A stretch of DNA of 64,000 nt from Branchiostoma lanceolatum (taxonomy: Eukaryota; Chordata; Leptocardii; Amphioxiformes; Branchiostomatidae): contig NC_089736.1 in assembly GCF_035083965.1 (NCBI RefSeq), positions 2,152,501 to 2,216,500 on the forward strand, in the 5' to 3' direction. A program made the position numbers and the translations under genes. Under the pieces are notes generated by a model. That model had not been told where the DNA came from. It did no database searches and worked only from the letters and a program-made list of their open reading frames with translations. Below, one piece after another: positions 1 through 64,000 of this stretch (position 1 is its first letter; every line of letters begins with the position of its first letter).

Positions 1-2115
1 TGGGGTGACGCTGGAACATGTGGACACCACAACACTGTTCTAAATCTGGACAACTCCTTATTGGACATCAACAACTCCATTTTTCTTATGTCTCAAAGGA
101 CGTAACTATAGAGAAGTGGTTATCTAAGGGATCTCTCGAATGCATTAATGGTATTGAGAGGTGTTCCTTTACCATACTAAAACTAGTAGGTAAAATAGGG
201 TAAAAAAAATAAAAGCGTCTACTCTAGATGCCCTTCACGACTGGATAACTTCCTCTTGAAATAATCAACAAGTAGTCTATAAAAAGATGTAACATGCGTC
301 ATTAGTATATCTATATGTATCTACTGTGTTGATCTAATATATAACTTTGATTTGATTTAACCCAACCCACCCCTCTCCGCCTAACACGTCCAGAAATGGC
401 ACAACTAAGTCAACTAAAGCATTGTCGATAAATCATAGTTTAAAAGCAATTTCCCGCATACCTTGTGGAAATGTTTCTGAATAGAATGAGTAAACTGGCC
501 ATGAACATTGCCGGGTGTCAGGCAAAAGAATGCAAAGCGATCGCCCAGTTGGCCTGTCAATCAAAGATCAGACCAGTAACCCTCTATACAAGCCTAGATC
601 TGGACAACCGAAGAACGGTACGGTCGATGATTACAACAAAATAGAGCAAAAACTTGGGATTTTGACGGATTCTACGTCTTGGTACCGGTTCAACTCGACA
701 GTAGTGCTATCTGAAATGCCCACTGATACTTCTAACAGAAACTTCTCCTAACTTTTCCTTACTGCCACTGTGTACCTGGCACAGTGACAACAATGTAGGG
801 GAAGGTCAGCGACACCGAGAAACGAAATAGAATTAGGCCGATAACGCATCAGATACCCTCCAAATTTATACCCAACGTCTTTGAACGTCTTCTATAATTG
901 ATTTGGTAACTACATTTTGCTGATGGATGCCAATCGTGCGGTGGTATTGAGCGTCGCATTGTTGGAATTGGATGGGACATATTCATCATTATTCTTCAAC
1001 CCGGCCGCTTTATTGGATTGATAGACAAAAACCCACTCCCAAGTCAAACGATTAATGCAAAACACAACCTTCGACGCTGAAGTTCATGTTTCGGTCTTTC
1101 GGAATACTTGTTTTACTGTTCATAAATGTTCACTATCCGTTATTCCGCTTCAATCCATTATTCTAATGTTTCCATAGCTGACCTATCGTGTTCATAGTGA
1201 CATGATATGAAGCTTGTGACATAGATTTCCAATCCAGTTCGGTTAGAGACAGGGATTGAGCAAAGATAAGTGTAGTGAGATATATGAACTTCGTGGAGTA
1301 TCTGTGTAAGCGTTATATTATAACACTTGTTATACTCTGTCGCCAATACTATAGCACGTCGATACATTTGTATTCTATCATTGCTCTAGATCTACCAGGT
1401 CCTTTTTACACACGTAAAACAAGAACTGCCGAACGATAATCGTCGTGTGATTACACTTCACACGCCGAATGTGTCATCAGGTGTCGTCACGTATCATGAC
1501 CCACCGTGACCTTTGACACCACGTCGCGCGGGACCTTCGAAATAAAGATGGCGGCGGTGGCGTTTCTGTTCGGTGACATTTTTTGTTTGTGTGTAAATTT
1601 TGGCTCCACCTAGCACGCCATGAACGTGCACAACATAGAGGACACGTAAGACGCCATGCGGGGAGGAGACATCTGGAAGTCAACGCTGATTTTCTTGAAG
1701 TCAGTCAGAAACGCCGCTGGAGTATGTATTGTATGCTGACACCTGTCTCAGCACTGTGACCTTCCACCTGTCCCACTGTAGGTAGGACATCCTTCAGTAA
1801 AGTAGTCTTGAACATCAAAAGAAATTTAGAACGGGTCTGCTGTGACATTGACTGTCTATATGTGACAACTGTGGGGAAACACTGCCCGGAAAATACGGAC
1901 AAATCACTGGTTTTACGTTCGCTTACACGTCCTGCACAACACGTCCGTATGTATAAGAATGTCGTAGCGGTGTTACCAAAAAGTGCTACCAAAAAGAGAG
2001 GTCCATCTTTAGCTCTCTCGCCAAGGGTGAGCTTTTGGTCTTACTTAATTGATTGATGGATTGACCTAACGATGCTCAGTACCCAGTTATGGGATATCAT
2101 GTAAGAGGCAAATAT
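1..2115. other. Intergenic, no gene recognised
   Basis: AT-rich DNA with no reading frame that resembles a protein family and no convincing exon with paired splice sites. The only gene-like spot is an ATG in a GCGGCGG context at 1548, which runs just 21 codons before a stop. Confidence 0.5.
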
Positions 2116-2325
2116 GCTTATGCTTAGGTCACATTTCCAATCCGGGGCCCGGTCGGGCAGCTTTCGGGACCGAAAAATATGATATAAAAGACAACTAAAG
2201 ACAAAAAACGTTAAAATTACTCCTAACTACAAATTATGTATTTTCTTGATATGCATTTTTTCATTTTTCGTTTTCGCTGACACCCCGGCCGGGTCCCGGA
2301 TTGGAAATGTGACCTAAGCATAAGC
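2116..2325. mobile_element. MITE with GCTTATGCTTAGGTCAC inverted termini
   Basis: A 210-bp element. Its left end starts GCTTATGCTTAGGTCACATT and its right end is the reverse complement, ending GTGACCTAAGCATAAGC. The arms are about 37 bp and nearly perfect, extending into a CCCGG-rich stretch. It encodes nothing. A related single end (GTGACCTAAGCATAAGC) lies at 63210-63226, so this is a dispersed family. I saw no clear target-site duplication. Confidence 0.75.
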
Positions 2326-3420
2326 TAGACGGATGGGTAGCCATACATATTAGTACATGAGGGTCATTGACCTCGCTGAAATAGTCGCCATACCGACTAC
2401 GCCAAGACTTGGGAACATTCGTAAACAAGTCTTTGTTATTGTTTAAACCACCTGATGCGTGTCCTTCAATCATTTGATGGGCTCTCATCATGTGTGAGAA
2501 TTCTGTAACAGTCTTTTCGCGACAGTGAGTTCTTTTCCATTGCCCCCATCCTCATACACACATTGATGCATAGCCGTGGCGACTCTTGGATGACGTAATT
2601 TTGTTTTTATATCATATACAGTGATGATCATATACAGTAGTCCTCGTAAAATACACAACCATGTAATCTAAAAAAAAAAAAAAATGCACGACTAATTGAT
2701 ACGGAGGAATACAACCTTGCAACTCCAATCAAAGCACTTAAAATTCCTGACTTCAGTGATTCACGGCAATGACTTTGACATCTCGGGAAAGTTTCCTGGT
2801 GAAGTCATGCCAGCATTTCTCGCATTACTGCAGACCCCATAGAGCACGGGGACTAACAGACATCTGCTAAAGATGTCACTACCGTGCCTGTAATCCAACC
2901 TTGAACGTGTCTCAGTCTTGAACATGAGTCAACTGAACTCACGGGTGGCAGTGTGGGCGGGTCTCATAACAAGACTTCTTTAACATGCACCCGTCAGTTC
3001 ATGCAAGCAACTTAGATCAGAAGGCACCCATAAAACGTACTTCCATATATGCCATACATGCCGCTCGTTAACTGTTGGTGGAATGTATATGTTTACTATT
3101 GCAGCTATGATACAGTATGTCATTTCTGCCCGGTGGTGTTTGGTTCGGGCAGCTGCAGACCCAAGTCCAGAACATGCCGGAGTGATACAGTCATGGTGCT
3201 CGTGCTGTGTTTAAACATTTGAACTTGACTTCAGGGAACAATGGTTAAACGTGGGGGCGGCGCTGGCAGTGCGAAACGCAGGAAGCTATTGTCATCAGTA
3301 GTAAAGCCAAGATGTCAGAGGATATGCGGACGGGGAGGCCACATGCCCCTCTACCAAAGTTGGCACCCGATTTCTAATATCTCTTGCGCGGAAATTATTA
3401 GAGTCTAACTCAGGGGGAGG
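2326..3420. other. Intergenic, no gene recognised
   Basis: Only short chance frames and a poly-A run near 2670. Nothing supports an exon. Confidence 0.5.
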
Positions 3421-3497
3421 CTGTGGTAACATTTCCTTGGGGGCATGTTGGCCCTCGAGCCGAGGAGCTGGCCTATGTGGGCCCTGGCTATCAGAAG
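3421..3497 (+). repeat. Dispersed repeat, GGGGGCATGTTGGCC family
   Basis: Contains TTGGGGGCATGTTGGCCC followed by GAGCCGAGGAGCTGGCC. The same block recurs in the same orientation at 10223-10280 and 18336-18380. At 10.1-10.3 kb it forms the right arm of an inverted-repeat element, so this copy is probably a solo end of that element. Confidence 0.6.
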
Positions 3498-3682
3498 TAC
3501 ATTTGCGAGGTCAAGTTACCGTGCGATAAATGTAATTTGTGAAAATGTTTTTCGTTGTTGTTGTTGTTGTTTTTAGCCTATACAATTGAATTCGTAGTAA
3601 TAACGTAGCACCAAAACACCTCTAACGGAATGTTGTTGGTAACTGTAAAATATCAATAATCATGGACGAGGCAGGGATACTC

Positions 3683-3898
3683 TAGCCTCTACCAGGTTCC
3701 GTCCTATCGTTGGGAAAATAGTAGAAATCAGCCGCGGTACTTCACTATCCAGGGTAGGTCCGCTATACAGTAAGGTTCCATTCCGTTAATGGCAGATTGG
3801 ACCCTCTCTCCGTAGCTAACTCCCTTGGCATACTATTCACTCTATTAGGCTAATTTCTACTATTTTTCCAGCCATCCCGCGGAGCCTGGTAGAGGCTA
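3683..3898. mobile_element. MITE, TAGCCTCTACCAGG family, with 9-bp TSD
   Basis: A 216-bp element with termini TAGCCTCTACCAGG and CCTGGTAGAGGCTA; the arms continue through a TAGTAGAAAT / ATTTCTACTA block. It is flanked by an exact 9-bp direct repeat, GGGATACTC, at 3674-3682 and 3899-3907. Degraded relatives lie at 14238-14534 and 20629-20727, sharing the internal TTTGACCCTCTTTCCGTAGC-like block. No coding capacity. The 9-bp duplication suggests mobilisation by a Mutator-like transposase, which is inference. Confidence 0.85.
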
Positions 3899-3907
3899 GG
3901 GATACTC

Positions 3908-6576
3908 TAACAGGGCCATGTGAATACCACCGCCCTCCCAAATCTCGCAGCTGTCCGATTCTATTCCCCTGCCTCATCATTAAGACTCGTGTTGGAGATT
4001 TGGTTACGATGTTTGGGAGTTACGGGGTGCGGGGAATGTTTGACTGGTAGTTTTGCCACACAAGTGTCGGCGCTTGTGGACGTTTTGCCACACAAGTGTA
4101 GCTGACTTTGTAGGTCTGGAATCCGTTACCCTGTTGCAGTCTGTAGGTCGAAGGTTAAGCGGGGGTCTCAGACCAGTGTCAACAACACCGTACACACCGA
4201 CCTGGGATCCCCGTATGTACAGTTGGAGCCACGCGTGGCGGGAAAATGGACATTTCACGGTTATTAACACTGGCTGGCGCTCTGATAGCACTAGCATATA
4301 GCTTGAGTGTAACGTGTTTTCCTATTGCTATTCCTATATAATTAGCCATTATCATCGTAATACCCCAACCTCACTCGCAATGCTGCTCGTACTAGCAGAA
4401 AATGTCAAGAAAAAACATCATAACTTTGCTTAATTTTCCTCACTGCTTCCGACGCAGCCGTTATTGTCTAAAAATAGAACGTGCTGTCCCGCATGCGAAA
4501 TTAGGAAACGTCGATAAATGACCTGGAAAACAGATCGATGTTCCAATACAATGAACGGCTAGTATGAGAGTATATGCTGACGATGTTTATGAATATCAAT
4601 ACTTTCTTTTAGTTTTACAGTGGTGGAACCTTTCATACAATTTGCAATAATTACAAGCCGTGATCAATAACTGCTATGGAAACTGATGTTTGTTGTTAGC
4701 ATAGAAACCTACAGGATCGTCCTTGTGTCTCATGGTGTGCGGTATAACTATTAAAGAGCGAACAACTGCGATCACACGAGACGGCGTGAGGCGTCTGCAC
4801 AGGTGTGACAATAAGGACAGATGGATGTCAGTGAGTGTGAAACAACAGGGCCCGGCGGGGTAACCATCACTCATCGGCCCGGACAGGCTCCTCTCAGGGG
4901 CACAGTGATGGCGAAATTTATCAAAATAAACCAACAACTCGACAAAGACACGAGTCGGACAAGGAAGGCCCAGTTGGGCCGATGGGGTTGTCTTCGCCTA
5001 GCCTCCGTTGCAGGCTCTGAACCGGCTTTTTGGGGGGCTAAATAATACACTTTTTGCAGCCAGCCCGTAACTATCAGCCAATCCCGTAACTATCTGAGTC
5101 TTCGCCCAATTTCGGACATTATCTGCGATTTCGCCATCCCTAAAAGGAGCCCGTATGAGACTACGAACAGACTGTTTCTGGACGTTATAGACCAGTCTGG
5201 GCACGGGGGTTACCCATTAGGACCGCCGGGTCAGGACGTTTTACCAATCAAAAAGTAGGTTACATCAGATGGGCATGCTAATGACTCCGCCGTCAGCCCC
5301 GCCACCATTGGCGCACCACCCCTGCCCTACTTCCCAAGGGGCAGACGGCTTGGTCAGGTCTATTTCTGTCCGGTCAAACGCCGAGTTCAACCGTCGCGCC
5401 ATAAACACAAATAGCTGTTTGCCCCACTCGAACGCAACAGTGTAGACGGCTCACCTCGTAACTTTGTGCACACAGAAAACATACCCGATAACCAGTATGG
5501 GAATGGCGGTGGCCGGCTGCACTTGGCAACATTACATACAACATGGTTCCAATTAACCTTCCGTTTCCCCTCTATTGGAAGTGGCAATATATATAGCTAG
5601 ATCAGTCAAGGGTTTCTTGCTAAGTGTCTTGAGACTTGCAATCCCTGATTTTGAATGTCTTCAAAGACAAGCAGTTTCTATAATAGTTGCTACACATGTA
5701 TCTGATATCGGGATATGATCGTCAAAACTACCAGTAAGCTACATAAACTAACAGTGGCGTTAGCTGCGTTACATACAGAAAATAATTTTTGGTTAGCTCT
5801 CCACTCCTGGAAAATTTTGTGCCAAATGTTTCCGCACAAACTAACGTTAGAGAACACCCCCCGCCCCCTGCCACGCCCCCACCCTATCGCTGTACCCTGG
5901 GCATGCTCGCCTGTGATGGTGAAGAGATAAACTCCAGCTTCGTTATTCATAAACATTAGATAAGGCCGTATTATCAAAATAAACTTTGCTGCATTTTTTG
6001 ATACTTTGAAGACACTCAACTATCTATTGGAGGACCTCAATCGGGTAGACCCCCCCCCCCAACACCATGTATCATGTTGAATCAGTACCACCAGATGGTT
6101 GTTTTCATCCTACGTGAAATATGTTTTCCGTGCTCTCCTTACATTTCTTTACAGCGTTCCAGACCACAGCTAGCTAGAGATTGAACTGTTTCATGCTGTG
6201 TATTACTATTTGTGTCGCATCTATTAGAAATCTACGTCACCATTGTCCAGCAAACGATGCACCAAAATTTAAACAGCACAGAACATATCATAACGTCTAC
6301 AACTGGGTAACTTACTCTTTTTAGTATACTCAGTACATACAAGACTTCATAAGATCGTAGGAAAAGATGAAATGAAGCTATACTGAAAAGTTTTGAGGCC
6401 GAACTGACGAGTCACATTACGTCATGACGTGTCGCAGAGTGACGCGCCACTGTCGCGATAAGGCGCGACACTACCCGACAGTCTGCAGACCAAGTGTTAT
6501 CTGGTCTATATGACGGGCTGTCCGTAGAGACAAACACACAAACAAACATGCCGTGAGGAGAACATGCCCCACTTAC
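3908..6576. other. Intergenic or intron of the minus-strand gene; no exon recognised
   Basis: If the exon at 6577-6707 is real, its first intron begins at 6576 and runs leftward here. I could not identify a second exon. There is a short direct repeat (GTTTTGCCACACAAGTGT at about 4043 and 4083) and a CRE-like spot TACGTCATGACGTG near 6420. No reading frame resembles a known protein. Confidence 0.45.
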
Positions 6577-6707
6577 CGGATAACAGGCGTGGTCTTGAAG
6601 GGTTCTCCGGGCGGCGGGACCTCCCCCTCGGGCAGGGCGGGGTCGCCGTGGTCTCCCTCCGCCACTCCGTTGACGACCTGGATCTCGGGCACCGTTGTCG
6701 TCGGCAT
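6577..6707 (-). CDS. First coding exon of an unidentified minus-strand gene (partial)
   Basis: On the minus strand an ATG (6707-6705) opens 43 codons, beginning MPTTTVPEIQVVNGVAEGDH and ending PFKTTPVI plus two bases. It stops exactly at a strong splice donor, CCG|GTAAGT. The peptide is acidic and proline-rich, suggesting a disordered cytosolic N-terminus; no signal peptide is visible. The exon sits in a GC-rich island reaching to about 7.5 kb, which fits a promoter upstream on the minus strand. The rest of the gene should lie at lower coordinates or beyond the left edge; I found no second exon. The family is not recognised. Open frame, ATG and consensus donor together make a real exon likely but not certain. 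Confidence 0.5.
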
Positions 6708-9700
6708 AGTCCTAGTTTTCCTACACAGTTACCAGTCCTGGTTGTAGCTTTAGCGTGTTGAACGGCAAGGCTAGGTAATCACATCCACACAGCCCGCTAC
6801 TTCGCCAAGTACAGGTTGGGCTATGCTGTGTCCTGTCTGCGACAGTCTAACGTGTAGTACCCTATGTGACAGGAACAGAACTATCGTCACACAAACACAC
6901 GACTGTTTCCTCCAGCAGCTGTTGGTCCGGAGCAGACCTGAAAGTATCGTTCCTCGGCTGGCGTCCGCTGCCCCTCTCTGTACCCTATGGTATCCGCACT
7001 GCCAGGCTCTGCAGTGGTATTTCCCAGTCGTGCTGTCCTGTCGGTACAGCGGTAATGTATCCTCCGGGCTCCAGCCGACACCGCAGAAAACGTCAGCGGT
7101 GAAACGTTATCCGCGCGCTGCGGAAGAACGAGAGTTGGCCAGTGCGCGTGTGGCTGGCTCCGGGCCTAATCTGCGCCGAGGTCCGGTATCCAGTTCCGAC
7201 CTCAGATTCTCCCCCTGCGAAGTGTTTTCTCGGTGCGGCTCCCTATCTGGCGTTGCCTGGGGTTCCTGTAGTGAGGAACAGAGTGGTGGTTAGTGCTGGG
7301 CTGGCTTTCTAGAGCGACTAACGAAGAGAAAAATCCAGGAAGTCCCGAGTGCCCGATGGTGGGCTGGGAGTGTGTGACTGAGCTACTGGTGTTCGGGGCA
7401 GGGGCAGGACAGGGTGGTATGTGCAGGGGAGGACTCCTCGTGCCTGACGTTATAACCCGGACAGGCATCATTCTCCACTGCGCAGTTGCACCCTGCACAC
7501 CCCCGGCGGGCAATAGAATCGCCCATATTTTGTCATATTTCTGTATGTAAACTTGGAGGTCCGGTCAGTCAAAGTTTCTGAATGGGGGTAGTCGGGTGTG
7601 GTGAGTGCGTGACTGAGACTGGGAGGAATGCTTTGATTCATCGATGACTTCTGACGGATGACTTATTTTTACATCTTTACATAACTCTTTGCGCGTCATA
7701 ACATCAAACAATGTCACTGACAGATGTGCGATCAAGTTCATTACATCATTACAAACATAGAAAGCCTGTACAACACTCATTCTCATCAGAAATACCAGAA
7801 AGAGCAACAAGACCCCTGTTCTTACGTTAAATCACCCTTTCTTAAGAACATTCTCTGTTAAAAGTCGCTCGATGTTGGAATAGTTCATGTCGTACGAGGG
7901 GTGATCGGTGGGGAGGCCCGCTAGGAATCTGGGAGGGGCGGTGCCCGAATCCTTGTCGAGGTGCCAAGGAATACCGCCCAACTCACAGAGATTACGCGGA
8001 TAAGGGGCGGTCCATGAGATAACCCGGGGGATGTCCGGCGTCCACTAGGGACAACACGGCATTGATATGGAGTGCGCGTCTCCTACAAACCGATATGGAC
8101 GCGACATGAAAAGCAATGTTCTCTGTAAATGGGCTCAACTGGGCAGGTTTCCAGGGTGCTCCAGACGACTGTTTTGTCAACTATGTACAAGTGGTACATG
8201 TTTGGGACCGACGACCGGGGCGGTATGTACCCCGTCATTTTACACGCGACGTCTTCTTGCGTTCAGATCACGGAAATGATCTCAAAACATTGTGAGTCAA
8301 CTCTGCAGTACACATTGTTATGATATTACAGTTGCTATTTTGCGTTTTCTTGACATCATATAGCTAGAATGACTTTGAACAAATGCTGAGTCAAATCACA
8401 AGCGAACTTGTCACTGCATGAATATAACTATTACATAACTCATACTAAAATCTCAAACCCTTTTCCATGAATGGAACAACTCCGTTAGAAAAGCTCATTA
8501 TCATGCCGAAGTCACAAATTCCTTTGAAACTGATCAAACTCGACAAGTCACAGTTGCGTTTCTGTCACCAGTGCCTGTCCCGCCAACAAAAAGTCTAGCC
8601 GAACCGCTGCTGGCTGGGTAAGCTGTTATACCACGTTTCATCGTTCGCTTGTTGACTTCCCAATGCAGCTGTTGACTTGACAACGTTCCAGAGTTAACCA
8701 GTAATATTCTAGTCCACTGTCCGGTTTATACCAAATAAACCAGCGACGGTCTTACTATGTGCTTTCCGCGAAACACGGCGTTACTATCTTTTAAACATTT
8801 CGCTTTTTTTCTGTTGACTGTTGCTACCCTTTAAACACAGTCACTGGATGCCTACTGTGTTAATCTATTTCAGTATTATTACGTACGTTATTATCAAGTG
8901 TTCCACTTGTCAACATTGTTAACTCGCCCTATCTGTACAGTATACCCTTTCTATGCATTGTTTCATGTTGCAATTAGCGGCGCCCTCGGGCAAGAACGTG
9001 CAAATAAAATATTATCATTCATCACCTCTTCATGGGCAATCTCCAGACAGAGGTTGGGGTGCAACATCGTACATGTGTACCTTTTTTCGTCCCGCGTTTC
9101 GCGTTAGAAGACGAGCAAGCTGTAGGGTTTTCCACACTAACATCCGCTATGAGACTATCGGCCAGGGCACAGCTGATACAGAATGTACATGTATGATGTA
9201 GGAAGACTGTAAAATACATCTCGAGATTGAAAATATTGGATTCATGCTATGCACTGCGGAATATGGGAGCCATATCTATCATTTATGGGTAATATATACG
9301 AGCGTAGTTAACTTCATGCGGCAAAGTCAAGTTTATGAGACTGCGACGTTCGCGGATGACGTCAGGGTCTTTCAGGAAAACGTTTTCCCATCAAAGTCAA
9401 TGTCATTACGCGGTACCCGCGGGACGTCCCTTGTATTGATCGTCATAGATTCCCGGAACATGTGGGTTTTTCAGGAAGGAGAGTATCGGCAGGAACGCGC
9501 GCGAATCGATAACTCCAAGACGTGTAAGTGGTTTGCAGAATAGGTCGATGGAGGTCTACGGAAGGGCTGTATTATCGTTATTATCATTCACGTGGCAATA
9601 CAGGCTGAGTGCTGCGGTATGTTTTGCCGTCTCGTGTATAAACGTCCAAACGTAACAAGTCGAACCTGAGCGTCAACTGTGGGAGCTATGCGCAGGGACG

Positions 9701-10107
9701 CTGACCCTGGACAAGTGTGGCTGGACACGGACATGGGCAGACTGGCAAGGAATACTAATGATTCTGCGAGGACAGGGACGCTCTCGTCCAAAACATCACG
9801 GTAGTAATACACTTTGCGGCTATACCAGACCAAGATGAAATGACTTCAACACAGATACCTTTATGCCCAACCAAAGGTACATTTCCGTATTTATGTGTAC
9901 TGATCGGGAAAAGGGCCAATGGAAGCGTCTCATGTTGTTATTTGGAACGGCATCAGACAGAAGTTAAGTAATGAACGATGGGATCGGGTGTCCGCTGTCG
10001 CATGTCGGTCACGGAAATCGCTGATGCCCAGAATACTTGCACCAGTCGTGTCAACTAGTACTGGAAAACATCCGACCCAAACACAGACACAGTACCACAG
10101 ATCCTAG
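6708..10107. other. Intergenic; GC-rich island at 6.7-7.5 kb, no gene recognised
   Basis: The first 800 bases are GC-rich and may be the promoter or CpG island of the minus-strand exon just to the left. Overlapping open frames there (for example 6823-7293) have no family resemblance and look like a by-product of GC content. From 7.6 to 10.1 kb I see only short frames and no repeat of note. Confidence 0.4.
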
Positions 10108-10287
10108 ACTGGAAGCCAGGTTGTTGCCAGGGCTTGCTGAGGCCAGCTCTTTGGCCCATGAAACTTTCCCTGGGGTCCCCAAGGAAGCCTGTACCTCATG
10201 ACTTTTCTCCGGGGACTCAGGCGAAGCTTCATTGGGGGCATGTTGGTCCTGGAACCGAAGAGCTGGCCAGCATAAACCCTGGTAATA
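10108..10287. mobile_element. Inverted-repeat element flanking the 22-bp minisatellite
   Basis: The left arm (about 10124-10172, CCAGGGCTTGCTGAGGCCAG and on) is an imperfect reverse complement of the right arm (about 10223-10272, ending GAAGAGCTGGCCAG...CCCTGG). Outside the left arm, ACTGGAAGCCAGGTTGTTGCC resembles one reversed unit of the minisatellite that starts straight after the right arm. This looks like a transposon whose terminal sequence was amplified. Confidence 0.6.
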
Positions 10288-10829
10288 GCCTGACTTCCAG
10301 GCGACAACAGCCTAACTTCCAGGCGACAACAGCCTGACTTCCAGGCGACAACAGCCTGACTTCCAGGCTACAACAGCCTGACTTCCAGGCGACAACAGCC
10401 AGACTTCCAGGCGACAACAGCCTGACTTCCCGGCGACACAGCCTGACTTCCAGGCTACAACAGCCTGACTTCCAGGCGACAACAGCCTGACTTCCAGGCT
10501 ACAACAGCCTGACTTCCAGGCGACAACAGCCTGACTTCCAGGCGACAACAGCCTGACTTCCCGGCGACACAGCCTGACTTCCAGGCTACAACAGCCTGAC
10601 TTCCAGGCTACAACAGCCTGACTTCCAGGCGACAACAGCCTGACTTCCAGGCGACAACAGCCTGACTTCCAGGCGACACAGCCTGACTTCCAGGCTACAA
10701 CAGCCTGACTTCCAGGCGACAACAGCCTGACTTCCCGGCGACACAGCCTGACTTCCAGGCTACAACAGCCTGACTTCCAGGCTACAACAGCCTGACTTCC
10801 AGGCTACAACAGCCTGACTTCCAGGCTAC
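10288..10829. repeat. 22-bp minisatellite, about 25 units
   Basis: Tandem units of about 22 bp (CCTGACTTCCAGGCGACAACAG), with variants GGCTACAACAG and a 21-bp form with CCCGGCGACACAG. The variants alternate in short higher-order runs, suggesting duplication of multi-unit blocks. There are no spacers, so it is not a CRISPR array. The long open frame across it on the minus strand is repeat-driven. Confidence 0.95.
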
Positions 10830-11450
10830 GCAGATTCGGTTTCTACAGGAACGACGAGGATGTCCTGATGACCCGGACATGCCTTGGTCTGAGACACCCC
10901 AGCTAGTGTTACTCGAGTTTGTTTTATCAGATGTGAAATATCATCCTATAACAAAACATCTCCATTACCCTGTAATACATCACCCTTTACGAGCCGAACA
11001 AGGGCCATGTTCTTTGCGCTAGAACAAAACGACATACTTGACACTGTTCAGGACAACTTTGTAACCAAGTATCATATAATGCAAGGCATTTCACCCTGCG
11101 ACATGGTGATTTTTGGACGTTTCGTGGCAGGAGATTTTATGGTATCGATCATGCATACCATAAAGTCCGAAAAGAGAATCGTCTGATTTAAACGATCTTA
11201 ATCCTTACCGGTCTTGCCACTGTTGTCGTGTATGTTTTATAGTCACATGTCGCTTGGCTGAAAGTTGGTAACGATTGTGAGCCGGAATTTCGGTCATGAT
11301 GGTCATGCAAAGTATAAACATGTATAATTTTACAATGGGGAACGAGTTAGATGTTGTCTGTCACAAATCTCATGTCCTCTACATCCCCACCTCATCAGTC
11401 AACCTGCCGGGTACATAATCCTACCCCCCCCCCCCAGCAGCCCCCTCCCC
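10830..11450. other. Intergenic, no gene recognised
   Basis: Unique-looking AT-rich DNA with no supported exon; it ends in a C-rich run leading into the CA microsatellite. Confidence 0.45.
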
Positions 11451-11451
11451 C

Positions 11452-11528
<77 letters not shown>

Positions 11529-11536
11529 CACACACA

Positions 11537-11608
<72 letters not shown>
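11452..11608. repeat. (CA)n microsatellite
   Basis: About 155 bp of CA dinucleotides, interrupted once by GTACACACACACGCGC near 11526. It produces long Thr/His or Cys/Val frames in several registers that are not genes. Confidence 0.98.
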
Positions 11609-11610
<2 letters not shown>

Positions 11611-11620
11611 TACAGCCTGA

Positions 11621-11735
11621 ACACCCACCCCTGGTATATACTGGTCACATCCACAGATGAACCCCCACCCCAGGGATATACTGGTCACATTCACAGACGA
11701 ACCCCCACCCCAGGGATATACTGGTCGGTCCCGTC
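11621..11735. repeat. Short tandem repeat, about 44 bp x 2.6
   Basis: Units read GAACCCCCACCCCAGGGATA then TACTGGTCACATTCACAGAC. Three copies with few changes directly follow the CA tract. Confidence 0.85.
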
Positions 11736-11835
11736 CTGACCCTCCCCACAGCTGGGTCCGTTCATCAGCTTGACAGGTTACAGCAGGCCGATCCTGTGAT
11801 GTCCGCAGGGTACGGTCCACTGTGGCCATGGTGCC

Positions 11836-13138
11836 GGGTCAGGAAAACCTGTAACATCGCCTCTAGCTCGACTGTACAACTGTTTTGTTCTGAGGCTGAG
11901 GTCGTGCGATGATAAATAAGGAGTCGTGACAAGTATAACTATAAGAGTCAGTTGCAGAGGGACATTTTAGTGGAGGCTCTTAATTAGATTTCGACCCTGT
12001 TGGAACATGCGAATCCGAGCCTCAAAGATCTTGGTCGAGATGATATCAGAAAACAGGAAGAAGTTGAAGAATGTTAAATCGAAATGGACTACCTTTACCC
12101 ATTGCAATGAACTACATTTATCCATTGCAATGGACTACAGTACCTGTACCCACTGCAATGAACTATCTTTATTGTTGGCTCTCGTGGCATGTTTGTTCAA
12201 ATCACTGGAAAGATCTGATCAGTCATGATAATTTGACATGGTTAATAGATCTGACCTTCAGTAATTTAAATGGTTGTAAGTAATGCGTTTGTGGTATTTG
12301 AAGATCGGCAGATTAGAAAACACTAAACACCACGTACTGTACAGGCCACGTGGGACAGGCACGGTGACTATTTGTACTGGTCTTTCCCACGCCTGTAGGG
12401 AAGCACTTCAAAACAACATCATCCAGTCTTGCGTTCATGTTTTATCTCTGAAGATGCGCTATCCAGGTCAACTAGGTATTTCTTTTTACCTATACTCCCA
12501 CTGCGACCTCCTCAGTCCCTACTGACAATGATGAGAGTGCTTCCGCGCGTAAGCCTTAAATCTGCTCAAAGTTCCTGTGTTTTTTCTCCAAGCAAAAAAC
12601 ATCCGTGTTTTCTCCCAAGGTTGCCTGACAGCTACAGATGAACCCATGGAACAGAAACAAAGTTCGGTTCTTAAAACATTATTAAGTCGCCAAAATCAAT
12701 CCTCAAAAACAGGACTCAAACGTTGAGTCGCCGAAGTCAACATGATGAAAGAAATAGTTCACTGCGTGCATTGATTTTGGACTATTGCTACTAAACGTTG
12801 GGCACCTGAAGCAACTGGTAGAAGATATCTGTGACATATCTTTGTATCGTACGACCTGCTCGGAATGTTGCGGTTGAATGCCCGACATCTGAACAGTTTC
12901 AGTTTGATAATGGCTGCAATGACGAGGCCGCGGCCACTAATGATCTAATATTTGTGCAATCTGAGGACAAAATGAATTTTTGTACATGAACCATCTGCTA
13001 GCCTTCTCCATGCTACCTGTTACGCTGTGTTATGTTATGAAGCGGTTTCCAAGGTCCTTCCGCGTCTAAAGATTACGGCTGGTATCTGGGGGTGAAGGCC
13101 GTGACCGCAGCTGAGTGAAAACAGTCGCCCTGTGCCTC
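11836..13138. other. Intergenic with a small triplication
   Basis: At about 12090-12170 the motif TACCCATTGCAATGAACTAC occurs three times at roughly 32-bp spacing. Otherwise there are only short frames and no recognisable exon. Confidence 0.45.
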
Positions 13139-13609
13139 ACAACACGTCGCGGTACCACGGGCCTGCCGGGAACTTCTAGTACAACACGTCTCGGTACCAC
13201 GGGCCTGCCGGGAACTATTAGTACAACACGTCTCGGTACCACGGGCCTGCCGGGAACTATTAGTACAACACGTCTCAGTACCACGGGCCTGCCGGGAACT
13301 ACTAGTACAACACGTCTCGGTACCACGGGCCTGCCGGGAACTACAAGTACAACACGTCTCGGTACCACGGGCCTGCCGGGAACTACAAGTACAACACGTC
13401 TCGGTACCACGGGCCTGCCGGGAACTATTAGTACAACACGTCTCGGTACCACGGGCCTGCCGGGAACTATTAGCACAACACGTCTCGGTACCACGGGCCT
13501 GCCGGGAACTATTAGCACAACACGTCTCGGTACCACGGGCCTGCCGGGAACTACTAGTACAACACGTCTCGGTACCACGGGCCTGCCGGGAACTACTAGT
13601 ACTAGTAGT
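13139..13609. repeat. 42-bp minisatellite, about 11 units
   Basis: Each unit contains CGTCTCGGTACCACGGGCCT followed by GCCGGGAACTA(C/T)(T/A)AGTACAA. The spacing is exactly 42 bp (GGTACC at 13151, then 13193, and so on). Because 42 is divisible by three, several frames on both strands stay open, giving a repeated GLPGT...STTRLGTT peptide. Unit identity is very high, pointing to recent expansion. I see no start, signal peptide or splice signals that would make it coding. Confidence 0.95.
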
Positions 13610-14237
13610 GTTCTGTAGCAATGAAACCTGTTGGTCCCAGTTGTCGGTGGGTTCCGCACGATTGACAGGAGATGTGATACTGATCTTAATGGTGAAGACA
13701 AACGTTTACACAAGCGTGGGTTTTAATGTCCCCCGAGATCAACTCCCGGGAGAATATACAGGCATTTACTTCAACGATGCTGTGCTTTTTTTTCTGTACT
13801 ACTTTTATCATGTGGGCAGGGACTATATGGGTCGGATCTGACGAGAACACTGAATCAGATGTACTTGTACGGCAGGTATTGGCACAAATGTTCCCAAATC
13901 TGTCAAAAGGCGTCTCGTCCAACAACAACCAGGAAAGGCCCAAGCCCTACTATCAAAGCAATGGCCTTTCCTGACAGCCTATCTCTCCAGTCGGCCCAGG
14001 CCTTTCCTCGTGAAGCCTAAAGGTTCTGCGGCTTGCGTCAACGAACTGGGCGGGCGGGCAACACTCCCAGCACCGTAGAGGTACCGGGGAGTTCACGATG
14101 GTATGGTTACCACAAGGCTACACTACACTACATATTCCATCAGGTTGACAGCTCACAAATTCCGGAGAATGATCAGAACCATTCCCGCCGCCAGCGTCCC
14201 GCGGGTTGAGTACGTACAGGCGGGGCGACCAGGCCAC
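13610..14237. other. Intergenic, no gene recognised
   Basis: Contains an imperfect inverted repeat of AAGGCCCA/TGGGCC type near 13930-14000. No exon is supported. Confidence 0.4.
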
Positions 14238-14534
14238 GAGTCTCTACCAGACTAACCGCGCCGGCTATACGGAGAATATAGCCAGGGGAGTTTGGCCATC
14301 GAGGGTTTCATTCGCAGGCGCAGTACTAGTGTAAGTAGTAGTTAGGATAGCAGATTTGACCCTTTCTCCGTAACCGACTCCCTTAGCATATTATTCACTC
14401 TATTTGGCCAATTTCTACTTTGAAACTTGAACTAGCCAGAAGGGAGCATGCAGAGGAGAGCCGAAGGAGGAGAAAGGCGGAGAGAGAGAGAGAGAGACTT
14501 TATCCCAACCATCCGCGGGGCCTGGTAGAGGCTA
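14238..14534. mobile_element. Degraded MITE related to the element at 3683
   Basis: The left end reads GAGTCTCTACCAGACTAAC and the right end CCTGGTAGAGGCTA. The middle shares TTTGACCCTTTCTCCG and TTCACTCTATTTGGCCAATT with the copies at 3683 and 20629. A GA-rich stretch (GGAGAGAGAGAGAGAGAC) interrupts it. No flanking duplication remains visible. Confidence 0.6.
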
Positions 14535-16920
14535 GTGAACAGGGATGTGTCCCGCGCGATGAACCAGAGATAACCTACTTGAACCGTCCTCTCCCCATGC
14601 TTTCCTAGCTGTTACTGTGAAGCGTTCGCGCCTACACAAACATGCACTAAAGACTTCGGCCTTTTACAGACTTCCCGTCTCAGTAGGTCGCCAGTCTAAG
14701 TGTGGTCCAGTCCGGAGGAGGGATGTTTTCGTAGTGATGAGACCAACTGAGCACAAAGTCGCCATCGCTTCATCAAGTAACGCTATCCCGTCAGACGCAT
14801 AGTTGAGATAGAAATGTACAGAACTATGTAAACAAATATCTCCCCTCGCACGAGTGATAATAACCATGTGTAGTACTTAATCATAGAGTCACCTTTACCT
14901 GGACGTCAGCTCTTACGTTATGGGGCTAACTGCTGATCCTCTTCAAATGGACCGTTTCGTAAACACGATAGTAACGTCCTAAACCACGGGTGGACGTCAG
15001 ACTTCCGTATCGGTCACCGTAAACACTGATAAACAGCAGATTAATCATGCGGGAATAGGCTGAAGCCTTCCACATGTACAACTACAACCTGTGTCACTTC
15101 GGATAGAGCGAAGTACTGTACAACTAGGGAGGCATTATAGCCGCGTTACATTAAAACAGGTAGATGTATTGCACTGCCATATTTCAAAGACAAGTGCTTG
15201 GAGAGGCGTCACTCCATGAGACAACTTAGAAACTAAAATCAATTTTCATCTTTTAATTTTTTTCACGTCAAACGTTGTCAAGAAATTGACAGATCAGTGT
15301 AATGCCAGCATGATGTTGGATAGCCATATGTTCTAGTTATTATAACGTTGATGATAAACCTATCTGCAAAATTGTATCTATGAAATCTATTAGTATTACG
15401 ACTTGACTCCCGGAAACAGCTACATCCACTGTGACAACTCTCTCCCACACTCTCTCCCGGTATTACCTATAGCCGAGTTCTCGAGCTGTCCCCTCTAAAG
15501 TCTTACCGCTCTATCGATTTATCACGGTAAGAAACACACTTGACCTTGAAGTAATGCTAGACGTACTTTAAAAACACACGTGTGACTCGGGCTCGGAGGG
15601 TTTTGAGCCAAAACACACGTGGATTCATGTGGCTTTGGTAAACTGTTACGTTACGGGCAATACTAGTCATTGTATACGGCGAGGCATTCTTGTCAGAGAG
15701 ACTTCTATCAGTTTTGCAGATAAAGTCTATGACCACAGGTTATCTTATCCAAAGTACAGTACAGGAAGAGTGGAAGACTGAGATGCGAAAAAGATGCATT
15801 TCCTACATGTGCAGTGTTATTAGTATAATTTACCTTGCACGACTTGGAAGCGTGATGTTTTCATCGGTGTATTTTTAAAGAGGACTCGTTTGATGTGACA
15901 TATTACGTATGGAATGACGTAGGGGAGTGTTTTTCATCTTCGACAGCTAAGTGTTATATTGATGCTACCTGCGTGTGCATTCAAGGTTGAAGTAGAGCTC
16001 ATATCTATCTACACTCCATATAATCAATATTCCAACACCACTCTTGATATTGTGGACTATAACGTTTCTAAAGTCGCCCTAAATTGGGAGAGGGGATACG
16101 TCCCAAATTGCTCTCCATAGCATTTGCTAATCTAAGGTTTCAAAAGTTTACGATGGTGCCTCTAGGGAATTTTTGTTTTTACTAGACTACTATTTCACCA
16201 CTTTGTAATAAGGGAAATTAATGTTAGTCATGTCATAACTTAAATAAATCATCTTAATAAATCAACTATCAAAGCATGTTAACACACCCTACTTGCCAAG
16301 TCACCTTGGCAGGGGGTATTTATCACACACTGTAAATATTTCTGCCTGTAGCGGAGTCCATTCCTCCACCATAACAAATACACAGCATTCAGTAAGGACG
16401 AGATACTTTACCCTAACAGGACAATGCCTATTTGATCCTATTTGGCGTGGTGAAAGTTTTGGCACTCCGGTATTGTGCTGCCCCATGCTGGCTGTGTAAG
16501 GCCGTATAGACACATCTGCCTCTGTGATGAGAGCTAACTAATACTAAAGCCACCTATATATCAACGATGACCATATATAAAGGAGAAGGTTACAAGGTGT
16601 ATAGGGCAATGGCCAGAGAGAAAAAGGTCTCCGATTCGAAAACATAATGTTTTGGCTTGTATAATAGTTAGTCTGTATCACGCAAACTCCAGCTGTCCGG
16701 GGGTTTCTCTCCCCTCCCCGTGGGTGGATAGCCGTTACAGGCGGCGGGCGGACACGGGGCTTGGTTGAAACCAGGCTATATAATAGTGTGATAAAGGATT
16801 TTTTGTTCGCTTCTTTGGTTTACAGGCTTCAATGTAGCCAGCGTTCAAAAAATGTTGATGGTGTCATTGGCGTAGGTAATAAAAAGGTATTTCAAAGAAT
16901 CCCCCAGCCACCAACTGTGC
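14535..16920. other. Intergenic, no gene recognised
   Basis: AT-rich, with only short frames and no recognised repeat or exon. Confidence 0.45.
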
Positions 16921-17071
16921 TGAGTCTAGACCGCATGGACTCTAAAATATACTACTGAGAACGCATGGGCTCTAAAATATACTACTGACAACGCCTGGAC
17001 TCTAAAATATATACAACGCACGGACAGTCTAAAATATATAGAACGCATGGGCTCTATAATATATAGAATGC
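16921..17071. repeat. Tandem repeat, about 30 bp x 5
   Basis: The motif AACGCATGGGCTCTAAAATA(TA) recurs five times with unit length drifting from 33 to about 27 bp and increasing divergence. Confidence 0.85.
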
Positions 17072-18141
17072 ATTAACTGTGTTCCGGTGCCTTGACGGAA
17101 CGCATAACGAACGACCACAGCCTGACATGACAAAATGTTTACTTTGAAATCTTGGCCGGGCCCGCGGCCTGCCTGCTGCATATTTCCGCGGGATGCCTGC
17201 CGCATAGCCCCGATACCATCTCGGGAGGAATGCGCGCCCGCTTTGGTAAACATACCCTGGGTTCCAGACTGTTTATCGGGCCTTTTAGCCGGTTCTCTTT
17301 AGCCGGTACCTTGCAGTCAGTTCTCTCGGTGGCACAGAGACCCCAGCCCGCCGAACCCTAATTAGCGCACCGGGGGAGTTCTAGCCGGGGAGTTGACCGG
17401 CCCTATCTATCTATCATCTAGGAAAGGGGCGCGGTTATCACCCCCACGGGCTCAACTCCCCGGAGCGTTGATTAAGACCGGGCGGGCAGACTGTTCTCTG
17501 GCCACCGTAGGAAATCGCTAGCAACCCGATACTAGTCTGGCGCCCAGGGAATGGTAAACACGGAGGTGCTACAGCGTACAGGAGTGTGTCATCAGTAAGT
17601 AATAAGTTTGCACTCTCCCCACAGCACGTTAGCACACAGTCGGCACCTTGCAGAGCCATTCAGATAGATAGAATGACGGCGGTTCTACAATGGCATCGTC
17701 GTGCCAGAACCGGTAGAACAATAATATAGCAGGGCTTGTGGATACCAGATCTGACCTCATTCCTACACACACACTTGATCTGATGATGGATGAAGTAGCC
17801 TCGCAACCAGGCAACTCCAGACGTACAAACAGCGCGATTCCCATCGGTCCTGTCAGTGAGAAGAACCTACATCCTAGTCGCCTGAACTAGAGGCTAGTAA
17901 GGGAACAGAAATGCTCAGCCCGAAAACGGGGGACGGCCTCGTGAAGGGTAAAGGGGGCGATGTAGGTCCGCAGAACCACCATGACCACTGCTGAAAGATC
18001 TCACACAGACTGTCTTCTTTCTGCAGCACTGTTAAACTACCTCAGTAGTCGTCAATTCTGACATTTTCATAGCCTGGATGCCAGACCCCACGCAAGGCCA
18101 TACCTTCATATCAATGAAATTATCATTCAGCTATACCCTTC
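17072..18141. other. Intergenic; GC-rich patch at 17.15-17.4 kb
   Basis: A GC-rich stretch contains a minus-strand frame rich in Gly, Gln and Arg (about 17110-17253), but no splice context or family match makes it convincing. Confidence 0.35.
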
Positions 18142-18253
18142 TAGCCTGACTATCATCCTGTTTCAGTTCCAGGCTCTACATTCAGTGCTTTATCGAACAT
18201 TTTCATTTGGTGAAGGTAGAGCCTGGAACTGAAACAGGATGACACTCAGGCTG
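18142..18253. mobile_element. Hairpin MITE, AGCCTGAGTGTCATCCTG family
   Basis: Arms of about 37 bp, AGCCTGACTATCATCCTGTT...GGCTCTAC and GTAGAGCC...AACAGGATGACACTCAGGCT, are nearly perfect reverse complements around a loop of about 40 bp. The outer ends match the element at 30589-30658. A flanking duplication is not evident here. Confidence 0.85.
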
Positions 18254-18335
18254 GTGTGGAGAAACTTATGTCCAGCTCTCAGAGTCGGTTCCCTATATCC
18301 CAATGATCTAACTCAGGAGTGTCTGTAGTAAAATT

Positions 18336-18381
18336 CCCTGGGGGGCATGTTGGCCCTGCAGCCGAGGAGCTGGCCTGTGAA
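18336..18381 (+). repeat. Dispersed repeat, GGGGGCATGTTGGCC family
   Basis: CCTGGGGGGCATGTTGGCCC then CAGCCGAGGAGCTGGCC, the third copy of the block described at 3421 and 10223. Confidence 0.6.
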
Positions 18382-20087
18382 GTCTCTGCAAACAGTATGG
18401 CATCGTGGCTAACATTTTCATCAGCAATAGGTTCAGGTGACATAGCTCGGTCATTCCGTCGGAATTGGTGAAAACTGTTAAAGCTGAGAGTTTCTGTCCT
18501 CAGCTAACTTTTCAGCGAACCCGTCTCTAGCTTGCTGTAGTTCGCGGGGCCTGTGGTTTGGTAAACATCAGGGTGAGAGTGGGAGGACACCTCTAGTCAA
18601 GGACAGACAAGACTGCTCCACACAGGAGCGATAAAGTACAACAACAGTCTGGCTTTAATCACGGCAATGACGCGGTGGAATGCACGAGACTGACACTGTA
18701 CACGATACACATGGGGGATGCCCTAGTTTTGTCCTGTGGGACCGAAAAATAACACAACAATCTTGATCTGTCAGCCTAATAGCATGATGTCAGGGTACTG
18801 GTCTTTTGACTTGGAGAACAAGGACACTCGAGCGGAACCTTGCAGAGGTGGGTGGAATGGGAGAGGGCGCAACGGACAGCAACATATAAATGAAAACTAT
18901 GGAAGACAACGACATGCGGAGTTGCTGCTGCTGATGATCTTGTACCTGCATATGAACTCGAAGACCAACCATAAAAAAAGTAAGCAAGTCTAGTAGTGGC
19001 GATATTGAGGACTATCAATAAATATTGACGCAGCGTTCATTGTTTTCCATGGTTTGATAATCGTTTGTTACATAAATATTCTTGATCTTTATAGGTATGA
19101 ATATCTTTATAGGTATAAAAGTATGAATATTTGCTACCGTGTAAAGAAACTTACAGGAGGATGTGGCTGGACAATCTAGTCCCACGAAAAGTCGGAGAGT
19201 AAAGGAAACTTATGACGACAGAAAATAAAACAAATAGCGTGGGTCGATTTACCATTAGTGCGTGAAGTTCTGTAACAGGGCGCTAGACGGCGCAGCACAC
19301 AGTAGCAGAAATTGTCGTCTGTCACAACAGCTCCCGCTGAAGACAAACACAATGTTACAGTCATCTCAACGGTAGCATTGGTGCCGACAATGTGATAGCT
19401 GTTCGAGTACCGATAGCCACACAGCCACGGAAACCCGACTTGGACGAAGTCCAGCAAAGCTGGCTGTTTTACTTGTGTCCACTGGTCCGTAGGGAAACAA
19501 TGACATGTTTCGCACACGTGGGACGCTTACACAACATACGGGCTATTGGAACTATGTCGACTGGAAACGATACGCGGAGAAACACTCGTGGCAATTACAG
19601 CCGTACAATTGTCCTGATCAGTGCATCTAGAATAGCTCGTCTCGTCCCGACATTCCTGCCTAGCAGAGGGACACTCTAACTAAGACTTGCGGGATGACAC
19701 AATTGTCCCGGGCTACTGTTCTGGCAAAGATGTAGACACGCAGAGACAGCTGCAAGGCTGGAGGCTGCGCTCCTACAGCGTGTTGGCAACAAAAGTCACC
19801 AGCTTTCAGTCCTTCCCACAACCTCCTGCCTGCTGCAGCCAAGTTCCCTGACAAATATAGACCACCCCGGGGCGGTATGGTAACAACAGGGACACGCCTC
19901 CGCTCCCGTGAGATGCACAGATCGACGTACACACGAACTTCTTCTTCATCAATCCAATTCGAGGCAAACTACTTTTTGATAGCTGATACAGTAGTGCAAT
20001 GCAGCTTCGCTGTGGCACACCGGGTCAACCCTACTCTTCTTCATAAGTGTATTGGGTTCTTTTGTGTCCAGAGGTTTGACGCTTCCA
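18382..20087. other. Intergenic, no gene recognised
   Basis: Short frames only. A small duplicated ATAGGTATGAATAT motif lies near 19090-19130. Confidence 0.4.
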
Positions 20088-20152
20088 AACCTATTATAGC
20101 TGCCGAGTCTCTACTTCCTTCGTAGAGACTCACCAGCACCAGCTATAATAGG
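20088..20152. mobile_element. Small nested hairpin
   Basis: Outer arms AACCTATTATAGCTG and CAGCTATAATAGGTT enclose inner arms GAGTCTCTAC and GTAGAGACTC. It is about 65 bp, a MITE-sized foldback with no coding capacity. Confidence 0.65.
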
Positions 20153-20512
20153 TTCACCGCGAACTTAAACCACCCCAAAAATGCTTGTTCTGTCCGCCTA
20201 GTTCCTAATCTCCAAGCAGATATAACGGTGTGACGACGGTATGCAAAGGGATACAGCATCCAACTGGCTACCAGCAGATTCGCTTGGAGATTACCTTAAG
20301 CTTGTTTCAACCGCGAAAACTACCGCAAAATTAAATCCCCATTTACAGTAAATCCCATTAACATTGCGTGGTTTAATGTTAGAGGTTTTTGCAGTGATCT
20401 CACCGCGAACTTGAAACCACCGCAAATGCTTGTTTGGTCTTCTGCCTGCCTACCCCCTTGTTTCTCCCTACCGCGAAATTAAATCCCCGCGAAATTAAAT
20501 CCGCCTAGCCAC
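20150..20512. repeat. ACCGCGAA-rich repeat region with an embedded hairpin MITE
   Basis: Multiple ACCGCGAAC / ACCGCGAAATTAAATCC motifs, like a second cluster in opposite sense at 29440-29585 (AAGTTCGCGG). Inside lies a hairpin, 20206-20293, with ends TAATCTCCAAGCAGA and CGCTTGGAGATTA, a diverged relative of the CTCCAAGCAG MITEs. Confidence 0.6.
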
Positions 20513-20628
20513 AAACAGGCTAAAGAGGCGGCTGGAAAGTAGACATTGGCCAGATAAACAGAAAAAAAATGCAAGAGGAGTTTGTCTGCTACAGCAGTAT
20601 AGGGGTACAGTTTGCGGCTCTGAAGGAT

Positions 20629-20727
20629 GGCATATTTGACCCTCTTTCCGTAGCCGACTACCTTAGTATACTATTCACTCTATTTGGCCAATTTCTGCTA
20701 TTTTCCCATCCATCCTGGTAGAGGCTA
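20629..20727. mobile_element. Truncated MITE, right end of the TAGCCTCTACCAGG family
   Basis: Shares TTTGACCCTCTTTCCGTAGC and ends CATCCTGGTAGAGGCTA like the element at 3683. The left half is missing. Confidence 0.7.
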
Positions 20728-21585
20728 AAATCCCCCAAACATCGCGTGGCTGCGACTCGTGTTGACTCCGCCGCGCGGGTCCCGCGGTAAGGCCAGGAAG
20801 TCTTCTGTCCCAGCTGAGCCGATCAGATAACTCTTGGCACTGAACCAGTCACGGCCAGCGCGCACATTAAACACCATCTGGTCCGACTTCTTATCCGTCT
20901 CACAAACTCTACTTACTCTTAAGACAACTTTAAAGACGTTTGTAAGTAAAGTACACCGCTAAACCGGTTTGGAAGGATTTTCAATTTACGTTTCTGTCTT
21001 TAATCGATGCAAATGTCATATCGGTTGACGGTAAAGATGGTATCAGATCAGATTCAGACACGACGTGCCGAACTGCAGTGGTTTATAGAGAACCCCTCTG
21101 CTGCTCCCCACCAGTTCTAACTATAGACACTGAGGGGATTAACTGTGGCCGTGAAGACCGAGTAAACCGCAACAAAGGACGGATACCCGACTGTTGTTCG
21201 GATCCATGGAAAAGGCACGGCTTACCAGCGGTCCTTCTTACATAAGGACAGAATAAAGGACAGAATAAAACCTGTTTGACAATAACGTCATCCAGGGATC
21301 ACTATGGTGACCTCTGACCATTCGGTCGCCATGGCAACATGAAGGCCAGAAAGAGGAGAGGCTTTTCAGGTCAACAACCTCTGACGTCACAAGGTGGTTC
21401 CTCGAAAAACAGCATACACGGATGTTGGCTCGATCGGAAGCCTTGAGGAGTATAAAGAACCCCCTAGCTGTGCAATTCAGACTAAACATTTCCACGTACG
21501 ACTTCAGGGGATCGGAGACAGCTAGCAGAGGCTATTTTACATTACCTGTTTTGTTTCCCCTCCATTCATAGTAATGCCTACCTGC
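20728..21585. other. Intergenic, no gene recognised
   Basis: No supported exon or clear repeat. Confidence 0.4.
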
Positions 21586-21996
21586 CTACGTGCTCAGGCC
21601 AAAAACTGGCCCCTTGCTTTCTAGGAGGATCCTCCAAGCAGTCCTGTCCCTTGCCCTAGCCTCTGCTTCCCGACTGTTTAAGCCCGTGTCCTTCACAATT
21701 TGGTCTTTCCATCTCTTCGGTGGTCTCCCCCGGGGTCTGGGGGTAGCGAACTCCTGGCTGTAGGCTTTGTACACTAGTGTTTGTGGGAGTCGTCTTATGA
21801 CGTGTCCAAACCACCTCAGCCTTCTCGTCTGTACCATTTCCACGATGGTCTTTTTTGTTCCGAGTTTGGCGCTGATTTCAACATTTGGTTTGCGATCACG
21901 GAGCGTGATGCAGAGAATTGTAATCATAGTAAAGGTTAAGTAAAAAAAATGCTGTGTTGATAATCCTGGCTCGTCCCGATGATGCTCACGACTCAC
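21586..21996 (-). mobile_element. 3' end of a non-LTR retrotransposon (LINE) reading frame
   Basis: The minus strand encodes a stretch typical of the extreme C-terminus of LINE reverse transcriptase ORFs. It has RRLRWFGHVIRR, then PRPRGRPPKRWKDQI, then AEARARDRTAWR, ending at a stop after VFGLST. The order RWFGHV - RGRPxKRW - DRxxW is a hallmark of these tails. Upstream codons lose resemblance, and the RT catalytic core (YxDD) and endonuclease are absent, so this is a 5'-truncated dead copy. The recognisable part is about 21590-21880. Confidence 0.8.
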
Positions 21997-22431
21997 GAGA
22001 AGCTACAGGTTGAAGGATAAACAGGAGGCCGACCCATAACCATAATACATGTTTTCTGATTCACATATTTGCTAGCTCATGGACACCCTCTGTACTGCAA
22101 TTGGGGCGGGCTAACTTCTCAGTGGGCCTTGGCAACTACGTTTTTGCTTCCTAAGCTGTTGTTCGACACTCTTACATGGCAATATACTTTGACAACTGGA
22201 GGGGGTTGGATTTGGAAGGTCACAGGTGTGTATTATTCAACCGTTTGGCTGTCCAAAAATGGTGTCAGTGGCTGTCATGTTCTTTTATCATCATTTCTAT
22301 GTGTCTGAAAACTTTCCATTTTTTGCGAAATTGCAACTCAAGGTCCATTTTACCATTCTCTGCCCTTATAAAACCAACATCAGCTCTAAAGTATAATTAT
22401 CTGTATTGATCTGTTTGGAGCACTTGTAAAC
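21997..22431. other. Intergenic
   Basis: No supported exon or repeat seen. Confidence 0.4.
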
Positions 22432-22689
22432 ATGCCTAGGACTGCCCTTGTCTGTCATCACCCCGCCAGGGGTAAACACCCCGGCCCTGAGACTCACCAC
22501 CCAGACCGCCCAACCACACGTACCGTGAGGACCCGTGGTCTACATTTCCGTTTCCTTGTTGTTCTCCTGCCAAAGTACGAGCTGCGGATATTCCCACTTG
22601 TGTTGCCAAGCAAGACACTCTGGTACAACACTGTTTTGAAGTTGTTCCCGCGTTGGCGATACGACCAGAAGGAAGAGAAATTTTACAGG
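22432..22689 (+). other. Possible upstream exon of the LRR gene
   Basis: An open stretch ends at a consensus donor (ACAGG|GTAAGT, GT at 22690). A good acceptor (ATTTTGCAG, exon from 22992) follows 300 bases on, just before the LRR coding start. The frame is open across the join, but the signal peptide begins after it, so this is more likely 5' UTR than N-terminal coding sequence. Confidence 0.35.
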
Positions 22690-23012
22690 GTAAGTTTATT
22701 TTGAATTATGTTCGATGGCAACACTATTTGTACGGCACACAGAACGGTACCTTTTCACAGCGAAATTCCCCGTTGTCCGCAACAGAGCTTTAGGATTTAC
22801 TCTGTGGCTATTAAAAAAACTTTGGTGAACTGTTTTTGGCGATGGTGATATATGGCGAATATAGTGCAATTTTAGCAGACATTATCATCCCCCTTTAGTC
22901 ATTATGACTCCTGCTTATGGCGAAAATATTGCTACAAAGAGATTGTTGTAATTGATTCCAAGTCAACCTGGTTATTACATTGATTTTGCAGCATTGTTAC
23001 AAGTCCGTGCGG

Positions 23013-24290
23013 ATGTGCATCATGGCGACCATGTCCATCCTGTCCATCCCCGCAGCATCACTCCTCTTCCTCCTCCTGACTGACGTCGTCACAGCTGTGG
23101 TCACCTGCCCAACCTCCTGCAGGTGTGTCGGTAGTCACGTGACCTGTCACAGCCACCTGACGCACGTGCCGGCGGACACACCTGCGCAGACCACCTGGCT
23201 GGACCTGAGTCACAACAACCTGACGTCACTGGACGGGCAGACTCTGTCTAACCTCGTCCATCTGAAGAGGTTGAACCTCTACGGGAACAGCATCCACAGC
23301 GTCGCAGACGACACTTTCACGAACTTGACAGACCTACAGTCCATAAACCTGGGTGACAATCGTCTGACGTATCTGAATCCCGAGGTCTTCACGGCTTTAC
23401 AGAACTTGAGAGGTGTGTACCTGAGCGGGAACCCGTGGATCTGCGACTGCCAGCTGAAACACCTGATCACTTGGGTGCGCACGTCAGCAGTTGTACAGTC
23501 GGGCAGGTGGGGTCCCACCTGTACGTCTCCGTCACAACTACGTCACACGCCGCTTGCACAGGTAGACCCGCAAACTCTGTGTCCGAACACGACACCTGTT
23601 AACGCGAAGAGCTCGCCCGACAAGGTTCTGACACGTTCAAGAACGCAACTGACCACCACGAGTAGCAACGGAAGACTGTCTACTATGACATACACAATTC
23701 CATCTTCAGTCACATCACCGCCTACTGCATCAACTAGTGCTGGATGTAGAGAACCTGACATACTGCAGAACATCACCATCTCTGACACAACTGTCCAATG
23801 GCAGACTAGTAACCCTGACGTCACAAGCGTCGTCGTGACGTACCAAGTACCTGATGTGGCCCCACGACGGACCCGAGTCCTGCACCATCGTCGGAGCCGT
23901 TTCATCCTGAACGGACTCGAACAGAACACGCCCTACGTCATCTGCGTCCTTCCCGTCTACCGGAGAAGACGCTGCTCTCTGACCAACACCACCTGTGTGC
24001 AGGTGAAGACAGCTGGTGCGCCAGACCTGAAGAGCCGGTCTGTACCGCTGCAGAGGCCGGGAGGCCTCACCGTAGCAGGTGTCCTGGCGGCCGTTACTAT
24101 TGCTGCCACTGGCGTACTGATGATCATCATTCTGCGACAGGTAAGAACTTCACCATCTCATGATTACACACAGGACGAAAACGTAATACTTTACCATAGT
24201 GATTCCGGGTACAGTCCAAACTGCACAAGCCGACCACTCAGGGGAGGGGAACGATGGAGCATGGTCTTTATGGACAGGTGGGCACTATAG
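23013..24290 (+). CDS. LRR and FN3-like single-pass membrane protein
   Basis: Starting at the ATG at 23013 (the first after the acceptor at 22991), the protein has a signal peptide (about 1-30) and a cysteine-rich LRRNT cap (CPTSCRC, about 32-38). About four leucine-rich repeats follow (55-135, LxxLxLxxNxL pattern), then an LRRCT cap (NPWICDCQL, about 138-190). After these come a Ser/Thr-rich linker, a fibronectin-III-like segment (about 250-345) and one membrane helix (350-376). It is therefore a cell-surface protein with extracellular LRRs, of the adhesion or receptor type abundant in amphioxus; the ligand is unknown. Directly after the helix lies a perfect donor, CAG|GTAAGA (24140/24141). 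The remaining 49 residues to the stop at 24290 may be read-through into an intron, the real tail coming from an exon at 24486 or beyond. Confidence 0.8.
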   Translation: MCIMATMSILSIPAASLLFLLLTDVVTAVVTCPTSCRCVGSHVTCHSHLTHVPADTPAQTTWLDLSHNNLTSLDGQTLSNLVHLKRLNLYGNSIHSVADDTFTNLTDLQSINLGDNRLTYLNPEVFTALQNLRGVYLSGNPWICDCQLKHLITWVRTSAVVQSGRWGPTCTSPSQLRHTPLAQVDPQTLCPNTTPVNAKSSPDKVLTRSRTQLTTTSSNGRLSTMTYTIPSSVTSPPTASTSAGCREPDILQNITISDTTVQWQTSNPDVTSVVVTYQVPDVAPRRTRVLHHRRSRFILNGLEQNTPYVICVLPVYRRRRCSLTNTTCVQVKTAGAPDLKSRSVPLQRPGGLTVAGVLAAVTIAATGVLMIIILRQVRTSPSHDYTQDENVILYHSDSGYSPNCTSRPLRGGERWSMVFMDRWAL

Positions 24291-24485
24291 ACTGGATTCA
24301 GTATCAATGGGAAAATCATCTAAGGCGCCACCGAAAAGAGGTCACACCGGCCAAGTGGTCCCTTTGTAGAGATGGTCACTTGAACAGGTTTGACTGAATG
24401 ACAGTTACTGATGGTAGAATTTTAAAGGATCGACAGCACTAGGCGATTATTCTGTACAGTACATGCGTGTTTATTTCTTTTGCAG

Positions 24486-24590
24486 AAGATCTCAAGGCTC
24501 ATCCACAGAACCTGCCACACGACAAGGGACAATATGCAAATGAGGATACTGCCCCACAGCTAGTACTTTGCTGCAGTATCACTGCGCCGG
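24486..24590 (+). other. Candidate cytoplasmic-tail exon of the LRR gene
   Basis: A strong acceptor (TTTATTTCTTTTGCAG) ends at 24485. It is a tandem NAGNAG site (CAGAAG). Joined to the donor after the membrane helix, the frame reads about 25 residues to a stop. A different frame (DLKAHPQNLPHDKGQYANED) looks more protein-like but would need another donor phase. Unresolved without transcripts. Confidence 0.35.
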
Positions 24591-24769
24591 TATAGTCGGC
24601 GCCACTAAATACTGACTGGTGTTTACAGGAAAGTTGCCCTGTTTCATCGGATAATCCACTGCTATTTGCGACAGTCATGAGGATTTTGTTCATGTGATCA
24701 TTGGTGACTAATCGTTGGGACTTAAAGGAAGATATTTACCCCCAAATCATTGTGTACTGTTTAACTACC

Positions 24770-25262
24770 GGGGTCCTATCTTCTTTATTTGCTATAGACG
24801 AATCAGGATGTATCTTCTTATTGTATTTATCATTCATGAAATGATATTTTTGAAGATGACGTTTAGCATGTTAAGGAGCATTTGATAAACGATCGTGTTA
24901 TCTATCTTTACTGTCATTGATTTATCGTGTTCTTCGTACTGTATTTTGCATCCTTCCTTACAACTGATCCCACACACAACTGAAACACAAAGGTCGGGGT
25001 TTTGATATAGAAAAATATTGTCACAAGTCTGTGGTTAACTCCTACGGTCTTATATCTTTTTGGTATAGACGATAGAAGAATCCGAATGTATCTTTTTCTA
25101 ACACACAAAATAATGTATTCATTAAAAAAACACTTTTGTAGCTGACTTCCAATAGCATTTTTGACAAACGCGATCTTGTTACGACTCTTCAATTTGTTTT
25201 CGTGTTCTTCGCACTACAGTAATACCCCGTCCTGATCCCATACACAACTGTAACACGGATGT
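24770..25262. repeat. Diverged tandem duplication, unit about 270 bp
   Basis: 24770-24993 and 25045-25262 share ordered blocks: a ...TATAGACGA...GAATGTATCTT segment, a CGTGTTCTTCG(T/C)ACT segment and CTGATCCCA(C/T)ACACAACTG(A/T)AACAC. Many substitutions separate the copies, so the duplication is old. It lies just 3' of the LRR gene. Confidence 0.65.
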
Positions 25263-28200
25263 CATGCCCAATTAGTGCCTCTATTTGTTCACATCAGCCT
25301 TGAGCCTGTAACCCGACGCGTCACGACCCTGAGCTCTTACAGATAAACTTGAACTCCACTCAAGGCCCTGCCGGACAGAGGGGTTAGAGGTCAGCTCCCG
25401 CGAGCGGGCCGGAATACCGCGGACCAATTAGCGAGTTGACGCTGCCACGCGCGGCGCACGGCCGGATGGACGGACATCAGGGGGTGTTACGGACTTTGAT
25501 ATCCTTCTTATTAGCCTCATGCAGGGACAAATAACCTCACAGAACCGGTACAATCTCCTCTTATGGCTCGCCTGAAGGGTTTTGCCCGCCAGGGGACGAT
25601 ATTGAGTAATCCCCAAGCAGATGCGGATGTGTTATTGTGGCTCCTTTGCAGCGTTGGTGACATACATGTAACATCATCACTCAAACATGTACCCAAACGG
25701 CAAGAACTTCCTGGAAGTTGTGCAAAGGAAGCGCAAAATAACATATCTGATTGGATCATGCAGAATAGCGGGCAATAAAAGTTGTCTTGACACATATAGC
25801 AACAGGTATTCTGTCCTCAACGTTGGCATCTCCTACCTGCATCAAGTCAAGAACACCCCTATCGTTCGATTCATTGGCTCGCTCGCAATAGAGTCTGTAA
25901 TACAGACTAAATAGAGTCTGTAATACAGACTCTATTCTTGACCACCCTCCTAAAAGCAGGACCTCTATATCTATCACTCTGTAATATCTGTGCCCGGTAT
26001 CTGTGCCTGTAATAGCAGACGTCTAAAGATGAACATATAACACTTACAACAGACTATTTAACATTCTGTTTCTGTTCCTAGGTACACACCGCTCCACACT
26101 TGATAAATAACGGTCCGCCCCCTCTGAAACCGTCCAAATCAACGCGTCCACAGACGGCGATGATGACGTCATGTGCCCGGTGGGTGGGGAGTGGGGAGGG
26201 GGGCGGTGATCAGGTCTGTACACATAATGTAAACATCAACATATTCTATTCTTCGAAAAGGTCAAGAGTCACTCGTGCAAGGTCACGAGGCTGCGTACCA
26301 GACAGGGCCGAACTTCTGACGCAGCCTGTTCACGTCCGCGTTTTGTGTGAACGTGGCTGCTCAAAAGGGCAAGTACCAGTGAATAGACATGAAGTGTTAG
26401 ACATTACTCATTAGCATCTACTGTTTGGGCGAAGGTTGTGTATGGAACGCTTTTCAGACATTGCTGTACTTTAACTCTTAAACATGGTGACAAGAAAAAA
26501 ACTTTCCGACGTGAACGATTTTCCTACCCTGCAAATATTTCAAGTCTGTATAAATTTATCACTTTCAAATTCAAAGGCCATCGGCCTACTTTTTGCAGAG
26601 TTGTTCGGGCAATTTAAAACGTGCCTTCCAAAATATTAAGTCAATTCTAAATGGGCAACAACGTATGTTACCAAGAGGGTGTACAGACATAAGCTGAGTT
26701 GTTGAGCAAAGCTCGAGATAAGAGTCGCCCACCATTAACAATGTTTGAGGTATCCAAGCTGGGCCATGCTGAACAGATTTGGGCCACAATAACAAACGTG
26801 AATGCAACTCGGACTGACAGGACATGGGAAGGTAGGGAGCTCATACCGGCATGGAATGAGAACGACACCGCAAAACTTCCGATCTAAGCCTAAAAGGACT
26901 TTAATGGCTATAGATTTCTGAACTCTCTTTCAGTGACATATTTCTAGACGATAGAAAATGAGTCAGGAGTGAGAGGTGAAGTGGGGGGGGGGGGAATATC
27001 CATCATTACTGCACAGTAAGGGGCGGAGGACCAAAGTGGCGACCAAAAATAACCCCTAATCGTGCTCATAGCGCGGCATGTACAACATGGTTGTGATAGC
27101 TCCACTCCAAAACACCGGGATAGTTTGTCTGGGAGACGTGACTGAAATGAAGGGTGTCCTACCGTTTGTGAAACTTTCGCACCCGAGTCTTGAACGTTCA
27201 CGTCGCTCTGTGGCAGAGCGCTCGGGCATGGTCAGGGCGAGTCGGACGTGTGGTCTCCTCGGCGGCAGAGCGCAGACTGTACGGACCGCGGCGCGCATCT
27301 GCCCGCCCTGTAACGTGAGAAGCACACTGACCCGCGGGTCAAGCTGATCCCCTTCCCGCCATGAATGCTAGTTATTCCCGCGCAGCCCGCGGGGAAGCTC
27401 CCTTTTCCGAGAAGGTTAAAACAAAGTCGTAAAGAGAGGAACACACGCCGCCGCTACTGCCTTTAAAGGGACGGCATATGTTGGCGTTATCAACGGGACA
27501 AATATAAGTCAAGTCCTGGCAGGGGAAAATCGTTATAAGTATGAACTGAGACCAATGACCATGAGACCAATTCTAGTGCTAAATGGCTGGCCCTCTTCTC
27601 TAGCTGGAAAACATTCCGAGACTGGGCGAAGAAGGCTGGAAACAAATATGAAAGGGGTGGGGGGGGGGGAACACACGAACGAACGAACAGCCAATAGGCG
27701 ATAATCGAATTCGCGAAACTAGCATCATAGAACTGTTCAACAGTAACATGGTCTTCACTTTGTCCCTCATGAGATCAGTGATCATCAGAGTGAGAACGTC
27801 CAAGGTGCTCTCATGAAATCATATTTTGACATCATTGCCCCTGTTGAGACATGTGAGGTTATGTGAATGTGCCATGGTTCAAACCAATTTTGCAATGTGC
27901 TTGCTAACCCTTTCTCAAAGAAAGACATGGTTGCTGTTTTTCAGTTCTCAACATACCGTCCCTGTTATTGTAGTTGTCGTCCCTACAGATGGCGACATGT
28001 TGCCGTTGAAAGAAAACATCTTATCTAAACAGTGTAGCGATGTGGTGGCGAGTGGGGGCGGACCCGGGCGTGAGAACCTGCTGACGGAATTGGTCGCAAA
28101 GCAGTAAAAAGACGAGACTCTTTGAGAGCCATGTAGGCAGAATATATTCATCAGAATCGCCCCTATCACTCACTTACTCTCTCTCATAGCTTAGTCAGCC

Positions 28201-28616
28201 GTCGGGGCAGCATAGTTCTATAAGGTATACATATATGAAAGCCATTGCCCCAGATGTATCAATTGTTTATGGTCAATTTGACACACGCCAGAAAAACAAA
28301 CAATGTTGCAAATGGCGGTGTCAAGTTCATGGGCGCGGTCCGGGGGAGGGCGTGTCATGTTGATGAAGGCCTGCATACTTTAAAACAAACAAGGATGCTG
28401 AAATAAATAACCATTTCTGTCATTATCTTTTGCTTTGGGCTGTTGTGTCTATGTGGTCACAGGCATGGCACTGCTCGCTGCATTGATAGTATATTCCGCA
28501 AGGCGGTGTCCATGTACGCGGAGAGATACTAGTAACGTGTAAGCTATCCATAACACACCATCTATCTATCTATCGGCCATCGGCCGAGACTAAACAAGTC
28601 ACACAACACAACACAC
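25263..28616. other. Intergenic, no gene recognised
   Basis: A single TAATCCCCAAGCAGATG end (about 25606) resembles the CTCCAAGCAG MITEs. A small palindrome AGAGTCTGTAATACAGACTCT lies near 25913-25933. A GC-rich patch at 27.2-27.45 kb could be a promoter, but no exon is supported beside it. Confidence 0.4.
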
Positions 28617-28625
28617 CATGCAATG

Positions 28626-28749
28626 TAGTCTCCAAGCAGACCTATGGGTTGCAAAGACCGTATCCAACTGGCAGAAGGAGTTTTTATAGCAAAACTTCTT
28701 CTGCCAGTTGGATACGGTCTTTGCAACCCGTAGGTCTGCTTGGAGACTA
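28626..28749. mobile_element. Hairpin MITE, TAGTCTCCAAGCAGACC termini, 9-bp TSD
   Basis: A 124-bp near-perfect foldback. Arms of about 55 bp begin TAGTCTCCAAGCAGACCTA and run through GGTTGCAAAGACCGTATCCA, with a loop of under 20 bp. An exact 9-bp duplication, CATGCAATG, flanks it at 28617-28625 and 28750-28758. The closest relative is 61433-61553, in an intron of P450 F. The very few arm mismatches indicate a young insertion. Confidence 0.92.
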
Positions 28750-28758
28750 CATGCAATG

Positions 28759-30347
28759 TTCCCTGGCGCTCACATGCATGCACGTACACACCAAGCGTTT
28801 ATGGCTCCGTTGTAAAAGTTCAGTGACCCACATACATAACTTAACATGGACATCTCCAGTGTTACAACATTTCGTATAATGTTACAAAATACACAGCCTG
28901 GTATCTACTTCCCTGTACTTTTGTAGCAAAGAGAAGGACTGTTCGAGTGTTTTACAGAAAAGCAAAACATTCTTCATCTAGACAGATTTGCTGAAAGACA
29001 AACGCTGTTTTAGCTCTTGGCCAGTGGACCTGTGTTTACTTGACTGTGTGTCACTGAGTGGTACTGCAGATGTAGCAGGTGTGTGGTGTCGGGTTACAGG
29101 CGTGTCCAGCCGGCATGTGGCAACTGGGATGTGTCCAACAGCTACAGCACCACCGACTGCAGTAATGTCTGTATTGGTCTACGCTTATCCATGGATAGAA
29201 GCAGATTTTCTCTGTAAACAGGTCACACAAACTTGAACTTGTAAATGGCCCATTCTGGAAACATACGTCTTATACCAGCGGGAGAAAAGGGAAGCAACTT
29301 TTAACTAGTTATGCTCAACTTTTGTCTCTTTCACGTCTTTATGGTTTTTTGAAGGATCCCCAATTCTAGTATGCTTGTTGGGATAACAACCATATTCCGA
29401 TTAAGTATAGATGTAGGCTGTACTGTAATGTATCTAAGTTCGCGGAGATTTCGCGGTATGGAATGACGTGTCCCCGGTGGTTTAAAGTTCGCGGTTGAAG
29501 CGAAAAGTTAGGCGGGCAGCTTCAGCATTTTAGCGATGTTTTTAAGTTCGCGGTAAAGAGTTCACCGCGAATATAAACGATCGCAAAAATTTCTGTATTT
29601 ACAATACTGGTATCTTGAAGATGGCACCAATAGAACAACCCGAATGATGTACTATTAATCAAAGAAATTCTTGAAAAAGACGAATAAAGTCGAAATCGGT
29701 CGAATTCCGCCTCAGTCCTAGAGCTACGACTGATATTAGATAATACATATATAATGAAAGAAATGTTTACCTTGAAAAAAGGCTTGAATGTTATAATTAT
29801 CTAACTGTTATTGGTAAAAGATATTTCAAGATCAAAGTCACATCAAAGTCGGCATTATCGGATATCACCCAACCAGTGTGGCTATCAGCCGGACAGGCCA
29901 TATAGGACAGGCTATACTGGTCGGGCCTGGCACTGACTTTGTAAACTGAGCCAAGACTAGAGGGCCTGCCAAATACAGCACCCTAACATAGAGTCTGAGG
30001 CTTAATCATAATTATAGCAGTTAAGTCTGGTCGTATACATTGTAACTTGGCAAAATCAAACCTCAACATCTTTCATCTATTTCTGTGCATGTGGGAGCTA
30101 AGGGGTTTACTGAGCAGGCGCTTTGGCTGGTAATCTGTTCTCGTACAACTTCGAAACTCGTGAGCCTGCATGTTGCAAATGGAAAGAACTATATCCACAT
30201 ATCAACACATGCAGACATAGCCTCTACACCCAAACCAGTAACGGCACATACGTGAAGTAAAGGGTGTGGCTGTTTTCGAGCTAGGGAGTGCATCTTTCAT
30301 TAGTCATCACCTCGACGATCCACCTTCTATCAATAGCCCTTCATCTG
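28759..30347. other. Intergenic, with a GTTCGCGG repeat cluster
   Basis: 29440-29585 holds several AAGTTCGCGG motifs and an inverted CACCGCGAA, related to 20150-20512. No exon is supported. Confidence 0.45.
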
Positions 30348-30356
30348 TTTATCTAT

Positions 30357-30539
30357 TACTCTCCAAGCAGAGGTAAGATCTGGGGTATTTTCGACGTATT
30401 TTCGCGGTATCTTATTCGTCTTTCTACTTTTCCGTTTTATGTTGGGTCGCCCTCCTCTAAAGAGAAAAGTAAAAAGACGAATAAAATACCGCGAAAATAC
30501 GTCGAAAATACCCCGGATCTTACCGCTGCTTGTAGAGTA
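30357..30539. mobile_element. Hairpin MITE, TACTCTCCAAGCAGAGG termini, 9-bp TSD
   Basis: A 183-bp foldback. Its arms include TACTCTCCAAGCAG(AGG), TATTTTCGACGTATTTTCGC and TCTTATTCGTCTTT, each with its complement on the right. Flanks TTTATCTAT (30348-30356) and TTTCTCTAT (30540-30548) match at 8 of 9 bases. Confidence 0.9.
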
Positions 30540-30588
30540 TTTCTCTATCTCCTTTTTTGTTTAGAAGTTGCAAGATCGTGCAACATTG

Positions 30589-30658
30589 TAGCCTGAGTGT
30601 CATCCTAGTCACAGACTTTCCCTTCACCAACCAACTAACTAGGATGACACTCAGGCTG
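30589..30658. mobile_element. 70-bp MITE, YAGCCTGAGTGTCATCCTAGT termini, 9-bp TSD
   Basis: Twenty-base perfect inverted ends enclose a 28-bp core. Exact flanking repeats GCAACATTG lie at 30580-30588 and 30659-30667. It is 50 bp from the MITE at 30357 and shares termini with the element at 18142. Confidence 0.92.
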
Positions 30659-30667
30659 GCAACATTG

Positions 30668-33055
30668 TATGAAGTTGACCAACAAGGGTAACTATAGCAC
30701 CCGAAAACACACTCATGATCTAGAAACCAGTACCACATTTCCACGAGGGTAACGGGAAGCGCTTTACTGGTGAGTACTGCCGGTGACAGTCCTGATGCCA
30801 TAGAAAACACCCCAACAATCACGAACAAGTGTAAGTTGATCCAGGCCGATCATAATCACCCTCTATCACTCACATGATTCAGTTACATGTTGAAGCGATG
30901 AGATTACACAGGTGGATTATAAACATATACTAGTAATACAAAACTTACCTACTCCTGGTTTTGTCTCAATGTAGCAGCTTTAAACAGATTCCCATCTTCA
31001 TCGACGTTTAGCTGCCCAACCCTGGAAGATGCAAGTCTGTCAGTCTTGGACGTCCGCCCGGGCGAACGTGAGAATATTTCTCAGCAGATTCCCAGATTCT
31101 GCACCAACATCAGGAGGAGACACAGTTTTTCACAATTAGCCGTGAGAAGTCGGAAGTGTTGTCCACTCACGGCTCATACTGCGGTAAACAGCGGGGGTCG
31201 GCATGGGAGGTAATTAATCATCACTGCTGTAGAGGCTATTAAAGGGTTTGTGAGGTTGTGCTTTAGATGATAGCTGGCTAGGAGGGGAATAAAGTACTTA
31301 CAGACTGATACTGTTACAGTTGTAATACATACAAAACGAAACAGTTTTAAAAGGACAGTGTCGTCGAGCATGATGCTAGGTCTATTTCACCATTTCATGA
31401 ACGCCTCTTCGATTTCATGCATTTGAATCTAGCAAGGTTTATCAATGACATCAATTCCATGGTCAAGATGAACCCTGAATAGTTCCCTTAAATAAAAAGA
31501 TACGAATCTTTGTGAAATATATAATCATGTAAACGACTCTTAAACAAAATTATTTTAGTCAGCCTTCCTGGAGTTCATAGAATTCTTTTCTATGACATTT
31601 TCTATGAGCTATTGAACGTGTTCCAACGTCGACGATTCAAATCGATTTGCTTGTGGAATAAGCCATTGTAATATCAGCACTGTGCGCACAACATAGTTCT
31701 TCATTTCGGGACGGTTGGTTGTTGTCCTTACAAAGTTTCGACGATGGCTGCCGCCCGGCCTGCCCCCACGAGAGCCCCCTGGCGACTGACAGGGCAGGTG
31801 GCCCGGACCCCCAGCCATGAGTGGCCACTTGGGGCGGGAATACCGGGGCGTTAGGTTACTGCTGTATGTACGGGGCTCAGGGTCATTAGCACCGTGGACT
31901 CTGGGTGTAGCTTACGGCCTGAACCGGGCTGCAAAACTGGCTCACTTTGGAAAGTGAAGCATATGAGGTGAATCCGGTTACAAAACTGGTTCGCTGACGC
32001 TAGGCGTATGGAATGAACCATAGAGCTGGTCTGTAAGCACATCGGCTTTCATAGCAGCCCTTCCTAATGCGTAAAGAGAAGCTCTCAGTCTTTTTACGTT
32101 CGTGTAACATGAGATAGAACAAGCTTTACTAGTTCAAGGTAATCATTGTCAAACCAGGATGGGATTATCTATATAAAGACCATGTGGATGTACATATATT
32201 CCACATAGAAAGCATTACTCTGATCGCACTGATTACAGCACGGCCACTAGATATCATCGTACTATTGTCAGAACATAACTGTACTATGGCAACGTTGCCG
32301 CAACGATGATCAGGACATCTATCGAACCCAAGGCCAACTCCAGTGTTACTCACAGTCACACCACACCACAACACTACGCATGTAACTCTAAAGGTAAGTT
32401 TCTACAGATAAGATCTAGATACCAAGAGTATACACTAGTCGATAGGGCATGGAAACGAGGAATATCATTATCCTCTTCGACTCCTTTCGTCTTAATTTAA
32501 TAGACAGTCCTAGAGCCTTGCAAGGTGCACATACCTTACAGTTCCGCAGGGAGGCGCCTTTGATAGTGGTAGAACTTGGCCTTGAAAGCGCGCCGCAAGT
32601 TCGCAAGGACCACCGCTATTATAGAATACGACAAACAAACGTTATAGTATATAGACGTGTACGTAGGGTTGCGGCATCTCTGCCTGGAGTCAGACGACTT
32701 TTGCCAGCAGGCTGTCAGCAGTGACATGGCAGAGGAGTCAGAGAATGTCGGGCCGGCTCATGATGAGGCCAGTTCGTGCCGACCCGCGAGTTTGTGGAGA
32801 CACCGATCCTCGGGAAATGATACTAGTAGCCTCAACAGCAGACCAGCAGTTCTAACTTGAAGGACGGTGTTCTTATATCTTTATGTTTTGCTGTTTGCCA
32901 ACTGTTTTCAAATCGCTAGCTGCCGTGCTCTGAGTGATCAATATCCATCCAATGGTGTGAAAACGGCAGTCATCAAAACGTTTGCGGCAACTGTATGTCA
33001 TCAGTCAAATATCAACAAAAGCGTCAAAATGCCGACCGCAGTTTAGCCTTTATAG
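30668..33055. other. Intergenic, no gene recognised
   Basis: A short frame ending at a GTAAGT donor near 32393 is not backed by any family resemblance. No repeat of note. Confidence 0.4.
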
Positions 33056-33058
33056 CGT

Positions 33059-33711
33059 GAGCTCGAGACTAGGCTTATGACGGCCGAGACAAGCTCGGAA
33101 CGGGCAGCCTCGAGCTCTTCTCACAAGGACGAACAACAACGTTCTCACGGCGTGCTTTAAATCGTTCTCCCGGCTCAGGGCTCTGGGATCTAATAAAGGG
33201 ATAGGTACCGGTCGGGTTTTATGCAATTAAATCTAAATCAATAGTTGAAATGTTGTAATACTTGTAGGCAGACGTCTGCCACAGAAAAGTGTTAATTGTG
33301 TCTAAGGTGATATGTGCCTGTGGACTAGTCCCATTGCGCTATAGGAACGGAGACGGACAGTGGTCCAAATGCTCATAGTCATAGAAACGGAGATGGTGTA
33401 TTAGCTGGTGTGTTATGCCGAAAGGCTATAAAGATACACATTCATATGGGTACATCAGAATTGTAATGGCGCATTAATTTAGCAACTTAATCCTCATTGA
33501 ATGTTAAAGCATGGATACAGTGTCTGTATATTTGATAGTGGTTCAAGGCCTACAGCTACAAAACACACGTACAGAACCAGTAGCTGAGGGCCGCCTGCTG
33601 AGCTCCAGGTTACGCCTATGGTCGCCGGGATGGGCTCGGAACTGGCAGCCTCGAGCTCTTCTCACAAGGACTAAAAAAACATTCTCACGGAGGGCCCCGA
33701 ACCATTCTCCA
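33059..33711. repeat. Pair of dispersed direct repeats of about 115 bp
   Basis: 33059-33170 and 33599-33711 share GGCAGCCTCGAGCTCTTCTC, ACAAGGAC, TTCTCACGG and flanking blocks. Between them, 33402-33440 carries an AGCTGGTGTGTTATGCCG motif repeated at 62600-62648. Confidence 0.7.
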
Positions 33712-34013
33712 GGCAAGCCTGAGACAACAGATACATCAGTGTAATTGTAGTGACTAGTGACACCACACAAAAGCAACTTAAAGCTAAAGCATTAATGCGT
33801 TAAAGTATCCAGTTCGTGACCTGCTATATTTGATAGTGGTACAATGCCTACAGCTTTCAATAGAACAGACTGAAAAAAATATTCCTGTCACCCCTGAGTA
33901 GAGAATGGGAAGTCTGAAGTGGTCCATATTGTTGATCTCTTACTTGTAAACAACAGAGGGATGCGAGCGAACGCATCATAATTGACTACAGCTCTATTTC
34001 CAATACGTTTTCT

Positions 34014-34229
34014 TCATGTATGATGTTTCTTCAGATAACACATTCAACCTTGTTAGGGCTGATGATAATATCTATTCTGCTTCAAGTCAGGCCTCACTTG
34101 GCTTTTCAAGTCGGGCCTCGCTTGGCTTCCTATACACCTGATCGCTCCGTGGATGAACAATACAAACAATGGAGGTCATAGGTCGCCTTATTCCCATCTA
34201 ACTGGGCCACCCACTGCATTCGTGAGAAA
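34014..34229 (+). promoter_or_regulatory. Upstream region of P450 A, conserved with P450 C
   Basis: The stretch from CATGTATGATGTTTCTTCAG through ACCTTGTTAGGGCTGATGAT, TCGCTTGGCTTCCTATACAC and CCACTGCATTCGTGAGAAA to the ATG is closely matched upstream of P450 C (40150-40403). The last part also precedes fragment B. This preservation suggests a co-duplicated promoter and 5' UTR. No clear TATA box was found. Confidence 0.4.
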
Positions 34230-37200
34230 ATGGCCGGTACTGTTCAGTGGATAGCTGAGTCCGTCCAGGAGATTTTGCAGATCTCTGGGCTGACTCTGCA
34301 GACGTTTCTTGTCCTCTGTGCGACTTTCCTCCTCGCATATGTCGTCTTCAAACGTCCCCGGAACCTGCCTCCTTACCCGGCAGGACGTGTGCCTGTTCTC
34401 GGGCACATACTCGCCTTGGGCCGAGCGCCTCACCTCAAGCTGACGGCGTGGAGGCGACAGTACGGGGACGTCTTCACCGTCAGATTGGGGATGGAAGATG
34501 TGGTGGTTCTGAACGGCTACACTGCCGTCAAGGACGCGCTCGTGGACAGGTCCGAGCTGTTCGCGTCCAGGGCGCCTCACTACCTGTTTGATGTGATGTC
34601 TGATTTCGGAAAAGGTAAACTTCGATTATATGCTTAAACCGGCGTCACAATTCATGCGAACGTCGGCCGAATTTGTAGATCGCCCGAAGCTCGCCGAATT
34701 TCACAATCGCCCGAGCGTCGACCGCGTATTTTTTGCTGAAGATCTACCCCGTCACAAATTGGACGAGGCTCGAGCGACGTCTGTCGAACACTACTAATAA
34801 AAAATCCACCATGAGATGGTACCATCTTTTGGACACGACTACCGAAGTCATAATCGACTAACCTGGTAAAAAGCCAATATTTGGATGAACTCGATTTCTG
34901 AGTTGTGGGAAATATGTAGAGCATGAATGGAGTAGACGCCCACAGTGAAAATTACTTCAGTTGTTGACGGTTTGCACATGCTTGTTCAGTATGCTAGCCC
35001 TGGCAATTTTTTAGTTGAGGGTATTTCAAGAATGCGTACGTTGCACCCGCGCAGTTGTTAAAAAAAAGAGCAATATCAAACTAGTACCCTTTGTTTCAAA
35101 GGCGTCTGGGCACTTCAGCACTGGGGGTATATTTTTGCTCTGGAACTCCAGCAGGGTTATCAAGAACACATTCTTCGATTGTTGCTGTAGACATCGTTGG
35201 TGCACGCTGGGGGCCCGGGTTCAGACAGAGGAAGAAGTTCATCACCGCCGCCCTGAGGAACCTGGGCATGAAGGTCGGGACTGGCAGCATCGAGGAGAAC
35301 ATCCGAGAGGAGGCGAGCTGTCTTCGCAACAGGGTAAGATGCAACAAATAAAACTAATGGTGAACAAGGTAAGATCCTGAATTTTACAGGTCGAATGTCT
35401 GTTGTCATATATTTGTGTGATAGTATTGGAGGCATTCCAATGGTTAATGCATTGGTACGTTTTAAGATCAGTCAAATGTTTTTCCCTCCTGACCATTAGT
35501 TGTTGATGTAATGTTAGATGTAGTTTGTGATAATTATATTTCATCCATACTACAGTATGAATGCAATATATTGTTTTCTCTCATGTTTCTTTTTCTTCTT
35601 CTTCTACTTCTTCCTCTCTGCATATATATAGCAATGGCTTATTTACTTGTTTTCGCTAACGATAAGAGTACACAAAGGCTCATCTCCCTACAAGTGGTTG
35701 TGTATCTTTTTGATAGCAAAAATAATTGTGATATCACTGGTATGTGTCAGTGTTACAGAATGAAATACGCATCAGAAATCTGCAGTTTGTCCAGCAGACA
35801 TTTGTGAAACTTTTGCACAGCTTGAGTTGGTTCCGAAGAACTGGCCGCTGCGTAATGCAAAATTTTCAGATTGTAGAACTTCTTCCACATAAGAAATCTT
35901 TGGCAAGGTTGTAGTTTACATTCTTGCATGCGGTGAACATTTGATGAAATTCAATTCTGGACTTGGGTGATTATGAAAAAGTCCATTTTTTTAGGATGTG
36001 GGGAGGGAAATGGATGAAATGTGTTGTATTTGCTCTCGCAAATATTGCTTTTCTAGTATTGGCTCTATAGTGTTTCCACGATTCCTTTGAATTGAAAGCA
36101 AAAATGTCGCCGGTATATGGTCTACGAACTATAGGGTCATGATACATCTGACCAACACCTTTTAGGACAGTTTCCATGACGACAAACTCATCATCTTGCT
36201 GAAACAAATTCTGTTCAGGTTGCAGAAAACAACGGACAGCCCTTCGACATCGCTCATGACGTCACCGTGACGGTGGCAAACGTCATCTGCTCCATGGCGT
36301 TCGGGAAGCGCTACGACTACGAGGATGAAACGTTCCTCGAGCTCTCGGAGGCGGTTTCCACAGTACTAGTTGGGCTCGGAGTTGGGCAGATCATCAGCGT
36401 TTTTCCCTTGCTACGGTTTGTTCCTATCGGTAGGTAAAATTGATCTTTGAACAACAGTTTCATGATTAGATAGATCGGTAGGTCGCAGGATGATTATTTT
36501 ATGATAAATAACCTTATTGGAATTTACCAGGCCGACGTTACGGTAACTTCTCATTTAGCTTATTCGGGAAAAACCGAGTCACGTTTGGTACATGTACATG
36601 TACAACATCTTTGCCACAACGCCACCATGCGGCAAAGTGTGGAAGAGTCCATTCAGGCGATGAGGAGGGTGACTGAGGAGTTACCCAAGCGTCTTAAGCT
36701 ATTTCATCACAACCAAAAACTTTGCATTCACGTGTAATTTGCATGCATATTTTTCAGTAAACAGAGCGGGGATCAATGCACTGCAGGCGTACTACAAGGT
36801 CCTAAATGTGATAAGCGGTGAGATATCTCGCCATCGGGAACATCTGGATCGCGAGAACCCGCGAGACTTCCTCGACTTCTGCCTGCTGGAGCTTGAACAG
36901 CAGGAAAAGGTGGACGGTCTGACGGAGGGGAATGTTCTGTACATGGCCGGGGATCTTTTTGCCGCAGGAACAGAAACAACCGCCAACACGCTGCTGTGGA
37001 GTCTTCTCTACATGACTTTGAACCCCGACGTCCAAGATAAGGTACTTGTTATCTGTTTGAGTTCTTCGAAACTTTCCGTGTTAGCCTCTGTCAGACTCTG
37101 TATCGGAAGTATCATCGGTACATCGATCGCACGATATTCTACGCTTTTCTTTTGACTTTTAAAGCATATTTACGTTATCAATTGTTGCATCGGTGCTTGT

Positions 37201-38029
37201 TTTGTTCGTAAAGGTTCAAGAGGAGCTTGATGCCGTTGTTGGTGAGAGTCTGCCCACCCTGTCCCACCGTGCCCAGCTGCCCTACGTGAACGCCTGTCTG
37301 CTGGAGGTCATGAGGATCCGCAACATTATTACTATCGGACCTCACGCCACTACAGAGGAGGTCAAAGTGCAGGGATATGATATCCCTAAGGGAATCCAGG
37401 TACATATTATAAGATTGCAAAACCCTTTTTTTACCGTAAATTGCAGAATGGTCCCTCCATCTACAGATGAGTAGTGCTAATTTTGTGCTCCTATGATCTC
37501 TATTCAAGTCGAAGTGAACTTCTGCTTGAAGTTTATCCCTAAGAATGTTTTGTCTTTTTCGGGAAATTTTGTTTGTAACCTCATTTTGACCTCTGTGTTT
37601 GGTCCAGGTGCAGGTGAACCTGCATTCTCTCCACATGGACGCCGCCTACTGGCCTGATCCGGACCAGTTTGACCCCGAAAGGTTTCTTGACGCGGAAGGG
37701 AACGTCATCAACAAGCCTGAATCTTTCCTGCCTTTTGGAGGAGGTGAGTATCAGGATTAGAGATGTTACTATCGCACGTATTTCACCACAGTTATGATTA
37801 AATACTTTCTATTTCTATTGTCTTTATTACCCGGGCATCTTCATTTCCAGGCCGACGCAGGTGTCCCGGTGAGCAACTGGCCAGGATGGAAACTTTCCTG
37901 TTCTTCTCGACCCTGCTGCAGTCCTTCAGCTTCAAGACGCCAGAGGGCGCTGCTGATGCAAACACTGATGGCGTCTTTGGCATGACGTTGGCCCCGCATC
38001 CGTTCCAACTCTGTGCAATACCGCGTTAG
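34230..38029 (+). CDS. Cytochrome P450, CYP2 family-like (copy A)
   Basis: Seven exons: 34230-34614, 35191-35333, 36219-36429, 36758-37041, 37214-37399, 37608-37743 and 37851-38029. All junctions are GT-AG and in phase; the product is 507 residues, normal for CYP2. An N-terminal membrane anchor leads to the proline hinge (LPPYP). Further motifs are the I-helix AGTETT (316-321), ExxR (E372, R375), PERF (426-429) and heme loop FGGGRRRCPGE with ligand Cys453. The role is an ER-bound monooxygenase oxidising small lipophilic molecules with electrons from P450 reductase; the substrate is not predictable. The C-helix motif, usually WxxxR, reads FRQRK (139-143). Gene C is its closest relative in introns, promoter and 3' flank. 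An AATAAA at 38623 lies in the conserved 3' flank. Confidence 0.92.
34634..34886 (-). mobile_element. Truncated MITE, GCCGGCGTCACAATTCATG family, in intron 1 of P450 A
   Basis: Begins CCGGCGTCACAATTCATGCG and continues through CGGCCGA, TCGCCCGA and ATGAGATGGTACCATC blocks. It matches, in reverse orientation, the fuller copy at 41804-42157. The far end is missing. Confidence 0.8.
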
Positions 38030-39233
38030 TTTATGCTGAATTGTGAAGGCCAGGAGTCACTTTATGAATGAATGAAATTTAAAAGAATCTCTGTTAACAA
38101 TATTAGAAAGCTAATCTATCCTATATACTGCAAGTTGTAACTAATAACCTTTGTATCACAATATACTGTCATATACAGATGATACAGTCTTGTTTTTGTA
38201 ATCAGGTATATCTTGAAAAGAATTAGGCGGACATAGAGTTGGGTATAATAACAGCATCATATAAGTCTGTTGCCTTCTAGATCAGAATCTTTCTCAAAAG
38301 AGGACCAAATGTGTATCTTGACAGGTGATAATCCCTGCATTGTAAACATATCACAGTACATAAGACACTGCAGAATGTTAGATAGTCCACCCCACCAGTT
38401 CTGGACAAACCGGACAAAAGTTTTCCCTTTTCTATGCTCAATTTATTTGTGATTCCCAATTCTTAAATTTGTGATTACTGCTTTCAAGACTTATTTAAAA
38501 CTTCAAAAATCAAAATGTTTGAAAATTATGTTATTTACATGTATTCCACCTTGACGTTGCGAGAGGTACTAATCAATGATATAAGGTCTAGGGCAATGTT
38601 ACATTTCTCCTACCTGGCAAGCAATAAACAGGATTATGAATACAGTTGTGTGTACGGCATTTTCCCTTGCGTTTCCATGATGTATTACCATGTAAACGCG
38701 TATGATCATGGATACGTGCGCTTTTCCGACAAAGCAAACATTGATGGAGTCTGTTTAAGATATGACGAATCACTGCTAATTGTCCGTGGGGTAAGAACTG
38801 GACATTGAACGTACGTGACGGTTTGTTTAACTGATCGACAAACGTCTGGTTCATTGCCAGTAGGTGCGTCCCTTACTTGTTTGTCTACTGCATTCCTGAC
38901 TTTAAAATGCTGCAGTGTTCAGGTGGTCCGTGGGAGAAGGACCGAGCATTGGACGGTCGGTTTGTTTTAACCGATAGACAGGTAGTTTTACTTTAACAGT
39001 TTCTCCTGATTAGGGGAGGGCTAGACTAGTCTAAAGGTGTGTAAAACGGATTTGCGGACATTGAACAGCCCAGTTTGTTTGAACTGAATAGACGGACATG
39101 TTTACTTTTGCCGGTTCAGGGGGTAGTAGAGAGGTGCACAGAGCGGCCGTGCGCATGACCACTTCGTGACTGATCACAATGGAGTCCATAGATCACGGTA
39201 TCTAACTGGGTCATCCACTGCATTCGTGAGAAA
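38030..39233. other. 3' flank of P450 A and upstream region of fragment B
   Basis: 38040-38720 is paralogous to the 3' flank of P450 C (45160-46000) and includes a shared AATAAA (38623-38628), a candidate polyadenylation signal. 39110-39165 (GTGCACA...GCCGTGCGCATGA) matches DNA upstream of P450 D (46150-46185). The last 50 bases before 39234 match the leader of A. No other gene is present. Confidence 0.6.
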
Positions 39234-39565
39234 ATGGCCGGTGCTGTCCAGTGGATAGCCGAGACCTTCCAGGAGATATTGCAGCTCTCTGGGCTAACTC
39301 TGCAGACGTCTCTTGTCCTCTGTGCGACTTTCCTCTTCGCATATGTCATCTTCAAGCGTCCCCGAAACCTGCCTCCCTACCCGGCAGGACGTGTGCCTGT
39401 TCTCGGGCACCTCCTCGCCTTGGGCCGAGCGCCTCACCGCAAGCTGACGGCTTGGAGGCGGCAGTACGGGGACGTCTTCACCGTCAGGATGGGGATGAAA
39501 GATGTGGTGGTTCTGAACGGCTACACTGCCGTCAAGGACGCGCTCGTGGACAGGTCCGAGCTGTT
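39234..39565 (+). pseudogene. Solo, truncated P450 first exon (fragment B)
   Basis: The ATG and about 110 codons match exon 1 of the neighbouring P450 genes, including the membrane anchor, LPPYP hinge and [14 protein letters not shown]. Similarity stops abruptly inside the codons for FAS, and the frame ends five codons later (WEGF stop). The last 50 bp of the exon and its donor are missing, and no exons 2-7 follow before P450 C. It cannot make a P450. The intact reading frame and near-identity to its neighbours suggest recent origin or gene conversion. Confidence 0.9.
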
Positions 39566-40140
39566 GTGGGAGGGATTTTAATGTAACCCAGCTGACATAT
39601 TTATACACAGAAGGACCCTACACCCTACAAGGATACAAAAAAATATATACATATATGCGTGGGTGGCGTGGAGCAATAATAAGTTCTAGAGTCTTGTTGT
39701 CCTCAGTGGTTTTGGAGTGTTGCATGTGTGTCTCAAAGTACGTCCAGTTCCGTCCTGATTTCCCCTATTTGAACATGTCAAAACCCCGGGTAGCTGTGTC
39801 AACAGAAGCGGAGGTCACCTGTTGGTCAGTACTGATAAGGCGGGTAGTCTAGTGTAGTGTAGCTACATAACAAACCTACAGGCTTACTCAGTGTTAACGC
39901 ATTAATGCGTTTGGTTCATTTGCATGTCATTCTTCATTTGGCCTAATTGGAAGTGCAAGGCCTGCTACTCACCGAAACTTTCACACGAACAGAACAGACT
40001 AAAAAATGTCCACATCCACCCTGAAGAGAAAGTGTAGAATGTCTGAAATGCAAATATGTCCATGTTATCAACCTGTGCCTGGCTAACAATCGAGATATAC
40101 CAGCGAATGTATCCTAATTAAATACAGTGGCATTTCCAAC
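39566..40140. other. Spacer between fragment B and P450 C
   Basis: No P450 exon remnants seen. 39895-40080 resembles DNA upstream of gene A near 33790-33930 (CATTAATGCGTT, CAGACTAAAAAA and CACCCTGA blocks), marking the start of the duplicated segment. Confidence 0.5.
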
Positions 40141-40149
40141 GTTTTCATC

Positions 40150-40403
40150 ATGTATGGCGTTTCTTCAGATAATTCATTCAACCTTGTTAGGGCTGATGAT
40201 GATATCTGGTCTACTAAAAGTCAGGCCTCGCTTGGCTTCCTATACACCTGACCATTTCGTGGATGAACATTGTAAACAACGGATGAACATTGTAAACAAT
40301 GGATGAACATTGTAAACAATGGATGAACATTGTAAACAATGGGGGTCGTGAGTCACATTATTCCCGGCCATCTCACTGTTTTGCTCACTGCATTTGGGAG
40401 AAT
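40150..40403 (+). promoter_or_regulatory. Upstream region of P450 C with a 20-bp x 4 repeat
   Basis: Conserved with the region upstream of gene A. Within it, 40258-40341 carries GGATGAACATTGTAAACAAY in four tandem copies, where A has a single diverged copy (GGATGAACAATACAAACAAT). The expansion lies about 60-140 bp before the ATG. Confidence 0.55.
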
Positions 40404-43400
40404 ATGGCCGATACTGTCCAGTGGATAGCTGAGTCCGTCCGGGAGATTTTACAAATCTCTGGGCTGACTCTGCAGATGTTTCTTGTCTTCTGTGCGACTT
40501 TCCTCGTCGCATATGTCATCTTCAAGCGTTCCCGAAACCTGCCTCCTTACCCGGCAGGATGTGTGCCTGTTCTCGGGCACCTCCGCGCCTTGGGCCGAGC
40601 GCCTCACCTCAAGCTGGCGGCGTGGAGGCGGCAGTACGGGGACGTCTTCACCGTCAGGATGGGGATGGAAGATGTGGTGGTTCTGAACGGCTACACTGCC
40701 GTGAAGGACGCGCTCGTGGACAGGTCCGATCTGTTCGCGTCCACAACGTCAAACTACCTTCTTGATGCGATAACTGGTTCCGGAAAAGGTAAACTTCTAT
40801 TTACTTTAAGCTTTCTTGACAAACGTCGTACGACTTGCAATAGAAAAGTAGGACAGTCATTGACGCGTTGTCAGCTGTCCTGTGTCAAAGAGACCTTGTC
40901 GTCAGTTGGGTCTATCTTAGCGTTGCTGAAAATCGTACGTCATATGTAACTACAGTGTGATCTTTACTTTGTCACTGAATTGCGTCAACATTGCTGTCTA
41001 TGATATCATCTCCGTGTCAAAATTACGTACGTAAAAAAACTCACGTTTTTGGGTCAATACGTTACGTATTCCAGGCCATACGTCACGTACTGCATCACGT
41101 ATGTTTGCCATACGTCACGTACTAAACGTGACGTACATATGGTCTCCCCCTCCTAGTCAGTATGTCTTATAATAGATACAAAACGTGATATATGTATTAT
41201 GAAATTACATGTTCTTCGATTGTTCCTGCGGACATACTTGCTGCACGTTGGGGGCCCGGGTTCAGACAGAGGAAGAGGTTTGCCACCACCGCCCTCAGGA
41301 ACCTGGGCATGAAGGTTGGACGTGGGAGCATTGAAGAGAAGATCCGAGAGGAAGTGGACTGTCTACGCTACAGGGTAAGATCAGTCGATCCGCAGGTCAC
41401 CGTAGAACGCTTTCTTTTCTTTTCTACGACGTCTGCCGGGTTACGATTTGACCCCGTTGCATGGGTGTGAACAACCGCCCGTCGTGCAGCAAAAAGACCT
41501 CATACCTAAATAATGTTTTCAAATCTACAGGATTTTCCGAGTACATGTACAACCATGTACATATTTCTTGCTTTTCAAAATCACAGCGAACGCCTTTCGA
41601 AACATTAGCAATTTTTGTCAGTTTTTTGTACTTGTCTTTTTTACCGTTCACTTGGATCCATTTAGCTATATCTATAGCGTGATAGTCCATTTCTTCACCT
41701 TTAAATGGATACCAAAGTCCCATGGTTAATTTCTTAGGAAACACTTTTGCCCCGAAATTAACTGCGACAATGTCGACTTCACAGTGGCGAAATCTGTGCC
41801 ATAAAGCCCCCGTCACAAATAAGAGCTTCAGCTCGGCCGACGTGTTGGCGAGCTTCAAATGTGCATTTTCGGCTGAAGTACGGCCGACGTCATGTCGATT
41901 ACGCGGGCTTCGGGCAATTTTTAGAAATCACAGTTGGTCCAAATATTGGCCTTTTACCAGGTTAGTCGATGCTGACTTCGTCCATGTCCAAGAGATGGTA
42001 CCATCTCATGGGGGATTTGTAGTTTTTAGTGTTCGACGGACGTCGCCCGAGATTTTCATTGGAAAATACGGTCGACGCTCGGGCGATTTTGAAATTCGGC
42101 GAGCTTCGGGCGATCTAGAAAGTCGGCCGACGCTCGCATGAATTGTGACGCCGGCTTAAGCAACAGAAACAGACGTGACTCCTTGTGATTTGCAGGCAAG
42201 CTGTTACATTTTGAGCGGCATATCCTGAATCTAATATCATCACACGATCAGCTGTAATACATATATATGGCCTTAGCTATCGCGCGCAGTGTTGTTCGTG
42301 ACATATCGTAGTCGCATTTATTCAGACAAAGGTTATTGGCGTACTGTACGTGTTTTTGAAAGAGTCACAAACATCGAAGCATGGCGGCGACCTCGCCTGA
42401 CCCCCGCGGAGGAAAAAAAGAACGTACTGTCTGGGTTCGAGAGTAGTTCAAGGCAGAAATTTCACCACATTTGTCACAGTTATTTTCGGGGCAAAACTGT
42501 TTCCTACGAAATTAACCTGTTGACTTTGGTATCAATTAAAAAGTGAAGAAATGGACTATCATGCAATGTAATTAGCTAATTGGATCTAGGTGTACTGTAA
42601 ACAAGACAAGCACAAATAAATTGTGGGCCACAGCGTTCGTTTTCAATTTGCAATGGACGAAATATCGAAATGGTTGTACTTGGTAAATCCTGTAGATATG
42701 AAAAAGTATAGATATGGTGTAGGTATCAGGTCTTTTTGTTGCACCACAGGTAGTTGTTTACACCCATGCAACAGGGTCCAACCCAGGTCCGGCCGTGTCG
42801 ACCCGGCGAACGCCGTCTTAGAGATCTCTGCGCACAACCGATGCGAATAGAGCTCTAGCTCTGCAGTTCGAATGAGATGAAACGAACTAAATTAATGGTG
42901 GACCATGTAGGAACCTGAGTTTTTCAGCTGGAACGTCTGATGTAGCTATAGGATTATTGGTGTGATAGCGTTGAAGGCATTCTCATGGTTAATATGTCAA
43001 TAAATTTTACGATAAATCATAGGTTTTTCCCTCCTGACCATTGTTTCTTAATGTATTGTTAGATGTAGTTTGTGATGATATTTGTTCAATCGAATCTATG
43101 TTGTTTTTATGATTCCTATTGGAATTGAAAGGAAAATGGCGATGTTATGCAGTCTACTAACTTAATATAAGGTCATGATACGTCCGACCAACATCTTTTT
43201 GAACTGTTTCCATCGGAACAAACTCATCATTTTGTCGAAAACAAATTGTATTCAGGTGGCAGAAAACAACGGACAGCCCTTTGACATCGCCCATGACGTC
43301 AAAGTTACGGTGGCAAACGTCATCTGCTCCATGGTGTTCGGGAAGCGCTACGACTACGAGGACGAAACGTTCCGAGAGCTCTCGAAGGCTCTTGTCACTG

Positions 43401-45143
43401 TAGCACATGAACTCGGAACTGGGCAGATCATCAGCGTTTTCCCCCTGCTACGGGTTGTTCCTGTCGGTAGGTAGAACTGCCCTTTCCTTTTTCTATAGAT
43501 TGGTAGGTCGTAGAAATATGATTTTATGATAAACAACCTTAGTGGAATTTACCTACTAGGCAACGTAACGTTTCGGTAACTTCTCAGCCAGCCTTACTCG
43601 AGTCACGTTGATACATGTACAGCATCTTTGGAACAACGCCGACATGTGGCAAAGAGTGGAAGGGTCCATTCAGGCGACGAGGAAGGTTGCTGACGAGTTA
43701 CCCAAGCATTTATAGCTGTTTTATCACAACCAAAAACTTTGTATTCATGTGTAATCATTTATATGTATATTTCTTAGTGAATAGAGCCAGCACCAATGTA
43801 CTGGAGGCGTTCTACAAGGGCCGAAATGTGATAAGCGGGGAGATATCTCGCCATCGGGAACACCTGGACCGCGAGAACCCGCGAGACTTCCTCGACTTCT
43901 GCCTGCTGGAGCTTGAACAGCAGGAAAAGGTGGACGGTCTGACGGAAGAGAACGTCTTGTACATGGCCCTGGATCTTTTAGCCGCAGGAACGGACACAAC
44001 CGCCAACACACTGCTGTGGAGTCTTCTCTACATGACTTTGAACCCCGACATCCAAGATAAGGTACTGTACTTCTTAGCGGTTTTGCTCTTCTTCCAAACG
44101 TTTCAGTGTTAGCCTCTGGATCGGATGGATGGACAAAGATCGCAATATATTCTGAGCTTCTCCTGTGACTTTTAAGAAGTCTTAAGGTGTTTTCACATTA
44201 TTAATTGTTGCGACGGTGCAATTTTTTTCAAACAGGTACAAGAGGAGCTTGGTGCCGTTGTTGGTGAGAGTCTGCCCACCCTGTCCCACCGTGCCCAGCT
44301 GCCCTACGTGAATGCCTGTCTACTGGAGGTCATGAGGATCCGTCCGGTTTTACCTTTCCAACCTCACGCCACCACGCAGGAGGTCAAAGTGCAGGGACAT
44401 GACATTCCTAAGGGAACCCAGGTAAGACTAGTTACACATAATAACATTACAAAACCTTTCGTTACCGTAAATTGCAGAATGATCCCTCCATCTACAGGTA
44501 GACACATGAGTTAGTCTTAAGTTTGTGCTCGAATGACCTCTATTCAGGTCGAAGTGAACATCTGCTTGAAGTTTATCCATAAAAATGCTCCTTGTTCCGC
44601 GAAATTATGTTTGTGACCTCATTTTGACCTCTTTGATTGTCCCAGGTGCTGATGAATCTGTACTCCCTCCACACGGACCCCGCCTACTGGCCTGATCCGG
44701 ACCGGTTTGACCCCGAAAGGTTTCTGGACGCGGAAGGAAACGTCATCAACAAGCCTGAGTCTTTTATGCCTTTTGGAGGAGGTAAGCCTTTATAGGTATA
44801 TCGCCATCTGGCCACAGTAATCACTACACATTTTCCATCCATCACCTCTTGGAGGAGGTGAGTATCAGGATTAGAGATGTTACTATCGCACGTATTTCAC
44901 CACAGTAATGATTAAATACTTTCTATTTCTATTGTCTTTATTACCCGGGCATTCTTTAATCCAGGCCGACGCAGGTGTCTTGGTGAGCAGCTGGCCAGGA
45001 TGGAACTTTTCCTGTCCTTCTCGACCCTGCTGCAGTCCTTCACCTTCAAGACGCCAGAGGGCGCTCCACCTCCATGCACTGACGGCGTTTTTGGCCTCAC
45101 GTTGGCCCCGCATCCGTTCCAACTCTGTGCGATACCGCGTTAG
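40404..45143 (+). CDS. Cytochrome P450, CYP2 family-like (copy C), possible splice defect
   Basis: Exons: 40404-40788, 41232-41374, 43256-43466, 43778-44061, 44236-44421, 44646-44781 and 44965-45143. Lengths match A exactly, and the predicted protein has 507 residues. Motifs are LPPYP, I-helix AGTDTT, ExxR (EVMR), PERF and FGGGRRRCLGE with Cys453. Exon 2 is intact, but the base pair before it is GG (CCTGCGG|ACATA) where A has AG (GCTGTAG|ACATC). There is no AG in the 25 bases upstream, so normal splicing of exon 2 should fail. The coding frame is otherwise clean, so this is a very recent defect, an allele, a sequence error or a non-canonical junction. Intron 2 holds a 1.36-kb foldback transposon. 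Intron 6 contains a second copy of the exon 6 end. Confidence 0.8.
41025..41140. repeat. Cluster of ACGTCACGTA palindrome-like motifs
   Basis: Within 115 bp of intron 1 of copy C, TACGTA, TACGTCACGTA (twice), TACGTATT and ACGTGACGTA recur. The core is a CRE/bZIP-like half site (TACGTCA), but it may equally be decayed repeat sequence. Confidence 0.5.
41434..42792. mobile_element. Foldback transposon in intron 2 of P450 C
   Basis: Long inverted arms, about 41434-41800 and 42455-42792, align over roughly 340 bp. Matching points are GTTGCATGGGTGT / ACACCCATGCAAC, AAAAAGACCT, GATAGTCCATTTCTTCAC and TTTTGCCCCGAAA. The interior is split by another MITE (41804-42157). Past that, an ATGGCGGCGACC start gives a short peptide ending KKERTVWVRE before a stop, perhaps a transposase remnant. 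Superfamily undetermined. Confidence 0.8.
41804..42157 (+). mobile_element. MITE, CCGTCACAA termini, nested in the foldback element
   Basis: About 354 bp with imperfect inverted ends (AAGCCCCCGTCACAA and TTGTGACGCCGGCTT), CGGCCGACG subterminal motifs on both sides and a central ATGGTACCATC palindrome. Truncated relatives lie at 34634-34886 and 52278-52490. Being inside the foldback, it inserted later. Confidence 0.8.
44845..44964 (+). repeat. Duplicated exon 6 end and intron 6 in P450 C
   Basis: CCTCTTGGAGGAGGTGAGTA and the DNA to the exon 7 acceptor match the exon 6/intron 6 junction of gene A (37733-37850) almost base for base. The real exon 6 of C already ended 60 bp upstream (44781). It looks like a conversion tract or unequal exchange that left a second donor in the intron. 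Confidence 0.8.
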
Positions 45144-46212
45144 TTTATGCTGAATTTTGAAGGCCAGGAGCCACTTGATGAATGAATGAATGAAATTTAA
45201 GATAAACTCTGTTTAAACAATGTTAAACGCCTCATCTATCCTATATACTTCAAGAGGTAAGTAATAACCTTTGTCAACGCAAGTATTGCAATATATTGTC
45301 ATATACAGATGATATAGTCTCGTTTTTGTAATCATTTATATCTTGAAAAGAATCAAGCGGACATAGAGTTGGGTATAATAACAGCATCATATAAGTCTGT
45401 TGCCTCCTAGACCAGAATCTTTCTCAAAACAGGATCAAATGTGTATCTTGACATGTGATAATTCCTACATTGTATACATGGAACAGTACATAAGATACTG
45501 GCCAAGTGTTAGATAGCCCAGCCCCCAACAGTTCTGGATAAACCAGACGAACCCTTTGATCAACAGATTTTTCCTTTTACTATGCTCAATTTATCTCTGA
45601 CTTCCAATTCTTAGCGTTGTGATTACCTCTTTCAAGTCTTGTGTAAAAGCTTAGAAAATCAAAGTGTTATTTACATGTCTTCCACCTTTAAGTTGCGAGA
45701 AGAACTAAGGTCTAAAACTAAGGCAATGTTACATTTCTCCTACCTGGCAAGCAATAAACAGGATTATGAATACAGTTGTGAACGCGGCATTTTCCTACTC
45801 TCCAAGCAGAGGAGTGGGTCCGGCAGGTTTTTGACGTGTTTTTAGGCGTTTTTGTCGGGCTTTCTACTTTGTCATGTTCTACAAAAAAAACATAACACCT
45901 CAAAAACCTGCCGGACCAACTCCTCTGCTTGGAGAGTAGCATTTTCCCTTGCGTATTAATCATGTATTACCATGTAAACCCGTATGATCATGGGTACGTG
46001 CGCTTTTCAGGCAAAGCAAACATTGATGGAGTCTGTTTAAGATATGACTAATCACTGCTGATTGTCCGTGGGGGTAAGGACCGGACATTGGACGCCCAGT
46101 TTGCTTTAACTGAATGGACGGACAGGTTTACTTTTGCCGGTTCAGGGGTTAGGGGAAAGGTGCACATAACAGCCGTGCGCATGAGGATTTAAAGACAGAA
46201 TTTTAGACAAGA
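45144..46212. other. 3' flank of P450 C and upstream region of P450 D
   Basis: Paralogous to 38040-39165. It has the same AATAAA at 45753-45758. The shared flank is interrupted by the MITE at 45796. The final 60 bases (GCCGTGCGCATGAGG then TTTAAAGACAG) form the putative core upstream region of D. Confidence 0.6.
45796..45938. mobile_element. Hairpin MITE, TACTCTCCAAGCAGAGG termini, 9-bp TSD with empty site
   Basis: A 143-bp foldback with ends TACTCTCCAAGCAGAGGAGT and complement. GCATTTTCC is duplicated on both sides (45787-45795, 45939-45947). The paralogous flank of gene A has the unoccupied site with a single GCATTTTCC at 38657-38665. The insertion therefore postdates the A/C duplication. 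Confidence 0.95.
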
Positions 46213-50850
<4,638 letters not shown>

Positions 50851-51359
50851 ATTATGTTGAATTGATTGTGAAGGCCAGGAATCAATTAATGAACAAGGCA
50901 CAACAATGCATGGAGACAGCTTCTTTGTAATGACTTGAGAAGATTAATCTATTTTATATACTACAAGCATTAGTAACACCAGTAACCTTTGTCATTGTCA
51001 AGGGAAGCATCATACTAAATTGTCATATCCAGGTGCAAATCCAGATGCTTAAGTCTCGTTTTTGGAATCAGTTACATTTTTACGAAAATGGGTGGATATA
51101 GGAGTTAGGCATCGTAACAGTGCATTTTGAACCTCTTTTATTCATGAGAAGCTGTAGGCCGCTTTTATTGAGGTCATGGGGGACGAGGTTAGGGTCAGGC
51201 AAATTATATAACAAAGCTACAGTTTACATGATTTAAAGTCCTAATAAATCTGCAGCATATTATTACACATATTATTGCTATTTTTTATTGGTCAGAAATC
51301 ACCCGCAATGGCAGCCTTTCTAGCGCTGAATTGATGCAGGGTTTACAGGTTTCACATAA
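50851..51359. other. 3' flank of P450 D
   Basis: 50935-51085 resembles the 3' flanks of A, C and E (ATCTATTTTATATACTACAAG, CTTTGTCATTG and CGTTTTTGGAATCAG blocks). AATAAA at 51243 is a candidate polyadenylation signal. No other gene. Confidence 0.5.
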
Positions 51360-51633
51360 TACACAACATATACATATACATGTACATATCTTATCCACAC
51401 TTGCATTATGTGGAATTGTCGCAAGGGTCTTGGCGGCTGCCATTCGGCGCCACCAGGTGACCTCAATACGACCTTCCCCAACCGAAGTCAGGTACCCATT
51501 TACACCTGGGTGGAGTAAGGAATTCGAAAGTCGTGTAAAGTGCCTTTCCCAAGGGCACAAGATCGGTGACATGACAGGATTCGAACTCGGGACCTCTTGG
51601 TTCTGAGCCGAACGCTCTGCCGTTGAGCCACTT
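51360..51633 (-). mobile_element. tRNA-derived SINE
   Basis: On the minus strand the head reads GTGGCTCAACGGCAGAGC (A-box-like TGGCTCAACGG) and then CCGAGTTCGAATCCTG (B-box-like GTTCGAATCC), the internal polymerase III promoter of a tRNA. The tRNA part lacks a proper acceptor stem and runs into about 200 bp of tRNA-unrelated body (GGGAAAGGCACTTTACACGA, CCACCCAGGTGTAAATGGGT). This is the classic SINE layout rather than a functional tRNA gene. The tail is poorly defined. Confidence 0.75.
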
Positions 51634-51662
51634 ATTATTACACATACATGGTACGAAATACA

Positions 51663-51977
51663 TAAGAATGACAGCTGGCATATCAGGGTTCGTGTCCGTT
51701 CGTTTTGGTAATTTCTGACTTCTGTTACTTTAATTAAGAGTCTCGTGTAGGAAGCCATGGCTATTATCAGAGCTAGTCTCTACCAGACTTACTACGCCGG
51801 CTATAGAGAGAATATTTACATAAGGATGACAGATGGCATATGGTTCGTGTCCGTTCGTTTTGGTGATTTCTGATTTCTGTTATTTTAATTAAGAGTCTCT
51901 TGTAGGAAGCCATGGTTATTATCAGAGCTAGTCTCTACCAGACTAACTACGACGGCTATAGAGAGAATATTTGCCAG
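51663..51977. repeat. Tandem duplication, 158-bp unit x 2
   Basis: TAAGAATGACAGCTGGCATA and TAAGGATGACAGATGGCATA begin two copies at 51663 and 51821. Both continue through TTCGTGTCCGTTCGTTTTGG, TAATTAAGAGTCTC and CTAGTCTCTACCAGACTNAC to GGCTATAGAGAGAATATTT. The last block also occurs at 14238. Confidence 0.9.
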
Positions 51978-52277
51978 GGTTTTATTTGCAGGCTCCGGGC
52001 GAAATGTGACCTTCACCGTGGGCTGACTCTACTGGCTAATTATTCCTTTATCTGCCGATCCATACGCCCGTAGGAGGGCCTGGTGGATGGTAGGTTATAG
52101 CCGCATGTGTGTTAGGTGGTAGACTGTCCCAGACATCGGGTCCACGGTAGCCTGTGGATCTTCTAAAGCTCTCTCGCTGAGGGACGTTTTGGGGTCGGAC
52201 CAGTTGCTTGTGTTCCGTCGGGTTGTCCTTGTACTTTGGACTCTGCAGTAGATCTAGACAAAGTTATGGCGCATGTT

Positions 52278-52490
52278 ATGTAGGGTTTGTAGTCGATTGT
52301 AATTTCGTCCGTGTCCAAGAGATGGTACCGTCTTATGGGGGGGGGGGGGAATTTATGATTAAAGTGTTCGACGGACGTCGCCCGAGTCCCGTCCAATATG
52401 TGACGGGGCAGATTTTCGGAGAAAAATACGGAATGATGTGCGATTTTGAAATTTGGCGAGCTCCTGTCGATCTACACATTTGGCCGGCTG
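52278..52490 (+). mobile_element. Truncated MITE, CGTCACAA family, upstream of P450 E
   Basis: Matches the central and right part of 41804-42157 (GTCCAAGAGATGGTACC, GTTCGACGGACGTCGCCCGA, TTTTGAAATTTGGCGAGCT). The right terminus is eroded. It ends about 95 bp before the ATG of P450 E. Confidence 0.75.
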
Positions 52491-52585
52491 CCAGGTTACA
52501 GCGTGTCAACGAATCCAGGTCATAGTTCATGGCCGGCGCAAAGGTGAGTCCTTGGCCTGTTTGTTTACTGCATTTCTGACTTAAG

Positions 52586-55500
52586 ATGGCTGCCGCAGTG
52601 TTCAGGTGGATATCTGAGTCCGTCCCGGAGATTTTGCAGATCTCTGGGCTGACTCTGCAGTCTTTTTTCGTCTTCTTGGCGGCCTTTCTCCTGGCATATT
52701 TTCTGTTGAAGCGCCCAAGAAACCTTCCTCCATACCCGGCAGGACGTGTGCCTGTTCTCGGGCACCTCCTCGCCTTGGGCCGAGCGCCTCACCTCAAGCT
52801 GGCGGCGTGGAGGCGGCAGTACGGGGACGTCTTCACCGTCAGGATGGGGATGGAAGATGTGGTGGTTCTGAACGGCTACACTGCCGTCAAGGACGCGCTC
52901 GTGGACAGGTCCGAGCTGTTCGCGTCCAGGCCGCCGAACTACCTGTTTGATGTGGCAGCTGGTTTTGGAAAAGGTAAGACCAAGGACATTATATAATGTC
53001 CTTGGTAAGACATTGCCTTTCCCTTCTTCTTTCGAAACTTGTTGCAGTATACTGTATAGGAATATTCGTTTTTGTATCCATACATATATATGCACTAAGA
53101 GAAGAAACAGGAGAAAGTGTACACCTTCTTCCTCCATACCCTACAATTGGGCAAAACTAAGAACGACGCTGTTACCTCCCCCCCCCCCCCCCCAACGTAC
53201 GTATATCAATAAAGATTACAGGTACAGGTATTTTTCCATAGGTACACTACAGTATAGCTAGTCATTAGGAAATAGCATTTCACGAAGACAATGTGCTAAA
53301 TCAAGAGTTGTCTGGAACGTCTTGAGTGAGAAAGTTCAAATTCTAAATGCAACATTTGTGACCTACACAGAAGGGGGCATTCATATTTAATAACGTATCA
53401 AAAGCGTCTTCTTTTTTTTCCTGAAGATGTAGTTGGTGCACGATGGGGGACGGAGTTCAAGCAGAAAAAGAAGTTCGCTACCGCCGCCCTGAGGAACCTG
53501 GGCATGAAGGTCGGGACTGGCAGCTTTGAGGAGAACATCCGAGTGGAGGCGAAATATCTTCGAGATAGGGTAAGTTGAAATATCAAAATATCATATCTCC
53601 TGTAAGTATATTATCATAAAGGTAGATATCGTTGACCAATCAGAAGGCTCCATTTGCGGGTCTGTAATCTTCATACAGAAAAGTAGGTCTGTAAACGTCG
53701 TATGGGCCCGCGGGTTTGTGAACTTCGTACGGAGCCGGTGTTCGAACGTTACCATTAAATGACAGGGGGTTTTGTTTTTAGATTTCATGTTAAGACAAAT
53801 ACTACACAAATCAAATACAACACAAAGTACTACTACAGTGTAAATACTATATGGACAATGGCTATATGATAATAACGTTAATGACCCGCTTTCCTTCGGT
53901 CTACACGGTGTGATAAGGCATGGTCGTTCATATAACCACCTCATAAAGTGCCTCGGTCGCGATAGGAACGACCATGCCTTATCACATCGTATAGACCGAA
54001 GGAAAGCGGGTCATTAACCCTATATTAGCGTATCATGCTTTCAGCCTGAATGTCTGCTGGACAAATTTGTCACATTGCTGGTGATGATGGAAATCTATTT
54101 AGATTGCAGAACACAAGGGAGAACCCATTGACATCGCTCATGACGTCACCGTGACGGTGGCAAACGTCATCTGCTCCATGGCGTTCGGGAAGCGGTACGA
54201 CTACGAGGATGAAACGTTCCGCGAGCTCTCGGAGGCGGTTGTCACGGTGATGTATGAGGTTGGAGCAGGACAGATCATCAGCGTCTTCCCTTTGCTACGG
54301 TTCGTTCCTGGAGGTCAGTACATAACTTTTTAATTTTTTTTTAAGCCCCGGTTATGCTTCGGTCCCAATTTAAAAGTCTCATGCTGATGTTTTCTACCAT
54401 TATTGCCATGCACAGTGAACCGAGCCAGCTTGAGGCTATCTGAACAACTCGCCAAGATCAAACATGTGTTGAAAGAAGAAATTGCTCACCATCGGGAACG
54501 TCTGGATCGCGAGAACCCGCGAGACTTCCTCGACTTCTGCCTGCTGGAGCTTGAACAGCAGGAAAAGGTGGACGGTATGACGGAGGAGAATGTCATGTAC
54601 ATGTCTGTGGATTTCTTCGTTGGGGGAATAGACACCACCACCAACACACTGCTGTGGAGTCTTCTCTACATGACTTTGAACCCCGACATCCAAGATAAGG
54701 TAATTATCAGCACAAAAAGTTACACGGCATTTCTCAGACTCAGTAGAGTCTGACGATTACTTAAACTCTAGGCTTCAGTATTTATTTACAACATTTTCCC
54801 TTCCTTTGCAAACGATATTGACCGCCAGTCATGATTACTCCACACTTTTCTTGTGACTTCTAGAAAGCCTTAAGATGTTTATAAGGATTGGCTCAATACA
54901 ATTTTGCTTTAACAGGTGCTTTTCTTGTGACTTCTAGAAAGCCTTAAGATGTTTATAAGGATTGGCTCAATACAATTTTGCTTTAACAGGTGCTTTTCTT
55001 GTGACTTCTAGAAAGCCTTAAGATGTTTATAAGGATTGGCTCAATACAATTTTGCTTTAACAGGTGCAGCAGGAGCTTGATGCCGTTGTTGGCGAGAGTC
55101 TGCCCGCCCTGTCCCACCGTTCCCAGCTGCCCTACGTGAATTCCTGTCTGCTGGAGGTAATGAGGATCCGCTCAATTCTACCCTTCGCAGTTCCTCACGC
55201 CACCACTGAGGCCGTCAAAGTCCTTGAGTTTGACATTCCCGAAAGCACTCAGGTATGCTTGTTTTGATATGTACCATAGGATTGCACATTCATTTTGCAC
55301 TGTTGCTGACATATTTCAGAAATAAGGAATCTAGTGGCACAGCGGCTTATTCCGACTCAGATGATGATATAGATGATTGCAGTCTTCGCCCCCTCTGGTA
55401 GAACATACAGAAAGTGCAGTGCACAAACACACACGCGCGCGCCCACACACACACTCGCGCGCACACACAGACACACGCACAAACACGCGCACGCACACAC

Positions 55501-56244
55501 AGACACACGCACGCACACACACGCACACAGACGCACAAACACACACACGCACACACACCACCATACATACACATTCACGCACACACGCACAAACGCCTAC
55601 ACACACATGCACATACACGTGGGGGCGCGCATGAAAACTCCCTCAGGGGTACCGGTAAAGTGATAAAAGCTTCGCAGAAAGCTGTTTTCAATACCTTATC
55701 CAGTGTCTTTTAGTCAGGGCAAAGTACAAACCTGTTGATAGTTTTACTGCATAACTGCAATATGTCTGACTATTGACCGTAGGTTTCATCTTTGATCCAG
55801 GTGCTGATGAACCTATACTCCCTCCACAAGGACCCCGCCTACTGGCCTGATCCGGACCGGTTTAACCCCGAAAGGTTTCTGGACACGGAAGGCAACGTCA
55901 TCAACAAGCCTGAATCTTTTCTGCCTTTTTCAGGAGGTAACTATCAGGGTTAGAGTTGTTTTTATTGCACGTATGTGACAAGAGCAATGCTGTCACATCC
56001 TCTTTGCTATGATCACACAAATTAACAGTTGGCTGGTCTAACTACTCGGCACTCTATATTTCTAGGCCGACGTGTGTGTCTTGGTGAGCAACTGGCCAGG
56101 ATGGAACTTTTCCTGTTCTTCTCGACCCTGCTGCAGTCCTTCACCTTCAAGACGCCAGAGGGCGCTCCTCCTCCAAACGCTGACGGCGTCTTTGGTCTGT
56201 CGTTGGCCCCGCATCCGTTCCAGCTCTGTGCGATACCGCGTTAG
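52586..56244 (+). CDS. Cytochrome P450, CYP2 family-like (copy E)
   Basis: Exons: 52586-52973, 53427-53569, 54103-54313, 54416-54699, 55064-55252, 55801-55936 and 56066-56244; 509 residues. Exon 1 is one codon longer than in the others. Motifs are LPPYP, I-helix GGIDTT (fits (A/G)Gx(D/E)T but differs from AGTETT in the siblings), EVMR, PERF and [11 protein letters not shown] with Cys455. The C-helix reads FKQKK. Intron 4 ends in three tandem 74-bp copies, each with its own acceptor; only the last keeps the frame. A 26-bp perfect palindrome follows the exon 1 donor and ends in a second GTAAGA. Intron 2 carries a TTAA-flanked hairpin. The start is the ATG matching the paralogues ([17 protein letters not shown]). 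Confidence 0.92.
53166..53193. repeat. Poly-C tract in intron 1 of P450 E
   Basis: A run of about 20 C bases (CCTCCCCCCC...CCCAACG), prone to length error in sequencing. Confidence 0.9.
53878..54017. mobile_element. Hairpin MITE with TTAA ends in intron 2 of P450 E
   Basis: A 140-bp foldback: TTAATGACCCGCTTTCCTTC...GGCATGGTCGTTC and its complement ending GGGTCATTAA. Arms are about 52 bp with a few mismatches. TTAA at both outer edges would fit a piggyBac-type target duplication, but it could also simply be part of the inverted repeat. Confidence 0.85.
54845..55063 (+). repeat. Three 74-bp tandem copies carrying splice acceptors
   Basis: The unit CTTTTCTTGTGACTTCTAGA ... TTTTGCTTTAACAGGTG starts at 54845, 54919 and 54993, with virtually identical copies. 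Each ends in TTTGCTTTAACAG, the acceptor of exon 5. Use of either upstream acceptor would add 74 or 148 bases and break the frame. Confidence 0.95.
55422..55620. repeat. CA/CG-rich imperfect microsatellite in intron 5 of P450 E
   Basis: ACACAC with frequent GCGC and ACGC interruptions over about 200 bp. Confidence 0.95.
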
Positions 56245-57306
56245 TTACTTTCACCAAGGCGGTTTAGTATTAGGGGCGTGCATGACTGAAAAAGCCGTAG
56301 AAGTAGGCAAGATTAAGAAACAAATGATAATTATGTGGTTTGGAAAAAGGAGATAGTGATTTCATATTTGTGACACATGCGAGTTATGTAGTAGGTACAT
56401 TAAGTCAAATATCATACACATGAGGTGATTTCCATAGTTCATAATACTGCCTAGAGATGGTATGGGATTGTCGAACTCTATGCTGAGTTGTAAAAGGTAG
56501 GGGTCACTTAAAGCACAAAAAAAAATCATTGTTCCACCGTTTTAGTAGACACGATGTATGGAAACACATACTTGAGCACATTTTTAGAAGACCAATCTAT
56601 TCTATGTACTTCTAGCTATAACACAGATAACTTAGTAACTTCAGTCATTGTCAATGCAAGCATGATGATATACTGTCATATCCGGATGCTTTGGTCTCGT
56701 TTTTGGAATCAGTTACAAAACTGTGTGCCGCCTTGTGATATACCAGAATTTATCTCATTGAATAAGAATGCCACATTTACATACTGCATGTGATAGTCCC
56801 TAAATCGTAGGGCAGTTCATAAGAAGCTGCCTTTTTACAATAAGCAAATGTTTTCATCTTCCACCAGTTCGTGACAAAATGGGCAATCCTTTGGATCAAC
56901 AGAAGTTTCTTCTTTATATGTTCAATTTCTGACTTCCATCTTAGCTTTGTGATCACATCTATCAAGTCCTGTTTACTTTTTCTCCAGTTTGGTTGCGGGA
57001 GGAACAAATGTGTAAGGCAAGGTTACCTTAACCCCACCTGGTGAACAATGAATATTAGTAACTTAGACTGTCAACATTTACGACATACAGGTTATTTGCC
57101 TATTTTTGGCATGTTGACCACCGTCGGAGGGCAATGAGATTTGTTTTTTTATTTCGAAATCAGGCGAAAATTAATGAGCGCGCTGATGTCATCCATGAAA
57201 ATTACTTGCTGTGGCCTAATGACGTAGTCGTCGGACGACCTCGTATGTCCACCGGCAACAAGGGTCTTGCGCACGCGCAAATATGTTGTCTGCATTCTTG
57301 ACAAAA
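56245..57306. other. 3' flank of P450 E and upstream region of P450 F
   Basis: 56585-56715 resembles the 3' flank of D (CATTGTCAA, TGTCATATCC and CTCGTTTTTGGAATCAGTTA). Directly upstream of F the DNA is GC-rich with TTGCGCACGCGCAA (57267-57280), a palindrome with a CACGC core of the type bound by bHLH-PAS (AhR/ARNT) factors; regulation by them is speculation. No TATA box is obvious. Confidence 0.45.
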
Positions 57307-60300
57307 ATGGCCGTAATTGTCAGCTGGATAACTGAGTCCGTCCAGGAGATTTTACAGTTCTCTGGGCTGACTCTGCAGACATTTCTCGTCTTTTGTATGG
57401 TTTTCCTCCTGGCATGCGCCCTCGTGAAGCGTCCCAGGAACCTGCCTCCTTACCCGGCAGGACGTGTGCCTGTTCTCGGGCACCTCCTCGCCTTGGGCCG
57501 GGAACCTCCTCTAAAGCTGACGGAGTGGAGGCGGCAGTACGGGGACGTCTTCACCGTCAGGATGGGGATGGAAGATGTGGTGGTTCTGAACGGCTACACT
57601 GCCGTCAAGGACGCGCTTGTGGACAGGTCCGAGCTGTTCGCGTCCAGGCCGCCAAACTACCTGCTTGACGCGATTGTTGGTTGCGGAAAAGGTGACTGTT
57701 CTTTCCCTATTAATTTTTCCTTATCCAGAGGGGAAAATTGTCTTTCTTTGACACACCACCCGACTGCTAGCATGCTACTACAGTTTAGCTTCGTGAAAGA
57801 GCAGATCTTGAGGAAACTACGGATCACCTGTTTCTCTACGCCCTGAGGGCAAGAGTTATTTCTTTCCAAGATATATATAGAAGGCGCAGAGATATGGGTC
57901 AGTGACAAAATTGCGCTTGTAACGTTTGGTAACATAAATTCGGGATTTTTCCGATAATGGTTGACTGAAATCAATCTAGCAGAACAATAAACAATCATTT
58001 TTTTCTATTTTTCTGTCAGTATCATGCACTATCTTTGCACTAATCATATATATGGTAGATTTTGTCTCTAGTCGTGCTGACACCATAATATTTCAACTTG
58101 AAACTACCTCCGCCGCACTCACAATGACGGTGCTGTCGGACAGGGGGGCACATTAATTCGGGAGAGAAGATTCGTCTTGAATATCTTACCGCTAATCACA
58201 TTTTATACAGCAGCTATTCGTTCCATCCTTGGCTTGAGAAGAGTGCTATGGATATAGACGTGTCCAAGTAAAAAAAATACACGAAAAAACGGCCGTACCG
58301 CACGCATCAGGCCTTCGGGAACAACCCGTGTGTTGAGTCGGTAGAACGTCACTCAAAGTTCACCCCCACCGTCATGGAAATTTGTACATTATTCATCGGG
58401 GCGTTAGCTGGATGCCGTAGAAATGGTAATACTACTAAGTCCACGTGTTTCTGCTTGTGCTAAGAGCAAACTTTGAGGAAAATATCGCCATCAGTCCACT
58501 ATCACACACAACATTTAGACAAAAAAGTGTTCCTCGCAAACGTTTGTCGTCTGCCGAATAGCAGGATTCTGGGTAACGAATATGGCGGCGGGAAAATTCA
58601 CCTTAGTGCCGTAGCCATTGGTTGTAGCAACAAAGAGGCGTTTTAATTTGATGATTAATCACACTTAGAGTCCAGTTGTAGGTTAGCAAAAGAGATTCTA
58701 ATAAGTTGTATTGTAAATAATTGTGTTTAGCAGGAAGCGGATGTGACATTTGTCTTATAAACCAGCGAACAACTATGTACATATAATTCTCCCACGAAGC
58801 CCTCAGACTGTGACAATAAGGGACGGAGAGTTTTTGACGTAGCCAACTTCTAATGCATGGTTATCGAAGCTTTTCAGACAGTGTTCTGAATGCGTTAGTC
58901 TGTCAAGTTTGCATTTCTAGCGGTATTACTGATGTTGCATCTAGCACATATCCCTAAACACCCCGTTTTCGAAAAATCCCGAATTTAAGTACCCCGCGAA
59001 TTTATGTTACCCAACGTTACTCGTCTAAAGCGTGCTAGCGCAGATCTAGACAACCCCAATGGCTCTCTTTATACGTACCTATAGGACAGTTGGCAAGAAT
59101 GGGGTGTAGATCTATACTCCAAAGACTGGAAAGAGATAGATGGCCTCTTTCTTCAATATGGGACAACCTATATGCTAATGCCCTAGATATGTGTGTACGG
59201 TGGATTATATATTAACGACCCACTGCCCATTCGTCTACGGCATGAAGCAACGGTCTTTGGAGCCTTTACCTTTTACCGTCATACTCAACCTGTACTGCAC
59301 AGTTTACATTGCAATCTTTTTGAAATAAGACGTCTTCGTTTTTTTTCTTAAGAAATCGTTTCTGCACGCTGGGGGCCCGAGTTCAAACAGAGAAGGAAGT
59401 TCGCTACCGCCGCCCTGAAGAATCTGGGCATGAAGGTCGGACGTGGCAGCATTGAGGAGAAGATCCGAGAGGAGGTGAACTGTCTCCGCAACAGGGTAAG
59501 AGTAGATCAAATATGGATCTTTGTTTTACTTCAACCCAAGTGTAAGGTACTAAATGTCTGTTTGTTTGTCTGTGTCTGTGTGTGTGTGTGTGTGTGAGTG
59601 TGCGTGTGTGTCTGTCTGTGTGCGTTTGTGTGTGTGTGCCTCTGTGTGTGTGTCTGTGTGAGTCTGTCTCTCTCTCTCTCTCTCCCTCTCTCTCACTCAC
59701 TCTCTCTGTGTGTGTTTCTGCGATATACGTGGTCCACAATATACACATACACAATACAGTTAGTGTACTATCGTTCAGCCTTAGTGCTATGTTGTGTTCG
59801 TCTGTGGAACTGGAAGACTTGCAAAGCAGTATGGGTAAGGGGTAAAGTCTGCTGCCAGTTCTGAATTTCTTTGTTTTGATACTGTTTGCCGCTGTTCTGG
59901 TTGATCAAAGTAAACTCGGTCGTTTAATGAGATTTTGTTATTTGAATAGTTGCCATGTAATGAACTAAACAGCATGCCTTCCTATCGTGTTCAGATTACA
60001 GAATACGATGGACAGCCCTTTGACATCTCAAACGACCTGAGCGTGGCAGTTGCAAACATCATCTGCTCCATGGCGTTCGGGAAGCGCTACGAGTACGGGG
60101 ACGAAACGTTCCGAGAGCTCCTGGAGGCGGTGATGAACGTCATCGCCGAGCTGGGAGCGGGGCAGATCATCAGCGTCTTCCCTCTGCTGCGTTTCGTTCC
60201 CGGGAGTGGGTAACATCTAATGCACTCGTTTGTTCATCTTTAGTTTACGGAAAGTTGCAACGCTAAAATAACCATATTTCAACATTTCAACACAGAGACA

Positions 60301-60315
60301 CACACACGGACATAG

Positions 60316-60356
<41 letters not shown>

Positions 60357-62459
60357 TACACACACACACAGAGACATACATGCAGACACACACACACTCG
60401 CACACACACACACATACACACAGAGAGACATGGATGCACATACATTCACACACACATATATACACACGCACACACTCACATATCCTCACACAAAATTGGA
60501 CAAAACAGACAAGTCTGCAAAACATTATGTTGACAGCTATCGTGTCAGGAGAACCCTTTGCCAGGTTTTTATGTCCTGTCCTTTATTCCTAGTAAACCGA
60601 GCATATATGGAGGTGCTCAAACAGAACGCCAAGATCCACGGAGTGCTGTGGGATGAGATATCTCGTCATCGCGAAAACCTGGATCGCGAGAACCCGCGAG
60701 ACTTCCTCGACTTCTGTCTGCTTGAGCTTGAACAGCAGGAAAAGGTGGACGGTCTGACGGAGGAGAACATCATGTACATGGCCCAGGATCTGTTCTTCGC
60801 AGGAACCGAGACATCTACTAACACACTGATGTGGAGTCTACTCTACATGACTTTGAACCCCGACATCCAAGATAAGGTATTCGTTACCAACCTATAGAAC
60901 ATGACAACCTTATTCTTCTGCTTTGTATCTGTATCTGTATCTATATAGCCAGTAAAACCGCCATTAGGCACAACGCACCAGCTTCGAAGCTTTGAAGTCA
61001 CATTCGGACCGAACATTGAAGTGGTTACACGAGAAATGAGGTTTAATGCTCAAAAAAGTCTCTGATAAAACATATGTAACATAGACGCATCATACAGTCT
61101 TCCAACACAAGATGATCCCCACACGGTGACCACCTTTCATCATTAACGGCGGTTTTGTCCACACAGATACAACAGGAGCTTGATGCCGTTGTTGGTAAGA
61201 GTCTGCCCACCCTGTCCCACCGTGCCCAGCTGCCCTACGTGAATGCCTGTCTGCTGGAGGTCATGAGGATCCGCCATATCGCTCCACTCATAATTCCTCA
61301 CGCCACGACTGAGACCGTCAAAGTACAGGGATACGACATCCCCGAAGGAACTCAGGTACTTTTAGTTTGTGATGTGTGAATCATATTTTCTGAATATGAT
61401 ATGTAATAGAAACCAGTGCTGTACGTGGATCATAGTCTCCAAGCAGACCTACGGGTTGCAAAGACCGTATCCAACTGGCAGAAGGAGTTTTTATGGCAAC
61501 TCGTGTTACTTCTGGATACAGTCTTTGCAACCCGTAGGTCTGCTTGGAGGCTACATGGATCCCGCGTTGTCATTGCCATCACTTTTTACAGGTCCCTTAG
61601 ATTATTTTCCAATTGACTCAAATTGATGCTATTAATCTTTTCTTGGTATGCTTGGTCTAGGTGTTGTTGAACATGTACTCCCTCCACACGGACCCCGCCT
61701 ACTGGCCTTATCCGGACCGGTTTGACCCCGAAAGGTTTCTGGACGCGGAAGGGAACGTCATCAACAAGCCTGAGTCCTTCATGCCTTTTGGAGGAGGTAA
61801 GCGTAATAAATAGATCGCATTTTACTAGTACATGTATTAGGATTGATGATTTTTATTGCTGATGTATGGTTCATCTTACCGTGTGAATCGCACGGAAATT
61901 ACCGTGTGAATCGCACGGAGTACATGTTTTGGTGTGTTTATTTGAGTCGGTGTGTGTCCGCAGGTATTATCTCCATGAAAAATGGAGATATAGTTTTGGG
62001 TGCGTCTATGTGTGTTTGTCTGTTTGTCAGTTTGTGTTTCCGCACTACTGTAGTCAGCATAACTCAGGAACCTCTTGATGGATTACGATGAAATTTGGTA
62101 TGTGGGCAGGTGTTGTGAAGCCGAAGTTCAAGGTTGCTTTGGGCCCCCTGGTATGTGACCTTGGTACTGCAGCATAACTTCCATTTTTGTATCTCTTGAC
62201 CTGGACATGCTATGGTCTTGATTTTTTGGTGGCGGATAGATGTTTAATCTGATTTCATTTTGTGCTATTTCTAATTCTAGGGCGACGTGGGTGTCTGGGT
62301 GAGCAGCTGGCCAGGATGGAACTTTTTCTGTTCTTCTCGACCCTGCTGCAGTCCTTCACTTTCAAGGCGCCAGAGGGCGCTCCAACTCCTCGCTCGGATG
62401 GCATCTTTCGCATGACGTTGACGCCGCATCCGTTTGAACTCTGTGCGATTCCGCGTTAG
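57307..62459 (+). CDS. Cytochrome P450, CYP2 family-like (copy F)
   Basis: Exons: 57307-57691, 59353-59495, 59995-60205, 60593-60876, 61167-61355, 61661-61796 and 62281-62459; 508 residues. An in-frame ATG 24 bases upstream exists, but 57307 matches the paralogous starts ([16 protein letters not shown]). Motifs are LPPYP, I-helix AGTETS, EVMR, PERF and [11 protein letters not shown] with Cys454. The C-helix reads FKQRR. The exon 3 donor is GTGGGT, and the split codon at that join is ATA (Ile) where the siblings have GTN (Val). Introns are loaded with insertions: a 1.09-kb transposon (intron 1), CA/GT microsatellites (introns 2 and 3), a hairpin MITE (intron 5) and a dispersed repeat (intron 6). 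None disrupts a splice site. Confidence 0.92.
57927..59013. mobile_element. 1.09-kb non-autonomous DNA transposon in intron 1 of P450 F
   Basis: Ends TGGTAACATAAATTCG (57927-57942) and CGAATTTATGTTACCCA (58997-59013) are inverted, and the match extends inward to GGGATTTTT / AAAAATCCC. ACGTT precedes the left end (57922-57926) and follows the right end (59014-59018), a probable 5-bp target duplication. The interior has no long reading frame. Confidence 0.85.
59571..59722 (+). repeat. GT then CT microsatellites in intron 2 of P450 F
   Basis: Imperfect TGTG repeats merge into TCTCTCTC near 59669-59700. Confidence 0.95.
60297..60482 (+). repeat. CA microsatellite in intron 3 of P450 F
   Basis: ACAC repeats with GACATA and TGCA interruptions over about 185 bp. 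Confidence 0.95.
61433..61553. mobile_element. Hairpin MITE in intron 5 of P450 F, sister of 28626
   Basis: Same arms as 28626-28749 (TAGTCTCCAAGCAGACCTAC, GGTTGCAAAGACCGTATCCA), with more decay near the loop. Flanks CGTGGATCA and CATGGATCC match at 7 of 9 bases, consistent with an older 9-bp duplication. Confidence 0.9.
61961..62235 (+). repeat. Probable dispersed repeat in intron 6 of P450 F
   Basis: Starts at an inverted pair TATCTCCATG AAAAATGGAGATA and continues TTTCCGCACTACTGTAGTCA, GCATAACTC and GATGAAATTTGGTATGTG. I recognise this style of block as common in invertebrate repeats from memory only. A TCACCTCCATG...TTTGTGGTTCCG block at 63895-63955 may be related. Confidence 0.4.
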
Positions 62460-64000
62460 TTTTTCTGGCCAGATGTTCTGACCTTTTCCCAGTATATCTA
62501 AGTAACAATTAGCTTGTCGTAACTGAGAAAGAGTGACTAAAAAGCTAGGTGTGACAGGCCGTTCAGTGTAATATAACCAGCTGATGCCGTGTGCGTGGGG
62601 AGCTGGTGTGTTACGCCGAAGGGCGGTTATACCGGCTATACAGATACAAATGTATTTCTCACTTCTTGACGTACACTCATCAAGAAGAAAAATGTAGCTC
62701 TACAGCTAACATAATCAGGTTTCTTACTCAACATTATTACACTGTGTACAAAACATATACTTAATAATATGATTCTAGTATTCGGAACTTAAGGGTTCAT
62801 AACAACTCATGAGTTTAAGTGAAGGGCGGAGCATGTTTTATGATAACATAGTGATTAGATTGATAAGATTTTAGCTGTTCTAGCAGCCGTGCCTTGATAA
62901 CCAGGGGCAAGTTCAAGGTATAGGTGGCAGATTTTTTTAAAATACACTGTTTTGCGTTATGCCATGGCCGAGACAAATTTGTCCCGGGTACGGGGGAGGG
63001 GGGGGGGGTCCTCCCGGTGGTCACACGATTACCTCATGGCGTCACCGGGCCCCGTGTTGATTTTAAGGCCGGGTTTAAGTAATTCGGGGTCCCCATTGAG
63101 CCCCAAAATAGCCCAGCAGCCGCAGGGTGTCCCACGGGGTCACGTAGGGGTCACGCCCGAAAGTGCCCCCAAACAGCCCGAGGACTCCCCGGCGGGGCCC
63201 CTTTTACCAATTGTGACCTAAGCATAAGCCGGGTGCATTGACCTGCAAAGGTAGAATTGCACATTTTGATTGACAGCTGGCCAAGGTCAGCGTATTGGAC
63301 CGACCTGAAAAACAAATTAGGTACGCTATATCATACATGATAACATTTTGTACATGAACATCTCCGAAAAGATAAGGTGCGCATTATGACGACTATAAAA
63401 GTAGTCATTGACATCCTGTTCTGCTGGGACTGAACAGCTGTTGTGCTAATGACGAATTGTACTGTTAATGCCAGCAAGGAGTAACGATATAAAATGGGTT
63501 CTGCCACAGTTCACCGGGATGTATTCATTTATTTTACAAACTGTTACTCTGGATGAAAATCATATTATTTGCTGACAGAAACTTCACTGTGTGGGTACAT
63601 GAGAAAGATGACTAATAAAAAAAAGACCTTGTTTTACCACAGCATTCATGATTATCAATTCCATTTAATGTAATGTAATGGTACAACACGGTGTATTCCG
63701 TAACACCCGAGGTACGAACCCAACCGCGGGTAGGATCGCCGGACGGCCGTAGGCCGTGGGTTCGAAATATTTTATGGCAGCCCATGTGATAAAAGTAGAA
63801 CCCCGTGTGATAAACAAAAATATTACCCGGTCTGGATCACCCGTATTGAACGTTATCCCGGTCCAGGTTATTGGCCTAATGGTCCACCTGTTATCACCTC
63901 CATGAGTAGCGGAAGTATCATTTTCCGTCCGGTTATTTGTATGTTTGTGGTTCCGGAGTTCTCAGTTTGGTTTGCTATGTTTGGAAATGCTATGGTGGCA
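62460..64000. other. 3' flank of P450 F and repeat-rich intergenic DNA
   Basis: 62600-62648 (AGCTGGTGTGTTACGCCGAA) repeats the motif at 33402. 62985-63226 is a GC-rich block ending GTGACCTAAGCATAAGC, the terminus of the MITE family at 2116. An imperfect inverted GAACCCAAC / GTGGGTTCG pair lies near 63715-63765. No further P450 exon or other gene is seen. Confidence 0.5.

Follow-up and report, generated by a model that had tools for sequence, protein, structure and literature searches.

The closest described counterparts of the elements reported here are the nonautonomous Mutator-like elements of animals known as Muta1 and Phantom (PMC5225508, PMC6446971), which, according to the available portions of those accounts, share with them target duplications of 8-9 (8-11) bp as well as nonautonomous derivatives that have common ends and inverted repeats of varied length. 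The likeness is one of description and, unlike Muta1 and Phantom, the present group has no link to a transposase. The Mutator/Foldback family Tm1 (PMC3169594) offers a second parallel in its foldback shape, its mostly 9-bp duplications and its MITE-like members, but differs, as far as the available part of its description goes, in having composite inverted repeats, tandem 13-15 bp repeats and the outer motifs CGGTTAA and CCTACCC, so that its ends are not those of the present group. The elements compared with these systems lie in a single window, by which we mean the whole 64-kb stretch of DNA that was analysed (Table 1). Amphioxus MITEs were reportedly described by Osborne in 2006, under the name LanceleTn, and the resemblance there would be that both are small MITEs of a lancelet, provided that the window comes from one. 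Literature queries with an exact 15-mer, with an 11-mer together with transposable elements, and for Mutator target site duplications in amphioxus returned no match, and the three papers returned for six 13-mers were unrelated, judged by title. The available parts of a lancelet genome paper (PMC4284660), of a lancelet paper on opsins and transposable elements (PMC5802833) and of PMC9673378 contain nothing on this group.

An occupied and an unoccupied site between P450 genes

The initial annotation held that the 3' flanks of two P450 copies, A and C, are paralogous and that a foldback interrupts the flank of C, and alignment on both sides of the insertion site bears this out: GCATTTTCC stands on either side of the foldback in C, and only once, with no insert, in A. 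Close to the site, 75 of 80 aligned columns match the paralog on the left (with one 6-base gap) and 142 of 155 on the right (with one gap); when the flanks are joined, minus the insert and one repeat, 215/235 aligned columns match, with 8 gap positions. Farther to the left the similarity drops to 77% over 384 columns (paralog 38301-38665), and on the right the flank matches 38657-38811 at 91% over 156 columns. As had been claimed, this pairing of filled and empty sites fixes both the ends of the element and the length of its target duplication. The bases immediately outside the repeats (G and C) differ from the last and first bases of the element (A and T); the repeat therefore cannot be slid along the alignment, and the duplication is exactly 9 bp. 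A 9/9 match at the spacing of the element occurs at 0.14% of 200,000 random places in the window, and its chance under equal base frequencies is 3.8e-6. An assembly artefact was considered and dropped, because the same duplication length recurs in three other copies. A comparison of the 64-kb window with 300 bp of flank from either side of each of the other five copies revealed no second empty site; in that comparison the left flank alone of the copy at 25607 is a true flank, its right end being not yet set, and the paralogous exon blocks around the copy at 61433 stop short of the insertion site.

The inserted sequence has the character of a MITE, being short, bounded by inverted terminal repeats and without a transposase gene. 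Its two arms agree at 17/17 positions of the terminal TACTCTCCAAGCAGAGG and at 38/40 over the first 40, and an arm search extended the match to 46 bp at 96%, a length that includes one flanking base pairing by chance. Folded as a single DNA strand together with its flanking repeats, the element reaches -54 kcal/mol versus a shuffle mean of -15.9 (z -12.8, with 0/200 shuffles as good), and z remains at -11.8 when the flanking repeats are removed. With a probability of roughly 90%, we regard it as a non-autonomous cut-and-paste DNA transposon, a foldback MITE with a 9-bp target-site duplication, for which transposase would be supplied in trans. It is an ordinary kind of mobile DNA, seen unusually clearly.

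Table 1. Coordinates of the 143-bp element, its empty counterpart and related copies in the window
Feature	Position	Strand	Basis or flanks
Foldback MITE, 143 bp	45796..45938	no strand	fold and arm complementarity
Left inverted-repeat arm, about 45 bp	45796..45840	+	arm alignment
Right inverted-repeat arm	45894..45938	-	arm alignment
Left copy of 9-bp target duplication, GCATTTTCC	45787..45795	+	
Right copy of 9-bp target duplication, GCATTTTCC	45939..45947	+	
Single GCATTTTCC, unoccupied paralogous site	38657..38665	+	alignment of P450 flanks
Related MITE, 124 bp, near-perfect hairpin	28626..28749	no strand	duplication CATGCAATG, 9/9
Related MITE, 183 bp	30357..30539	no strand	flanks TTTATCTAT/TTTCTCTAT, 8/9
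Related MITE, 121 bp, between paralogous exon-like blocks	61433..61553	no strand	flanks CGTGGATCA/CATGGATCC, 7/9
Older related copy, 88 bp	20206..20293	no strand	flanks CCTAGTTCC/CCTTAAGCT, 4/9
Decayed related copy	25607..25760	no strand	left end clear, right end approximate (by eye)

The annotation also dated the insertion after the duplication that gave rise to A and C. Given the empty site in A, this is the simplest reading and a likely one; the order is nonetheless unproven, since Mutator-like elements can excise precisely, and a site vacated in that way would look just as empty. The available text of PMC5225508 puts the share of precise events at about 90% for MULE excision in yeast, as assayed at sites with duplications. 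An element that predated the P450 duplication and was later lost from copy A in this manner would, however, require an extra event, and we consider that history improbable. A third paralogous stretch (56961-57176), which aligns weakly across the site and lacks the 143-bp insert, also speaks against it. The alignment of this stretch to the empty A flank, with gaps at the site, was better than 200/200 shuffles, although its right half alone was no better than shuffles (158/200 as good). When five other P450 intergenic stretches were compared with the empty A site, four had scores of 27-44, comparable to shuffles (maximum 44 among 30), and one scored 61.

Related copies and a recurrent 9-bp duplication

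Scanning the window for TACTCTCCAAGCAGAGG with up to three mismatches returned nine places versus 0.14 expected, two of them being the element's own ends. All nine fall in six elements, five complete and one decayed, which amounts to six related elements within 64 kb. The 143-bp element and its five relatives have in common the end motif TA-N-TCTCCAAGCAGA-N', and TA opens 10/10 ends of the five complete copies. Within the group, the copy at 61433-61553 is about 89% identical to that at 28626-28749. The left ends of the copies at 30357 and 45796 are identical over their first 17 bases, with interiors that are similar by eye; BLAST at E 1e-3 did not join these two. Folding energies of the copies at 28626, 61433 and 20206 (z -22.1, -12.2 and -3.2, respectively) each beat 200/200 shuffles, and the copy at 30357 has 81-bp arms that are 91% complementary.

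The 9-bp flanks of the five complete copies agree at 9/9, 9/9, 8/9, 7/9 and 4/9 positions, so that the constant duplication length expected of a MITE is seen, at 7/9 or better, in four of the five. At random places in the window with the same spacings, 7/9 is reached in 0.2-0.5% and 9/9 in 0-0.14%; the copy at 20206, with 4/9, does not exceed chance, since 4 matches occur at 17-18% of random places. When the four complete copies other than the 143-bp element are pooled, 28/36 positions match at length 9, compared with 17-40% at lengths 3-8 and 10-13 (6/32 at length 8, 9/40 at length 10) and 5/8 at length 2. The four clear duplications have no obvious common sequence, and in the decayed copy, with its approximate right end, no duplication was recognised. 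The tabulation of flanks that the annotation had called for came out, among the other complete copies in the 64-kb window, in favour of a 9-bp duplication in three cases and no better than chance in the fourth. Taken with the pooled count, these flanks suggest that duplication of 9 bp is characteristic of the family.

Beyond the window, exact 16-mer scans of viral_contigs and genome_contigs returned 42 and 41 stretches, respectively, and a search of these 83 loci for inverted partners (at most 4 mismatches, within 8 kb) gave 16 pairs in 14 loci. As their inner arms match at 3-12/24 and their 9-bp flanks at 6/9 at most, these pairs are read as chance and not as family members. In viral_contigs, a pattern of two ends separated by 85-115 bases, a spacing that takes in the shorter members, had 0 matches. 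The exact ends and duplication length now available for a six-member MITE group provide a basis for confident genome-wide searches for copies and for a transposase.

Several other foldbacks were observed in the window. Those at 18143-18252 and 30590-30657 have ends that read AGCCTGAGTGTCATCCT in 3/4 cases, the fourth being off by two bases; by eye, the latter has on both sides the direct repeat GCAACATTGT, 10 or 11 bases long (with an extra G on the right), and at the former no flanking direct repeat was recognised. A foldback at 53872-54023 has 69-bp arms that are 88% complementary and unrelated ends, and two more have arms of 63 bp (2116-2325, 83% complementary) and 73 bp (3661-3920, 74% complementary).

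Candidate sources of the transposase

A transposase encoded elsewhere in the genome and acting in trans would recognise the common end, excise the element and join it to a 9-bp staggered cut, where repair of the gaps would duplicate nine bases. A transposase supplied in trans and repair of a stagger are usual steps of cut-and-paste transposition, and it is movement of this kind that we infer for the group. The TA that opens every end of the five complete copies might suggest a Tc1/mariner-like element, with the outer TA as its duplication. Tc1/mariner duplications are indeed TA, but at the junction of the empty site TA is absent, and a single 9-mer stands there instead; this contradicts the mariner reading, which we reject as exceedingly improbable. 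Elements of the hAT superfamily duplicate 8 bp, a length at which the five complete copies match at 1/8 to 4/8 positions, and hAT was likewise set aside.

From the length of the duplication, a Mutator-like (MULE) source is our best guess and a reasonably probable one: MULE duplications measure 8-11 bp, with several animal groups listed at 9 (PMC6446971), and mosquito Muta families make duplications of 8-9 bp (PMC5225508), as stated in the available parts of these sources. The 9 bp found here lies within that range, and to this extent the Mutator-like mobilisation proposed in the annotation is sustained; on the other hand, neither a transposase nor a full-length partner turned up in the window. 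Ten ORFs, some trimmed, were chosen for Pfam searches from the 87 of at least 100 aa in the window, and none was identified as a transposase (three matched P450, one had leucine-rich repeats and fn3, and six had no match). TA ends are not, to our knowledge, a recognised label of MULEs.

The same MITE could instead have been moved by a non-MULE superfamily that makes 9-bp duplications, either Merlin or an undescribed one, a possibility that we entertain tentatively. Merlin duplications are 8-9 bp (PMC8101967, in its available part), and the survey in PMC6446971 reports, as far as its available text extends, limited evidence of MULEs in chordates, a point that matters only for a chordate host; its authors did not detect MULE transposases in lancelet. 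Merlin ends, however, carry a conserved 5'-GG according to the same part of PMC8101967, in place of the TA seen here, and Merlin was rejected on this account, while an undescribed superfamily is without positive evidence. Merlin, hAT and mariner all fit worse than a MULE source. In view of the limited evidence in that survey, a MULE source in a chordate host would be notable.

Complementary positions within the ends and genomic setting

The ends of the group hold an interrupted palindrome, N-TCT-CCAAGC-AGA-N', with a TCT/AGA stem around CCAAGC, closed by positions 3 and 16 as the outermost pair. Complementary letters stand at these two positions in 11/11 counted ends (A-T in 3, G-C in 4 and C-G in 4), made up of the ten ends of the complete copies plus the left end of the copy at 25607; the decayed right end of that copy, where both positions are T by eye and thus unpaired, was left out. 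The inner three stem pairs are complete in 7/11 ends and broken in 4/11, and a further TA occupies positions 18-19 in 7/11. Since the copies are related, the 11 ends are not independent cases; the three letter states occur in about three lineages, and the pattern was noticed before it was counted. The complementary change at positions 3 and 16 between subfamilies is a lead, not a result. Judging from these sequence patterns, it is conceivable, although rather unlikely, that each end must be paired or two-fold symmetric within itself, either for the enzyme that mobilises the elements or for a hairpin formed at the DNA end. If so, this transposon group, with its TA ends and 9-bp duplications, would have one more feature by which it is recognised. 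The complementary change is a testable hint on how ends are recognised.

The 143-bp element lies in a P450 cluster, to which the three ORFs with Pfam p450 matches belong; the first-exon ORF of another P450 copy (57295-57693) has P450 2B4 and 1A1 chains as its best PDB matches. One P450 copy has a conserved AATAAA (45753-45758) at its 3' end, and the insert starts 38 bases past it; the likely start codon of the next copy (46213) lies about 275 bp downstream of the end of the insert. Elsewhere in the window, the ORF with leucine-rich repeats and an fn3 domain (Pfam) encodes 421 aa (23025-24287), and an ORF at 21586-22002 resembles by eye the tail of a LINE reverse transcriptase, with no Pfam match up to E 0.01. 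ARAGORN found zero tRNAs in the window, and a weak tRNA-like Rfam match (29.5 bits versus a threshold of 29) lies on the minus strand at 51566-51637. By eye, a P450 first-exon-like ORF at 39234-39581 precedes the next first-exon-like ORF (start about 40404) by some 1.2 kb, and may be a partial duplicate.
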